Assembly (NCBI GenBank): GCA_013374015.1
Contig: BLLL01000006.1
Location: 24,464-88,463 of the forward strand
DNA: 64,000 bases
Direction of reading: 5' to 3'
From: Candidatus Desulfovibrio kirbyi
Lineage (GTDB): Bacteria > Desulfobacterota > Desulfovibrionia > Desulfovibrionales > Desulfovibrionaceae
The notes below the pieces were generated by a model. That model was given only the letters and a program-made list of their open reading frames with translations. It did not search any database and was not told the DNA's origin. This document shows positions 1 to 64,000 of this stretch, piece by piece. The translations under genes were made by a program, and so were the position numbers. Numbering within the stretch: position 1 is the stretch's first letter; each line of letters starts with the position of its first letter.

Positions 1-475
1 TATTCCATCCGTGTTTTGTTATGTGATTTAAGTGTGGTATTAGCTGTGAGTCGAAATTCAGAATATCAAATTCAATGAATGGCTCATCGTCCATAATATT
101 CTTTTCTCGAATATCCGAGTAGATGTTGTATTGTATGCCGTTTGTCAGGATACCGATATGCGCAGACGTGTGGGCGGCGAAGTACCTGCGGAGCTGAGCA
201 CATTTATCCTTGTCCAGTCTGACGTCGCAAGCCTTGCACTCGATAAGAATAATCGGCTTGTTGTCTTGTATAATCGCATAATCTATTTTTTCTCGTCCTT
301 TTTTGCCTGCATCAGAAACAAATTCAGCCGATACTTCAAACGGATCGTGAATGTCATACCCAAGCGCCCCTATAAACGGGAGTATCATGGCGTGTTTTGT
401 CTGTTCTTCGTTCAAGTTTTTTGAGGCATACCGGCGTATCTTTGCGGCGATTTCTTCAATATGCAGGATTTCCAT
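1..475 (-). CDS. Type I restriction enzyme R-subunit N-terminal-like (HSDR_N-type) protein, truncated by window edge
   Basis: Not in the ORF track because it runs off the window. Minus-strand translation from 475: MEILHIEEIAAKIRRYASKNLNEEQTKHAMILPFIGALGYDIHDPFEVSAEFVSDAGKKGREKIDYAIIQDNKPIILIECKACDVRLDKDKCAQLRRYFAAHTSAHIGILTNGIQYNIYSD...; PD-(D/E)xK-like D...IECK motif. Confidence 0.75.
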   Translation of the reverse strand, partial: MEILHIEEIAAKIRRYASKNLNEEQTKHAMILPFIGALGYDIHDPFEVSAEFVSDAGKKGREKIDYAIIQDNKPIILIECKACDVRLDKDKCAQLRRYFAAHTSAHIGILTNGIQYNIYSDIREKNIMDDEPFIEFDILNFDSQLIPHLNHITKHGWN

Positions 476-580
476 AGAATTGCTCCGTTGAGAGGTTATT
501 TGGTGCTGACCCGTCACTTGACGCCATTACTCATTTACAGGTTTATGCCCTACACCCTAAGTCAACCCTTCTTCCTCAAG

Positions 581-641
581 GATTGGAAATCGTGTGGCGG
601 CTAATCCCCGTCCGGGAGTTCGAATCTCCCTCTCTCCGCCA
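581..641 (+). pseudogene. 3' fragment of tRNA-Ser(GGA): half of anticodon arm, variable arm, T arm, acceptor 3' strand and CCA; likely att remnant
   Basis: GATTGGAAATCGTGTGGCGGCTAATCCCCGTCCGGGAGTTCGAATCTCCCTCTCTCCGCCA: anticodon loop TTGGAAA, T arm GGGAG-TTCGAAT-CTCCC and CCA. No matching 5' acceptor or D arm upstream. Confidence 0.75.
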
Positions 642-696
642 TATTTCAAGGGGTTACTGGAAAGCTGCCATGCTATTTTCGCCTTCCGACATATTT

Positions 697-1590
697 TCAA
701 CCCTGCGCCACAAGATACAACTGGGAAAGCACCAGCATCACCATCACCAAAAGCAGGGGGGAAAAACTCAACAGGGTTTGCGCCCATGTGAGCCGTAGCG
801 CGCTACGGCATCCCGCCACCATGCAGGCGATGCTCCAAACAAAGCCCACAAACGTGCCGAGCAATGGGACTACGGCCAATAATAAAGGCGCGGCGCTGTA
901 AGACACCACCTGAAATGTCAGCGAAAAATCAGCCTGCTTCGGCGTAGCGAACCTGCAGGCCAAATGTATGAGAGCGGAAAAAAAATATAATTGTAAAACC
1001 ATCATGAAAACTCTGAACAGAATCGCCATAACCGAGCTTGTTTCCGGGGCCAGCGCAAGCAGCATTTTTGCCAGTTGCGGATCAGAAGCGGCAGCCGGTC
1101 CAAGGGCGGACAGCAGCGCCTCACCCCAAAAACGCTCTGCCACGGCCTGCAGAAAACCGACAATAACATAAAACGTCAACTCCCGCATCTGCCCCGTGCG
1201 TGGAGAAAGCGCGGCAAAAAACTGCGGCGCGGCAAACATGACCCGCATGACCGTCTGATAAAAGGCGGCAAACCAGCCGTGTCCACCCGGAGCATCCTGC
1301 CAAGGATTGACATGTTCAGAGCGTTCAGTCTCTGTCCGGTCTTCGTTTTCCAGACGCGCGGCCTCACGGGCGTATGCCTCGGCCACCAGTCGCCTCTCGT
1401 CTTCAGCCCTCTGGTCTGCGGGCTGTTCAGGGCGGCGCTCGGGCGGCGCCAGCTCGTCAACAGACGAAGACGCCGACGAAAAACGAAACCGGCAGGCGCA
1501 TTCCGGACACGTGGCAATGACGGCGCGGGCGGGCAAACGGTATTTGGACATATCACGGGCAAAGCCGCATTGAGGACAAACAATCTCCAC
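697..1590 (-). CDS. Zinc-ribbon (MJ0042-like) N-terminus plus Yip1-like multi-TM membrane protein
   Basis: VEIVCPQCGFARDMSKYRLPARAVIATCPECACRFRF CxxC...CxxC ribbon followed by hydrophobic helices; GTG start at 1590 more plausible than the ORF-track start at 1683. Confidence 0.6.
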   Translation of the reverse strand: MEIVCPQCGFARDMSKYRLPARAVIATCPECACRFRFSSASSSVDELAPPERRPEQPADQRAEDERRLVAEAYAREAARLENEDRTETERSEHVNPWQDAPGGHGWFAAFYQTVMRVMFAAPQFFAALSPRTGQMRELTFYVIVGFLQAVAERFWGEALLSALGPAAASDPQLAKMLLALAPETSSVMAILFRVFMMVLQLYFFSALIHLACRFATPKQADFSLTFQVVSYSAAPLLLAVVPLLGTFVGFVWSIACMVAGCRSALRLTWAQTLLSFSPLLLVMVMLVLSQLYLVAQG

Positions 1591-1742
1591 GCAATACTCC
1601 TCAAACAACATGTTAGCTACAGCAACATAGCACGCCATCGACATAACAGCAAGAATCTCGAAATAACAATTTGCTATCGACACGTTTTGATGACAAAATA
1701 TAGTTCATACATTCACCACTTGCCCAATGAAGGAACGCCGCA

Positions 1743-2945
1743 ATGTCGCAAGCAGTTACCGCAGTGAAAGAACAGGAAGAACTCCTGCTGTGCCGCTCGT
1801 ATAGCCGCTATCCGATTGCCATAGTGCGGGGCAGGGGAGCGCGTCTGTGGGATGTGGACGGCAAGGAATATGTCGATCTGCTGGCAGGCATTGCCGTTAT
1901 CGGACTTGGACACTGCAACGAAGAGCTTTGCGATGCCCTGAACGCGCAATCGCGCATGCTCTGGCACGTGAGCAATCTTTTTTACCAGCAGCCGCAGCTT
2001 GACCTTGCACGCCTTCTGCTCTCCACAACGCACCACGACAAGGCCTTTTTCTGCAATTCCGGGGCGGAAGCCAACGAAGCCTGCATCAAGCTGGTGCGAC
2101 GCTACATGCGCACTGTACAACAGCGCGACGCCTTTGAAATCATCACTCTGAGCGGCTGTTTTCATGGCCGCACGCTGGCCGCGCTGGCCGCTACAAGGCG
2201 CGAAGCCTTAAGCGCCGGCTTTTTTCCGCTCCCGGAAGGCTTCAAACAGGTACTCGCCGGAGATCTGAACGCGCTACGCAACGCTGTCACCACATCCACA
2301 GCTGCGGTGCTGCTTGAAGTGGTGCAGGGCGAAGGCGGCATTGTGCCTCTTGAGGCGCGCTACCTCCGCGGCGTTGAAGCCCTGTGCCGTGAACACGGCA
2401 TCCTCCTGATATGCGACGAAGTACAGTGCGGCCTGTGCCGTACCGGAAAATTCTGGGCTTTTCAAAATTTTGAACTGACGCCCGACATCATAAGCATTGC
2501 GAAATCCCTAGCTAACGGTCTGCCCATGGGTGCGATGCTGACTACGGACGAGGCGGCCAAGGGCTTTGCCGCGGGCAGCCACGCCACGACCTTTGGCGGC
2601 GGCGCGCTGACATCGGCTGTGGCTGCGAAAACAGTGGAAATTATGCTCCGCGACCGCATGGACGAACGCGCGGCCAAACTTGGTACGCATCTCAGGCAAC
2701 GCCTTGCCGCGCTTCAGGAACGCATGCCGCACGCAATCCGCGAAGTGCGGGGGCTTGGTCTGATGACTGGCATTGAGCTTGCCCAAAACGGACAAAAAAT
2801 CTGGGATGAATTGCTGCGCCGGGGCTATATTTGCAATCTGAGCCAAGGCGCCATACTGCGCCTGTTGCCGCCGCTGGTCATCGCACAGGCTGATCTGGAC
2901 GGCTTTGTAGATACGCTGGAACACATTCTTAAAACTTGTCCGTAG
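1743..2945 (+). CDS. argD: Acetylornithine/succinyldiaminopimelate aminotransferase family (class III PLP aminotransferase)
   Basis: FFCNSGAEANEACIKLVRRY, ICDEVQCGLCRTGKFWAFQ, SIAKSLANGLPMGA (PLP lysine) motifs; full length 400 aa. Confidence 0.88.
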   Translation: MSQAVTAVKEQEELLLCRSYSRYPIAIVRGRGARLWDVDGKEYVDLLAGIAVIGLGHCNEELCDALNAQSRMLWHVSNLFYQQPQLDLARLLLSTTHHDKAFFCNSGAEANEACIKLVRRYMRTVQQRDAFEIITLSGCFHGRTLAALAATRREALSAGFFPLPEGFKQVLAGDLNALRNAVTTSTAAVLLEVVQGEGGIVPLEARYLRGVEALCREHGILLICDEVQCGLCRTGKFWAFQNFELTPDIISIAKSLANGLPMGAMLTTDEAAKGFAAGSHATTFGGGALTSAVAAKTVEIMLRDRMDERAAKLGTHLRQRLAALQERMPHAIREVRGLGLMTGIELAQNGQKIWDELLRRGYICNLSQGAILRLLPPLVIAQADLDGFVDTLEHILKTCP

Positions 2946-3098
2946 CCACGCCTTGCGAGGTACAATTTTTTTGTGCGCTATTGCCAAAAGCACTCAGGTT
3001 ATCAGGGACGTGTAAAAAAAATTTAACCAAACGCTTCGGCTGTCTGAAATTTTTTATATAAAATACAAATAGATATACTTTATTCCCCAATGACTTTA

Positions 3099-3115
3099 CT
3101 GGCACGCACCTTGCA
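3099..3115 (+). promoter_or_regulatory. Sigma-54 (-24/-12) promoter
   Basis: CTGGCACGCACCTTGCA fits the consensus YTGGCACG-N4-TTGCW with exact GG/GC spacing; predicted +1 about 3126. Confidence 0.75.
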
Positions 3116-3125
3116 ATATTTAGTG

Positions 3126-3193
3126 TACCTTCCTTTCTCTATGTTGACAGCCTCCTCCAAAAAAACGGCCTGCCCCCCAGCAGGTCGTTTTTT
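3126..3193 (+). ncRNA. Candidate sigma-54-dependent small RNA (alternatively an attenuated speB leader)
   Basis: Starts about 12 nt after the -12 GC element and ends at a 9-bp hairpin plus T6. Unpaired 5' part is C/U-rich (ACCTTCCTTTCTCT, GCCTCCTCC), resembling anti-Shine-Dalgarno seeds. Confidence 0.45.
3165..3193 (+). terminator. Intrinsic terminator between argD and speB
   Basis: ACGGCCTGC-loop-GCAGGTCGT stem (one G-U pair) followed by TTTTTT. Confidence 0.75.
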
Positions 3194-3207
3194 ATGAAGC
3201 CAGGAAT

Positions 3208-4116
3208 TTGCCCGCGAAAAAAAATATGTTGCCCTTTCTCTTTTCAGAATACCCGCAAAGCACGCCGGAATCCGCAGGCTTTCACATTATCTCCGTCCCT
3301 CTGGAACGCAGCGTTTCCTACGGCGGCGGCACAGCCAAAGGCCCCGCCGCCATCCTTAAGGCGTCACAACAACTTGAAGCGTGGGAAAACGGCCACGCGC
3401 CAGGGGAATCAGGATTTTATACCGCCCCTGCCATAGACTGCGCAGGAACCCCTGAGGTTGTCCTTGACCGCGTCAGGGCGGCGGTTGCCTTTGCCCTTAC
3501 ATGCGGGGCAACACCCGTTGTCCTAGGAGGCGAACATAGTGTCACTCTGGGCGCGCTGCGGGCGTTTGGCGCTCTTTCAGACAATGCCTCTTCAGACAGC
3601 CTCCCCCTGGGCATTGTCCATATTGACGCACACGCGGATTTGCGTAAAATATATGAAGACGACCCATACTCACACGCCTGCGTCATGTACCGTATCGCGA
3701 ACGAGCTGAAACTGCCGCTTGCGCAATTTGCCGTGCGAGAACTGGCAAAAGAAGAAGCGGACGCGCGCAAACAGTTTTCTGTATTGCACTATGATGCCGA
3801 TATTCTTGCAAAAACAGGGATGCCGTTCCGCCCCTTACCGCCGGACTTTCCGCGCCGCCTGTACATCAGCTTTGATGTGGACGGACTGGATTCCTCGCTC
3901 ATGCCGGCAACGGGTACGCCGTCTCCCGGAGGGCTGTTCTGGCACGACGCCCTGCGGTTGCTTGCAAACTGTTGTGAAGAGCGGGAGGTGGCCGGCATGG
4001 ACATTGTAGAACTTGCGCCCATACCGGGCATGCACCACGCTGATTTTACCGCGGCAAAACTCACACACGCGCTCATGGTTTTGGCGCTCACGACAAAACG
4101 GAACTCGGTGCCATGA
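3208..4116 (+). CDS. speB: Agmatinase/arginase (ureohydrolase) family
   Basis: GGEHSVTLGALRAF, IVHIDAHADLR, SFDVDGLDSSLMPATGTPSPGG metal-binding motifs. Confidence 0.85.
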   Translation: MPAKKNMLPFLFSEYPQSTPESAGFHIISVPLERSVSYGGGTAKGPAAILKASQQLEAWENGHAPGESGFYTAPAIDCAGTPEVVLDRVRAAVAFALTCGATPVVLGGEHSVTLGALRAFGALSDNASSDSLPLGIVHIDAHADLRKIYEDDPYSHACVMYRIANELKLPLAQFAVRELAKEEADARKQFSVLHYDADILAKTGMPFRPLPPDFPRRLYISFDVDGLDSSLMPATGTPSPGGLFWHDALRLLANCCEEREVAGMDIVELAPIPGMHHADFTAAKLTHALMVLALTTKRNSVP

Positions 4117-4931
4117 AAAATACGGTCACAACGTTTCAGGAAGCAAAGGGACGCGAAAAACTTGTCATGCTCACGGCCTACGACTACAGCACGGCGCGCA
4201 TTATGGACGAGTGCGGCGTCAACGCCCTGCTTGTGGGGGACAGCCTCGGCAATGTCATGCTGGGACATCCAAATACCCTTTCCGTCACTCTGGACGACAT
4301 GCTGCGCGCCTGCGCGAGCGTTGCCCGGGCCGCAAACAGCGCCCTCGTCGTCTGCGACATGCCCTTTATGAGCTGCCATGTCAGCAAACAACAAACCCTG
4401 CGCAATGCAGGCCGCCTGCTGGCCGAAGGCGGCGCGCACGCTGTAAAAATTGAGGGCAGGTACTGCCATGAAGTGCGGGCGCTCACCAGAACCGGCATTC
4501 CGGTGATGGGGCATCTGGGTTTGACGCCGCAGTCTGTACACACCCTTGGCGGCTACAAGGTGCAGGGCAAAACCCTTGCTGCGGCCCAAAAACTGCTTGA
4601 CGACGCTCGCGCTCTGCAGGATTCGGGCGCGTTTTCCCTGTTGCTGGAATGTGTTCCGGCGGCGCTGGCGGCGCGCGTTACCCGAGCACTTGCCGTCCCG
4701 ACCATCGGCATCGGCGCCGGCCTGCAGTGTGACGGACAGGTTCTCGTGTGGCAGGATATGTGCGGCATAAGCCAATCTCCGGCAAAATTTGTTAAAAAAT
4801 TCGGAGAAGTCGGCCTTGCCCTGCGCTCCGCGTTCACAGCCTATGCGGAAGACACGCGCAACGGCCTTTTCCCCGCCGGCGAGCACTGCTACGCCACGAC
4901 TGACGACACGCTGTTTGACGCGCTGGTCTGA
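4113..4931 (+). CDS. panB: 3-methyl-2-oxobutanoate hydroxymethyltransferase
   Basis: LVMLTAYDYSTARIMDECGVNALLVGDSLGNVMLG, GIPVMGHLGLTPQSVHTLGGYKVQG, PTIGIGAG; ATGA overlap with speB. Confidence 0.92.
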   Translation: MKNTVTTFQEAKGREKLVMLTAYDYSTARIMDECGVNALLVGDSLGNVMLGHPNTLSVTLDDMLRACASVARAANSALVVCDMPFMSCHVSKQQTLRNAGRLLAEGGAHAVKIEGRYCHEVRALTRTGIPVMGHLGLTPQSVHTLGGYKVQGKTLAAAQKLLDDARALQDSGAFSLLLECVPAALAARVTRALAVPTIGIGAGLQCDGQVLVWQDMCGISQSPAKFVKKFGEVGLALRSAFTAYAEDTRNGLFPAGEHCYATTDDTLFDALV

Positions 4932-5593
4932 CCGGATTCCAGAGATTTGACAACGTGCGCCGGCACGCCGACCGCAAGACAGCGCGGCGGCACATCACGG
5001 GTAACAACGCTGCCCGCGCCGACGCAAGCCCCTTCTCCAATAGTCACACCTTTAAGGATCAGACAGTTCATGCCGATCCAGGCGCAGTCGCCTATGCTGA
5101 CCGGCGCGTCGTTTTCGTATCCCGGGCTGTCGCGGCGCCCTTCAGGCGGCCAGAGCGCGTGAAAATCCGAATCCACAATGACGCAGTTGGGCGCGATCAG
5201 CACATTGCGGCCAACGGCAATGCGCGTTGAGCGCGCAGTCACGGACGTACCGCTCAGTTCCGCGCCATCGCCTATGTCAATAACGGCGCCGGGGCCGAAG
5301 ACGCGCAGACGCACAGGCGCCGCCAGCGTTGCCGCGCTTGCCCGCCGCCAGGAAGAAACAAGGCTGACGTCCGCGCCGATGCGTATCTGCCCGCCCGGCC
5401 AACGCATAAGGCATACCTGACCGTGGGCGCGCGTGCCGCTGCCCACAGTCACTCCCAGAAGCAGGGCTTTGCAGCGTAGCCGTGCCGTGCCGGTGGCGGC
5501 GCCAAAAACGCGCATACCTTCCAGACACAGCCAACTCAGGACGTTAGCCGGTGAGATTCCCCGTTGCAAGGCTTTTTGGATAAATCCGGACAC
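4889..5593 (-). CDS. Left-handed beta-helix (hexapeptide) acyltransferase, WbbJ/Maa-like
   Basis: IAVGRNVLIAPNCVIVDSDFHALWP...IGDCAWIGMNCLILKGVTIGEGACVGAGSVVTRDVPP; GTG start. Confidence 0.8.
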   Translation of the reverse strand: MSGFIQKALQRGISPANVLSWLCLEGMRVFGAATGTARLRCKALLLGVTVGSGTRAHGQVCLMRWPGGQIRIGADVSLVSSWRRASAATLAAPVRLRVFGPGAVIDIGDGAELSGTSVTARSTRIAVGRNVLIAPNCVIVDSDFHALWPPEGRRDSPGYENDAPVSIGDCAWIGMNCLILKGVTIGEGACVGAGSVVTRDVPPRCLAVGVPAHVVKSLESGQTSASNSVSSVVA

Positions 5594-5595
5594 GC

Positions 5596-5760
5596 TTATT
5601 CTGCCTTGCCGTTGTCGGGTTGCTCAAGGGCGTCGCGTATGCGGCACACTCCACGTGGGGCGCAAAACGCGGCATTGTGGCTCTTGAGCGCAACGTGCGC
5701 CTGTTCTCTGCATACCTTCATTTCATATCGGCATCCCGGAAACTGCGGTGACATGCGCAT
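5596..5760 (-). CDS. Small Cys-containing hypothetical protein upstream of the acyltransferase
   Basis: MRMSPQFPGCRYEMKVCREQAHVALKSHNAAFCAPRGVCRIRDALEQPDNGKAE; paired cysteines and tight coupling to the GTG at 5593, but start uncertain. Confidence 0.4.
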   Translation of the reverse strand: MRMSPQFPGCRYEMKVCREQAHVALKSHNAAFCAPRGVCRIRDALEQPDNGKAE

Positions 5761-5840
5761 CGTACGAAACACATCCGCTCTGTGCAAGCAAAAAACAGGA
5801 GAGCCGAAAAAATATACGCGCGTTTTATGTCGAATTTTGC

Positions 5841-5869
5841 TTGACATTGCCTCCAAAAACAGATAGTTA
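5841..5869 (+). promoter_or_regulatory. Sigma-70-type promoter of tRNA-fMet
   Basis: TTGACA-N17-TAGTTA ending 6 nt before the tRNA 5' end. Confidence 0.6.
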
Positions 5870-5874
5870 ATTAA

Positions 5875-5951
<77 letters not shown>

Positions 5952-6205
5952 AGAAAATCAAGGGGTTACGAGTAAAATCGTAGGCCATTTTTGTTTGACA
6001 AATCTCATTCCCACCAATTTTTTTGGATGCTGATGGCAGGGCTTGTCTTACGCGAGGCATATAAGACATTTGGCAACTTGTGCTGATTTGATGCGGCATT
6101 GTGGGGTTTGGCGTTGCATCGGAGAGATGTGTCGCTTTTCAACGGATGAACGCAACAAAAGACCACACTCCCATTCACAGTTTTATGGCTGAACCACCAA
6201 AAAAA

Positions 6206-7822
6206 TCAAGGTAAAGGCAGTAAGCCAAGCTCCTTGAGAAACGCATTGTGTTTTTTCGTAGCCGCCATGATGTTCTGTTCAATCGTCTCCAGTTCATCGT
6301 GAACCGCCTTAAGGTCAATTTCTTTTTCTTGCTCAGCCGTGCTAATATATCTGGAGATGTTCAAGTTATAGTCATTGGCGGCAATCTCTTCCATGGTTAC
6401 ACGCCGGGAGTAGCGTTCTTCTTCCTTGCGGCACTGGTATGTGGAAACAATCTTGTCAATATGTTCCGGCAACAGGCGATTTTGTCGTTTGGCTTTCTCG
6501 AAATGCTCGCTGGCATTGATGAACAGTACATCATCAGGCTTCTTGCATTTTTTCAGCACCAGAATGCAGACTGGAATGCCGGTGGAATAGAACAGGTTGG
6601 CAGGCAGGCCGATCACCGTGTCGATATGTCCATCTTCCAGCAGCTTGCGGCGGATGCGTTCCTCCGCACCGCCACGGAAGAGTACGCCATGGGGCAGGAT
6701 AATGGCCATGACGCCTTCCTGCTTCAGGTAGTGAAAGCCGTGCAGCAAAAAGGCGAAATCTGCTGCGGATTTGGGCGCAAGACCGTAATTTTTGAAACGC
6801 ACATCGTCGCCCATGGTCTCGCTGGGATCCCAACGGTAACTGAATGGCGGATTGGCTACCACGGCATCAAAATAGGGTTTCTTAGCGGGGTTGGTTTCCC
6901 GCAACATATCCCAATCGTTGGTCAACGTGTCACCGTGAAAAATCTCGAACTCGGAATCCTTTACCCCGTGCATCAACATGTTCATGCGCGCCAGATTATA
7001 GGTGGTAATATTTTTTTCCTGTCCGTAGATTTTGCCGATACCGCGCGATTTCATGCGGCTGTGCACATTCAGCAACAGTGATCCGGAACCGCAGGTAAAA
7101 TCAAACAGACTTTCCAAACGTTTTTTTTGACCAGTGGCCGGCTCCTGGCTATCCAGGGTAACAATAGCAGACAGAATACTGGAAATTTGTCGAGGCGTGT
7201 AGAACTCGCCAGCTTTTTTACCGGAACCGGCGGCAAACTGACCGATCAGGTACTCGTAAGCGCCACCCAGAGAATCACCGTTTGTGGAGAACCCTGCCAA
7301 TCCATCGACAATTTTAGTGATAATTTTACAGAGCATGGCATTGCGGTCTGTATAATTTTTCCCAAGTTTTTCAGAGTTCAGGTTAATTTCCGAGAACAAA
7401 CCCTGCAAGGTGCTTTCAAAGGATTCATTTTCAATGTACTTAAAGCTCTCCTGCAGGATTTCCAGCAGCCTGTCTTTATCTTTATGCGTACTGCGGGCCA
7501 TTTCCGCAATGCTGCCCCAGAGAAACTGCGGCTTGAGCACATAATGCACCTTGCGGCGCATCTGTTTTTCAAATGCGCCAATATCTTCCGCATTGTTTTC
7601 ATACCAGATTTGTAGTGGTATTATATGGGGCTGATCCTGCTTATCCGGGTAATCCTTCCCCAATTCTTTTTTTGCCGCTACTTCATAGCTGTTTGACAGA
7701 TAGCGCAGGAAGAGGAAGGAGAGCATATAATCGCGAAAATCGTCCGCGTTCATCGCGCCACGCAGTTGATCCGCAATACTCCAAAGCGTATTACCCAGTT
7801 GTTTTTGTTCTGGTTCAGTCAT
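6206..7822 (-). CDS. hsdM: Type I restriction-modification system methyltransferase subunit
   Basis: Homology to HsdM: AAGSGKKAGEFYTPRQISSIL, FDFTCGSGSLLLNV (motif I), VVANPPFSYRW (motif IV). Confidence 0.95.
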   Translation of the reverse strand: MTEPEQKQLGNTLWSIADQLRGAMNADDFRDYMLSFLFLRYLSNSYEVAAKKELGKDYPDKQDQPHIIPLQIWYENNAEDIGAFEKQMRRKVHYVLKPQFLWGSIAEMARSTHKDKDRLLEILQESFKYIENESFESTLQGLFSEINLNSEKLGKNYTDRNAMLCKIITKIVDGLAGFSTNGDSLGGAYEYLIGQFAAGSGKKAGEFYTPRQISSILSAIVTLDSQEPATGQKKRLESLFDFTCGSGSLLLNVHSRMKSRGIGKIYGQEKNITTYNLARMNMLMHGVKDSEFEIFHGDTLTNDWDMLRETNPAKKPYFDAVVANPPFSYRWDPSETMGDDVRFKNYGLAPKSAADFAFLLHGFHYLKQEGVMAIILPHGVLFRGGAEERIRRKLLEDGHIDTVIGLPANLFYSTGIPVCILVLKKCKKPDDVLFINASEHFEKAKRQNRLLPEHIDKIVSTYQCRKEEERYSRRVTMEEIAANDYNLNISRYISTAEQEKEIDLKAVHDELETIEQNIMAATKKHNAFLKELGLLPLP

Positions 7823-8270
7823 GACTGTTCCATTTTTCTTGTGGGGTCAGCTGTGATTTTTGGAAGTTTGAACTCATACCGCATTAAAAACTCAGCCAAA
7901 ATTTTCTTAAAAAGATCTTTTGTATCCGCATTAACATAACGAGAGAGGTAATCAGATATTTTCCCTTCCAAAGCGAGTTCTTTGAAGCCTGAAAAAAACG
8001 AGAAGCTGAATTAATTCGTAAAATGCGCGTAGCATCACCTTGCAAATCATTATCCCATGAAAATAGATCTTCAGTATAGGCATTAAAATAAAGAGTATCG
8101 CGCTGACCTTTTTGCTTCCCTCGATCTTTAAAGGCCATGGAAAGTCGTGTCTTGCCTGTGCCATTATAGGCATAGAGCAATACAAAATCATGATCATTCA
8201 GATCATCACGCAATCGCATCACCACGTTACTAAGTGTTTTGTACTGGCAAATTTTAGGCTGCTTGCTCAT
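7819..8270 (-). pseudogene. P-loop ATPase ORF inserted between hsdS and hsdM, frameshifted at a homopolymer and short
   Basis: Frame A: MSKQPKICQYKTLSNVVMRLRDDLNDHDFVLLYAYNGTGKTRLSMAFKD... (Walker A NGTGKT). After a T7 run (A7 at 7992-7998) a different frame continues as FFSGFKELALEGKISDYLSRYVNADTKDLFKKILAEFLMRYEFKLPKITADPTRKMEQS*, ending in an ATGA overlap with hsdM. Confidence 0.7.
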
Positions 8271-8974
8271 CCTCTTGCCTCCTCAAGAGAAGGGAAAAGC
8301 TGCTGCATCAGCCCCTTTTTATGGGATTTGAGCATGTCGAGTTTTTGGGTTTGCGCAGCGATCAGTGCATCAATGGAAGAAAGACAATCAGCGATTGTCT
8401 GTTGTTCCAATAAATCGTCTCTATCTTCATTGTGCGGAGGGGTTGGAATAGGTAACATAGCATATTCATTAGCGTTGATGCCTGGTTGACTACTGCGAGC
8501 AGAGGTAATAGCAACCCAATTCCAATATTGCCTTGTGTAAAAAAAATTGAACAGAAAAGTAGAATTAACCTCACTATGGTCTGGCTTTATTCGTATCAGA
8601 AAACCGGCAAATACTAATTTGCCATCTTCTTTTCTATACTTGTATGATTTTCCAACACTCCCAGTTCTAGCCAGAACAATATCACCTTCGCTCAGATAGT
8701 TTCCATCTGTTATATCAATATTAACAGAGGTTTTTTTATCACTAAGAAAATGTCCATCATCAGAAATATCAGTTATTCTTAGATATGTGGGTAAATTTTC
8801 TGAATATGGAACGGCTGGTGCATTCACTCCATAGTCAGGATGATTCAATAAGAGATCTCCCAATCGCCTAGTCTTCCACTCCGGCGCACTCCGAAATTCC
8901 GGAAAACGCAGTTTCGGCTTCAGTTCGCGTTTTGTCGCTTCGTTCATTTTCGTTGCATCCACCTTATTGCTCAT
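8267..8974 (-). CDS. hsdS: Type I R-M specificity subunit, half-size (one apparent target recognition domain)
   Basis: KPKLRFPEFRSAPEWKTRRLGDLL N-terminal TRD start and QQTIADCLSSIDALIAAQTQKLDMLKSHKKGLMQQLFP conserved C-terminal helix; only 235 aa. Confidence 0.9.
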   Translation of the reverse strand: MSNKVDATKMNEATKRELKPKLRFPEFRSAPEWKTRRLGDLLLNHPDYGVNAPAVPYSENLPTYLRITDISDDGHFLSDKKTSVNIDITDGNYLSEGDIVLARTGSVGKSYKYRKEDGKLVFAGFLIRIKPDHSEVNSTFLFNFFYTRQYWNWVAITSARSSQPGINANEYAMLPIPTPPHNEDRDDLLEQQTIADCLSSIDALIAAQTQKLDMLKSHKKGLMQQLFPSLEEARG

Positions 8975-11900
8975 ACGCGGCCAACCCTGAAATATCGTGC
9001 CCCTGGGCGCGTTTACGCAGCAAAGGCATCAAATCGTCCATCAGGGCAAGCTCCTTGTGCGTGCGTGCTTTCCAACTCAATTCCAAGGGAGCCAACAAGT
9101 CACTGAGTTGTTCTCCGTCAAAAATCATGCGCTGCATGATGTGATCCACAAAGACTTGTAGCGCGGCGCTTTCCAGTCCGTATTTTGCGGCAATACCGTC
9201 CAACTCCTTGGCATTCTTCTCGATTTTGAATTGCTCATAGCCCTGACGGATGGCTTTTTCGTTCAAGGCTTCACCTGTGTTCAGTATATTGATATAGGCG
9301 GCGATGTCCTCCCGTTCGTCCATAAACTTGGCATCGGACTGAATCAAACCGATGATCTGCTCACGGGTCATCGTCTGCTTGCCCGGCGCTTGCTGGGTAT
9401 AACGAGCTATAAGGTCCATAATGTAATCATAATCGATCACTGCGGAAGCAAAAAGTACAAACTCGAAATCCAGTTGCTGCACTGCCAAGCAGGCCGAACC
9501 ATCGTCTTTGTCCTGCTGGACCTTCAGGCGCTGGGCTGTTTCCAGATAAACGCCACGGAATGCTTGCAGCTGATCCGGTGGAATGATTTGTTTAATTGTC
9601 TCAGCGTAATCCGCCGTCAAATCGGTGTATTGATCAAGCTGGGTCTTGAGGCGTTGCACTTCTTTGAAAAGGTTGATGAACTGGCCGCGCGCTTCGTCGC
9701 CCTTGAGGTTAGGCACTTCCTCCGGGGCACAGGCCAGGCCCTGAGATTGCATGAAATAACACAGTTTTTTGATAGCTGTTTGCAATTTATTGATAACTTG
9801 CGGGGCGGCATCAACCAGCCAGATTTCCCTGGCGTGTTCGCCTTGTGCGCCAGAAAACATGGCAATAGCCTCATTGACCGCATCCTGCTGTTGGCGGAAG
9901 TCCATGATATTGCCATAGGGTTTGGTATCGTTCAGCACTCGATTAGTACGTGAGAATGCCTGAATCAGCCCATGGTATTTGAGGTTCTTATCCACATACA
10001 AGGTGTTCAGAAATTTTGAATCGAAGCCGGTGAGCAGCATTTCCACCACGATGACAATATCGATCTTTTGCGTGTGCGGCAGATCCTGATTGGGATATTG
10101 CTGATCTTTAATGCGTTTTTGCACATCCTGATAGTAAAGGTCAAATTCGTAGATGCTGTGATTGGTGTTATAACTGGCGTTGTAATCATCAATAATAACT
10201 TTGAGCGCAGCCTTCTTTTCTTCAGGCGCTTCTGTGTTATCAGCCTTTTCCTGCGGCAGGTCTTCCTGAATTTGCTGTACGTCCCTGTTGCTTTCGGCGG
10301 GCGGTGAGAACACGCAGGCGATGTTCAGCAGTTGAAAATCGCTGTTTGCTGCTCGTTTTTCCATTTGAACCGTTTTGAACAGCTCGTAATATTCAATAGC
10401 ATTGTTGATGGAGGCAGTTGCCAGAATTCCATTGAATTTACGGTTCGCGGTGGCGGCATCGTGTTTATCCAGCATGGCTTCAACAATGGCTTTTTTGGTC
10501 AGACTTTCCCCCAGCCTGAGCTTATGTGGGCCTTCAGGTTTATAATAATCGATATGAAAACGCAGAACGTTATTGTCCTCAATGGCGTTGGTTATAGTAT
10601 AGGAGTGCAACAACCGCTGGAAAATGTCTTCCGTGGTTTTGCACGAGGCTTGCTGGCCTTCGATCTGCTGAGAATTGGCGTTTTCCGCAAAAATAGGCGT
10701 ACCAGTGAAGCCAAAAAGCTGAGAATTGGGAAAAAACTCCTTTATGGCTTTATGGTTCTCGCCGAATTGGGAGCGATGGCATTCATCGAAGATGAAAACC
10801 ATGCGCTTATGGCGCAAGGGTTCCAGCCGTTTTTTATAATTACGCTTATTGCTGTCATCCAACGCCAAGCCGAGTTTCTGGATGGTGGAGACAATTACCT
10901 TGTCAGCGTAATCGGTTGAAAGCAGTCGTTGTACTAAGGTTTCGGTATTGGTATTCTCTTCGACGCAACCTTCCTGAAAGCGGTTGAATTCTTCCCGCGT
11001 CTGGCGGTCGAGATCCTTACGATCCACTATGAACAGGCATTTTTCAATGTCCGGGTTATCCTTGAGCAAGGTGGATGCCTTAAACGATGTGAGGGTTTTG
11101 CCACTGCCGGTAGTGTGCCAGATATAGCCGTTGCCGCAGTTTTGATGGATGCAGTCCATAATGGCCTTAACCGCATAAATTTGATACGGGCGCATCACCA
11201 TCAGCTTTTGTTCGCTGGCCACCAGCACCATATAGCGACTGATCATCTGGCCCAGTGTGCATTTGACCAAAAACTTTTCGGCGAAGTTGTCCAGATGGAT
11301 AATTTTCTTGTTGTCTTCCCCTGCAAACTGGTACAACGGCAGAAAGCGCTCGTCAGCGTTAAAGCTGAAATGACGGTTGTTATTGTTGGCGAAGTACCAG
11401 GTATCACTGTGATTGCTGACGATGAAAAGTTGAAGAAAACACAGGAGAGTTTTGCCATAGCCGTTGCCGGGATCATTTTTGTAATCAATGATTTGCTGCA
11501 TGGCCCGGCGCGGACTGAGGGGCAAAGCCTTCAGTTCAATCTGCACCACGGGCACGCCGTTGATGAGCAGGATCACATCGTACCGATGGTGACTGTTGTC
11601 AGTATTAATACGCAGTTGGTTGACCACTTCAAACCTGTTCTTGCACCAGTCCTTGATGTTGACTAAGGTGTAAAACAGCGGCGTGCCATCGTCTCGCTCG
11701 AAGCTCTGACGTTCTCGCAAGATGCGGGCTGCGGCAAAAACATCCGGGGTGATAATTTGTTCCAGCAATCTTGGAAACTCATTAGGCGTCAGCGTAACAC
11801 GGTTAAGAGTTTCGAATTTCTCACGGAAATTTTTTTCCAATGCGGTCCGGTCACGGATATCCGGTCTATAGCTGTATTTAAGTTCGGACAGCTTTTTGAC

Positions 11901-11981
11901 CAAATCTTGTTCGATTTCTTGTTCTTTCATGAGCTGTTTGATCCCGCTGTGAGCGAAAAATTTATACGGGTTCAGACGCAA
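8964..11981 (-). CDS. hsdR: Type I restriction endonuclease subunit R
   Basis: YDVILLINGVPVVQIELK nuclease motif, WHTTGSGKTLTSFKAS Walker A, FIFDECHRSQFGE (DECH), FGFTGTP; 1005 aa. Confidence 0.95.
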   Translation of the reverse strand: MRLNPYKFFAHSGIKQLMKEQEIEQDLVKKLSELKYSYRPDIRDRTALEKNFREKFETLNRVTLTPNEFPRLLEQIITPDVFAAARILRERQSFERDDGTPLFYTLVNIKDWCKNRFEVVNQLRINTDNSHHRYDVILLINGVPVVQIELKALPLSPRRAMQQIIDYKNDPGNGYGKTLLCFLQLFIVSNHSDTWYFANNNNRHFSFNADERFLPLYQFAGEDNKKIIHLDNFAEKFLVKCTLGQMISRYMVLVASEQKLMVMRPYQIYAVKAIMDCIHQNCGNGYIWHTTGSGKTLTSFKASTLLKDNPDIEKCLFIVDRKDLDRQTREEFNRFQEGCVEENTNTETLVQRLLSTDYADKVIVSTIQKLGLALDDSNKRNYKKRLEPLRHKRMVFIFDECHRSQFGENHKAIKEFFPNSQLFGFTGTPIFAENANSQQIEGQQASCKTTEDIFQRLLHSYTITNAIEDNNVLRFHIDYYKPEGPHKLRLGESLTKKAIVEAMLDKHDAATANRKFNGILATASINNAIEYYELFKTVQMEKRAANSDFQLLNIACVFSPPAESNRDVQQIQEDLPQEKADNTEAPEEKKAALKVIIDDYNASYNTNHSIYEFDLYYQDVQKRIKDQQYPNQDLPHTQKIDIVIVVEMLLTGFDSKFLNTLYVDKNLKYHGLIQAFSRTNRVLNDTKPYGNIMDFRQQQDAVNEAIAMFSGAQGEHAREIWLVDAAPQVINKLQTAIKKLCYFMQSQGLACAPEEVPNLKGDEARGQFINLFKEVQRLKTQLDQYTDLTADYAETIKQIIPPDQLQAFRGVYLETAQRLKVQQDKDDGSACLAVQQLDFEFVLFASAVIDYDYIMDLIARYTQQAPGKQTMTREQIIGLIQSDAKFMDEREDIAAYINILNTGEALNEKAIRQGYEQFKIEKNAKELDGIAAKYGLESAALQVFVDHIMQRMIFDGEQLSDLLAPLELSWKARTHKELALMDDLMPLLRKRAQGHDISGLAAYEQ

Positions 11982-12305
11982 TCAGATAATGCTGCCTGTG
12001 GTAGGCAGACATCCAAGTCGACCCCGTAACTTTTTCTGAGAATGCCACAGCTTGCTTTGTAAGGCAATCTATAAAATCGTGAGGGACAATTTTGGGAAAC
12101 ACATTATAGATGTCGGTTGCTCGCCTGTAGCTCCGGCTGTTGTTCTTCCTGCCGTTGTCTGTCCAATTCTTCCTTTTCTCGCTGTGCTTCCCGACTGGCC
12201 GCTCTTTGCGACAGTTTGACATCTCCTTCTATGTCGAAAGCACGGGCTGTGGCCCGTTTCGCCCTTGCCGCCGCACACGGCACGGCGTACACTCGCAGCA
12301 TAGAC

Positions 12306-14627
12306 ATGTACGCCACCATTTCTCTGCTCGCCCCGCCCTATGCGGACTTGAGCTACGCGCTCCCGCCGGAGTTTCCCGCCGCGTTCTGGCAGCCTGGCCT
12401 GCGCGTTGCCGTGCCGCTCGGCGCGGGAGCGCCGCGCGCGGGCATTGTCACAGCCTCCGCAACGCCGTCGGGGGATATCGTCTGCAAACCCGTTGCCTGG
12501 CCTCTGGAAAGTACCCCACTACTACCCGAGGATATGCTCGCGCTGGCGCGGGACATGGCGCGCCGCCAGGGAGTCACAATCGGGCATATTCTTGGGCATA
12601 TTCTGCCCCAGGGCCTACGCGGTGCGCGGGTGCGCATGCTTGTGCCCGGACGGACGAATCCGCTGTCCTTGCGGCAAATTCTGGAGTGCGCGGAACGCGA
12701 CGGCCTAGCAAAAGCCCTCCTGTCCGGAGCGGCCAAACTGCTGGCCCCGGGCGTTGACGCCGCCGAGGCGGCTTTTTGCCGTCTGCGCGTTGACCCGCCC
12801 TGGCCGGTGCGCCCTGCCGCCAGACGCCAGATCGCCCTGCTGGAATTCCTTTACGAGCACGGCCTTGTGAGCCGCCAGCGCGTACAGCAGGCGCTGGGCG
12901 CCGGCATCGCTCCAGCCCTGCGCGCGCTGCGCGCCGCCGGCCTGATTGACATCGTCTGTCAGGAAAACGAAGGCGGCGACCCACTGATCCTGCCGCCGCC
13001 GCCTTTGCCGTTCACGCTCAACGACGACCAGTCCAAAGCGCTGCAAGAGCTTCTCGTGGCCCTGAAGGCCGCGCGGGAAACATCCGTCCACGAATCCCGC
13101 CTGCTCTTCGGCGTTACCGGCAGCGGCAAGACCGCCGTGTATCTGGAACTGGCAAAACACTGCCTGGCTGACGACAAAAGCCTGCTGTTGCTCGCCCCGG
13201 AGGTGGCGCTTGCCCACAAGCTGCGACGCGACGCGGACGCCGCCCTGCCGGACGCACCGATTTTTTTCTACCACGGCTATCAGACGCCCGCACGACGCGA
13301 GGCCACATTCCGTGCCCTGGCCGCACGGCGCGAGCCTTGCCTTGTGGTAGGGACGCGCTCGGCGCTTTTTTTGCCCATACCGCGTCTTGGCTGCATTGTT
13401 ATGGATGAGGAGCACGACACCTCCTTCAAACAGGACGAAACCCTGCCCTACCAGGCCAAGGAAGTGGCCTGGCGCCGCGTTGCCCAGACAGGGGGGCTGC
13501 TCCTCCTCGGTTCCGCCACGCCGGACATAAAAACTTTTTACGCTGCGGAAAACGGCAGCCTGCCCCTGTTGAGCCTGCCCGGGCGCGTGGGCGGCCGTCC
13601 CTTGCCCTCTGTGGAACTGGTGAACATCCACGCTGCCGACACACTACTGGCGCCGCAAAGCGAAGCCGCGCTGCGCGAAACTCTGGGCAGAGGAGAACAG
13701 GCCGTTGTCCTGCTGAACAGACGCGGCTATGCTCCGGTGATATACTGTCTGGACTGCAAGGCAACAATGCGCTGTCCCCACTGCGAGATCGGCCTTACCT
13801 ACCACAAGGGCAGGGAAAAACTGCTCTGCCACTACTGCGGGCATGCAGTCCCCTTTCCCTCCCCCTGTCCGCAGTGCGGAGGAATGAACTTTCTGCCGCT
13901 GGGGGAAGGCACGGAACGGCTGACAGAACAGCTCAGTCTTCTGGCCGGTCAGCCGATTCTGCGCCTTGACAGGGACAGCGCCCGCCGCGCCGGACGCATG
14001 GAGGAAATTCTTGCCGCTTTTGCGCGGCAGCAGTCCCCCATTCTGGTCGGCACGCAAATGCTCTCCAAGGGACACCATTTCCCACAGGTAACGCTTGTTG
14101 TGGCGGCTGACGGCGACTTGGGGCTTAATCTTCCGGACTACCGGGCCGCGGAGCGAACCTTCCAGCTGCTTGTGCAGTCCGCCGGCCGCGCCGGACGGGG
14201 CGACAAGCCCGGGCGAATCCTCATACAGACCCGCGACACCGGCCACTATTGCTGGCGCTACATCCAGTCCGGCGACTATGCGGGATTTTACGCCGAAGAA
14301 CTCCAGCGCAGGCGCAGGCGCAGCTACCCGCCCTTTGTGCGCCTCGCCCTGCTGCGCCTGTCCTTTGCGCTTGACGACTCCAAAGGTCCTTCCGAACTCG
14401 CCGCCTTTGCCGAGGCAGCGCGCGCGCGCGCCAACTTGTTAAACGTACGGATGCTTGGCCCGGCAGCGGCGCCGCTGTCCGTAATTCGCGGCAGACGGCG
14501 TTTTCACTGCCTTTTCAAAGCCAATGACTGGCAAAGCATCCGCAAACTGTATTTCTCGGCCAAAGCGGACACGGCACCGCGCGCGCTACGGCTCTTCCTT
14601 GACCTTGATCCCGTCAACATGATGTAA
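12306..14627 (+). CDS. priA: Primosomal protein N' (replication restart helicase)
   Basis: LLFGVTGSGKTAVYLELA, IVMDEEHDTSFKQDE, LLLLGSATPDIKT, CHYCGHAVPFPSPCPQCGG zinc motif; start MYATISLLAPPYADLSYALP preferred over ORF-track start at 12117. Confidence 0.93.
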   Translation: MYATISLLAPPYADLSYALPPEFPAAFWQPGLRVAVPLGAGAPRAGIVTASATPSGDIVCKPVAWPLESTPLLPEDMLALARDMARRQGVTIGHILGHILPQGLRGARVRMLVPGRTNPLSLRQILECAERDGLAKALLSGAAKLLAPGVDAAEAAFCRLRVDPPWPVRPAARRQIALLEFLYEHGLVSRQRVQQALGAGIAPALRALRAAGLIDIVCQENEGGDPLILPPPPLPFTLNDDQSKALQELLVALKAARETSVHESRLLFGVTGSGKTAVYLELAKHCLADDKSLLLLAPEVALAHKLRRDADAALPDAPIFFYHGYQTPARREATFRALAARREPCLVVGTRSALFLPIPRLGCIVMDEEHDTSFKQDETLPYQAKEVAWRRVAQTGGLLLLGSATPDIKTFYAAENGSLPLLSLPGRVGGRPLPSVELVNIHAADTLLAPQSEAALRETLGRGEQAVVLLNRRGYAPVIYCLDCKATMRCPHCEIGLTYHKGREKLLCHYCGHAVPFPSPCPQCGGMNFLPLGEGTERLTEQLSLLAGQPILRLDRDSARRAGRMEEILAAFARQQSPILVGTQMLSKGHHFPQVTLVVAADGDLGLNLPDYRAAERTFQLLVQSAGRAGRGDKPGRILIQTRDTGHYCWRYIQSGDYAGFYAEELQRRRRRSYPPFVRLALLRLSFALDDSKGPSELAAFAEAARARANLLNVRMLGPAAAPLSVIRGRRRFHCLFKANDWQSIRKLYFSAKADTAPRALRLFLDLDPVNMM

Positions 14628-14657
14628 TTTCAGAGTAAAAAATATCACACTTCTTTT

Positions 14658-14673
14658 TGGCGCGATATTTGCA
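14658..14673 (+). promoter_or_regulatory. Sigma-54 (-24/-12) promoter upstream of the outer membrane protein gene
   Basis: TGGCGCGATATTTGCA: correct GG/GC spacing (TGGC[A->G]CG-N4-TTGC); predicted +1 about 14684. Confidence 0.55.
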
Positions 14674-14718
14674 TACTCTCTCCGGTACAGAAATACTGCA
14701 CAGTTTTTAAATAATCTA

Positions 14719-14747
14719 TTGACATTTTCTAAAAATACGGAAATACT
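14719..14747 (+). promoter_or_regulatory. Possible sigma-70 promoter in the same leader
   Basis: TTGACA-N17-AATACT. Confidence 0.4.
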
Positions 14748-14790
14748 AAAAAACCCTTCACTAAGGAAGGAAAAATTCAGGAGGACTGTT

Positions 14791-15468
14791 ATGAAACGAG
14801 CTCTCGCTATTGTTGTCTTTATTGCCGGCCTTGCCGCGCCCGCCCTGTCGGCGGCCGAAGGCACGGGCATGTATCTGGCCCCAAAATTTCTGGTGAGCAT
14901 TCAGGACAGCGGGCGCATCCACCGATCCGCCGCCCTGGCCGGTTCGGGCGTCAGCGATTACAGCCAGTTTACCTTGGGCGGCGCGCTGGCCGCGGGCTAT
15001 GATTTCTGGCCCCAGCACATGCTGCCGATCCGCGCGGAAATTGAATTGGCCCTGCGCGGCGACAGTGAAAAAAAATGGAATGACGACGGCAGGAATCTGA
15101 ACAAGGTTAATGCGATATGGAACAATTCCACCCTGTTTGCCAATCTGTTCTGGGACTTCCGTAACGACACGCTCTTTACGCCCTATGTCGGTGCCGGCCT
15201 CGGCGTGGCCTTCAAGTACGCGGGATTTGACTATACCACCGCCGGCGGCGACAAATTCACGGTGGATGACCGCTTCAACAGCTTTGCCTGGAACGTGGGG
15301 GCCGGCGTGGCCTATTCCTTTGCCGAACAGCTTACCGTTGACGCCGGATACCGCTTTGTGAGTCTTGGCAACGATTCGCTGACAACCCACTACGGCGGAC
15401 AAAAGTACGAAGTCAGCAGCAGCCCCTACAACAACGAATTTACGCTCGGGCTGCGCTTCTCCTTCTAG
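14791..15468 (+). CDS. Outer membrane beta-barrel protein
   Basis: AGGAGG RBS, signal peptide MKRALAIVVFIAGLAAPALSAAEG, alternating beta-barrel pattern, terminal ...NNEFTLGLRFSF* with C-terminal Phe. Confidence 0.8.
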   Translation: MKRALAIVVFIAGLAAPALSAAEGTGMYLAPKFLVSIQDSGRIHRSAALAGSGVSDYSQFTLGGALAAGYDFWPQHMLPIRAEIELALRGDSEKKWNDDGRNLNKVNAIWNNSTLFANLFWDFRNDTLFTPYVGAGLGVAFKYAGFDYTTAGGDKFTVDDRFNSFAWNVGAGVAYSFAEQLTVDAGYRFVSLGNDSLTTHYGGQKYEVSSSPYNNEFTLGLRFSF

Positions 15469-15581
15469 GCAGGCGGAGGATTTAAGGCTTGGCGCGGCGC
15501 TTTGAAAATATTCTCACGTGTGGCGCATACGGAGCAGACTGTCGCTGATTTTTTGCCTCAAATCTTGCAGCGGCAGAAGTA

Positions 15582-15625
15582 GGCGGGATACACGCAAATA
15601 GCGTCTATCCCGCCGATTTTATTCG
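15582..15625 (+). terminator. Strong hairpin between the OMP gene and the convergent dehydrogenase
   Basis: GGCGGGATA...TATCCCGCC perfect 9-bp stem with inner ACGC/GCGT, followed by GATTTTATT. Confidence 0.65.
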
Positions 15626-15712
15626 CGACAATATTTTCCATTCAGACAAACTGCATTGAAAGCGCCTGGAAAAACTCCTATCAAAAAACTGAAAACCGGA
15701 GAGAGGGCATCG

Positions 15713-16636
15713 CTACAAATTCAGGTCGCGCAGCAGATTGTCCACGGCCATGCGTCCCATCGCTTCTGTCGCGCCAAGGGTGGAAGAAGCGCAGTGCGAC
15801 CCCATGACCACGGTTTCCAGGCCGCGCCAGGCGGCCTCTGTCGGCGGCTCCTCCTCAAAAACGTCCAGTCCCGCGCCGTAGATACGCCCCCCCCGCAGCG
15901 CGGCAAGCAGAGCGCCCTCGTCAATCAGCCCGCCCCGCGCCGTATTGATCACAATAGCCGATGTTTTCATTACGGACAGACGCTTGGCGTTGATCATGGC
16001 CCTGGTGTCCTCCGTCAATTCCGTGTGCAGGGTAATAATATCCGCCTCGCGGCACAGCGTTTCAATATCAACACGCTCTATGCCCATTGTTTCCGCATAC
16101 GGATCGTCCCAGACAATGTCGCTCGCCAGAATGCGCATGTCAAAACCGCGCGCCCGTCTGACCACGCATTTGCCCACAGCCCCAAGCCCCACAATGCCCA
16201 GCGTTTTGCCGTAAACATCAGCACCGGTGATTTTGCCCCAGTCCCCTGCCCGGCAACGGCGGTCAATCGCCGCCATCTTGCGCGCCACCGCCAGAATGAG
16301 GGCAAAGGCATAGTCCGCCACCGCATTGCTGTTTGCGCCTGTCGTGCGCGACACGGCAATGCCGCGCTGTTTGCAGCGGTTCAAATCAATATTGTCCAGC
16401 CCCACGCCGTATTTCGCAATGGCGCGCAAACGCGGTGCGGCCGCCAGCACTTCGGCGTTCATGGGATCAACGCCAAGGATGACGCCCTCGCAGCCGGCAA
16501 GCATCTCCCGCATCTGATCCGCAGAAAGGATACCGCCCGTGTTGTTGCGCGCCACCGTAAGCCCTGCATCGCGCAGTCTGTCAAAAAGTTCCGGATTCGT
16601 TTTGCCGAAAGAGCGCGGAGTAACGAGTATGTTCAC
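15713..16636 (-). CDS. D-isomer-specific 2-hydroxyacid dehydrogenase, phosphoglycerate dehydrogenase-like
   Basis: YGVGLDNIDLNRCKQRGIAVSRTTGANSNAVADYAFAL, GKTLGIVGLGAVGKCV, NTARGGLIDEGAL, AGLDVFEEEPP. Confidence 0.88.
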   Translation of the reverse strand: MNILVTPRSFGKTNPELFDRLRDAGLTVARNNTGGILSADQMREMLAGCEGVILGVDPMNAEVLAAAPRLRAIAKYGVGLDNIDLNRCKQRGIAVSRTTGANSNAVADYAFALILAVARKMAAIDRRCRAGDWGKITGADVYGKTLGIVGLGAVGKCVVRRARGFDMRILASDIVWDDPYAETMGIERVDIETLCREADIITLHTELTEDTRAMINAKRLSVMKTSAIVINTARGGLIDEGALLAALRGGRIYGAGLDVFEEEPPTEAAWRGLETVVMGSHCASSTLGATEAMGRMAVDNLLRDLNL

Positions 16637-16647
16637 AAAATTTTCTC

Positions 16648-17949
16648 CTACAGTGAAGAAAGCCCCAGCACTGCGCGGGCGGAAATCGCCACCTGCATGA
16701 GCACCTGCGAAATGTCCTTGACTGTCTGCATGCTTTTGGACTGCGCTTTCGGCAGCACCAGTATCTGATCGCCGGCCATGATATCGCCGTCGTCACGCGA
16801 AACCATGCCGTTCTGGCGCATGATCAGCACAGTGTCCTTATCCGCCTTGGCGCTGTAGCCCCCGGCAGCTTTTATATAATCGCCCGCGGCTTTTTTTTTG
16901 TTCCAGAGCATGGCCTGCGGCGCCATAACTTCCCCGCTGACAAGAACCACGTCACTCTTTGCGGGAATGACAATGATATCGCCGTCTTCCAGGGTCAGGT
17001 CCCCGCCGTTGTCCAGCGCCACAACGCCTTCCGGATCAACATTTTTGGCACGTTCTACAAATCTGGAAACCATTTCCGCTTCCTTTGCGCGAATCTGGGC
17101 TTCTTCAGCGCTGGAGGAACCCGCCGTCATGACAGTTTCTTCCAGCCGGCGTAGCGAATCGGCAATGGCTTTTTTTTGTCTGACAGCCACACTCTTACGT
17201 TTTATATAAACGGCGTTGAGATTGGCCTGAGCAGGATCAACAGCGATAAAATTCCGCACTTCCTTCAGGCGCGCGCCCTGTCGCACGGGAAAACGCGAAG
17301 CGCCGCGCACGGCGCCCTGCACCTCAATCATAATGGTGGCGGCGGGAGCGTCGGCCATAAACCGCACACTGTCGCCGTCTTCCAGGTTCAAACGACGCAG
17401 ATCGCGCAAAGGCAGATACGTGCTGTAAGGAGCGTGGTTGCGCGTGCCGCTGATGCTCACATGCGAAGCGCGGCTTTCAGGCTCCGCCAAGTCAATAAGC
17501 GCCGCACCCGTTGCCTGCCCGGCGGGAAATTCAAAGTCGGCCTGCGTCCGAACAGCGCCTGTGGCCACAATCGCAGGCCCCCTAGCGTCCACAACAATTG
17601 TGTCGCCGTCGCGCACCTCCACCTGGGGCAGTTCCCCCCTGCGCACAAAAGGGTACAGATCAAAACCGGCAAGGGTCGCGCCATCGCGGAGCAGGCGAAC
17701 GGATCTGTAACTGCCGCGCGCCGGATCAATGCCGCCCGCCCTGTCCAGATACGCCAGCACGGAATCATCGGTAGCGCCGCTGTACCGCCCGGGACTGAGC
17801 ACGCTGCCGGTCACGATAACAGACACATCCCCCATGCTTTTGGCAAAATTGCCCTGAAAAAGATTGGCGCCGTAGGGCTGAATCGTATCCGCGGCACACG
17901 CGACCGACACAAGACAATACAGCACCGCACCACAAAGAATTCTGAACAT
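16648..17949 (-). CDS. SLBB-domain polysaccharide export protein
   Basis: Signal peptide; VIVTGSVLSPGRYSGATDDSVLAYLDRAGGIDPARGSYRSVRLLRDG and repeated SLBB-like segments (VLVSGEVMAPQAM...IKAAGGYSAKAD). Confidence 0.8.
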   Translation of the reverse strand: MFRILCGAVLYCLVSVACAADTIQPYGANLFQGNFAKSMGDVSVIVTGSVLSPGRYSGATDDSVLAYLDRAGGIDPARGSYRSVRLLRDGATLAGFDLYPFVRRGELPQVEVRDGDTIVVDARGPAIVATGAVRTQADFEFPAGQATGAALIDLAEPESRASHVSISGTRNHAPYSTYLPLRDLRRLNLEDGDSVRFMADAPAATIMIEVQGAVRGASRFPVRQGARLKEVRNFIAVDPAQANLNAVYIKRKSVAVRQKKAIADSLRRLEETVMTAGSSSAEEAQIRAKEAEMVSRFVERAKNVDPEGVVALDNGGDLTLEDGDIIVIPAKSDVVLVSGEVMAPQAMLWNKKKAAGDYIKAAGGYSAKADKDTVLIMRQNGMVSRDDGDIMAGDQILVLPKAQSKSMQTVKDISQVLMQVAISARAVLGLSSL

Positions 17950-18037
17950 ATCCTTACACCGTCACAGATCAAAAGGGCCAACGCACGGTCTTTTGCATAT
18001 CTATATTATTTTTATTGATATATTGTTACAACAACGC

Positions 18038-18388
18038 TTAGGGTTTTTCAATACCCTGCCCCCAGACGCGCGGCACCATCGCCCATTGCCCCGAGGCGTC
18101 GCGACAGACAACCACCACTTCAGCCTCCTTTGCTCCGACGATCACGCTTGCGCGGCGGCACTCTTCACCGCTGGCGGAAGTAAAACTGTTTTCCATCACA
18201 ACAGTGACGTTTTTGCCGAACGCGGGATCGTCTAGGCGCGTGGAATCACCTATCGCGGCGGACGCCATATAGCCTTCCACAGGGGCGCGCCGCGCCGGCG
18301 GCGCCGGCGGCGCCTCCGAAAGCATGCCGCAGGCCGACGAAAACAGAAAACACGCAATCCCCAAAAAAAACATAAAAAATCTGCGCAT
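18038..18388 (-). CDS. Putative lipoprotein of unknown function
   Basis: MRRFFMFFLGIACFLFSSACGMLSEAPPAPPARR... signal with lipobox-like SSAC. Confidence 0.6.
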   Translation of the reverse strand: MRRFFMFFLGIACFLFSSACGMLSEAPPAPPARRAPVEGYMASAAIGDSTRLDDPAFGKNVTVVMENSFTSASGEECRRASVIVGAKEAEVVVVCRDASGQWAMVPRVWGQGIEKP

Positions 18389-18466
18389 TGCATTCTCCAA
18401 AATACGGCAACAGGAACGGCATTTGAACCTTCGCACCGTTTCATCTTGCAGAGAAAGCGGCTTCTG

Positions 18467-19039
18467 TCAATCAGTTTCACGCTTCTCCAGAGGCGGACAT
18501 TCAACCATCCCCTTTTCATCAAAAATACGGATATCCAGTGAAATGTAGCTCCGCGCCAGCGTTTCCACAGAAAGACCCAGCGAAATGTGACGCGCGTCCT
18601 CCACACGCAACCCGGCGAGCCGGCGGGCAGCCTCAAGACCAATCTCGGCAAACGCAGCTATGGGTGTGAGCAATACAGCCGGGCAGATTTTGTAGAGATA
18701 CAGACAACCGTTTGCCAGCACCAGCGGAAAAATGCCGCACGCGGGCGGGCGCCTGACGCGCTCCAAACGGCATCCGCGCTCTGTGGCCGCCTTGCAGCCC
18801 CGCGCGTCCATAAAGGCTGTGGCTCTGTCAAACAGATAAAAATCTTCACTGAGGTTCGGACGGATCTGCTCCGGCAGCAACGCCATGTAAAAAGGATCGC
18901 CGGAATCCTGCGGGCCGCAACAGAAACGGCAGTCGCGGCAATAGTCATTCTGAAGCCAAGACCCCCGCCACCGTAAGCTCCGTCTGCGGGGAAAACGCGC
19001 GCGCCAGAGCGCCAGATACCGCCAAAATCCTTTTGACAT
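18467..19039 (-). CDS. YkgJ-like cysteine-cluster protein
   Basis: NDYCRDCRFCCGPQDSGDPFYMALLPEQI...CKAATERGCRLERVRRPPACGIFPL cysteine cluster. Confidence 0.65.
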   Translation of the reverse strand: MSKGFWRYLALWRARFPRRRSLRWRGSWLQNDYCRDCRFCCGPQDSGDPFYMALLPEQIRPNLSEDFYLFDRATAFMDARGCKAATERGCRLERVRRPPACGIFPLVLANGCLYLYKICPAVLLTPIAAFAEIGLEAARRLAGLRVEDARHISLGLSVETLARSYISLDIRIFDEKGMVECPPLEKRETD

Positions 19040-19187
19040 GACACAACCCGACAAACAAAAAGTTCCCCCTTGGCTACGCCTGAAACAAACGCCTGTCAAA
19101 CAGCGTGGCGCGCTGTTCTCGCCATATTTTCTGATAGTTTTTATCAAATTTTTAAAATACCTAACAAAAATTTCGTGAAAAAAATAA

Positions 19188-19216
19188 TTGCCAAAAACAC
19201 AACTTCAGGCTATTTT
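19188..19216 (+). promoter_or_regulatory. Sigma-70-type promoter for tRNA-Leu
   Basis: TTGCCA-N17-TATTTT 9 nt upstream of the tRNA. Confidence 0.45.
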
Positions 19217-19225
19217 TATGCACGC

Positions 19226-19312
19226 GCCCAAGTGGTGGAATTGGTAGACACGCCAGGTTCAGGGTCTGGTTCTCGCAAGGGAGTGGGAGTTCGAGTCTCC
19301 CTTTGGGCACCA
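19226..19312 (+). tRNA. tRNA-Leu(CAG)
   Basis: GCCCAAGTGGTGGAATTGGTAGACACGCCAGGTTCAGGGTCTGG...GGGAGTTCGAGTCTCCCTTTGGGCACCA; class II with long variable arm, encoded CCA. Confidence 0.96.
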
Positions 19313-19379
19313 AAATCAAAAAACTCCGACAGCGTGCTGCCGGGGTTTGAACATCAAAAAATTTTCAAAAATACGTACT

Positions 19380-19589
19380 TCAGATCTGCTTGCGCACAAC
19401 AGGCTTAACCAGAGCGCCCGAACGCATACATCTAGTACACACCATCAGCGTACGCACCTGTCCGTTGGGAAACTGATGGCGAACGCGTTGCAGATTTGGG
19501 TTAAAACGGCGTTTTGTCTTAATATTTGAATGACTCACCAAATTGCCTGTCTGCGGCTTTTTGCCGCAGAAATCACATTCCTTACTCAT
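19380..19589 (-). CDS. rpmB: 50S ribosomal protein L28
   Basis: [62 protein letters not shown]. Confidence 0.93.
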
Positions 19590-19923
19590 GTCGGTTACCC
19601 TCCGTATATGTAAAAAATGACGTCCGGCCAAAAAAATCCGTTTTTGCCCGAAACAATAACTGGTTTATATATTATTATATAGCACGCGACCAGTAAAAAA
19701 TAAGCCAAAAATCAGGCGTCGTGACGGCGCAAGCAGATATTGAACAACTTCTGGCCGAGAACGACCTTATTTCGCGTTTACGGGCACGGATGCGGGCAGA
19801 GGCTGAACCGGTTCATTCCATATCAGGCATGTTTATCTATAATGTGAAAAAAAGCAAATCGCGCATAAACTCAATCACGGCAAGGACAACCAGAAAAGCG
19901 GGGCGACTGCCTGTGCATAATGG

Positions 19924-22077
19924 TTAGTCCACACCCTCGCTATCCCGCACAACTTCCAGAATAAACGGCAAAACGCGTATGGCCTCTATCAATTCATAAA
20001 GCTGGGTTGAGTTGCCGACTTCAACAGTAAAATGCAGATTGGCGCGCCCGTCCACTCTGGTTTCCAGCGTAAGCTCGGTAATATTGACCTTGTTTTTTGC
20101 CAGAATCTGCGTCACTGCGGCCAGCACGCCGTGTTCATTTTTCGCGATAATAAAGATACCCGCTTCATAGGGCTTTTGCTCCCCGTTGCTCCAATGGACG
20201 CTGAGGATCCTTTCGGTCTCCATATTCGCCACATTGGGACAGTCGTTCCGGTGCACGCTGATGCCCATGCCGCGGCTGATATAGCCCACAATGGCGTCTC
20301 CGGGCACGGGATTACAGCATTTGGCAAAGCGCATCAGCACATCGTTCACTCCGGAAACCGTCACGCCTTCACTTTTGCGCTGCCCCCCGTCTTTTGCCAC
20401 GGAAGGAGGGGCGACCGTAGCCGCAACCTCTTCAGGGTGCAGCACAGCGTACAAACGATTCAGCACACGGCGCGGCGTCACGCCGGCATACCCCACAGCC
20501 GCTACCAACTCGTCCACGTTTTCATAGTTCAGATCGTGCGCGACAAGTGCCAGATGCCCGTCTTTGAGCGCCTTGCCCACATTCAGGCTCACTTTGCGCC
20601 CTTCTTTTTCCAGCATTTCACGGCCAAGGGCAATAGCGTGGGTGCGCTCCTCGGTGCGCAGATAGTGTTGAATCCGGTTACGCGCCTTGGCTGTTTTGAC
20701 AAGTTTGAGCCAGTCACGGTTGGGATTACGCGCGGAATCAGTTATGATTTCAACGCAATCACCATTTTTAAGTTCTGTATGCAGGGGCACAAGACGCCCG
20801 TTGACCTTGGCGCCGGCGCAGTGCTGCCCCACCTGCGTATGGATAAGATACGCAAAATCCAGCGGCATCGCCCCTTCCGGCAGTTCCTTGATATCGCCGG
20901 CAGGGGTATAGATGTACACTTCGTCCTTGAACAGATCCATTTTAAGAGAACGCATGAACTCGCGGGAATCCGCTTCTTCGCTCTGGCGCTCAAAAATTTC
21001 GCGCAGCCACGAAAACTGCTCCAGATCCCTGCTGTGGATGCGCCCGTTTTCCTTATAAACCCAATGCGCGGCAACGCCGTGCTCCGCCTGCTTGTGCATG
21101 TCTTCGGTACGGATCTGGATTTCGATGCGCTCGCCCTCAGGCCCGATGACGGTAGTGTGCAGGCTGCGGTATCCATTGGATTTCGGCATGGAAATATAGT
21201 CTTTAAAGCGTCCGTGCACAGGCCGCCACTGGGAATGCACAAGCCCAAGCACTGCGTAACAGTCCTTGATATCGTCAACCAGCACTCTGAACGCCATAAT
21301 ATCGTGCATCTCATCCAGCGCCAGGGACTGGGACTGCATTTTCTTGTAAATACTGTATAAATGCTTGATTCGTCCGTACACGTCGCCGTGGATGCCGTTG
21401 GAAGCCAAAAGGTCGGTAATAAGACTCACCACCTTGTCGATAATCTGCTTTTCAACGACCTTGTGCGTTTCCAGCCAATGGCTGATCTGATTGAATACGT
21501 CCGGCCACAGATACTGAAGACTCAAATCCTCCAGATCGCGTTTCAGACTGTGCAGCCCGAGACGGTTTGCCAGAGGCGCGTAAATATCCATTGTTTCCTG
21601 GGCGATACGACGCTGTTTGTGGACTTTCTGAAAATTCAGGGTGCGCATGTTGTGCAGACGATCCGCCAGCTTGACCATAAGCACACGCACATCGTGGCTC
21701 ATGGCAAGAATCATCTTGCGGATATTCTCCGCCTGCGCCTCTTCCTTGTTTTCAAAAGGAATGAGGCTTATCTTGGTAACGCCGTCAACTAGATCCGCCA
21801 CATTCTCGCCAAAATTCTCTTCAATGCCCTCAAGATTCGCCTTGGTGTCCTCAATGGTATCGTGCAGCAAGCCTGCGGCAATCGTGGCTTCATCAAAGCC
21901 CATCTCCACAAGGGCACTTGCCACGGCCAACGGATGCGAGAGGTACTGCTCCCCGGAAAGCCGCGTCTGGCCGGCATGGGCGGCGGCGGCAAACACATAG
22001 GCGCGCTGTATCAGCTCCAAATCCGCGTTCGGGTTATTGGCTGAAACAGCGTCAAGAATTTCCTGAATACGAATCAT
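19924..22077 (-). CDS. RelA/SpoT bifunctional (p)ppGpp synthetase/hydrolase
   Basis: HD hydrolase (AAGLLHDTIEDTKANLEGI), synthetase (HDIMAFRVLVDDIKDCYAVLGLVHSQWRPVHGRFKDYISMPKSNGYRSLHTT), TGS and ACT domains; 717 aa. Confidence 0.95.
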   Translation of the reverse strand: MIRIQEILDAVSANNPNADLELIQRAYVFAAAAHAGQTRLSGEQYLSHPLAVASALVEMGFDEATIAAGLLHDTIEDTKANLEGIEENFGENVADLVDGVTKISLIPFENKEEAQAENIRKMILAMSHDVRVLMVKLADRLHNMRTLNFQKVHKQRRIAQETMDIYAPLANRLGLHSLKRDLEDLSLQYLWPDVFNQISHWLETHKVVEKQIIDKVVSLITDLLASNGIHGDVYGRIKHLYSIYKKMQSQSLALDEMHDIMAFRVLVDDIKDCYAVLGLVHSQWRPVHGRFKDYISMPKSNGYRSLHTTVIGPEGERIEIQIRTEDMHKQAEHGVAAHWVYKENGRIHSRDLEQFSWLREIFERQSEEADSREFMRSLKMDLFKDEVYIYTPAGDIKELPEGAMPLDFAYLIHTQVGQHCAGAKVNGRLVPLHTELKNGDCVEIITDSARNPNRDWLKLVKTAKARNRIQHYLRTEERTHAIALGREMLEKEGRKVSLNVGKALKDGHLALVAHDLNYENVDELVAAVGYAGVTPRRVLNRLYAVLHPEEVAATVAPPSVAKDGGQRKSEGVTVSGVNDVLMRFAKCCNPVPGDAIVGYISRGMGISVHRNDCPNVANMETERILSVHWSNGEQKPYEAGIFIIAKNEHGVLAAVTQILAKNKVNITELTLETRVDGRANLHFTVEVGNSTQLYELIEAIRVLPFILEVVRDSEGVD

Positions 22078-22197
22078 GCGTCCTCTCCGGCTGCGACTTC
22101 AAACAGAGGCTTGCAGTATGTCTGCACCAAGGCGCAAATGTCAACGCCCTTGAAGCGTCGTCGGAAATCCGGCCCCTTTGCAAAAGGCAAAAAATCC

Positions 22198-22431
22198 TCA
22201 AGGCACACAAACGACGCGGGAGTCGCTAGTTTGGTTGACGTTGGTCCAAACGTCATAGCTGCCGTCATCGATAACCCAAGAGATGCCGACGATGTCAGTC
22301 TCTGTGCCCGTCCAATAAGTCGGAGGCATGAACAATTCAGAGCGCCGAAACCTTCCACCGGCGCCGGCGCTGCAAACAGTGCGGATATAGCTGGAAGTAG
22401 TGAAATTCCCGAATTTGACAATATCTTTCAA
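22198..22431 (-). pseudogene. Possible C-terminal remnant of a DUF1566/Lcl-like domain protein
   Basis: ...FRRSELFMPPTYWTGTETDIVGISWVIDDGSYDVWTNVNQTSDSRVVCVP* resembles the YW[ST]STE...AW.VDF..G.....DSR.VRCV ending of that domain; only a TTG start and no upstream N-terminus. Confidence 0.4.
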
Positions 22432-22492
22432 ATTACGATAGCATGAAGTGGCATTGATGTAATTATTCTGTGATTCTTAACTTTTCTGGTGT

Positions 22493-25012
22493 TTGCAGAT
22501 GACGCATCTTCGTTATGATCCCCAATGGGTGGAAAAAAAATGGCAGGCAATCTGGGGGGCGGTCAACGGCTTTGCCGTTGACGCCGTTTTGGACAAGCCA
22601 AAATATTATGTGCTTGAAATGTTTCCTTATCCTTCCGGCAATATACATATGGGGCATGTGCGCAATTATTCCATCGGCGATGTGGTGGCGCGCTGCAAGC
22701 GCATGCAGGGATTTAACGTGCTGCATCCTATGGGGTGGGACGCCTTTGGGCTACCGGCGGAAAATGCGGCCATCAAACACCGGACACACCCCGTACAATG
22801 GACGTATGCCAATATTGACGCGATGCGCGCCCAGCTTAAACGGCTGGGGTATTCCTATGACTGGGCGCGGGAAATCGCCACCTGCAGGCCGGAATATTAT
22901 CGATGGGAACAGGTATTTTTTTTGCGTCTTCTGCAAAAAGGCCTTGTGTATCGTAAAAAATCGTCGCAAAACTGGTGCCCTTCCTGCAATACCGTACTGG
23001 CCAACGAACAGGTGATTGAGGGTTTGTGCTGGCGTTGTGACAGCCGCGTTGAGCAAAAGGACCTTGAGCAGTGGTTTTTGAAAATCACCGCATACGGGGA
23101 CGAACTGCTCAACGATCTTTCCCGGTTGGAAAGCGGTTGGCCTGCCCGTGTGCTCGCCATGCAGCGTAACTGGATAGGCAAATCAGTTGGCGCTACAGTA
23201 CGCTTTGGCCTTGTCAAAACACATGCGGAGGCGTCCGCCATAGAGGTGTTCACCACGCGTCCGGACACGCTTTTTGGGGTAACGTTTATAACGCTCGCAC
23301 CGGAGCATCCGTTGGTGGAATCTCTTATTGCAGGGCACGCCAAAGCGGATGTGGTGCGCGCCTTTGTAAAACGTATACGGAATATGGACCGTATCGACCG
23401 CCAGTCCGATATACTGGAAAAAGAGGGCGTTTTTACAGGGGCGTATGCGTTGCATCCGTTTACCGGCGAGCGGTTGCCGTTGTGGCTGAGCAATTTTGTG
23501 CTGGCCGATTATGGTTCCGGCGCTGTTATGGGTGTGCCGGCGCACGATCAGCGCGATTTTGATTTTGCCCGCAAGTACGGCCTGCCTGTGCGTGTTGTTG
23601 TCTGTCCGCGCGGGGAAGCGCCTGACGCGGATACTATGGATTCGGCGTACACCGGCGACGGGCACATGGTCAATTCCGGCAGTTTTGACGGCCTGCGGAG
23701 TGAAGACGGCAAAAAAGCCGTGGCCGATGCCCTGACCCGTGAGGGCAAAGGCGCCGCCGATACGCAGTTTCGCCTCCGGGACTGGAACATATCGCGTCAA
23801 CGGTACTGGGGCGCTCCCATTCCTGTCGTGTATTGCGAAACGTGTGGCCATGTGCCGGAAAAAGAAGAGAATTTGCCCGTCCTTCTGCCCCTTGACGCGC
23901 TGATTGGCGCTGACGGGCGTTCTCCGCTGCCGGACACGCCATCATTTGTTGATTGCGTTTGTCCGAAGTGCGGTGCTCCGGCCAGACGCGAAACAGACAC
24001 TATGGACACTTTTGTGGAGTCCTCCTGGTACTTCGCGCGCTACACTGACGCCCGCAACGCGAATGCCCCTTTCAGCCGCGACGCGCTGAACTACTGGCTG
24101 CCTGTGGACCAGTACATCGGCGGTGTGGAGCACGCCATACTGCATCTGCTATATTCCCGTTTTTTTACCAGAGTGTTGCGCGACATGGGCTTTTTCCCGG
24201 GAGATTTGTCTGAGCCTTTCACGAATCTGCTCACTCAGGGCATGGTGCTGAAAGACGGTTTCAAGATGTCAAAATCCAAAGGGAATATCGTAGACCCAAC
24301 GGAGATGATCACACAATACGGCGCGGACGCCGTGCGTCTGTTCTGCCTGTTTGCCGCGCCACCGGAGAGGGATTTTGACTGGTCAGCCGCGGGCATTGAA
24401 GGCGCGTTTCGGTTTTTGGGGCGTGTGTGGCGTTTGTTTGTGGAAGAACACGCAAGGATTTTGCCGCTCACCGCCTGCTGCGCGACCGAAGGTGATGTCC
24501 GCGATGAGCAGGCTGCCGCGTTGCGCCGCAAAGAACATTTGACCGTAAAAAAAGTCGGGGATGACATGGGTGAGCGTTTTCAGTTCAACACTGCCATCGC
24601 TGCCGTTATGGAACTGGTCAACGCCATGTATATTGCCCGTGATACCCTGACCATGGGCGAAGCTGACCGCCGTATTTTTTCCTCGGCAATGGCTACGGTG
24701 CTGACGCTGCTTTCGCCGATTACGCCGCATATTTGTGAGGAGTTGTGGGAGCGTATCGGACATTCCACGCGTATTTTCGACCAGACCTGGCCTGTCTGGG
24801 ACCCTTCCGCTACTACGCGGCAAGTTCTGACCGTTGCCCTGCAGGTGAACGGCAAGCTACGGGGCACGCTGGAGGCGCCTGCGGGAGCGGGCAAAGACGT
24901 TCTGGAGCAGTTGGCGCTGGCGGATGCTTCGGTAAAGCGGCATACTGAAGGCTTGACAGTGTGCAGGGTTGTTGTTGTCGCCGGCAAACTAGTCAACGTG
25001 GTTGCCGGATAG
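22493..25012 (+). CDS. leuS: Leucyl-tRNA synthetase
   Basis: MFPYPSGNIHMGHVRNYSIGDV (HIGH), GFKMSKSKGNIVDP (KMSKS); 839 aa. Confidence 0.97.
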   Translation: MQMTHLRYDPQWVEKKWQAIWGAVNGFAVDAVLDKPKYYVLEMFPYPSGNIHMGHVRNYSIGDVVARCKRMQGFNVLHPMGWDAFGLPAENAAIKHRTHPVQWTYANIDAMRAQLKRLGYSYDWAREIATCRPEYYRWEQVFFLRLLQKGLVYRKKSSQNWCPSCNTVLANEQVIEGLCWRCDSRVEQKDLEQWFLKITAYGDELLNDLSRLESGWPARVLAMQRNWIGKSVGATVRFGLVKTHAEASAIEVFTTRPDTLFGVTFITLAPEHPLVESLIAGHAKADVVRAFVKRIRNMDRIDRQSDILEKEGVFTGAYALHPFTGERLPLWLSNFVLADYGSGAVMGVPAHDQRDFDFARKYGLPVRVVVCPRGEAPDADTMDSAYTGDGHMVNSGSFDGLRSEDGKKAVADALTREGKGAADTQFRLRDWNISRQRYWGAPIPVVYCETCGHVPEKEENLPVLLPLDALIGADGRSPLPDTPSFVDCVCPKCGAPARRETDTMDTFVESSWYFARYTDARNANAPFSRDALNYWLPVDQYIGGVEHAILHLLYSRFFTRVLRDMGFFPGDLSEPFTNLLTQGMVLKDGFKMSKSKGNIVDPTEMITQYGADAVRLFCLFAAPPERDFDWSAAGIEGAFRFLGRVWRLFVEEHARILPLTACCATEGDVRDEQAAALRRKEHLTVKKVGDDMGERFQFNTAIAAVMELVNAMYIARDTLTMGEADRRIFSSAMATVLTLLSPITPHICEELWERIGHSTRIFDQTWPVWDPSATTRQVLTVALQVNGKLRGTLEAPAGAGKDVLEQLALADASVKRHTEGLTVCRVVVVAGKLVNVVAG

Positions 25013-25015
25013 CCA

Positions 25016-25984
25016 ATGCCCGCCGACAAGCCGGGTTTCAATTTTTTACTCTGTCCGGACAGCCTGCTGCTCCGTACGCGCCTTAGACACATGGCTTCGA
25101 CTACTGCAGGCGGCAACGCGTGGGAAGAATACGTTTATTGGGGAGATGAAGAACCGCAGGCCGCTTTTTGGGATAATCTCACCCTTTGCGGCATGGTTGC
25201 GACAGATCGCGTGCTTATTGTACGCCAGGCGCACCAATGGCCGGCAACGGTCTGGAAAAAGATTTCACAGGCCTTGGCGCGTCCGTCCGCTCAGTGCCGG
25301 CCTTTTTTTTGTCTGGAAATGAAATGGGAAAAAGGCAAACCGAAGCTGCCCGCGCATATCAGCAAGCTGCGGTGTTTCGCGTACGCTGATTCGCATAGCT
25401 GGATATGGCGGCATCCGGGATTGACTGAACACAGTGTTGGAAAATATGTGCGGGATCGCGCCGGGGAACTTGAGCTTGAGTTTGCAGCCGACGCCCTGAA
25501 GCAGTTTTGTGTTTCAGTGTTGCCTGATGCCAGCGCTGTTGAAACCGAATTGCAAAAATTTGCGCTTTTGTGCGGCGCAGGGCGGAAAAAGGTCACAACG
25601 GATATGGTGTCCGCCTCAGCTTTAAGCCTAGAATGCAATATTTTTGCCTGTATTCGACATATGGAAGAGGGGAACGCGCTCGCGCTCTGGAAAGAAATGG
25701 CGCGAAGCACTGACAGTGACAACCTTTTTTTCCGGCTGCTGGTGTTTTTGGAACGTGAAATGCGTTTGTTCTGGAATATTCTGGCCGGTGAAGACGTGCG
25801 TCTGTATCCAGCTGAAAGCGCTTTCAAACGCGCTCTGGCCAGACGCATTGGATTTTGTGGCGTGGCCGAAGGGATGGTTCGCGTGATGGAAGCTGAATGG
25901 CAGGTTAAAAACGGCGCTCGCACTACAGAGCAAAGCCTTGCCTTTCTCGTGGTACAATTGACGGATTTATTCCGAAATACCTGA
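25016..25984 (+). CDS. holA: DNA polymerase III delta subunit
   Basis: Size, position after leuS, and C-terminal ...LFFRLLVFLEREMRLFWNILAG... pattern of HolA. Confidence 0.7.
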   Translation: MPADKPGFNFLLCPDSLLLRTRLRHMASTTAGGNAWEEYVYWGDEEPQAAFWDNLTLCGMVATDRVLIVRQAHQWPATVWKKISQALARPSAQCRPFFCLEMKWEKGKPKLPAHISKLRCFAYADSHSWIWRHPGLTEHSVGKYVRDRAGELELEFAADALKQFCVSVLPDASAVETELQKFALLCGAGRKKVTTDMVSASALSLECNIFACIRHMEEGNALALWKEMARSTDSDNLFFRLLVFLEREMRLFWNILAGEDVRLYPAESAFKRALARRIGFCGVAEGMVRVMEAEWQVKNGARTTEQSLAFLVVQLTDLFRNT

Positions 25985-26022
25985 CTCAACTCCTTGCCTA
26001 TCCTTACAGGACTTCTTATTGT

Positions 26023-26724
26023 ATGTTGGAAGAAAATTTCTCAGCCAGAGGGCACCGGAGTCGTCTGCGCACGCGTTTTGAGCGCGACTCTGCAGTTATG
26101 GCGGATTATGAAGTTCTTGAGCTTCTGCTTGGCTACGGATTGACAAGAAAGAATACCAAGCCACTGGCAAAAGAATTGTTGCGGCGTTTCGGCAGTATCC
26201 GTGGCGTGTTGAATGCCCGGTCGGACGAACTGCTTGATGTTCCCGGCTTTGGCGCGGGGCTTATGAGTCTTTGGCTGGTAGTGCGTGAGGTTTTGTCCCG
26301 CCATGCCGATTCGGCGGCGCGCCGCCGTGAGGAACTGGTCACGCCGGACGCTGTGGTGTGCATGGCAAGAGCGCGTCTTGCCGGATGCGCGTATGAGGAA
26401 TGCTGGCTGGCGCTTGTGGACGGACGCAGCAGACTGATAGCCTGGAAGAGACTGTGTCGCGGCGGCGTGAGCGCGGTTGCCGTGCAGCCGGGAGATGTGC
26501 TTGAAAGGGCGCTTGCGCACAAGGCGGCGGGGATTATTCTGGTGCACAATCATCCCGGCGGCTGTCCAACTCCCTCCCGTTCAGATATTGATCTGACAGA
26601 GGAACTGCGCCAACTGTCTCCACGATTAGGTGTGCGTTTTTTAGATCATATTATTGTTACTGATGAAGACTGTTACAGTCTGGCACAGAACAGAGTTATC
26701 CGCCGACAGTCGGGGAGCGTATGA
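26023..26724 (+). CDS. radC: RadC family JAB-domain protein
   Basis: ILVHNHPGGCPTPSRSDIDLTEEL...FLDHIIVTDEDCYSL. Confidence 0.9.
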   Translation: MLEENFSARGHRSRLRTRFERDSAVMADYEVLELLLGYGLTRKNTKPLAKELLRRFGSIRGVLNARSDELLDVPGFGAGLMSLWLVVREVLSRHADSAARRREELVTPDAVVCMARARLAGCAYEECWLALVDGRSRLIAWKRLCRGGVSAVAVQPGDVLERALAHKAAGIILVHNHPGGCPTPSRSDIDLTEELRQLSPRLGVRFLDHIIVTDEDCYSLAQNRVIRRQSGSV

Positions 26725-29091
26725 ATGGGTAAAACGAAGGACAAGGAAACCGTTGAGCACGAGATGCCAACTGTATTGCCGGTTTTGCCGGTGCGCGATG
26801 TGGTCATATTCAACTATATGATTTTGCCGCTCTTTATTGGTCGGGACAAGTCTGTGCAGGCTGTGGAATCCACCCTGAAGTCCAGCCGGCATCTGTTTGT
26901 TTGCGCACAGCGTGAGGAAGGCATTGAAGACCCAACGCCTGAGGACATGTATTCAACAGGCACTATTGTGCAGGTCATGCGTATGCTCAAGATGCCGGAT
27001 TCACGGGTTAAAATTCTTGTACAGGGCGTGAGTCGCGCGCGTATAAAAGAATATTCCCAGACAGAACCATATCTTGAGGCGCATATTGAGGTAGTGCCTG
27101 AAGTCACGCCCGCAACGGACGCCGCTGTCGAGGCTCTGTTGCGCGCTGCCCGCGAACAGAGCGAAAAAGTTTTTTCTCTGCGCGGCATGACCTCTCCGGA
27201 TATGTTGGCCGTGTTGCAGGGAGTTGATGAGCCGGGGCGTCTGGCGGATTTGATCGCCGCAAATATGCGGCTGAAACTTGCCGATGCCCAGCAAATCCTG
27301 GAAGCGGACGATGCGCTGGAAAGGCTTTCTTTGGTTAATTCTCAGCTTCAGCATGAAGTGGAGGTGGCGACAGTACAGGCGCGCATTCAGAGTTCCGCCC
27401 GCGAGGGCATGGATAAAGCCCAGAAAGATTATTTTTTGCGCGAGCAGATGAAGGCCATTCGTCATGAATTGGGCGACAAGGATGAAGACGCTGAAGAAGA
27501 TCTGGATTTATTGAAAAAGGCGTTGGACAAAGTGGGTCTTCCAAAGGATGTGCGCAAGGAGGCGAACAAGCAGTTACGGCGCTTGTCCAGTATGCACGCG
27601 GATTCCTCGGAAGCCAATGTTGTGCGAACGTATCTGGACTGGCTTGTGGAATTGCCGTGGAAAAAACTTTCGCGTGATCGTCTTGACATTGCCTATGCAA
27701 AACAGGTGTTGGATGAGGACCACTGCGGGCTGGACAAAGTTAAAGGCCGTATTCTGGAGTTTTTGAGCGTGCGCAAGCTTAATCCCGGATCCAAGGGACC
27801 TATTCTTTGTTTTACCGGGCCTCCCGGTGTGGGCAAGACTTCCCTTGGCCGTTCAATCGCACGGGCGCTGGGGCGTAAATTTCAGCGTCTGTCTCTGGGA
27901 GGGATGCACGATGAGGCCGAAATCCGCGGGCACAGACGTACCTATATCGGTTCCATGCCGGGCCGTATCATACAGGCGCTCAAACAGGCCGGAACGCGCA
28001 ATCCTGTCATTGTGCTGGATGAAGTGGACAAGCTCGGCACGGATTTTCGTGGAGATCCCTCCTCAGCCCTACTTGAGGTGCTGGACCCGGAACAAAATCA
28101 TACTTTCAGCGATCATTATCTGAATGTCCCCTTTGACTTGTCCAGAGTTATGTTTCTTTGTACGGCCAATCATCTGGATACCATCCCCGCGCCCCTGCGT
28201 GACCGCATGGAGGTTATTCCCCTTACCGGATACACAATGCAGGAAAAAGTGGAGATAGCCCATAAGCACTTGTTGCCGAAGAAAATTTTGGAAAACGGCC
28301 TCAAGGCGCGTGACGTTGTGGTGAGCGATGCCGCTGTGGAGCGGATGATCAGAGAATACACGCGTGAAGCCGGTTTGCGTAACATTGAACGTGAACTCGC
28401 CGCCGTGTGCCGTAAACTTGCCCGCCGCAGGGCCGAAGGAAAAAAAGGGGTGTTTTCCATAGATGTCAATGAGATCGCAAAGCTGTTGGGCGTACCGCGT
28501 TTTATGGAAGATGAAAAAGAAAAGCGTCTGATGCCCGGCATGGCGCTTGGTCTGGCATGGACTCCTGCCGGCGGCGATGTGCTTACCGTGGAAACGAGCG
28601 TTATGAAAGGCAAGGGCGGATTGACGCTGACAGGGCAGCTGGGCGATGTGATGAAGGAAAGCGCCCAAGCTGCCTTGAGCTATATCCGCAGCCATGCGGA
28701 GAGCTTGGGAATTGATCCGGCATTTGCCGTGAAGCGTGACATACATGTGCATGTGCCCGCCGGCGCGACCCCAAAGGACGGCCCTTCGGCGGGCGTTACG
28801 CTGACAACGGCGATCATCTCCGCTCTGAACGGGCGCAGGGTTCGCGCAGACATTTGCATGACGGGTGAAATTACTTTACAGGGACGCGTGTTGCCCGTGG
28901 GCGGCATCAAGGAAAAAATTTTGGCTGGCGTGGCACGTGGTTTGAAACATGTGATTCTGCCGCAGCAAAATATAAAAGACTTGGAAGACGTACCCAAGGA
29001 TTTGCTCAAGCGTATCAAAGTGCATTCCGTGCACCATTTTGATGACCTGCTCCCCCTGATTTTTGAAGACAGGGGCAAACAGGCGCACTGA
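26725..29091 (+). CDS. lon: ATP-dependent protease La
   Basis: LCFTGPPGVGKTSLGRSIARALGRKFQRLSLGGMHDEAEIRGHRRTYIGSMPGRI; DGPSAGVTLTTAI catalytic Ser. Confidence 0.97.
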   Translation: MGKTKDKETVEHEMPTVLPVLPVRDVVIFNYMILPLFIGRDKSVQAVESTLKSSRHLFVCAQREEGIEDPTPEDMYSTGTIVQVMRMLKMPDSRVKILVQGVSRARIKEYSQTEPYLEAHIEVVPEVTPATDAAVEALLRAAREQSEKVFSLRGMTSPDMLAVLQGVDEPGRLADLIAANMRLKLADAQQILEADDALERLSLVNSQLQHEVEVATVQARIQSSAREGMDKAQKDYFLREQMKAIRHELGDKDEDAEEDLDLLKKALDKVGLPKDVRKEANKQLRRLSSMHADSSEANVVRTYLDWLVELPWKKLSRDRLDIAYAKQVLDEDHCGLDKVKGRILEFLSVRKLNPGSKGPILCFTGPPGVGKTSLGRSIARALGRKFQRLSLGGMHDEAEIRGHRRTYIGSMPGRIIQALKQAGTRNPVIVLDEVDKLGTDFRGDPSSALLEVLDPEQNHTFSDHYLNVPFDLSRVMFLCTANHLDTIPAPLRDRMEVIPLTGYTMQEKVEIAHKHLLPKKILENGLKARDVVVSDAAVERMIREYTREAGLRNIERELAAVCRKLARRRAEGKKGVFSIDVNEIAKLLGVPRFMEDEKEKRLMPGMALGLAWTPAGGDVLTVETSVMKGKGGLTLTGQLGDVMKESAQAALSYIRSHAESLGIDPAFAVKRDIHVHVPAGATPKDGPSAGVTLTTAIISALNGRRVRADICMTGEITLQGRVLPVGGIKEKILAGVARGLKHVILPQQNIKDLEDVPKDLLKRIKVHSVHHFDDLLPLIFEDRGKQAH

Positions 29092-29104
29092 TCACGTGGA
29101 GCGC

Positions 29105-30169
29105 ATGGCAAAAACACGCGCTCTGCGCCTGGGTGGGCTGACTGTCGGTGGCGGCGCGCCTGTTGTGGTGCAGAGCATGACAAATACCGACACGCGAAAT
29201 GTGCCCGCAACGCTTGCCCAGATCAGGCAGCTTGAGGCGCTGGGCTGTGAAGCCGTGCGTCTGGCTGTGCCTGACAGTGACGCTGCCGGATCATTGGCGG
29301 CAATCCGCGCCGAGACGGCGCTGCCCTTGATCGCGGACATACATTTTAACTACCGTCTTGCCCTTGCCGCGCTGGAAGCCGGGGTGGACGGATTGCGAAT
29401 CAATCCGGGAAATATCGCTTCAAAAGCGCATGTCAACAAAATTGTGGACGCGGCAAAGGCGCACGGGGCGGTTATCCGAGTGGGCGTCAATTCCGGTTCT
29501 CTTGAAAAATCACTCTTGCGCCAATACGGTGGCGTTTGCCCTGAAGCACTTGTGCGCAGCGCCCTGCAACATGTTCGCTTATTGGAAAAACGCGGTTTTT
29601 ATGATATCAAAGTTTCGCTCAAGTCCTCCTCTGTTCAGGATACCCTAGCTTCCTACCGATTGCTGGCGGATGCCTGCGAGTATCCCTTGCATATCGGCAT
29701 AACAGAGGCCGGCGGACTTGTGCGCGGCGCTGTCAAGTCCGCAGTGGGCATAGGCATATTGCTGCACGAAGGTATTGGCGACACACTGCGGGTTTCGCTG
29801 ACCGCTGATCCTGCTGAAGAGATAAAAGTCGCCTGGGAAATTTTACGCGCGCTCGGGCTACGTTGCCGAGGGCCTGAAATTATTTCTTGCCCCACATGCG
29901 GACGGACGGAAATTGATCTTTTTGCGTTGCTGCGCGCTGTTGAGGAAACGCTTGCCCACTCCACAGCACAAATCAAGGTGGCGGTGATGGGCTGTGTGGT
30001 CAACGGGCCTGGCGAAGCGCGTGAAGCGGATATTGGAGTGGCCGGCGGACGGGACATGGGCAGTATCTTTTGCAAGGGGCGGGTAGTGCGCACCGTCAAA
30101 GGACAAGATGCTCTGCTTGCGGCCTTTGTGCGGGAGCTGCAAGCCTTGCTCAGCGACCATGCGCCCTGA
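29105..30169 (+). CDS. ispG: 4-hydroxy-3-methylbut-2-enyl diphosphate synthase
   Basis: VVVQSMTNTDTRNVPATLAQIRQLEALGCEAVRLAVPD, ADIHFNYRLALAALEAGVDGLRINPGNI, ISCPTCGRTEIDLF, MGCVVNGPGEAREADIG. Confidence 0.95.
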   Translation: MAKTRALRLGGLTVGGGAPVVVQSMTNTDTRNVPATLAQIRQLEALGCEAVRLAVPDSDAAGSLAAIRAETALPLIADIHFNYRLALAALEAGVDGLRINPGNIASKAHVNKIVDAAKAHGAVIRVGVNSGSLEKSLLRQYGGVCPEALVRSALQHVRLLEKRGFYDIKVSLKSSSVQDTLASYRLLADACEYPLHIGITEAGGLVRGAVKSAVGIGILLHEGIGDTLRVSLTADPAEEIKVAWEILRALGLRCRGPEIISCPTCGRTEIDLFALLRAVEETLAHSTAQIKVAVMGCVVNGPGEAREADIGVAGGRDMGSIFCKGRVVRTVKGQDALLAAFVRELQALLSDHAP

Positions 30170-30306
30170 CGCAAACACCACTTTGGTTCACCATAAAAAA
30201 TTTGCCAAGCCGAAAATATTCTTCTGCCTGATTCGTCTACATAGACAGATGGACGCCATCAGGCGCCCAAATCGATTTTGAATCACAAAACAGACAGGAA
30301 ATATGT

Positions 30307-30708
30307 ATGCATCGTCATCACAGAAAAATTATCGCCTTGATTCTTCTTTGCATCCCCGTCCTTGCTCTTGCGGTCATGCTGCTCTGGAATACGGCGCTCG
30401 CAGGCGCATTGGGCGTTCCCGCCATAAGTTTTTGGCAGGCATTGGGCATATTGCTGCTGGCCAGGATACTCTTTGGCGGTTTCAAAGGACTCCTAGCATT
30501 GGGCTTGCATGGAAGCGAAAAACACTTTGCGCTACGCAACCGCTGGCACAGCATGATGAACCCGGAGGAAAAAGAAAACTTCCTGCAACGGGGTTTCAGC
30601 TTTCACCATCATAGGCATCATGCAGATACGCACGGTCAGGGTGGAGACAAATCCGGCCCGTGTGAAAAATGCGCATGCCCCAGACACTATTGCGAACGTA
30701 TTCATTAA
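30307..30708 (+). CDS. Small membrane protein with His/Cys-rich C-terminus, upstream of an ECF sigma factor
   Basis: Two hydrophobic segments then ...FSFHHHRHHADTHGQGGDKSGPCEKCACPRHYCERIH. Confidence 0.65.
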   Translation: MHRHHRKIIALILLCIPVLALAVMLLWNTALAGALGVPAISFWQALGILLLARILFGGFKGLLALGLHGSEKHFALRNRWHSMMNPEEKENFLQRGFSFHHHRHHADTHGQGGDKSGPCEKCACPRHYCERIH

Positions 30709-30733
30709 GACGCTACACACATCAGGATTGACG

Positions 30734-31303
30734 ATGGCCGCATCATCACGTCTTATACAGGCCGTTCAGTCCTGCCGGGCGCGCCTGCTCGGCTTCATCA
30801 GCAACCGGGTCAAAGTCAGGGATGACGCAGAAGACATCATGCAGGACATTGTATTACGATTGTTCCAGACAGACGTGGCATCCGATCCGGTGGACGATGC
30901 CGTTGCCTGGCTTTTCCGGGCGGCGCGTAACGCAATCACTGACGGATGGCGGAAAAAACGCGAGGAGCAGTTGCCTGCCGCTGATGCCGATGCTCTGGAT
31001 TTCACCCTGGCTTCCACTCCTGAACTTGTGGAAATCACGGAAGTGCTGTGTGCCAGGACAGGCACTGCGGAAGATACATACTTGGCAGGAATCTTCTGGC
31101 AGGAATTGCGGATTGCTTTAGACGCATTGCCGGATACTCAACGGGAAATTTTTGTGAAGACGGAACTGGAAAATTGTTCATACAAACAACTAGCTGAAGA
31201 AATGGACATACCCATTGCTACATTGCTTTCCAAAAAGCACAAGGCGGTATTGCGTCTGCGAGAACGATTACGGAAAGTTTATGATGCAATTATCAATTCT
31301 TAA
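30734..31303 (+). CDS. ECF-type RNA polymerase sigma factor
   Basis: DDAEDIMQDIVLRLFQ (sigma2), ALDALPDTQREIFVKTELENCSYKQLAEEMDIPIATLLSKKHKAVLRLRERL (sigma4). Confidence 0.85.
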   Translation: MAASSRLIQAVQSCRARLLGFISNRVKVRDDAEDIMQDIVLRLFQTDVASDPVDDAVAWLFRAARNAITDGWRKKREEQLPAADADALDFTLASTPELVEITEVLCARTGTAEDTYLAGIFWQELRIALDALPDTQREIFVKTELENCSYKQLAEEMDIPIATLLSKKHKAVLRLRERLRKVYDAIINS

Positions 31304-31578
31304 AAACTGGACTATATTTGGAAGGGTAACAGAATTGATATTCAATTCATCTCCGTTCACAGTCATAGCTTTTATCTAGCTTGTTGTCCGGCGTTCCATG
31401 CGCGATGGCATCCGTACGTGGACATGTTGCTGATTGCGATTCCGGTGTAAAGGGGGATACGCGCAAAATTTTTTGCCCTTTTCGGGCATGCATTTCCGGT
31501 TCCCTTTCAGGCGACAGAGAATTGCATTGACGGCGTTTGCGTCTTGCGCCGACTGCCTGCAGATGCTATTTATACCGA

Positions 31579-32253
31579 ATGCCAAACATTGATTTTACCC
31601 AGGCCATCCATACGCTGTCCATAGAGCTTGTACCCGCGCTTCTGGGCATCATACTGCACGAGGTGGCGCACGGCTATGTGGCCTGGCGTTGCGGCGACCC
31701 TACGGCCGCAGCCCTTGGACGCCTGACCCTCAACCCCTTGCCGCATATTGACCCCGCTGGCCTGCTGGTTTTCGGGCTTACCAGTTTGTCCGGCGCCTTT
31801 GTTTTTGGCTGGGCAAAGCCGGTACCTGTAAACACCGGCTATTTTCGCAATCCCATGAAAAGCATGATGCTTGTAGCACTGGCAGGCCCTGTGACAAATT
31901 TTTTGCTGGCGCTGTTCTTTGGCGCAAGCCTGTTTTGCGCGCTGAAATTTTTTCCCTACGCGCAATGGAACAACAACACGGCGTATGAATTTGCCTTGTC
32001 CGTATTGCAGGCCGGCGTGGTGATAAATTTTGGTCTGGGCTGGCTCAACCTTGTGCCCATACCGCCGCTGGACGGCAGCAAGATACTTTCGTATTTTCTG
32101 CCCGGTGGTGTGGGACTGCAGTATATGCGTTTGGAACGTTACGGTTTTGTTATTCTTTTGTTGTTGCTGTTTTCCGGGTTGCTGGGCAAGACGCTTGGCC
32201 CACTGGTGTTCGGCAGTATGCGCGGGCTGTATTCACTGCTCGGCTTGCAGTGA
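31579..32253 (+). CDS. Site-2 protease family (M50) membrane metalloprotease
   Basis: HEVAHGYVAWRCGDPTA (HExxH), GWLNLVPIPPLDGSKIL. Confidence 0.9.
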   Translation: MPNIDFTQAIHTLSIELVPALLGIILHEVAHGYVAWRCGDPTAAALGRLTLNPLPHIDPAGLLVFGLTSLSGAFVFGWAKPVPVNTGYFRNPMKSMMLVALAGPVTNFLLALFFGASLFCALKFFPYAQWNNNTAYEFALSVLQAGVVINFGLGWLNLVPIPPLDGSKILSYFLPGGVGLQYMRLERYGFVILLLLLFSGLLGKTLGPLVFGSMRGLYSLLGLQ

Positions 32254-32280
32254 ATGGGGCGTATCCGTAAGGACAATTCC

Positions 32281-33267
32281 ATGCAAAACGACAAACTCAC
32301 GGTTTCCGGCATGCGCCCCACAGGACCGCTGCATTTGGGGCATTATTTCGGCGTGCTGAAAAACTGGATTGCTCTGCAACAGGAAACAGAAGCGTATTTT
32401 TTTGTTGCGGACTGGCACGCCCTGACCAGCGACTTTGCGGACACCACGCTTATCCGCCACAATATCCGTGAGATGGTTACAGACTGGGTGGCTGCGGGTC
32501 TTGATCCGGAGCGCTGTGTTGTCTTTCGTCAGTCTCTGGTTCGAGAAACTGCGGAGCTTTCACTGCTGTTCTCCATGATAACGCCGGTTGCGTGGCTTGA
32601 AAGAAATCCCACATACAAGGAACAGCAACAGCAAATCAGCGGCAAAGACCTGGGCAATGCAGGGTTTCTCTGCTATCCGGTATTGATGGCGGCGGATATT
32701 CTGATGTATCGTCCCTACGGCGTGCCGGTTGGGGAAGATCAGCTTCCGCATCTGGAATTAACCCGTGAGATCGCGCGCCGCTTCAACAGCTTCTACGGTG
32801 CAACATTTCCGGAACCGCAGGCACTGCTCACACCGGCGGCAAAATGCCCTGGCCTGGACGGACGCAAAATGTCAAAAAGCTACTATAATGGCATCTTTCT
32901 TTCAGATTCTTTTGAAGACATTGGGAAAAAAGTGCGCGGCATGTTTACGGACAAGGCGCGGCTACGCAAATCTGACCCGGGCAATCCAGGGGTGTGTAAT
33001 CTCTTTCCCTATCATTTGCTGCTTTCAACGGATGAAGAACAGGCAGAGGTACGCGCCGGCTGTGTTTCCGCAAATCTTGGTTGTGTGGACTGCAAAAAAC
33101 TGTTTTTGAAAAATTTGAAAGTTTTTTTGACGCCCCTACACGAACGACGCATACTGTTCACCGAGAAGCCGGGAATGGCCGAAGAGATTCTCGCGATCGG
33201 CAACGAGCAGGCGCGTGCGGCCGCTCGCGCCACAATGGCGGACGTGCGGGAAAAAATGGGACTTTGA
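32281..33267 (+). CDS. trpS: Tryptophanyl-tRNA synthetase
   Basis: SGMRPTGPLHLGHYFGVL, VLMAADILMYRPYGVPVGEDQLPHLELTREIA, KMSKSYYNGIFL. Confidence 0.96.
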   Translation: MQNDKLTVSGMRPTGPLHLGHYFGVLKNWIALQQETEAYFFVADWHALTSDFADTTLIRHNIREMVTDWVAAGLDPERCVVFRQSLVRETAELSLLFSMITPVAWLERNPTYKEQQQQISGKDLGNAGFLCYPVLMAADILMYRPYGVPVGEDQLPHLELTREIARRFNSFYGATFPEPQALLTPAAKCPGLDGRKMSKSYYNGIFLSDSFEDIGKKVRGMFTDKARLRKSDPGNPGVCNLFPYHLLLSTDEEQAEVRAGCVSANLGCVDCKKLFLKNLKVFLTPLHERRILFTEKPGMAEEILAIGNEQARAAARATMADVREKMGL

Positions 33268-33271
33268 GACT

Positions 33272-33721
33272 GTGAAATTTGTCGCTGTTGACTATGGACT
33301 GGCGCGCGTGGGCTTGGCCGTGTCCGATCCGGGTGAACGGCTAGCCTTTCCGTTGACCACGCTGCATTTTAAAAATTTTGCCGACCGCAAGGCGCTTCTG
33401 AATGCCCTTGCCGATATCATTATAGCCGGAAAGGCGGAGGGAGTGGTCATTGGCTTGCCGTTGCTTGTAACCGACAATGGAAACAATGCAATAACCTTGA
33501 CCACGCGGCAGGTGTACAATATTGCCATACGCCTCAAGCGGCGTCTTGGGCTGCCTCTTTTTTTTATGTCAGAATTTTTGAGCACGCACGAAGCGCTGGC
33601 TGATCTGCGTCAGGCAAGGCTTGTGCCGCACAGGCGTAAGGCAGTGCTTGATCAGCAGGCCGCCGTGCGCATTCTGCTGTCTTTTTTGGCCTTGGCGCCG
33701 GATGAGCGTATGTCGGCATGA
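33272..33721 (+). CDS. ruvX: Holliday junction resolvase-like YqgF/RuvX
   Basis: VKFVAVDYGLARVGLAVSDP; GVVIGLPL; GTG start. Confidence 0.85.
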   Translation: MKFVAVDYGLARVGLAVSDPGERLAFPLTTLHFKNFADRKALLNALADIIIAGKAEGVVIGLPLLVTDNGNNAITLTTRQVYNIAIRLKRRLGLPLFFMSEFLSTHEALADLRQARLVPHRRKAVLDQQAAVRILLSFLALAPDERMSA

Positions 33722-34773
33722 AAACGGCGCAGACAGTGGCGGGTTTGGGGCTGATTGCCCTTGTGGCGCTAGCCCTGTGGATCTGGCGCGAAGCGCATGT
33801 TTTTTTGAACACGCCGCCGCAATCACCAGGCGTTGTTGTGTATTTTGACGTTGCTCCAGGTGCGAATGATATTGCCGCAGAGCTTGCCAAAAAGGGCATT
33901 GTGACCGATGCTGAAAAATTTTCCTGGCTTACGCGCCTTACACGGCAGGACAAGCGTTTGCAGGCAGGATATTTTGCCCTGAACACCGGCTGGCTACCGG
34001 AAAAAGTGCTGGATGAACTTGTGAACGGTCGCCCTGCGCTGTACCGTATTACTCTGCCGGAAGGTCTGACATGGTGGCAGACGGGGCGTCTGCTGGAGTC
34101 GGCAGGATTTGTGCGTTTTGAGGATTTCCGCGATATGATTGCGGATGTGGATTTTTTGCGCCGTTACGGCATCCCCTTTACCACGGCGGAAGGTTTTTTG
34201 ATGCCGGACACCTATCTGCTCAAAAAACCGGACGGACAAGATGTGCCCGATGGAACTGACGAACGCGTTGCGGCGTGGTCGGTGGCAGGGCGTCTTGTGG
34301 ACAATTTCTGGCGCAAGGCAGCCAGCGCTTGGCCGGACAAAATAAAACCCGACACGACGCATCTGAAGCAGTGGGTAATACTGGCCTCCATTGTGGAAAA
34401 AGAAACCGCGCTTGACGCGGAGCGGGCGCGTGTAGCCGGCGTGTATACCAACCGTCTTGAAAAACGCATGTTGCTGCAGGCCGACCCAACTGTTATCTAT
34501 GGTTTAGGAGCGGCGTTTGACGGCAATTTGCGGCGCAGGCATCTGGACGATGCGGCAAATCTCTACAATACCTATCAGCGGTTGGGATTGCCGCCGGGGC
34601 CGATCTGCTCCTTTGGGGTGGCTGCGCTGTCAGCGGCTGTACGCCCGGAAAGACACAATTTTCTGTATTTTGTCGCTGTGCAGGACGGCGGAGCGCACGA
34701 ATTTACCACAAACTTGACAGACCATAACCGCGCTGTGCAGCGCTATCTGCAAAACCGCCGTTCCGCGAGATAG
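33718..34773 (+). CDS. mltG: Endolytic transglycosylase MltG (YceG)
   Basis: ITLPEGLTWWQTGRLL, AEGFLMPDTYLL, LASIVEKETALDAERARVAGVYTNRLEKRMLLQADPTVIYGLG, YNTYQRLGLPPGPICSFG. Confidence 0.93.
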   Translation: MKTAQTVAGLGLIALVALALWIWREAHVFLNTPPQSPGVVVYFDVAPGANDIAAELAKKGIVTDAEKFSWLTRLTRQDKRLQAGYFALNTGWLPEKVLDELVNGRPALYRITLPEGLTWWQTGRLLESAGFVRFEDFRDMIADVDFLRRYGIPFTTAEGFLMPDTYLLKKPDGQDVPDGTDERVAAWSVAGRLVDNFWRKAASAWPDKIKPDTTHLKQWVILASIVEKETALDAERARVAGVYTNRLEKRMLLQADPTVIYGLGAAFDGNLRRRHLDDAANLYNTYQRLGLPPGPICSFGVAALSAAVRPERHNFLYFVAVQDGGAHEFTTNLTDHNRAVQRYLQNRRSAR

Positions 34774-34790
34774 CGGCGAAACGGCGGTTT
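34752..34790. terminator. Long GC-rich hairpin over the mltG stop, between convergent genes (weak T-tract)
   Basis: AAACCGCCGT...ACGGCGGTTT perfect 10-bp stem with inner CCGC/GCGG. Confidence 0.4.
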
Positions 34791-34809
34791 GCAGAGTTAC
34801 AGAAATTCC

Positions 34810-35235
34810 CTATTGCTGGGCGGCAACGATATCCAGAAAGACGAGCGGCTTTTTGCCGGTGTTTTTGAGCGCGTGCGACTCGCCTTTTTTGGCAATGGTG
34901 ATATCACCGACCTTGACGAGTGTTTCCTTACCTGTCGAATCGGTAAAAACGCCCTGACCTTTGACAATAATATAGGCGTCCTCATTATTTTCGTGCTTGT
35001 GCATGCCGATGGATGCGCCGGGCAACAGCGTCATCCAGCCAATTTCCTTGATGGCGTCGTCTTTTTTGACGTCATTGCGGGTAAAGGAAAATTTGCCGAA
35101 AAGTGTGCCCTGCCCGCCGGCCACATTTTCGCGGTCCCATGTTTTCAGTTCTTTTTTGGGATACTTCTGTTGAGCAAAACCCGGAGATGCGATAAAAAGG
35201 GAACACATGGCAAAGGCAACGAGTGCTTTGTACAT
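34810..35235 (-). CDS. Secreted/periplasmic cupin-domain protein
   Basis: Signal peptide; GWMTLLPGASIGMHKHENNEDAYIIVKGQGVFTDSTGKE cupin motif. Confidence 0.85.
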   Translation of the reverse strand: MYKALVAFAMCSLFIASPGFAQQKYPKKELKTWDRENVAGGQGTLFGKFSFTRNDVKKDDAIKEIGWMTLLPGASIGMHKHENNEDAYIIVKGQGVFTDSTGKETLVKVGDITIAKKGESHALKNTGKKPLVFLDIVAAQQ

Positions 35236-35381
35236 AAATATACTCTCCTTGATTCAGCCGTTGTTGCGCTGCAACTTACGGATGAAGTCAGTCATTGGTT
35301 ACGCGACATGCAAGATAAAGATGTCGCTGTCGCTGCCCGAAGCGGACGTCCCGCAACGGCTAGCGCGTTTGAACCACGCTT

Positions 35382-35804
35382 TTACGCGAACTTGATATAG
35401 TCGTCCAGACTCTCCGCGGAACGGCTACGGCTAACCCAGAACGCCGACGCCCAGACCATGAGGGCCGTCGCTTCGGTATCGTCCAGACTTTTCAGCTTGG
35501 ATTCTAGGCTAGATTTGCTCGCGCCGTGGCGCAAATGCACACTGTTCACGTCACAGGCGTCTACGATACGCAGCAACAGATAGGACAACCGGGTATGGTC
35601 GGGTAGCAGCCTCATATCCTTGTGCGCTTCAACAATGGTCTTCAGTTCCGCCGCGCTGAAAATATGTTTGATGGCGGTAATGGCGCGAAAAAACGTGTCA
35701 ACCGCCCAAGGAAGAATAAATTCCGCGCCGGCGCTTTTTGTACGAAAATAGTCCTTAAGCCACCGTTCCTGATCGTTATTGATGCGTGCTGCTACCTGCG
35801 GCAT
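35382..35804 (-). CDS. Hypothetical protein
   Basis: 140-aa ORF; no family recognised. Confidence 0.5.
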   Translation of the reverse strand: MPQVAARINNDQERWLKDYFRTKSAGAEFILPWAVDTFFRAITAIKHIFSAAELKTIVEAHKDMRLLPDHTRLSYLLLRIVDACDVNSVHLRHGASKSSLESKLKSLDDTEATALMVWASAFWVSRSRSAESLDDYIKFA

Positions 35805-35975
35805 GTATGGCTCCCGTTGTTCGGCTTCAATACAAAACCAGACCCTTTCTAAAAATTCTATAAAAGCACTCTACACCATCTCGAAATATTTTTCAACACA
35901 CTGTCCGGATATGATTTTTAATGCCGGCCTGCGCCCACCATGATGATTAGGGCAGGCGCGGGAAACGACTGACCG

Positions 35976-36407
35976 CTATCCTTCGTTTGCCTTCGTCTTG
36001 TTGCGCAGCATACTGCCTGCCACAACAATGCCCTTTGTGCCTGCCTCGTGGGCCTGTCGTGCAACTTCCTCCAGCGATTTGTCGCGTTCGGTAAAAACTT
36101 TCATGAGCATGGGCAAGTTCACGCCCGTCACCACTTCCACATTGAGCTTTCCAAGCAGGGCAAGGGCAAGATTTGTGGGGGTACCTCCAAACATATCCGT
36201 CAGAATGATGACGCCTGCTCCCTTGTCCAGCAGCTTTGCCGCATCGTCCAGACGGCGCACGGTATCCGCGACCTGATCCGAGAGTTCAACGCTGATGGAA
36301 CAGCAATCGCTTAACGGCCCCAAAATAAACTCCGCAGTGCGCAATATGGACGCGCCGTAGTCAAGGTGGGAAACGATGATAATGCCTACCTGCGCTGTGT
36401 TTTCCAT
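35976..36407 (-). CDS. PTS EIIA component, mannose family
   Basis: VGIIIVSHLDYGASILRTAEFILG, GVIILTDMFGGTPTNLALALL. Confidence 0.88.
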   Translation of the reverse strand: MENTAQVGIIIVSHLDYGASILRTAEFILGPLSDCCSISVELSDQVADTVRRLDDAAKLLDKGAGVIILTDMFGGTPTNLALALLGKLNVEVVTGVNLPMLMKVFTERDKSLEEVARQAHEAGTKGIVVAGSMLRNKTKANEG

Positions 36408-36436
36408 AGCCTGCCTCATGCCATTAACGGCATTAG

Positions 36437-37354
36437 TTAGTTGAGTTTAAGGTGGCGGTGCTCAAGACAAACACGGTAGTCCGCCTGACGGAGCGCTCTG
36501 AAGAGTTCTTCAGCCATTGCCACGGAACGGTGCCGTCCGCCGGTACAGCCGAGGGCAACAGTAAGGCGGTAACGCCCCTCGGCTTCCATTTGCGGCAGCA
36601 TGCAGAAAAACAACTCCTGCAATTTGTTACGAAATTCAAGCGAATTTTGCGATGCAAAAACATAGGCGCTCACTTTTTCATCCTTGCCTGACAGCGGGCG
36701 CAACTGCTCGTCAAAATAAGGATTTGGCAAAAAACGCAGATCAAAAACCATATCTGCCTCACGCGGCACGCCATACTTGAAGCCAAAAGAAATAAGGTTG
36801 ATCCTGAGCAACCGCAAACGGTTCTGATCGTCACTCCAGCGTTGTTGAACGGCGCGGCGCAAATCATGGATAGAAAAAAGTGAGGTGTCAATGACCAGAT
36901 CAGCCATATCGCGCAAGGGCTTCAGGCTTGTGCGTTCCGCGGCGAGAGCCGCTTCAAGGCCAATGCCTTCCCGCTCAAGCGGATGCGGCCTGCGTGTCGT
37001 GGCGTAACGGCGTATGAGTTCCTGAGTATCCGCCTCCAAAAAAAGCAGGGTCAGCATGACGTTTTGCGCGGACAAGGCCTCCAGTGCGGCGCGCATCTCC
37101 TCCGGAAAATTGCTTTGACGCATATCCATGCCAAGGGCAATGCCCTTGAAATGGGACATAGATCGACGCCGCATCATCGCGGTCATCTCAGGCGCCAAAC
37201 TTGCCGGAAGCCCGTCAACCGTAAAATAGCGCAGGTCTTCAAAAACCTGCAAGGCAGTGCTTTTGCCGGCGCCTGAAAGACCGGTAACAATACAAACGCC
37301 CTGAACAACGCACGCCCCTGCTGCGGACAAAGATTCTGGAGAACTGCTTGCCAT
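36437..37354 (-). CDS. rapZ: RNase adapter protein RapZ
   Basis: [42 protein letters not shown]-like [38 protein letters not shown]. Confidence 0.95.
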
Positions 37355-37457
37355 ATGTTGTTTTACAGCGCAGGTCTGCCGTCTGTCAAAAACAGCCGGC
37401 CCTGTTTGCCCTTGCCGTTACAGCACAGGATCAATAAGAGCATATTCCCCTGATTTT

Positions 37458-37613
37458 CTAGCGATGCCGGAACTTGTCCACGGTCAGCACAACGCCGGCG
37501 TCCAAGCCAGAAGATTTGCAAAAAAATCTTCCAAGTTTTTCCATACGCCGCCGCGCGTATTTTTTGAGATGGTCTGAGGCTTCAAAATTTTTAAACACAA
37601 AAGAAATATTCAT
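37458..37613 (-). pseudogene. hpf: N-terminal stub of ribosome hibernation promoting factor (51 aa)
   Basis: Below ORF-track length: MNISFVFKNFEASDHLKKYARRRMEKLGRFFCKSSGLDAGVVLTVDKFRHR*; HPF/RaiA N-terminus at its usual position after rpoN, followed by no recognisable continuation. Confidence 0.7.
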
Positions 37614-37641
37614 CTAGTTTCTCCAGGGTCATATGTTTTGT

Positions 37642-39066
37642 TCAAAAATGCTCCTTGCGTCTGGACGATGGCTGAATATTGAGCGCCGTGCGGTATTTCG
37701 CCACAGTACGCCTGGCGATCTGGACCTGCAGAGCGTCTTTGAGCATATCGCCGATACGTTCGTCGCTCAAGGGAGCCTTGGGGTCTTCATCAGAAATATA
37801 TTTTTTTATTAAGGCCTTGACGCTTTCTGAACCAAGCTGTGTGCCGTTGTCCAATTCCAACCCGCTGTTGAAAAAAAATTTCAATTCAAAAATACCGTGG
37901 GGCGTTGCCATATATTTGTTGGTGGTAATACGGCTGACTGTTGATTCGTGCATGTCTATGTCGTCGGCAATATCTTTAAGAATGAGCGGCATAAGTTTGG
38001 TAATACCCTCGTCAAAAAAAGCCTTTTGCTGACGGACAATGCTTTCGGCAACTTTATAGAGTGTGCGATTGCGCTGGTGCATGGCCTTGATAAGCCATGA
38101 GGCCGAGCGTCTTTTCTCCGCACAGTATTCCCTGTCCTGCTCAGAGGCGTCCTTGGTGTTCATTTTGCAAGAATCGGACAGTCGCAATTGTGGCAGCGAA
38201 TCGTCATTCAACAGAATAATAAACTCGCCGTCAACATTGTATACAAAAATATCCGGACTGACAAATGTTGGTTCACCGCCGCCGAAACTCGCACCGGGCA
38301 GCGGTTCAAGGTTTTGGATAATATCCATATACTCCTTGAGTTCCTCCATTGTGAAATTAAATTTACGCAATAAGGGTTTGTAACGCTTTGCTTCCATATC
38401 TTCAAGATGTGACTGGATAAGCTCAACCAGTATGCTGTCTCTGTCATAATGCAGATTCTTCACTTGAATCAAAAGACATTCACTGGCGTTGCGCGCTGCC
38501 ACTCCCACAGGGTCAAACCGCTGCACCCGATCAAGAACACTGAGCGTTTCAGCAGGCGTTGCCCGGCACATTTCGGCAATCTCCTCCACTGTCGCGCTCA
38601 GATATCCCGAAGACGCAAGATTGCCGATAATAACTTCGCCAATCGCCTGCTGGGTCTCAGTGAGCGTTGACAGGCGCAACTGCCAGAGCAGGTGTCCTTC
38701 CAGAGTGGGCTTTGCGGTATACCGCGCTTCAAGGGAGGAAATTTCTTCAAGAGCTTCAAACTCACGGGATTGCGAAAGTCTGGGGGTGCTGGCGAATTCA
38801 CCGAGATAGTCTTCCCAGTCCGCATTGCTCGTCAGCTCCGTTCCGTAGGCGTCATCATCCTGGCTTTGTTTGCGCTCATCTTCCATCTCCAAGGCTTTGT
38901 CCTCATAATCCGCCTCTTCAAGAAAAGGGTTTTCCAAAAGTTCCTGCTGCACGGTTTCCAAAAGCTCAATGCGTGAAAGTTGTAGAAGTTTGATGGCCTG
39001 CTGCAACTGCGGCGTCATTATCAGCTGCTGCGCAAGTTTTAATTGCTGTCGGAGTTCCAGTGCCAT
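37642..39066 (-). CDS. rpoN: RNA polymerase sigma-54 factor
   Basis: MALELRQQLKLAQQLIMTPQLQQAIKLLQLSRIELLETVQQELLENPFLEE; DIDMHESTVSRITTNKYMATPHGIFELKFFFNSG; ARRTVAKYRTALNIQPSSRRKE (RpoN box). Confidence 0.97.
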   Translation of the reverse strand: MALELRQQLKLAQQLIMTPQLQQAIKLLQLSRIELLETVQQELLENPFLEEADYEDKALEMEDERKQSQDDDAYGTELTSNADWEDYLGEFASTPRLSQSREFEALEEISSLEARYTAKPTLEGHLLWQLRLSTLTETQQAIGEVIIGNLASSGYLSATVEEIAEMCRATPAETLSVLDRVQRFDPVGVAARNASECLLIQVKNLHYDRDSILVELIQSHLEDMEAKRYKPLLRKFNFTMEELKEYMDIIQNLEPLPGASFGGGEPTFVSPDIFVYNVDGEFIILLNDDSLPQLRLSDSCKMNTKDASEQDREYCAEKRRSASWLIKAMHQRNRTLYKVAESIVRQQKAFFDEGITKLMPLILKDIADDIDMHESTVSRITTNKYMATPHGIFELKFFFNSGLELDNGTQLGSESVKALIKKYISDEDPKAPLSDERIGDMLKDALQVQIARRTVAKYRTALNIQPSSRRKEHF

Positions 39067-39279
39067 AGGGGGGGTCTACAGTATAAAATATAGCAAGTTG
39101 TTACAATGGATTGCGCGTCTGCCGTAGAAAACTTGTTTCAAAAACTATGCCATATCCTGCAAAAATATGCAACTGATTGATTTTTGCGCTTAAATCCTGT
39201 TATGTCGAAACTCCGGTATTGCGATGCCGGCCATTTTCAGGTATGCAGGGAAAGACATCTCGCTTCGGAGGTAGCCTGC

Positions 39280-39870
39280 ATGCAGCACTTGCCCATACAG
39301 CGCGCGCTGTTGAGCGTCACGGACAAAAGCGGCCTTATAGAGTTTGCGGCTTTTCTCGCCGACAACGCTGTCAGGATAGTTTCCACCGGCGGCACGCAAA
39401 AAACACTCGAATCCGCAGGGATACAGGTAACATCCGTCAGCGCCGTGACGGGCTTTCCGGAAATTCTGGACGGACGGGTCAAAACTCTGCATCCCGCCAT
39501 TCATGCCGGAATTCTTGCAAACAAGGACGATCCCTCGCAGTTGCAAACACTTGATGAACAAAACATACATGCCTTTGACCTTATCTGCGTCAATCTTTAC
39601 GACTTTGTCGGTGCTGTGGAACGCAAACTTTCCCTAGAAGACGCTGTGGAAGCAATCGACATCGGCGGCCCCTGCATGTTGCGCGCGGCAGCCAAAAATT
39701 TTCACAGCGTCCTTGTGCTGCCCTCCCCCCAATGGTACCAGACGGCTATGGAAGAACTGCAAAAAAACAACATGACTGCGGGACTGAAATTCCGGCAGAC
39801 TATGGCCTCACGCGTCTTTGAGGCAACATCGCGATACGATGCGCTTATCACGTCTTATTTACGCCCGTAA
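39280..39870 (+). CDS. purH: IMP cyclohydrolase (PurH N-terminal MGS-like domain only)
   Basis: [19 protein letters not shown]...[16 protein letters not shown]...[24 protein letters not shown]...[16 protein letters not shown]; no AICAR transformylase domain. Confidence 0.88.
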
Positions 39871-39914
39871 ACACAAACGCGCCATTTCAAAACACAGATC
39901 GGCTTTGCCGTAAC

Positions 39915-40067
39915 ATGCAAAATATTCGGAACATACGCAACATTGGAATCATTGCCCATATTGACGCCGGAAAAATCACGCTTTCCGAGCGTATGCTCTT
40001 TTACAGCAGCAAGATACACCGCATGGGCGAAGTGCACGACGGCGCCGCCACATTTGATTTGCCCTAG
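39915..40067 (+). pseudogene. N-terminal stub of an elongation factor G-like gene (50 aa)
   Basis: Below ORF-track length: [54 protein letters not shown]-terminus with G1 motif AHIDAGKTT altered to AHIDAGKIT, then a stop. Confidence 0.8.
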
Positions 40068-40073
40068 CCGCTC

Positions 40074-42483
<2,410 letters not shown>

Positions 42484-42637
42484 CTACTACGCAGCCCCCT
42501 CGAAACGCAAGAACGGAATTTTGGCGCGTTCTGAAGATTTTATCCGCAAAAAACTGTTGAACATGTTATTGAAAAAGATTAAGCTAATTCTTTATGTCAT
42601 GATATTCACCATAACAGTATTTTATAAGGACAACACT

Positions 42638-43189
42638 ATGCAAACCCGCCTTTATTTGCCGCTGATTTTACTGCTTCTCCTTGCGTTGCCTGCCTGCCAG
42701 CAGTCCGGCAACGCCCCTAAAATAGTGGTTGTGGATATGAACCGTATAATGCGTGACAGCGAACCGGCAAAGGCTGGCGTGAAATTCCTAGAAAGCCTGC
42801 ATACCGACATGCAGGAAAAAATCAATGCAATTCAGGAACGTCTGGCAAAAAAACCTAACGACGAATCCACCCAGAAAGAGCTGCAGAGCGTCTACATGAC
42901 CGCCCAGCAGCGTATGCAGACAGAACAGCAGAACGTGATAAATCTGCTGAATGACGCCATTCAGCGCGTCATCAACCAGTGCCGCGAACAAAATGGCTAT
43001 GATATCGTCATCAACGTGGAAATGACTGCCTCTTACAACACCGCTGTTGACGTGACGGCGGAAATTATTGAGCAGGTAAACAAACTCACGATTACGTTCA
43101 AGCCGACGGTTGAAGAAACGGCCCCAGCGGTTGTTCCTGACGCGCCCGGCGGCGACGCGCGACCTGCGGCAAAAACGCCTAAAAAATAA
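42638..43189 (+). CDS. OmpH/Skp-like periplasmic chaperone with lipoprotein signal
   Basis: MQTRLYLPLILLLLLALPACQQSG (lipobox LPAC) then KIVVVDMNRIMRDSEPAKAGVKFLESL..., helical Skp-like core. Confidence 0.7.
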   Translation: MQTRLYLPLILLLLLALPACQQSGNAPKIVVVDMNRIMRDSEPAKAGVKFLESLHTDMQEKINAIQERLAKKPNDESTQKELQSVYMTAQQRMQTEQQNVINLLNDAIQRVINQCREQNGYDIVINVEMTASYNTAVDVTAEIIEQVNKLTITFKPTVEETAPAVVPDAPGGDARPAAKTPKK

Positions 43190-43198
43190 ATTTTGCTT

Positions 43199-44233
43199 TT
43201 ATTTTGATGAGATAGATAGCATGTCATCAGGGATGACACGCCCGCGCGGTATGGTTTCCATATCCAAGGAATGATAGTAGCGGTTGCTGTATAAAAGCCA
43301 TCCGGCGTAGGCTATCATGACGGCATTGTCGGTGCACAGATCCGGGGGCGGCACAAGCGTCTTGCCCCCGCGTTTGCCCATAAGCGCCGTCATGCGTTCG
43401 CGCAGCAGGAAATTTGACGCCACGCCGCCGGCCAGCAACAGGACGCGCAAAGACGGGCGCCGGTCAAGCGCCCGCTCCACCTTGACGCACAACGTGTCAA
43501 CAACCGCCAGATTGAATGACGCGCAACATTTTTTCAGGTCGTCATCCGTCTTGTCTGGCAAGCGCCGGCTGCCAAGATGGGCGGCCACAGCGGTCTTTAA
43601 GCCGCTGAAGCTGAAATCCAGATTGTCGTTGTCAAGATAGGGGCGCGGAAAAAGCGTAGGATCCGCCACGCCCTCCCTGCCCAGCGCGTCTATCAAATGT
43701 CCGCTGGGATAGGGGAACCCAAGAAGTTTGCCCACCTTGTCAAAAGCCTCGCCCGCCGCATCGTCCAGCGTTCGCCCCAACTGTGTGAAAAATTGGGGAG
43801 AGTGTATATGATACAGATGCGTGTGTCCGCCGGAAACAAGCAGCCCCAGCGCGGGAAACGACAGTTTGTGGGCAAGTCCATTGACCAGCAGATGGGCATG
43901 CAGATGATTGACGCCGATGAATTTGCAGTCAAGCCCCAAGGCCAGGGCTTTGGCAAAAGCCACGCCGACCAACAGACTCCCCAGAAGACCGGGACCGCGC
44001 GCAACGGCCACATACGTGATGTCCGCCGGCCTAAGGCAACAGCGCCGCATGAGTTCGTCAAACAGCGGCCCGATATACCGGCAGTGTTCGCGTGAGGCAA
44101 GCTCGGGCACAACGCCGCCAAAGAGCGCGTGCAGATTCGTCTGGCTTGCCAGAACAGAACCTGCCACGCGCCCGTCCTCAATAACCGCAAGGGCTGTTTC
44201 GTCGCAGGAAGTTTCAATGCCGAGGCAGATCAC
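43199..44233 (-). CDS. tsaD: tRNA N6-threonylcarbamoyladenosine biosynthesis protein TsaD
   Basis: [60 protein letters not shown]. Confidence 0.96.
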
Positions 44234-45231
44234 GCGTGTTTGGCATAGATAGTTTCAACGGCTGTCACATCGTCGGCTGAGCCGATAAACAGCGGCATAC
44301 GAGCGTGCAGTTTGTCCGGCTTGCGTTCAAGAATGCGCCCCATGCCGTCGCTTGCTTTGCCGCCGGCCTGTTCCGCCAGAAAGGCCAGCGGCGAGGCCTC
44401 ACAGAGCAGACGCAGCTTTCCGTCGGGTTTTTTTGCGTCAGGCGGGTACATATAGATTCCGCCATAGATGAGGGTGCGGTGAAAATCGGCCACAAGCGAA
44501 CCCACATACCGCGAGGAATAGGGGCTTCCCGTGGGCGACGGACAGTTGTGGAACCAGTCGATCACGTCCCGGGTAGCCGCGCTCCAGTTTTTCCAGTTGC
44601 CCTCATTGACGGAATAGACATGCCCCTGCTGTGGTATGCGCATGTCCGGATGGGAGAGCAAAAATTCGCCAACGCCGGGATCCAGCGTGAAGCCGTGCAC
44701 TCCCTGGCCTGTGCTGAACACAAGCATCGTTGCGGGACCATACAGTATGTACCCGGCAGCCACCTGCCTGACCCCCTGCTGGAGCACTTCTTCTAGGGCG
44801 ACCTCACCCCTGTTACCGTCCGGACGACGTAAAATGGAAAAAATTGTGCCCACATTGATGTTGGCGTCAATATTTGACGAGCCGTCCAACGGGTCAAACA
44901 CAAGAATATAGTCGCCATGCGGAAATTCCGGCCGAACGCGGATAAGCTCAGGCTCTTCTTCCGAACTCATGGCGCACAGCGCTCCACAACGCTCCATGCG
45001 GTATATCATGATCCGGTTTGCTATTTCATCCAGTTTCTGAACATCTTCGCCCTGCACGTTCACTTCGCCGGTGCCGCCGAGAATGTCGAGCAACCCGGCC
45101 TTTGTTATACGACGGGCAATCGTTTTGCCTGAAAGGATAAGATCATAGAGCAAGCCCGTAAATTGTCCCGTAGCGTGGGGAGACTGTTTCTGATGCAGCA
45201 GAAGGTATTCTGTAACAGTGATATCGGCCAT
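44230..45231 (-). CDS. fbp: Class I fructose-1,6-bisphosphatase
   Basis: [66 protein letters not shown]. Confidence 0.95.
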
Positions 45232-45303
45232 GAGAGCCTCCCGGATGAAAATAGCACAACTGACTTTGCGCTGAACAACCCTATACTCATGCGCGTCATT
45301 ATG

Positions 45304-46311
45304 TTATTCTTGCACACGGCTTTTCCCGCCGGACGGGGTTTTCTTCAGCAGGACACTTTCACTGTTGCCGGGCTGAATATCCTTTGCGCCGTCGGCAGCC
45401 TGTCCGGCGAGCAGATCAACCTGTTGTCCCTCCGGAGGCGTGTCTTTATTTTTTCTTTCCGGTTGTGGGGGCGGAAGCTTTTCGCGTTCCTTGGGGAAAA
45501 ACGTGATCCCCTTGCTCACATCGCCGTCGCCCTCGGCAAAGGCGCCCGATTCGGCAACGGCGAAGACAAGCGGCAAATTCCCGAGATAGCGCACTATATA
45601 GTAAAAAGAGCCGGTTGCGTTTTTGCAAACGCCTGAGGAATTTTTGGAAACCACATCTTCCCAGTTGACGCCCGCCAGAGGCGTGGCGGCAAAATCATAC
45701 TTTCCCGTCCAGAGCAACGCCTGCGGAGAAAGCACAACAAGACTTTGCGGGTCCACCGAATACTGCATCAGCGTCCGCATGTCAAAATGGGACAGCATAA
45801 TGCCCAAAAAATCCACGCTGTCGTAGAGCGGAATCGCAAGCAGAACTTCCGGCCCAAGAAGCGTATTTTGCACATCGCCGCGCAAAGCGCGGCTGTTCTG
45901 TTTTTTATCTTCATAGAGCAACGGGATGAAATCCAGTTGCTTGAGCGGGGAAGCCGGCATCTGTCCCAAAATCGTGCCGTCGTATTTGACGCCGGCAAAA
46001 CCGCTGATCCAGGGAAATTTTTTCATAAAATCCGCAACCCATGCGCGGGTCGGCGGTTTGTCCGCATTAAGCATGACGCGTTCCAGACGTTCCAGCTCAA
46101 GATCTATGCCCAGCATACTGTTTGTCAGCGCAAGCGCCTGTGGAGAAAGATCACTTTTTTCCTGATAGTCTACTTCAACAGGCGGACTGACATAGACGTT
46201 CCAGAAACCCCTGGCCGATTTCCAGACATTTTTTGTGGGTTGATACGCGCTGCAGCCGACTGTCAGGGCAAGCGCCGCCAAGGGCAGAAAACAACGTAAC
46301 AAATTTAGCAC
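45304..46311 (-). CDS. Putative lipoprotein with possible sensor-like (PAS/Cache-type) fold
   Basis: MLNLLRCFLPLAALALTVGCSAYQ lipobox; FPWISGFAGVKYDGTILGQMPAS... and IPLYDSVDFLGIMLSHFDMRTLM patterns. Confidence 0.6.
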   Translation of the reverse strand: MLNLLRCFLPLAALALTVGCSAYQPTKNVWKSARGFWNVYVSPPVEVDYQEKSDLSPQALALTNSMLGIDLELERLERVMLNADKPPTRAWVADFMKKFPWISGFAGVKYDGTILGQMPASPLKQLDFIPLLYEDKKQNSRALRGDVQNTLLGPEVLLAIPLYDSVDFLGIMLSHFDMRTLMQYSVDPQSLVVLSPQALLWTGKYDFAATPLAGVNWEDVVSKNSSGVCKNATGSFYYIVRYLGNLPLVFAVAESGAFAEGDGDVSKGITFFPKEREKLPPPQPERKNKDTPPEGQQVDLLAGQAADGAKDIQPGNSESVLLKKTPSGGKSRVQE

Positions 46312-46402
46312 ACTGAACTCCTGTCATTTATGCACGCAGCGCATATAGTTGGGCAAATTCCTGTTCTTTATTTTTCATCGCCGGCGCGCGCTTTCCAGCC
46401 TA

Positions 46403-47203
46403 TCAGCTTTGCGCTCTGGCTTCAACACGTTCGGCCAACGCTTCAAGCATGCTGATAAGTTTGTCCTTGCCCGATGAAGATTCTGGCTGTGCAGTCAGAC
46501 TTTCCGACAGATCAGCTGCAGGGGCGTTGGCGAGCAATACGCTCAATGTGGTTATGCGATGTTGCAAATCTTCGCTTTCTCCAAAGTTTGACGCCCCGGC
46601 CAACAATTCATGATAGATATCCAGCGCTCCCTGTATGTCGCCCTGCTCTGCCAGCACGTCGGCCATTGAGCGGGTACGCAGGGAAAACTGTTCTTCGACG
46701 GGTTCTGACTCGGTGGGGTTCGACATCGGTTCGGCGAAAGGCGGCATGTCCGAATGTTTAACAACGGATTGCTGGGAATTTTGCGCCTGCTTCTCGTCCA
46801 GCAGGGAGGCCAGCCCCCTGTCCAGCACGTCATGGATTGATATCGTGCTGTTCGTAAACCAGGCGGAGAGAAATCGCAGGGCAAAGGCAGTGTCCGGGGC
46901 ATCGCCCGCGATGTTCAGGCTGGCACCCCACGCCTGCCAAAAACCCGCATAGGCGGCAAACATCTTGCTGAGTTTGGCAATCTGGGCTGTGCATACGGTG
47001 CGGCGCTCCGTTTTATAGAGCAGTTCTATAAAAAAAAGACGCGCCTCCAGAAATTCAGGATGCCTTTCAAGCCCCTGTTCCAGAATATCCAGAGCCTCGT
47101 CAATACGTTGAACTTCAGAAAGCAGGCGCGCCAGCGGAAAAAAAATCTTGGAATTGGGTTCCAGTTCAAGAACCTCTTTGTACCATTCAATTTTTTCTGT
47201 CAT
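46403..47203 (-). CDS. Tetratricopeptide-repeat-like protein
   Basis: KIEWYKEVLELEPNSKIFFPLARLLSEVQRIDEALDILEQGLERHPEFLEARLFFIELLY; SMADVLAEQGDIQGALDIYHELLA. Confidence 0.65.
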   Translation of the reverse strand: MTEKIEWYKEVLELEPNSKIFFPLARLLSEVQRIDEALDILEQGLERHPEFLEARLFFIELLYKTERRTVCTAQIAKLSKMFAAYAGFWQAWGASLNIAGDAPDTAFALRFLSAWFTNSTISIHDVLDRGLASLLDEKQAQNSQQSVVKHSDMPPFAEPMSNPTESEPVEEQFSLRTRSMADVLAEQGDIQGALDIYHELLAGASNFGESEDLQHRITTLSVLLANAPAADLSESLTAQPESSSGKDKLISMLEALAERVEARAQS

Positions 47204-47510
47204 CGTTTGTGGCTCCTGAGTTAATTCCGGATGAATTTTCAAAGAGGTATAATACTTCATTGTCTCGAACATAGTGCAAACGCTGCCGGATCATTTTTTC
47301 CATATACTGGTTGTCTGACTGCATGAGGCGAATTTCACGGCTCAATGCAAGATTCCGGGCATCAAGATCGGAAATTTTTTGTTTTATTTCAGTATGCTGT
47401 TGTTTGAGTGCGCGATATTCCAGAAGCCCTGTGGGCCCCCAGACCATACGGCTGAACAACACAACCGCAACAATGCCCAAGGCTACAAGCAGAAAAACAC
47501 GCCAAAACAT
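47187..47510 (-). CDS. ftsB: Septum formation initiator FtsB/DivIC-like
   Basis: One TM segment then coiled coil: GPTGLLEYRALKQQHTEIKQKISDLDARNLALSREIRLMQSDNQYMEKMIRQRLHYVRDNEVLYLF. Confidence 0.82.
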   Translation of the reverse strand: MFWRVFLLVALGIVAVVLFSRMVWGPTGLLEYRALKQQHTEIKQKISDLDARNLALSREIRLMQSDNQYMEKMIRQRLHYVRDNEVLYLFENSSGINSGATNDDRKN

Positions 47511-47521
47511 AACAATTACTG

Positions 47522-47779
47522 CTACTGCAACAGTCTTTTTTGTTGTGCCCCTTCCTTGTGGGATGAGGGCCTGAGTTCCGACAAAAAGCTGTCGGTAGCG
47601 GCCTCAAGACGACGAACATCGTCTTCAACCAGTTCAATTAAATCTATGCGTTGCAGATAATCTTTGAGTATTGAAAATTCTTCATTGAAATGCCGCCTCC
47701 AGATGCCGGAATTCAGCTCTGTCTCAAATTCCAGAATCGTCTGGATACAATTTTTGAGGCGAATTTGCAATGTGCTCAT
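47522..47779 (-). CDS. Small hypothetical protein
   Basis: MSTLQIRLKNCIQTILEFETELNSGIWRRHFNEEFSILKDYLQRIDLIELVEDDVRRLEAATDSFLSEL; embedded between ftsB and pgsA. Confidence 0.6.
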   Translation of the reverse strand: MSTLQIRLKNCIQTILEFETELNSGIWRRHFNEEFSILKDYLQRIDLIELVEDDVRRLEAATDSFLSELRPSSHKEGAQQKRLLQ

Positions 47780-48366
47780 ACGTTGTTCTTTGCCTGCTGC
47801 TTGCGACAAGCAAGACGGTAAAAATCATAACTGTAATTGACACCGGAAAAAATGGCCAGAATAAGCGCGACATAGAGCAGGTATTCTCCCACAGGCCAGA
47901 GTGTTATGCCGAAATACGGATAATGCAGCATCAACGGGACAATGGCAAATATTTGCAGAACCGTCTTGAGTTTGCCGAGATTGTCGGCGGCCAGCACAAT
48001 ATTTTCATCAATAGCCATCGCGCGCAACCCTGTCACCACAAGTTCGCGGCAAACCGTTAAAATTACTACCCATGCCGGCGCCCAGTCAAGCTTGACAAAC
48101 ATGATCAGCACTGAACAGATAAGCACTTTATCGGCCAGCGGGTCCAAAAATTTCCCCATACTGGTCACCATGTTCTCGCGACGGGCAATATAGCCGTCCG
48201 CCCAGTCGGTGAGGGAGGCGAAAATGAAGGCCAAAGCCGCCAGCACACAAGTAAGGGGGCTTTCAAAATAGAGCAGCGCAATGACAAAGGGAACCATAAG
48301 AATTCGTAATAAAGTGATTTTATTCGCAAGATTGAACATTTTTTCTCTCGTTGGCGATTTGTTCAC
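47776..48366 (-). CDS. pgsA: CDP-diacylglycerol-glycerol-3-phosphate 3-phosphatidyltransferase
   Basis: NLANKITLLRILMVPF; SLTDWADGYIARRENMVTSMGKFLDPLADKVL CDP-alcohol phosphotransferase motif. Confidence 0.93.
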   Translation of the reverse strand: MNKSPTREKMFNLANKITLLRILMVPFVIALLYFESPLTCVLAALAFIFASLTDWADGYIARRENMVTSMGKFLDPLADKVLICSVLIMFVKLDWAPAWVVILTVCRELVVTGLRAMAIDENIVLAADNLGKLKTVLQIFAIVPLMLHYPYFGITLWPVGEYLLYVALILAIFSGVNYSYDFYRLACRKQQAKNNV

Positions 48367-48424
48367 TATTTTTAAAACTTATTAGCACAAAAAAACATGA
48401 GGGCAAAGAGAAATATAGGCATTT

Positions 48425-49090
48425 TCAAGGAGAACGCTGCCATCCGTGATTGCCTATCAAATCAACAAAAACAACGCCGCCAAGGTCTTCCTGTAGTGTA
48501 CATCCCCGGGTTTTTCGCACGCGTACCAGTGTTTGCGCGCGCTGTTGCGCGCCGACGGGCATGAGCAACAGGCCGTTTTCGTCAAGCTGCTCTGTCAGCG
48601 GGGGCGGGATGACCGGGCCGCCGGCGGTCACAATAATGCGTTCAAAAGGGGCGGTTTCAGGCAGGCCCAATGTGCCGTCGCGGCGCAGCGTGTGGATGTC
48701 GTGAAAGTTCAGTTGCCGCAAAAGAGCGGTTGCCGGTTGATAGAGTTCGCGCAGGCGTTCAATCGTGAACACCGTGCAGCCCATCGTTGCGAGAACGGCG
48801 GCCTGGTAGCCGGAACCTGTGCCGATTTCAAGCACCCGCATGCCCGGCGCGACCTCAAGCGCTTCGCTCATGACGGCCACAATATAAGGCTGGGATATGG
48901 TTTGCCCGTAGCCCAAGGGCAGGGGGGTGTCTTCGTAGGCCTGGGCGCGCAGGGCGTCCTGCACAAAAAGATGCCTCGGTACAGAGGCCATTGCCGCAAG
49001 CACCAAGGGATTACTGATGCCATGCGCCTCAAGCTGTTCTACCATGCGCTGACGCAGGCGTACGGGGTCAACATTCCGGCGTTGCGGCAC
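48425..49090 (-). CDS. pcm: Protein-L-isoaspartate O-methyltransferase
   Basis: [53 protein letters not shown]. Confidence 0.94.
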
Positions 49091-49097
49091 GGCGGCG

Positions 49098-49790
49098 TTA
49101 TGCCTTCATCACGCATAAGCGCGCGGAGAGTTCGCCCGCCCTCATGCACACCGCCACATAGCCGCCCATGACAAGCGGTCCGGGATTGACGATAACGGTG
49201 CGCCCGATGCGGTCTTCAGACCTGCCTTCGTGAATGTGCCCGCAAAGGCATATGTCCGGCTGAGTTTTTTCGATAAATTCCCGTACGGCTGTGGAGCCGA
49301 CATGCGCGCCGTTCGGCAGGGCGTCACAGGCCGTGTCCTTTGGCGGATTGTGCGACACAAGCACTGTGTGCCGATATGCGCGAGCGCGTTGCCGGCAGGC
49401 GTCAAGCCATGTCGTGTAGGCGGATTCCGGAAATTCGCTGGGCGTGTTAAACGGCGTGATCGTGGACCCTCCTACGCCAAACATGAGTATTTCCGGCGTC
49501 AGTTCACGGACATGCGTGTGCAGGTTTATGCCCTGCCCACTCAGCCATGCGTCCACCTCAGGTTTATCCATATTGCCTATTTGCGCAAAAACGGGAACGC
49601 CGCAAGCGCGCAAGGAGTTCAACACCGCTTCAGCCTCCGCGATACCGCCGACGTTTGTCAAATCGCCGGTAACAATGATCCCGCCGGCCTCGGCCAGTTC
49701 CGGAATACGGGAAAAAAGAGCGGTATCCTCGTGAATATCGCCCACCGCAACCCAGAGGAGGTCACGGGCTGTTGTTTGAGGGGGCGGCAT
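49098..49790 (-). CDS. Calcineurin-like metallophosphoesterase
   Basis: [36 protein letters not shown]...IGNMDKPE...VSHNPPKDT...LCGHIHEG; start at 49790. Confidence 0.85.
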
Positions 49791-49872
49791 GGAAAAATCC
49801 TTTGCTGAGGTGGCAAAATTTTTTATCTGTTCTTTACTCCGAAAAAAACATATGCTATCCTGCAAAATCTGT

Positions 49873-52800
49873 TCAAAACAGGGGCAGGTGGGTTTCCGCC
49901 CGTTTTTTTCCGACAAGCAGAGCGGAGCGCCTGACGGTGTCCGTCGGCAAGTCGGCAAGAAAGCGCGATGGCCTGAGGCGCGTTTCCCTGCCGAAAATCT
50001 TGCGGCTGCCGGCAAAAGAAAGGAAAAGATTCTCCCTTGCCCGTGTCAGGCCAACATACATAAGCCGTCTTTCTTCATCCGGATTCGGCGGGTCGTTTTT
50101 TGTCCGGCATGTCAGGGCGGCGGATCCGGCATAGGGAAGGATGCCGTCCTCCAGAGCGGGCAAAAACACAGACCTGAATTCCAGCCCTTTGGCCGCATGA
50201 AGGCTCATGATCTGCACCCGTTCGCTTTTGCTTTTCACAAGTTCCAGTTCCGTCTGCAAGCTGACCCAGTTGATGACTTCCTGCCAACCCCCGTGTTCTT
50301 TATACGCGCGCGTCAACGCCTTGAATGCCGAAGAAGAGCGGAACAGCGCGTCGAAACATTCCGTCCTGTCAAAATGCGCCGCGATAGACTCGGGACCCTG
50401 GGCAAGAACAGCGTCGGAGATGGGCAGCTTATCCTCTTCACGACTGTCGCAAATGCCGAGCATGCGCCCCGCCTCACGGAGTATACGGGCCGCGCGCTCG
50501 TCCGCCCAGAAGCCGTCCGTTTCCGGTGCGGCAACAGGGATTCCGGCGCGCGCCAAAGCCTTTTGCAATGCGGGTGCAAGAACGCGCATCCGCACCAGAA
50601 CGGCAATGTCGCCGGGACTGTGCGTTCCCGCCTCCGGCAAAAACAGATCTGTTTTTCGCACCTTATCGCGCAGAGTGAGGCTGCCCCCACCGACAAGCGC
50701 GCTCACACGCGCCGCAATCCATGCGATCTCCGCTTCCGCTGTGGGCGCTTCAAACAGATGGATATGCGGGATGCCTTCCGCATCTTCAGACAAACGCCGG
50801 TACGCCGCAACCAGAGGCCCGCAAGCGGATTTCCGCCCCAGCAGCGTGGATGCGGTATGCAGGATGTCTTGGCGGGAACGGTAGTTTTCCCACAAGGGCA
50901 TACTTTCCATCGTCGGCCAGGCGGATTGCAGAAATGCCCGCGCGTCCGCGCACGCGCCGCGAAAAGCGTAAATGCTCTGGTCAGGATCTCCTATACCGAA
51001 AAATCCCTTGCCGTCCTTGGGCAGCAGTGCTCTAACAAGGCTTAACTGAAGGGTTGAAAAATCCTGTATTTCATCCGCCAGAATTTCTGTCCAGGGTGGG
51101 GTGAAAAGGCCGGTCTGTATCCGCTGGAGCCAGAATTCGAGCAGATCTGTGTAATCCGCGAGATTCCAGGCGGTTTTGCGCCGCGCATAGGCCACGCGCA
51201 TACGCGCGAGATCGCCTTGGGGCGTTTCCTGTTTTTCCCTGATGAGAGAAAGGCTTTCCCATGCCTCACGCACCGCAGCCGTCGGGACGGTTATGTTTGC
51301 TTCGGCAAACACCCTGCCGGCGGATTCTTCATTCAGAAGCGTCGGGGGAACGCCGTGGACACGCTGCCAGACCTCAAAGGCAAGCGCGTGCAGGGTGTCC
51401 GAACGCGGCACGAATTCCTGCGAATCGTTCCCGAGCATGGACGCAAGGCGTTCGTGCATCTCCTTGGCCGCGCGACGAGTGAACGTAACAGCCAAGATAT
51501 GCCGCGGGTTGACGCCTTCCGCAAGCAAACGCGCTGTCCGCTCAACCAGAGTACGCGTTTTCCCTGTGCCCGGGCCTGCGAGCACCAGCACCGGCCATGG
51601 CCCTGCACGCACGGCTTTTGTCTGGGCATCGTTCAATCTGTAACGCTCTTTTTGCGGCGCCGCCCCGGGTTTCGCAGGAGCAGGCATGACAGCGGGCATG
51701 GTTGGGGCGGGCATATTATCCGGTATGCCCGCGAGAAAGCTTCCCGGGCCGCCGTAACGGAACGCGCGTTTCTCTTTTTCCGAAAACAAACGAATCACGC
51801 CATATTCTCCGTCATAGCCGCCTTCACGGATAACCTGCCCCTTGCGCATGCGGGCTATTCCTTCTCCAAGCGGCGGCATAAATCGGGCAATGTCCGCAAC
51901 TGGCACGGACTGCAACACATCCAGTTCTGAACCGAACTTCTTCACAGCGCTCGCGTGCGCGGCGTAAACCTTTTGTGTTTTGGCGCCGCAGGAAAAAATT
52001 TCGGCAATAATCTCCGCAAGGGGAATGAGGGAGGAAAAGCCTTTCCCATCCGCAACACGGGTATAGACAGGTTCCCGCCTGTCAGCGAGTTCCCGCACGC
52101 GGGAGAGCACGCCCACCGTAAGGGGTTTTCCGCACACCGGACAAATGCCCCCAAGAGATCGTGTTTCCGGCGGGTTTAAGACGACATTGCATTTTCTGTG
52201 CCCGTCAAGATGATATTTGCCTTCTTCAGGATAAAATTCAAGGGTGCCGTCAAAGGCTGTGTCCGAAGGAAGCCCTTTAAGCGAACGGTGTATCCCGTCG
52301 TACGAAATCCGGCCGGAAAAAAGGTTTGCCTCGCGCCCGAGATTTTCTCCCGAATGGGCGTCGGAATTGGACACAAGTGCATAACCGTCCAGAGCGGTCA
52401 GCAGGCGGTTCATCGCCGGATCAGAAGAAAGGCCGGTCTCCAGAGCGAAAATTTCCTGAGAAAGATCGTCAAAGCATTCACGAATGTCGTCAAATCCCGA
52501 CTTTGACCCAAACAGAGAAAACCACGGCGTCCAGATATGCGCGGGAATAAGAAAAGCGCGCGGATCCGTTTCCAGCACAATCTCCAGCAGGTTGCGCGAA
52601 TCAAGCCCAAGAATGGGACGCCCGTCGGATTCCAGATTGCCGGCCTGGGCGAGTTTGCAACTGAGTTTTTCCGCAGCCTCAAAGTTCGGCAGATATACCA
52701 GATTATGAACTTTGCGCACCGCGCCCGCGCGTTTGTAAATGGAACTGATTTCCCCCTGAAGCATGAAGAACGGGCTTGCAGCATCCTCTGTTTTTTCGAC

Positions 52801-53043
52801 ATATTCCGGCAAGGCCGCGTCCGCGGCCCGGGTATCGGCAAGCCGGTACAAACCGCTGGCCTCGTCAAAGATCAGGGTGTCTTGCAGTTCCTTGCGCCAT
52901 GCTCCGTGCGTGATGTCCCCAGTGCCGAGCACATGCAGCCCCTTGACCCGCGCCCAAGCCGCAAGGAGAGCGGAGGTCAGCTTTTTGCTCGTGGCGCGTG
53001 AATACCGCGAATGGATATGGAGATCCGCCCGAAACTCGTTCAT
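49873..53043 (-). CDS. EndoQ-like PHP-domain/zinc-finger nuclease fused to UvrD/Rep SF1 helicase
   Basis: N-term: FRADLHIHSRYSRATSKKLTSALLAAWARVKGLHVLGTGDITHGAW, SNSDAHSGENLGREAN, zinc finger KCNVVLNPPETRSLGGICPVCGKPLTVGV. C-term: VLVLAGPGTGKTRTLVERTARLL, EIQDFSTLQLSLVRALL, EERRLMYVGLTRARENLFLSFAG. Confidence 0.88.
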   Translation of the reverse strand: MNEFRADLHIHSRYSRATSKKLTSALLAAWARVKGLHVLGTGDITHGAWRKELQDTLIFDEASGLYRLADTRAADAALPEYVEKTEDAASPFFMLQGEISSIYKRAGAVRKVHNLVYLPNFEAAEKLSCKLAQAGNLESDGRPILGLDSRNLLEIVLETDPRAFLIPAHIWTPWFSLFGSKSGFDDIRECFDDLSQEIFALETGLSSDPAMNRLLTALDGYALVSNSDAHSGENLGREANLFSGRISYDGIHRSLKGLPSDTAFDGTLEFYPEEGKYHLDGHRKCNVVLNPPETRSLGGICPVCGKPLTVGVLSRVRELADRREPVYTRVADGKGFSSLIPLAEIIAEIFSCGAKTQKVYAAHASAVKKFGSELDVLQSVPVADIARFMPPLGEGIARMRKGQVIREGGYDGEYGVIRLFSEKEKRAFRYGGPGSFLAGIPDNMPAPTMPAVMPAPAKPGAAPQKERYRLNDAQTKAVRAGPWPVLVLAGPGTGKTRTLVERTARLLAEGVNPRHILAVTFTRRAAKEMHERLASMLGNDSQEFVPRSDTLHALAFEVWQRVHGVPPTLLNEESAGRVFAEANITVPTAAVREAWESLSLIREKQETPQGDLARMRVAYARRKTAWNLADYTDLLEFWLQRIQTGLFTPPWTEILADEIQDFSTLQLSLVRALLPKDGKGFFGIGDPDQSIYAFRGACADARAFLQSAWPTMESMPLWENYRSRQDILHTASTLLGRKSACGPLVAAYRRLSEDAEGIPHIHLFEAPTAEAEIAWIAARVSALVGGGSLTLRDKVRKTDLFLPEAGTHSPGDIAVLVRMRVLAPALQKALARAGIPVAAPETDGFWADERAARILREAGRMLGICDSREEDKLPISDAVLAQGPESIAAHFDRTECFDALFRSSSAFKALTRAYKEHGGWQEVINWVSLQTELELVKSKSERVQIMSLHAAKGLEFRSVFLPALEDGILPYAGSAALTCRTKNDPPNPDEERRLMYVGLTRARENLFLSFAGSRKIFGRETRLRPSRFLADLPTDTVRRSALLVGKKRAETHLPLF

Positions 53044-53130
53044 GCAACTCCCCGGTAGTGTGTCTTTTTCATAAAAGACCTCAAAGCCACATTACGACAG
53101 GCGGACGCTGATGGCAACAGCCCGCTGTTT

Positions 53131-53679
53131 TTAAACTGTCCAGATACATACGCGTGTCTGGCCGAAAAGCCGGTCGGTTTGCAGGGTAAGGAGAGGGGGC
53201 GGTGTGAAGGCGGCGTTTTTTTCTACTTCCGCTGAGACAAAAGCCTGTAAAGACAGCCAGTTGTTTTTTACAAGCGTGCACAACGCGGATTTTGTCAAAT
53301 TTTTGCCGTAGGGCGGATCAATGAAGACAAGATCAAAGGGCAGGCCGGGCTGTTGCCGCAAAAAGGCCTGCACGTCTTTATCGACAACGCGCGTCCGGGA
53401 TTCAAGACCGAGGGCCTGAATATTTTCTTGCAGGCATTTTACAGCCGCATGGGCGTTTTCCACCAGCAACGCGTACGGCGCGCCGCGACTGAGAGCTTCA
53501 AAAGCCAAACTGCCGCTGCCCGCGAACAGGTCAAGCACGCGGACAGATTGCCAGTCCACGCCGCGCGCGGCAAGCATGGAAAACAACGCTTCGCGTGTTT
53601 TGCCCATGGCCGGACGAAAGCCTTCGCATGCCACGGTTTTAAGTTTGCGTCCGCCTAATGTTCCCGCTATGATTCGCAT
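53131..53679 (-). CDS. rsmD: 16S rRNA (guanine966-N2)-methyltransferase
   Basis: MRIIAGTLGGRKLKTVACEGFRPAMGKTREALFSML, VLDLFAGSGSLAFEALSRGA, DLVFIDPPYGKNL. Confidence 0.93.
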   Translation of the reverse strand: MRIIAGTLGGRKLKTVACEGFRPAMGKTREALFSMLAARGVDWQSVRVLDLFAGSGSLAFEALSRGAPYALLVENAHAAVKCLQENIQALGLESRTRVVDKDVQAFLRQQPGLPFDLVFIDPPYGKNLTKSALCTLVKNNWLSLQAFVSAEVEKNAAFTPPPLLTLQTDRLFGQTRVCIWTV

Positions 53680-53970
53680 ATCCTGTGCCGAATTTTATAT
53701 GACAGGCGGCGCTGAAACCGCGCTACCTGAACTGACTTTGCCCTTCATGGCAAAAAATCGCCAGTGTTTTTCCAAATTGGCATCAAAATGCATATGCCGT
53801 GTGTGCTTTGGGAAGCGGAAGGCATCTTTACTTATAAAAATCGTCTTGATGACGGAATTGCGGAGAACTTCTTGACGTTTGACGGTCACGGTGATAAGTG
53901 ATTGCAAGTGCCGCGCAAATTACGCGCCGAAAATTTTAATAAAATATTTCGTTCTTAAGGAGAACAACCC

Positions 53971-54531
53971 ATGCGCATCATGATACCGACCGCCCTTGCG
54001 GTATGCTTTTTTATGGCAAACGCCGCTCTGGCCGCTGACAGCGCCGTTCCGACAGTCAAAATAGGCGTGGTTGACATGCAGGATGTCGCCACAAGAAGCG
54101 ACCCGGCACAGGCCGCCAGAAAACAGATGGAATCCAAATTCGGCAAGGAACGCCAGACCTTGGAAAAGCAGGGCGAAGATTTGAAAAAGAAGGCCGAGTC
54201 GCTGAAGAGCGCAAAAACCAGTGAAGAAAAAAAGCTGGATTTCATCCGCGCCAAGCAGGCCCTGGATCAAAAAACCCGCAACTTCCTGCGCCAGGTGGAA
54301 CAGGAAGAAATCAAGCTGCGCCAGGAGATGATGACCCTTGCCTTTTCCGCATCCGCTGAGATTGCCCAGGCAAAGGGCTTCAACTTTATAGTGGACGTGA
54401 CCGCCGGCGGCGTGCTGTATGCAGACAAGCCCATGGATTTGACTGAGGATGTGCTGACGGAAGTGAACAGGCTGTACAAGAAAAAAGACGCTGAAAAACC
54501 GCAGGACGAGAGAAAGTCCGACAAAAAATAG
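53971..54531 (+). CDS. OmpH/Skp family periplasmic chaperone
   Basis: Signal peptide, KIGVVDMQDVATRSDPAQAARKQMESKFGKERQTLEKQGEDLKKKAESLKS. Confidence 0.82.
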   Translation: MRIMIPTALAVCFFMANAALAADSAVPTVKIGVVDMQDVATRSDPAQAARKQMESKFGKERQTLEKQGEDLKKKAESLKSAKTSEEKKLDFIRAKQALDQKTRNFLRQVEQEEIKLRQEMMTLAFSASAEIAQAKGFNFIVDVTAGGVLYADKPMDLTEDVLTEVNRLYKKKDAEKPQDERKSDKK

Positions 54532-54562
54532 CGCGCGATGTTTTTGGAGTATGCGACACAGT

Positions 54563-54994
54563 ATGGACATACAGCACATATTAGGGCTGTTGCCGCACCG
54601 CTACCCTTTTTTACTGGTTGACAGGGTTGTGGAATGTACGCCCGGCTTCAGTATCCGGGCGTACAAAAACGTCACTGTCAACGAGCCTTTTTTTCAGGGG
54701 CATTTCCCCGGCCGACCCATACTGCCCGGCGTTCTTGTTCTGGAAGCCCTTGCTCAGGCCGGCGCCCTGCTGGCCTTGGCGGACATGGAAAACCTTCCGG
54801 GTGACAAGCTGTTTTTGTTTACCGGACTTGACGGCGTAAAGTTTCGCCGTCAGGTTGTGCCGGGCGACCGCCTGGACCTAGAATGCGACAACATACATAA
54901 AAAACTCAACCTCTGCAAGATGGACGCCCGCGCCTTGGTGGGCGGGAAACTGGCCGCCGAAGCGCGGATTACAGCCGCGCTTGCCGACAGATGA
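54563..54994 (+). CDS. fabZ: 3-hydroxyacyl-ACP dehydratase FabZ
   Basis: IQHILGLLPHRYPFLLVDRVVE, NEPFFQGHFPGRPILPGVLVLEALAQAG. Confidence 0.94.
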   Translation: MDIQHILGLLPHRYPFLLVDRVVECTPGFSIRAYKNVTVNEPFFQGHFPGRPILPGVLVLEALAQAGALLALADMENLPGDKLFLFTGLDGVKFRRQVVPGDRLDLECDNIHKKLNLCKMDARALVGGKLAAEARITAALADR

Positions 54995-55052
54995 ACACAG
55001 CATCAGTCTTTTCACAATACGGATTTTCAAATCCGTCCTACGGAGTTTGTCC

Positions 55053-55649
55053 ATGATCGCCAACCTCTTTCGCCTGTTCCTTTCAGCGACGCTCACCCTG
55101 ATGCTTGTGCCGGCAATATTCGGCAACACGTTCGCCGCGTCGGAAAAAGAACACACGGTAAAGCTGGTAACCAGCCTTGGGGACATTGTGGTGCGCCTGG
55201 ATTCCCGCAAGGCCACCAATACCGATTCCAACTTCATCCAGTATGTCAAATCCGGGCACTACGACAATACCATCTTTCATCGCGTCATTAAGGGCTTTAT
55301 GATTCAGGGCGGCGGTTTTACGCCCGAGATGAAGGAAAAGCCCACCCGACCGCCCATACACAATGAAGCGGACAACGGTCTTAAAAACCAAAAATACACC
55401 ATAGCCATGGCGCGTACCGATGAGCCGCACTCGGCAACGGCGCAATTTTTTATCAATGTCAGCAACAACGCTTTCCTGGATTTCAGGGGCAAGACACCTC
55501 AGGACTGGGGCTATGCAGTCTTCGGCAAGGTAATTAGCGGACAGGATGTTGTGGACAGAATAGCGCTTGTGCGCACCGAGCGCAAAAGACACTACAGCGA
55601 TGTGCCGGTGGAGCCGGTGATCATCAAAAAGGCTGTGATTATGGAATGA
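55053..55649 (+). CDS. Periplasmic peptidyl-prolyl cis-trans isomerase (cyclophilin)
   Basis: Signal peptide; YDNTIFHRVIKGFMIQGGGF, SATAQFFINVSNNAFLDF. Confidence 0.9.
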   Translation: MIANLFRLFLSATLTLMLVPAIFGNTFAASEKEHTVKLVTSLGDIVVRLDSRKATNTDSNFIQYVKSGHYDNTIFHRVIKGFMIQGGGFTPEMKEKPTRPPIHNEADNGLKNQKYTIAMARTDEPHSATAQFFINVSNNAFLDFRGKTPQDWGYAVFGKVISGQDVVDRIALVRTERKRHYSDVPVEPVIIKKAVIME

Positions 55650-56782
55650 GCGCCGGCACGGTTACGCCCTCCAGGTGCCATATTGATCTTGCCGCATTAC
55701 AGCGTAATTTTGCGCGACTGGAGCGCGTGGCGCAGCCGGGTGCGCTGATGCCGGTTATCAAGAGCGACGCATACGGGCATGGGCTTTTGCCTGTGGCGCG
55801 GGCATTGGCCCAAGCAGGGGCGAGGCGGTTTGCCGTGGGCACGGTTGATGAAGGGGTTGCTCTGCGTAGGGCGGGGTTCAGCCAGGAAATCGTGCCCCTG
55901 CTGGGTTGCCTGTCTGAGGATTGGCGCGCCGCCGCCGCCCACACGCTGACGCCGCTGATAGCAGATTTTGAGGATATGGACAGGGCGGCGGCGTGCAGCC
56001 ACCATGACCGTTTGTTTCGTGTCGCGCTCAAGTGGGACACCGGCATGAACCGCCTTGGCTTTTCGCTTGAGGATATGCCCGATGTGGTGGAGCGGCTGCG
56101 CCTGACTCCGGGCATCGCGCCCGTGTTGGCGATTTCCCACATGGCCTGCGCCGACATGCCCGAAAAAATTGCCTTTTCCAGGGAACAGACAGAATGTTTT
56201 GCTACGATCTCCGGCGCGTTGCGCGCTGTTTTTCCGGATATCGCGTGTTCCCTTGCCAATTCCGCGGCAATGCTGGCCCTGCCGAAAAGCCGCTTTGACG
56301 TGTGCCGGCCCGGCATTGCCCTTTACGGGGGCAACCCCCTGGCCGATACCGTGTGGGCAAAACGCGGCGCGGGTCTTGAATGGGTGATGAGTGTCAGCGC
56401 TCCTGTTGTGCGGACGCGTCTTGTGCGGGCAGGACGAAGCGTGTCCTACGGACAGATGTTTATCGCGCCCAAGGACATGACGGTTGCTGTGGCGGCTGCA
56501 GGATACGCGTCCGGCGTTGCGCACACGCTTTCCAACCGTATGGACGTGCTGATTGACGGCCATCGCGCCCCGCAGACAGGCAAAATTTGCATGGGGCTTC
56601 TGATGGCGGATGTTTCCGCCATTCCCGGCGCGCGCGCCGGGGATACGGCATGGATACTGGGTGGCAATGCCGCGCCCGGCGTATCGCCGGTCACGGCGTT
56701 TGAAATGGCACGCGCACTCGGCACAATCCCTTATGAAATACTGTGCCGCATGGGCAGCATGAATCCGCGCGTGTACGATTAG
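55646..56782 (+). CDS. alr: Alanine racemase
   Basis: VIKSDAYGHGLLPVARAL, FDVCRPGIALYGGNPL, RSVSYGQMF, GKICMGLLMADVS. Confidence 0.93.
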   Translation: MSAGTVTPSRCHIDLAALQRNFARLERVAQPGALMPVIKSDAYGHGLLPVARALAQAGARRFAVGTVDEGVALRRAGFSQEIVPLLGCLSEDWRAAAAHTLTPLIADFEDMDRAAACSHHDRLFRVALKWDTGMNRLGFSLEDMPDVVERLRLTPGIAPVLAISHMACADMPEKIAFSREQTECFATISGALRAVFPDIACSLANSAAMLALPKSRFDVCRPGIALYGGNPLADTVWAKRGAGLEWVMSVSAPVVRTRLVRAGRSVSYGQMFIAPKDMTVAVAAAGYASGVAHTLSNRMDVLIDGHRAPQTGKICMGLLMADVSAIPGARAGDTAWILGGNAAPGVSPVTAFEMARALGTIPYEILCRMGSMNPRVYD

Positions 56783-56864
56783 CGGCACGGATGCAACAGA
56801 AAATCTTCGTCTGTGGAAAAACGCTTGTCAAAATACCGCCAAACAGATACACACCATAGTCAGC

Positions 56865-56940
<76 letters not shown>

Positions 56941-57105
56941 CTTAAAAATCTTACTAAGTCCCGAAACGTCACTCCCGAACATGCGGACTTGCACAATGCC
57001 CGTCTTATCCGCTGCCCGCATGGAACAGGACTTGACCGCCACACTGACAACCCAAGGCAAGACCCTGGACAACCAAAAGCGGGGGTTGTCAGCCCAACGC
57101 GAATC

Positions 57106-57246
57106 ATGAACCGCCAACAGGAACAAATCCGGCAAATGACCAACGATTTGCAGGCATTGATGCGGCGATTGCAAGATTTAAGCAATGCGTACAAGAGCTT
57201 GGAACCCTTGTTGCTGCGCTTGGACAGTTTATTGAACGGCAGGTAG
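57106..57246 (+). CDS. Short coiled-coil ORF immediately after tRNA-Phe
   Basis: MNRQQEQIRQMTNDLQALMRRLQDLSNAYKSLEPLLLRLDSLLNGR*; preceded by MEQDLTATLTTQGKTLDNQKRGLSAQRES* in another frame. Confidence 0.35.
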   Translation: MNRQQEQIRQMTNDLQALMRRLQDLSNAYKSLEPLLLRLDSLLNGR

Positions 57247-57357
57247 AGCGGGAGCAGAACCGGGGGCCGGGGATGAGGCTATAGATATTTTGCGTTTCCA
57301 GCCATTTTCATATACATTAAATTAATTTTGTCATTATAAAAAAACACAATAGGAATC

Positions 57358-60300
57358 ATGGGCAGTCATATTGCTGATTTCATCCAGCGCTGGAAAGCGT
57401 CCGGTGGTTCAGAGCAAGCTAATTCCCAGCTTTTTCTGGCGGAATTGTGTAATGCATTGGCATTGCCCTGCCCCGAGCCCTCCAAGCCCGTCAACGAAAA
57501 AAATATCTATTCCTTTGAGCGCAAGGTATATGTGCCACGCGGCGATGGCACGAATGAACTAAAACGCTTGGATCTATATCGTAAGGGCTGTTTTGTGCTG
57601 GAATCCAAGCAGGGGCAGGACAAAGCCGCTCCGCTTTCTTTGCCCGGCCTGACCGCCTCCAGCGCTGTCAAAAGAGGCACCCGCCAGTGGGAAGACTCCA
57701 TGCAGCGGGCCAAACGACAGGCGGAAAACTACATCCGTAGCCTGCCAGCCGATGAAGGCCGTCCGCCCTTCCTGATTGTGGCCGATGTGGGTTTCTGCTT
57801 TGACATCTACGCGGAATTTTCCCGTAGCGGCGGCGTCTATCTGCATTTTCCAGATGCCCGCACTCATCGGATCAGGTTGGACGATCTGGAAAAGCCCGAG
57901 ATTCAGTCAATGTTCCGGAGCATCTGGCATGATCCCCTGTCTCTTGACCCTTCGCGCCGCTCCGCCCGCGTCACCGAGGAAGTGGCCGTGCATCTGGCGG
58001 AACTGGCCCGCCTCCTAGAGACGGACGGCCATAGTCCCGAAAAAGTTTCGCAGTTCCTCATGCGCTGCATCTTCACCATGTTCGCCGAGGACGTGAGCCT
58101 GATCCCCGCCAACAGTTTCACGGATATGTTGCAAAAGGCTGCTATGGAGTCGGGCCTGTACGAGCATTTCCTTCGGGATTTGTGGACAGCCATGAACAAC
58201 GGCACTGTTTCCGTGGCTCTGGGCCGCAAGCTCCTGCGCTTTAATGGCAATATTTTCGCCAACCCGGAGGTTTTGCCGCTAACCAAAGCCCAGATCAGCA
58301 TTTTGCTGGAAGCGGCCAAGGCGGATTGGCGGGAGGTGGAACCGACCATTTTCGGCACCCTGCTGGAACGAGCCCTTAACCCCAAAGAACGGCACAAGCT
58401 GGGAGCGCATTACACACCCCGCGCCTACGTGGAGCGTCTGGTCATCCCAACCGTCATGCAACCCTTGCGTAAGGAATGGGACGACGTGCAGGCGGCGGCA
58501 AGCCTTTTGTTCAGCCAGGGCAAGACGAAAGAGGCCGAAAAAACCATTGCCGACTTTCACAAGCGGTTATTAGCAATTCGCATCCTTGACCCGGCTTGCG
58601 GCTCCGGCAATTTCCTCTATGTGACGTTGGAACACATGAAGCGCCTGGAAGGCGAAGTGCTGCAAACCTTGGCTACTTACGGCGAGCTGCAGGAAACTCT
58701 TTTGCAGGTTGACCCGCATCAGTTTTTGGGTCTTGAAATCAACCCCCGCGCGGCGCATATCGCGGAAATGGTTTTGTGGATCGGCTACTTGCAATGGCAT
58801 TTCCGCACCCACGGCAACGTCAGCCCGCCGGAGCCGGTGATCAGGAAATTCGAGAATATTCAATGCCGGGACGCGCTCATTGACTGGAAAAGCAGAAAGT
58901 ACGCGACTGATAAGAACGGCAGACCCATAACCCGCTGGGACGGCGAAACCTGGAAGACCGATCCGGCCACCGGGCGGCACGTGCCGGACGAAGCCGCCAC
59001 AACAGTGGATATGGTATATGAGGGGGTGGTGGTAACGCAATGGCCGAAAGCGGATTTTATTGTGGGCAATCCTCCGTTCGCCAGAGGGAAAACCAGAAAA
59101 AAAGATTTGGGATATGGTTACTTTAACGCCATAAGCAAAGCTTACTCCGAATTGGCTAAATCTTGTGATTTTGTCATGTACTGGTGGCACAAGGCTGCAG
59201 AACTGGTCAGGGAGGGCAAAGCAAGACAGTTCGGCTTCATCACTACCAACAGCATTGCTATGGTTTTCAACCGCCGGCTGGTTTCCCCGCACTTGGAAGA
59301 TAAGAAAAAGCCGTTGCATCTAGCTTTTGCCGTACCTGATCATCCTTGGGTGGATGCGGTGGATGGGGCGGCCGTGCGTATCGCTATGACCGTTGGGGCA
59401 AAAGGCGCGAAAAAAGGCGTTCTGGCCTCTGTTACGGAAGAACGGGAGACTGAAGGCCGAGAATGTTTTGTCGCCTTGCGAGAAAGCGAGGGAATAATTC
59501 ATGCCGATCTGCGGCAAGGCACGGATATTACCGGGGTTTGTCCGCTGAAAGCCAATGCGGGACTTACCGGGCAAGGCATGAAACTGCATGGGTCTGGCTT
59601 CATCGTAACCCCGGAAGAAGCAACACTTTTAGGCTTAGGGCGTATTCCAGGGCTGGAACGGCATATCCGGCCCTACCGCAATGGACGTGACTTGGCGGAC
59701 AGGGCACGCAACGTCATGGTGATTGATCTGTTCGGACTGACGGCGCAAGAGGTCAGAGATAAGTACCCGGAGGTCTATCAGTGGGTATATACGCGGGTGA
59801 AGCCGGAACGGAATCAAAACAACGAAGAATACATCCGCGTCAACTGGTGGCTCTTTGGTGGTAAAAATACAAAATTACGCAGTGCCCTTGCCGGTCTGCC
59901 GCATTATATCGCCACAGTGCGCGTGGCAAAACACCATTTTTTCGTGTTTCTGGATGGGAGGATTATTCCGGACAGCGCCCTTGTTGCCGTTGCATCTTCT
60001 GACCCCTTTTTTTTGGGCGTACTCTCCAGCCGGATTCATGTGTGCTGGGCGCTGTCCGCGAGTGGGCGACTGGGATACGGCAACGATCCCTACTACAATA
60101 ACACGCTTTGCCTCGACCCCTTCCCCTTTCCCGATGCCACGCCGGAACAACAAACCCGTATCCGCGACTTGGGCAAAAAACTGGACACCCACCGCAAGGC
60201 GCGGCAGGAGCTTCATCTTGATTTGACCATGACCGGCATGTACAACGCGCTGCAAGCCCTGCGTGAAGGCCGCGCACTCACGGCCAAAGAAAAGACCGCC

Positions 60301-60795
60301 CATGAACAGGGCATTGTGGCCGTGTTGCGTGAACTGCACGACGAACTGGACGCAGCTGTGGCTGATGCTTACGGCTGGCACGCTGATTTGTCGGATGAAG
60401 ACATTCTGGCCCGCCTCGTCGCCCTCAACGCTGAACGGGCGGAAGAAGAAAAACAAGGAAAAATCCGTTGGCTGCGCCCGGAATACCAGACAAAATCCAA
60501 AGCCGAGCGGCAGACAATACAGATAAAACTGGATCTCGCCCCACCCGCTGAACCTGTTGCCAAGGGCAAGAAGAGCAAGACCGCCAAAGCCGCGCCGGAA
60601 GCCAAGATCGCTTGGCCGTCCGCACTTCTGGAACAAACCCAGGCCGTGCGTGGTGTGGTGAAAGCCTTGCAAGACGTCGGAATAGCTATTGCGCTGGAGG
60701 CTGTGGCCGAGTGCTTTACCCGCGCCCCCCGCGCCAGAGTGGAAGAAATTTTGCGTGTGTTGGAGACGTTGGGGTTTATAGCCATAAATAAGTAA
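57358..60795 (+). CDS. Large class I SAM-dependent DNA methyltransferase, Type IIG/IIL (MmeI-like) with N-terminal nuclease-like domain
   Basis: ELKRLDLYRKGCFVLESKQGQ (D...ExK-like), LGAHYTPRAYVERLVIPTVM, ILDPACGSGNFLYVTLEHMKRLE (motif I), FIVGNPPFARGK (motif IV), TRD-like C-terminus; 1145 aa. Confidence 0.88.
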   Translation: MGSHIADFIQRWKASGGSEQANSQLFLAELCNALALPCPEPSKPVNEKNIYSFERKVYVPRGDGTNELKRLDLYRKGCFVLESKQGQDKAAPLSLPGLTASSAVKRGTRQWEDSMQRAKRQAENYIRSLPADEGRPPFLIVADVGFCFDIYAEFSRSGGVYLHFPDARTHRIRLDDLEKPEIQSMFRSIWHDPLSLDPSRRSARVTEEVAVHLAELARLLETDGHSPEKVSQFLMRCIFTMFAEDVSLIPANSFTDMLQKAAMESGLYEHFLRDLWTAMNNGTVSVALGRKLLRFNGNIFANPEVLPLTKAQISILLEAAKADWREVEPTIFGTLLERALNPKERHKLGAHYTPRAYVERLVIPTVMQPLRKEWDDVQAAASLLFSQGKTKEAEKTIADFHKRLLAIRILDPACGSGNFLYVTLEHMKRLEGEVLQTLATYGELQETLLQVDPHQFLGLEINPRAAHIAEMVLWIGYLQWHFRTHGNVSPPEPVIRKFENIQCRDALIDWKSRKYATDKNGRPITRWDGETWKTDPATGRHVPDEAATTVDMVYEGVVVTQWPKADFIVGNPPFARGKTRKKDLGYGYFNAISKAYSELAKSCDFVMYWWHKAAELVREGKARQFGFITTNSIAMVFNRRLVSPHLEDKKKPLHLAFAVPDHPWVDAVDGAAVRIAMTVGAKGAKKGVLASVTEERETEGRECFVALRESEGIIHADLRQGTDITGVCPLKANAGLTGQGMKLHGSGFIVTPEEATLLGLGRIPGLERHIRPYRNGRDLADRARNVMVIDLFGLTAQEVRDKYPEVYQWVYTRVKPERNQNNEEYIRVNWWLFGGKNTKLRSALAGLPHYIATVRVAKHHFFVFLDGRIIPDSALVAVASSDPFFLGVLSSRIHVCWALSASGRLGYGNDPYYNNTLCLDPFPFPDATPEQQTRIRDLGKKLDTHRKARQELHLDLTMTGMYNALQALREGRALTAKEKTAHEQGIVAVLRELHDELDAAVADAYGWHADLSDEDILARLVALNAERAEEEKQGKIRWLRPEYQTKSKAERQTIQIKLDLAPPAEPVAKGKKSKTAKAAPEAKIAWPSALLEQTQAVRGVVKALQDVGIAIALEAVAECFTRAPRARVEEILRVLETLGFIAINK

Positions 60796-60805
60796 GTATG
60801 AAACA

Positions 60806-62026
60806 ATGAATACCGGGGCAAACATGCAACAACCTGAAATATCACCCACTGTTGAACCGAGTTTCCGCAAGCCTGGAACACAGGATTGGGAATCTTTACA
60901 AACGCCAATTACCACAGAGGGTACGGAAGACAAAACTGCAGAAGATGTCCACAAGGTAGAACAGGCCAATGAAAACTTAAAAGCTACACTTTTGCAATCA
61001 TTGCAAATGCAACACCTTATTGTTTTAGCTGGGTCAGGTTGTTCGTGTTATGCAGGCGGTCCTAGGATGAGTGACCTCTGGAATATGGTGGTCGGGAAAA
61101 CTCCATCTGATGATGCAGAAAAAGCTGCTTCCATAGTTCACTATAACTTAGAAGATAGCAATATAGAAAAATTTTTATCGCAAGTTGAGGCTTTTCTCTC
61201 TTTTGTATCGGATTCGGATGTCGTTATAAAAAAATTCTTGGACGACGCTCAACAGAAAATCCTTCATGCATGTTCTGACTTTCTTACCGATGACAAACTG
61301 GACTCTCACAAAACCCTTCTACACCGGCTCTCACGTCGCCGGACCCGTGACCAGCGTCTTCGAATATTCACCACAAATTACGATCTTTGCTTTGAACGCG
61401 CCGCCGCTCATATCGGTTGTGTCGCTATTGATGGATTCTCTTTCACGACTCCGCGCAGATATGACCCGCGTCATTTTGACTATGATATCATTCGCCGCCC
61501 GCGTTCAGGCGACGACAACGGAAACTACCTTGAGGGCGTCTTCCTGCTCTATAAATTGCATGGCTCGGTAAATTGGGAAAAAACGGCGAATGGCATCGTC
61601 GAAAAAAATCCAGACCCGCAAAAAGAATGTTTGATTTATCCTGCTAACGGTAAATATCAACAAAGTTACAACCAGCCTTTTATTGAATCCATTTCTCAAT
61701 ATCTGACGGCAATCCGTGAGCCGAGTACTTGTCTATTGGTTATAGGGTTCGGCTTTAAAGATGATCATCTTTCGGAACCAATTTTGTCCGCTGTGCGTTC
61801 CAATCCGCACTTGCGTCTTATTGTTGTTGCCCCCTCCCTTAAAGAGAGCGCGAACGGTTGCCAAAATCTTTATATGGAAAAGCTCGTTGAGTTATCTACA
61901 AAAGGCTTTGATGTATGGTTCATCAACGAATTATTTGAGAACTTTGTGAATCGGGTTCCTGATTTGAAATCTCTTACCCCAGCGGAACGTTTAGCTAAAG
62001 CTATCAGTGGAGTTATGCAGCAATAA
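60806..62026 (+). CDS. SIR2-domain protein (defence-type)
   Basis: HLIVLAGSGCSCYAGGPRMSDLW, IFTTNYDLCFERAAAHIG, LYKLHGSVNW, LLVIGFGFKDDHLSEPIL. Confidence 0.88.
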   Translation: MNTGANMQQPEISPTVEPSFRKPGTQDWESLQTPITTEGTEDKTAEDVHKVEQANENLKATLLQSLQMQHLIVLAGSGCSCYAGGPRMSDLWNMVVGKTPSDDAEKAASIVHYNLEDSNIEKFLSQVEAFLSFVSDSDVVIKKFLDDAQQKILHACSDFLTDDKLDSHKTLLHRLSRRRTRDQRLRIFTTNYDLCFERAAAHIGCVAIDGFSFTTPRRYDPRHFDYDIIRRPRSGDDNGNYLEGVFLLYKLHGSVNWEKTANGIVEKNPDPQKECLIYPANGKYQQSYNQPFIESISQYLTAIREPSTCLLVIGFGFKDDHLSEPILSAVRSNPHLRLIVVAPSLKESANGCQNLYMEKLVELSTKGFDVWFINELFENFVNRVPDLKSLTPAERLAKAISGVMQQ

Positions 62027-63798
62027 TGAAAACTTTGGAAATCAATAAAGAGTTCCCACGCGGACTTCTCCGCCCGGAATTGTTTCTAGGCGTGGCATCG
62101 TCGATTTCCGCGCGAAGTATCGGCGTGAACCTAAGTGAAGCGGGACGTCCCAGCGGTTCTCACTATTCCGGCAGTCGCTATGGACGTGGCGAAGTCGGGG
62201 AGTTTGTTTTGGTGGAAGGTCAACAATGCCTTCTTTTGGGACGCATTTCCGAAGTCCGCTTACGAGAGCAAGAACGCCGCTCAATAAAGCCAGGTTTAGC
62301 TGGCGGCAAGAATCTTGACGCAATTGGACAAATCCAACTTTTGGGAAGTGTTGCGCTGGACGAACTTCGCGTGACACCAGGCGTAGAAACTTATCCTCGT
62401 CTTGGCGACCGTATTTATGCCGCTCCGCACCGATTTATCTCGCTTCTGCCTCTGCTTATGGAGAAAAAAGAGACTGAGAGTCAAGTCTCCCTTGACATTG
62501 GTTTCGTTGATTCCGTCAGCGATAGCAAAGTTTCTGTGAAACCTGAAAAATTGTTTGGTCGTCACTGTGCAATTCTTGGCTCAACAGGTGGCGGCAAAAG
62601 TTGGACGACAGCGCGTATTGTTGAAGAGTGTATACAACACAAATCAAAAATTATTCTGCTTGACGCTACAGGAGAGTACAGGGATTTCCACGGGCAGTAT
62701 ATAGAAAATTGCCATCTTGGTTCTCCAGTGAGAACAGCAAATGTTTCTCAGGTATGTTCTTTACCGCCGACAAGTTTTATTGAGTCTGATTTCATCGCAT
62801 TGTTTGAGCCGTCAGGAAAAGTGCAAGGACCAAAATTAAAATCTGCAATTGAAAGTTTACGTCTTGCAAAGATATGTACAGATAATTCAATTGAAAATGG
62901 AGGCATTGTTATTGAAAATGGAGTCCTTGTTAAGGAAGGCAAAGAGAAACTACCAATACAAAGGGCACTCGTAAAATATGCCGAAACGATACAAGACCCA
63001 AGTGCTCCATTTGATGTTAAATTGCTACCAAGACAAATTGTTGCTGAATGTGTGAATGATTATGGTGATCAGAAATGGAAAGGAAAAAACGAACAAGAAA
63101 TTGGGTGGTGTGCAGCATTAATTGCACGTATTAACGCCGTATTTAAATCGCATGTCCTCAAGTGTGTATTCTCTGCTAACGGAATGCCACCTATTACACA
63201 AAAATTTGATAGTTTTTTGGCATATGACAAACGCCTTTTTCGCATTTGTATGAGTGGTATTGGATACGAATTTAAAGCCAGAGAAATTATTGCTAACGTC
63301 ATCGGCAGGTATTTGTTGAACAGGGCAAGAAACGGAGACTTTCATGAAAAACCTACAATAGTTATTGTGGATGAAGCCCATAATTTTCTTGGTCGGCATA
63401 TTGGGGCAGAAGACTACATTGCCAAACTTGACGCTTTTGAAATTATTGCCAAAGAAGGTAGAAAATACGGGCTGAGTATCTGCTTGGCGACACAGAGGCC
63501 ACGGGACATTACCGAAGGCGTTCTAAGCCAGATGGGCACCATGATTGTCCACCGCCTCACCAATGACAAAGACAGGGAAGTTGTTGAACGCGCTTGTGGC
63601 GAAATAGACAAGGCGGCATCTGCCTTTCTGCCCAACCTTCGCCCAGGACAAGCCGCCATTATTGGAGTTGACTTTCCCATTCCCCTGACAGTTCAAATAG
63701 AAAAGCCAAATACGCGGCCTAAATCCGATGGGCCTGACTATCAAACATACTGGAAGTTACAGAAAGCAGCTGTTCAGCGAACTCTCCGTTCTCATTGA
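62026..63798 (+). CDS. HerA-like FtsK/HerA-superfamily ATPase
   Basis: HCAILGSTGGGKSWTTARIVEE (Walker A), TIVIVDEAHNFLG (Walker B), GLSICLATQRPRDITEGVLSQMGTMIVHRLTNDKDREVVERA; start overlaps the SIR2 stop. Confidence 0.92.
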   Translation: MKTLEINKEFPRGLLRPELFLGVASSISARSIGVNLSEAGRPSGSHYSGSRYGRGEVGEFVLVEGQQCLLLGRISEVRLREQERRSIKPGLAGGKNLDAIGQIQLLGSVALDELRVTPGVETYPRLGDRIYAAPHRFISLLPLLMEKKETESQVSLDIGFVDSVSDSKVSVKPEKLFGRHCAILGSTGGGKSWTTARIVEECIQHKSKIILLDATGEYRDFHGQYIENCHLGSPVRTANVSQVCSLPPTSFIESDFIALFEPSGKVQGPKLKSAIESLRLAKICTDNSIENGGIVIENGVLVKEGKEKLPIQRALVKYAETIQDPSAPFDVKLLPRQIVAECVNDYGDQKWKGKNEQEIGWCAALIARINAVFKSHVLKCVFSANGMPPITQKFDSFLAYDKRLFRICMSGIGYEFKAREIIANVIGRYLLNRARNGDFHEKPTIVIVDEAHNFLGRHIGAEDYIAKLDAFEIIAKEGRKYGLSICLATQRPRDITEGVLSQMGTMIVHRLTNDKDREVVERACGEIDKAASAFLPNLRPGQAAIIGVDFPIPLTVQIEKPNTRPKSDGPDYQTYWKLQKAAVQRTLRSH

Positions 63799-63895
63799 GC
63801 AAGCTAGAAGCACGGTTGATGCCCTGACTCTGCTTTTCTGGAAAATCGGCAAGCGTGTCAATGAGGCAGTTTTACGGAATCACAAACTATACTGA
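63758..63895 (+). pseudogene. N-terminal fragment of a DUF1016/YhcG-family protein
   Basis: Reading frame overlapping the herA end: YRKQLFSELSVLIEQARSTVDALTLLFWKIGKRVNEAVLRNHKLY*; matches the DUF1016 N-terminal pattern then stops. Confidence 0.65.
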
Positions 63896-64000
63896 CAGGC
63901 GACAGGCATACGCCACCCCACCCCAAAAGCCTGCCGCGTGATTTTCAGCACGGGCGCCGCCTGACGGCGCTTGAATTCCGACAGACGCACAAGGCGCGCC
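63880..64000 (-). CDS. nadE: Probable C-terminus of NAD+ synthetase, runs off window
   Basis: Minus-strand ...ARLVRLSEFKRRQAAPVLKITRQAFGVGWRMPVACQYSL*; resembles the NadE C-terminal E[FY]KRRQ.PPVL...RAFG.G.RMPIA pattern. Confidence 0.6.
   Translation of the reverse strand, partial: ARLVRLSEFKRRQAAPVLKITRQAFGVGWRMPVACQYSL

Follow-up and report, generated by a model that had tools for sequence, protein, structure and literature searches.

The window analysed here, a stretch of 64,000 nucleotides from Candidatus Desulfovibrio kirbyi, carries argD and a speB-like agmatinase gene, and between these two genes a sigma-54-type promoter, a predicted small RNA (sRNA) and an intrinsic terminator lie in close succession, preceded by a pair of palindromes. 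The features of the locus, together with the gene for the sigma factor that the promoter requires, are as follows.

1743-2945: argD, the upstream neighbour of the sRNA unit.
2960-2976: distal AT-rich palindrome GTACAATTTTTTTGTGC, a presumed activator site, at the equivalent place in relatives.
3012-3027: proximal palindrome, a presumed activator site spaced about 52 bp from its distal counterpart; zero-mismatch GTWMAANNTTTTTWAC on the minus strand.
3099-3116, plus strand: sigma-54 -24/-12 promoter (sequence match; kept in relatives).
3126-3193, plus strand: sRNA of about 68 nt, with a predicted start near 3126 and its end in a T-run (folding, alignment, covariance model).
3127-3138, plus strand: putative seed at the 5' end, ACCTTCCTTTCT, identical in 24 of 24 aligned loci and antisense to the ribosome-binding sites (RBSs) of porin genes.
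3150-3158, plus strand: second C/U tract GCCTCCTCC, less conserved, matching the RBS of a second porin set in some genomes.
3160-3193, plus strand: intrinsic terminator hairpin plus T6 (folding; compensatory changes in relatives).
3226-4116, plus strand: speB-like agmatinase gene, the downstream neighbour, with its start corrected (PF00491; TIGR01230 just below the cut-off).
37642-39066, minus strand: rpoN (TIGR02395, PF04552).

The first-pass annotation had described a textbook -24/-12 element at this locus, and an exact match to TGGCACG-N4-TTGCA (TGGCACGCACCTTGCA) was indeed located on the plus strand at 3100-3115, which is also the single occurrence in the window of the exact sigma-54 consensus TGGCACGNNNNTTGCA; the looser form TGGCAYNNNNNWTGCW has 8 matches across the genome of 1.61 Mb, this one among them. 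The -24 GG and -12 GC are correctly spaced both in the window and in its relatives. As the C of the -12 element lies at 3114, transcription would be expected to begin near 3126, and the covariance model match in the window spans 3125-3194. The 3126-3193 segment folds into one hairpin on its 3' side, leaving the 5' half unpaired (-19.4 kcal/mol, versus -8.5 ± 2.3 kcal/mol for shuffled sequences; z -4.7), with the T6 at 3188-3193, in agreement with the terminator proposed earlier. The two C/U-rich tracts and the presence of rpoN in the same window were likewise confirmed, but the speB start had been misplaced at an ATG 15 nt after the terminator: homologues place it at ATG 3226 (MLPFLFSEYP), 32 nt past the T-run, and the ATG at 3194 beside the terminator is out of frame with speB. 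A short peptide beginning at ATG 3140 was considered and rejected, being absent in relatives, which have TTTTGCTGACAG at that place. Elsewhere in the window, restriction-modification-like genes at 6206-11981 and 57358-63798 lie downstream of tRNA genes (5875-5948 and 56865-56937, respectively), and these two segments may be mobile islands.

BLASTN searches with the region retrieved the block from 24 other genomes of the genus, the aligned part being the promoter, RNA and terminator together. At E<=0.01 an RNA covariance model found 58 of the 79 genomes of the genus, with doubt attaching to some of the weakest matches, and a second model built on the promoter and RNA start matched 55 of the 79; by both models the sRNA was not detectable in part of one clade placed in the genus. 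Measured per position, information was high in both promoter cores (-24 and -12), was down to 0-1 bit from the -12 element to the start, and rose abruptly at the RNA, whose first 13 letters carried 1.6-2.0 bits each. Positions from about -11 to -3 drift in relatives, and ACCTTCCTTTCT, from the predicted +1 onwards, is nearly invariant, with alterations in a few loci outside the 24 aligned, such as that of G102. In the terminator, six of the ten base pairs showed double compensation among relatives. This drop in conservation and its restart at +1, where the start of a 68-nt RNA had been predicted earlier, along with the compensated terminator, points to selection acting on an RNA with its start there.

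The unit usually lies 5' of speB in Desulfovibrio. A rival reading makes it a sigma-54-driven 5' leader or attenuator of speB, the hairpin of which would stop transcripts unless conditional read-through occurred. The distance from the RNA to the speB start is roughly 20-55 nt in 27 of 44 Desulfovibrio loci, a gap so short that little room is left for a promoter of its own. The linkage is nonetheless loose, since the gap varies within the genus between about 20 and 1561 nt, two genomes have genes lying in between, and no speB was seen in the regions fetched around the copies in other genera. No competing antiterminator fold accompanies the single hairpin, and an attenuator would leave the co-variation of the RNA 5' end with porin RBSs, described below, unexplained. 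We regard a leader function as quite unlikely; read-through into speB, the competing role named in the first-pass annotation, is unsupported as the main one, as copies of the unit exist with no speB close by, and may, given the 27 short gaps, take place as a by-product.

Multiple copies of the sRNA were found outside the genus Desulfovibrio. Nitratidesulfovibrio genomes carry two or three each, and tandem arrays were encountered in other genera, with three copies at each of L406, L407 and L408 and two at each of L405, L419 and L424, every tandem copy having its own promoter and hairpin. The other-genus copies counted here are those inspected in sequence, as any sigma-54 promoter scores with the promoter model and its weak matches in many genera were left out. 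In the copies inspected the promoter is preserved, the 5' end is similar, and the hairpin, mostly unrelated in sequence, is strong. By these comparisons the unit is a putative sRNA family in its own right that recurs across the Desulfovibrionaceae, separable from its neighbouring genes and equipped with its own promoter and terminator. The conservation of promoter and hairpin that the earlier reading called for, including in genomes lacking an adjacent speB, was thus found. No Rfam family matched the sRNA at either gathering or permissive thresholds.

Those Desulfovibrio promoters with enough upstream sequence are preceded by an AT-rich palindrome close to GTWMAANNTTTTTWAC, whose usual position relative to the -24 element is about -80 or -90; these two positions differ by one helical turn from genome to genome. 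A second palindrome often lies about 52 bp farther upstream, and the palindromes are helically phased. At up to two mismatches the palindrome was present in 45 of 45 Desulfovibrio regions and in 22 of 29 regions from other genera, the latter being the sole out-of-sample count since the motif was derived from Desulfovibrio, versus fewer than one in shuffled sequences. The paired palindromes resemble activator sites. Just one further exact copy exists in the genome of the window, at 8537-8552 near restriction-modification genes; it was dismissed as a second site, no sigma-54 promoter being seen beside it.

Among the small genomes compared, an NtrC-type response regulator (G000:C3:21988-23364) was the sole recognisable activator common to that of the window, G102 and G003. 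Its gene is present in 77 of the 79 genus genomes and the protein has a GSFTGA loop. In both its loop and its universality it fits the published description of DVU3220, the presumed nitrogen regulator of D. vulgaris (PMC3333781, PMC4641369), and we consider it a candidate for the activator of the sRNA. Counting against this candidate, its gene was not found in the assembly of G009 (98% complete, 1.4 Mb), in which the sRNA, promoter and palindromes are kept. In G009 the one clear sigma-54 activator is some 870 aa long. A search for palindromes near activator genes gave nothing convincing, and an activator gene adjoined the sRNA at none of 20 loci in other genera, distant matches occurring at two of the 20.

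Targets were sought by pattern and by protein family. The first-pass annotation had suggested that the C/U tracts pair with RBSs and had proposed a target search with them as seeds; a pattern search for the seed reverse complement before start codons in 16 genomes yielded an outer-membrane homotrimeric porin (NF033939; DESULF_POR1) in eight Desulfovibrio genomes. One form of these porin RBSs, GCAAAAGAAAGGAAGGTTAACC-ATG, is perfectly antisense to the 5' end of the sRNA over 17 nt. Porin genes were then gathered by protein family for pairing tests, in which perfect complements with the RBS reached 20 nt in G035, 18 nt in G029 and 17 nt in G002 and G026, versus at most 9 nt for control RBSs. The median duplex energy was -20.2 kcal/mol for 101 porins versus -13.7 kcal/mol for 50 controls, and in 23 of 32 genomes the best porin energy surpassed that of shuffled sRNAs (p<=0.05). 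The second C/U tract matched RBSs of a second porin set, through GGAGGCTG in G028 and G086 and GGAGAACTGTCA in G065. In the genome of the window, which at 1.6 Mb is reduced and whose RNA diverges after CTTTCT, the longest match among the three porins examined, out of four, is 9 nt, with a duplex energy no better than that of shuffles (p 0.49), and porin pairing also failed in G003, G010 and G252.

Several further matches were recorded. The sRNA model, by sequence alone, matched the antisense strand of the porin RBS region at L079 (G035:C63) and L078 (G082:C119), the former match being the 20-nt perfect target site. A NifD-like nitrogenase gene carries AAGGAAGGT, with 9 nt complementary to the seed, just before its start codon at L213, L230, L232 and L235 (Desulfovibrio G026, G062, G013 and G017, respectively), and is a possible second target. 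The recurrent AAGGAAGGTTCGGAAATG was discarded as a target, as it lies inside a coding region and not in an RBS.

The 5' ends of the sRNA are different in other genera. Among porins collected there by protein family, perfect complements of 12-17 nt to the porin RBS were found in six of these genera: 17 nt in G271, G268 and G177, 15 nt in G218, 14 nt in G198 and G233, 13 nt in G174 and G169, and 12 nt in G160, G211 and G264. The paired sRNA and porin sequences are CCTTCTTTCTTTTGC with GCAAAAGAAAGAAGG in G218, CTTCCTTCTTTTGCAAA with TTTGCAAAAGAAGGAAG in G268 and CCTTCCTTTCTTTGCTG with CAGCAAAGAAAGGAAGG in G271. Even within one genus, the sRNA has TTCTTTTGCTAAA in G174 versus TTCTTTTGCTGA in G160, each with a match in its own porin. 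When sRNAs were swapped among 20 representatives, the summed perfect complement was 247 observed versus 185 ± 9 swapped, all 20,000 permutations falling below the observed value (p=5e-5, an indicative figure because related genomes are not independent); within Desulfovibrio alone, the swap test was mixed. A conserved and unpaired seed complementary to the porin RBS, co-varying with it, is a property seen across genera, but not when the genome of the window is taken by itself, and it is this complementarity and co-variation that lend substance to the proposed pairing of the C/U tracts with RBSs.

Two other explanations of the porin matches were weighed. The RNA could act in trans as a broad anti-Shine-Dalgarno agent for which porins are one target among many, as the occurrence of AAGGAAGGT before the start codons of the NifD-like gene in four genomes and of an rplK-like gene in two might suggest. 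The porin matches, however, overrun any Shine-Dalgarno core by 5-10 nt and show co-variation between genera, whereas control RBSs do not exceed 9 nt, and so broad action appears unlikely. Alternatively, the region may be an element of the DNA only, comprising the speB promoter region and a protein-binding site, with the porin match a convergence on purine-rich RBSs. Shine-Dalgarno sequences are purine-rich, such that some pairing with a C/U-rich RNA is to be expected of them all, and panB RBSs reach -25.7 kcal/mol once; yet conservation that starts at +1 and takes in a terminator with compensatory changes, perfect matches of 15-20 nt and the swap test together make a purely DNA-level role very improbable.

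Searches for Hfq gave no match in any of 10 genomes, whilst the control genomes gave matches (5). The encoded Hfq on which the class of Hfq-dependent sRNAs relies was thus not found in those 10 genomes, a result that fits the long contiguous pairing between sRNA and porin.

The comparative evidence supports the original reading of a sigma-54-dependent sRNA, and we consider it probable that the locus encodes a free trans-acting sRNA, driven by sigma-54 and an activator, whose 5' end blocks porin translation without Hfq. According to this model, a sigma-54 activator, for which we infer the NtrC-type regulator as a candidate, would bind the two upstream palindromes some 52 bp apart and drive sigma-54 RNA polymerase from the -24/-12 element, and transcription would end at the hairpin to give the RNA of about 68 nt, the production of which is likewise predicted. 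The unpaired 5' end (ACCUUCCUUUCU...) would then pair with the RBS of outer-membrane homotrimeric porin mRNAs and block their translation, Hfq not being needed; repression rather than activation is the presumed effect, judging from the position over the Shine-Dalgarno sequence. We lean, with rather less assurance, towards a family-wide regulon in which a conserved sigma-54 activator, perhaps NtrC-type, controls one to three Hfq-less sRNA copies whose 5' end co-evolves with the major-porin RBS, and which may form an activator-gated switch of outer-membrane permeability in sulfate reducers.

Hardly any charting has been done of sRNAs in sulfate reducers, and the literature consulted yielded nothing on this RNA or on sRNA control of porins in Desulfovibrio. 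The family described here, a predicted one, has a promoter, activator-like sites, numerous members and a target for which co-variation speaks, and it is found in genomes without detected Hfq. It may offer a way into sRNA regulation in Hfq-less bacteria and into the control of the major Desulfovibrio porin; the major porin of D. vulgaris, DVU0799, is suspected to be essential (PMC5686591).

Four sigma-54 ncRNAs have been published in D. vulgaris (Dv_sRNA2 and others), with no function assigned, and two of those in strain Hildenborough lie downstream of their own activator genes (PMC3333781, PMC4641369). As in the present family, a sigma-54 promoter with activator sites drives an ncRNA in the same bacterial family; unlike them, the sRNA described here has no adjoining activator gene and a porin target is proposed for it. 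One of the four may be the local member of this family. The 48 pattern matches included no Hildenborough record.

The Qrr sRNAs of Vibrio have a sigma-54 promoter, exist in several copies and act with Hfq on quorum-sensing targets. The present family resembles them in its sigma-54 promoter, its presumed NtrC-type activator and its several copies in some genera, but differs in that no sequence relation, Rfam match or Hfq was found and its predicted targets are porins. MicF, MicA and RybB are porin-repressing sRNAs, and VrrA acts on the mRNA of an outer-membrane protein (PMC2628432). By the tests made, the present sRNA belongs neither to the Qrr family nor to those of MicF or VrrA. What it would have in common with the porin-repressing sRNAs is that it pairs with mRNAs of outer-membrane proteins close to their start, from which a translational block is predicted here. 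The differences lie in sigma-54 control, as opposed to sigma-E or other control, in Hfq, which was not found, in an unrelated porin family (NF033939) and in a longer contiguous pairing.
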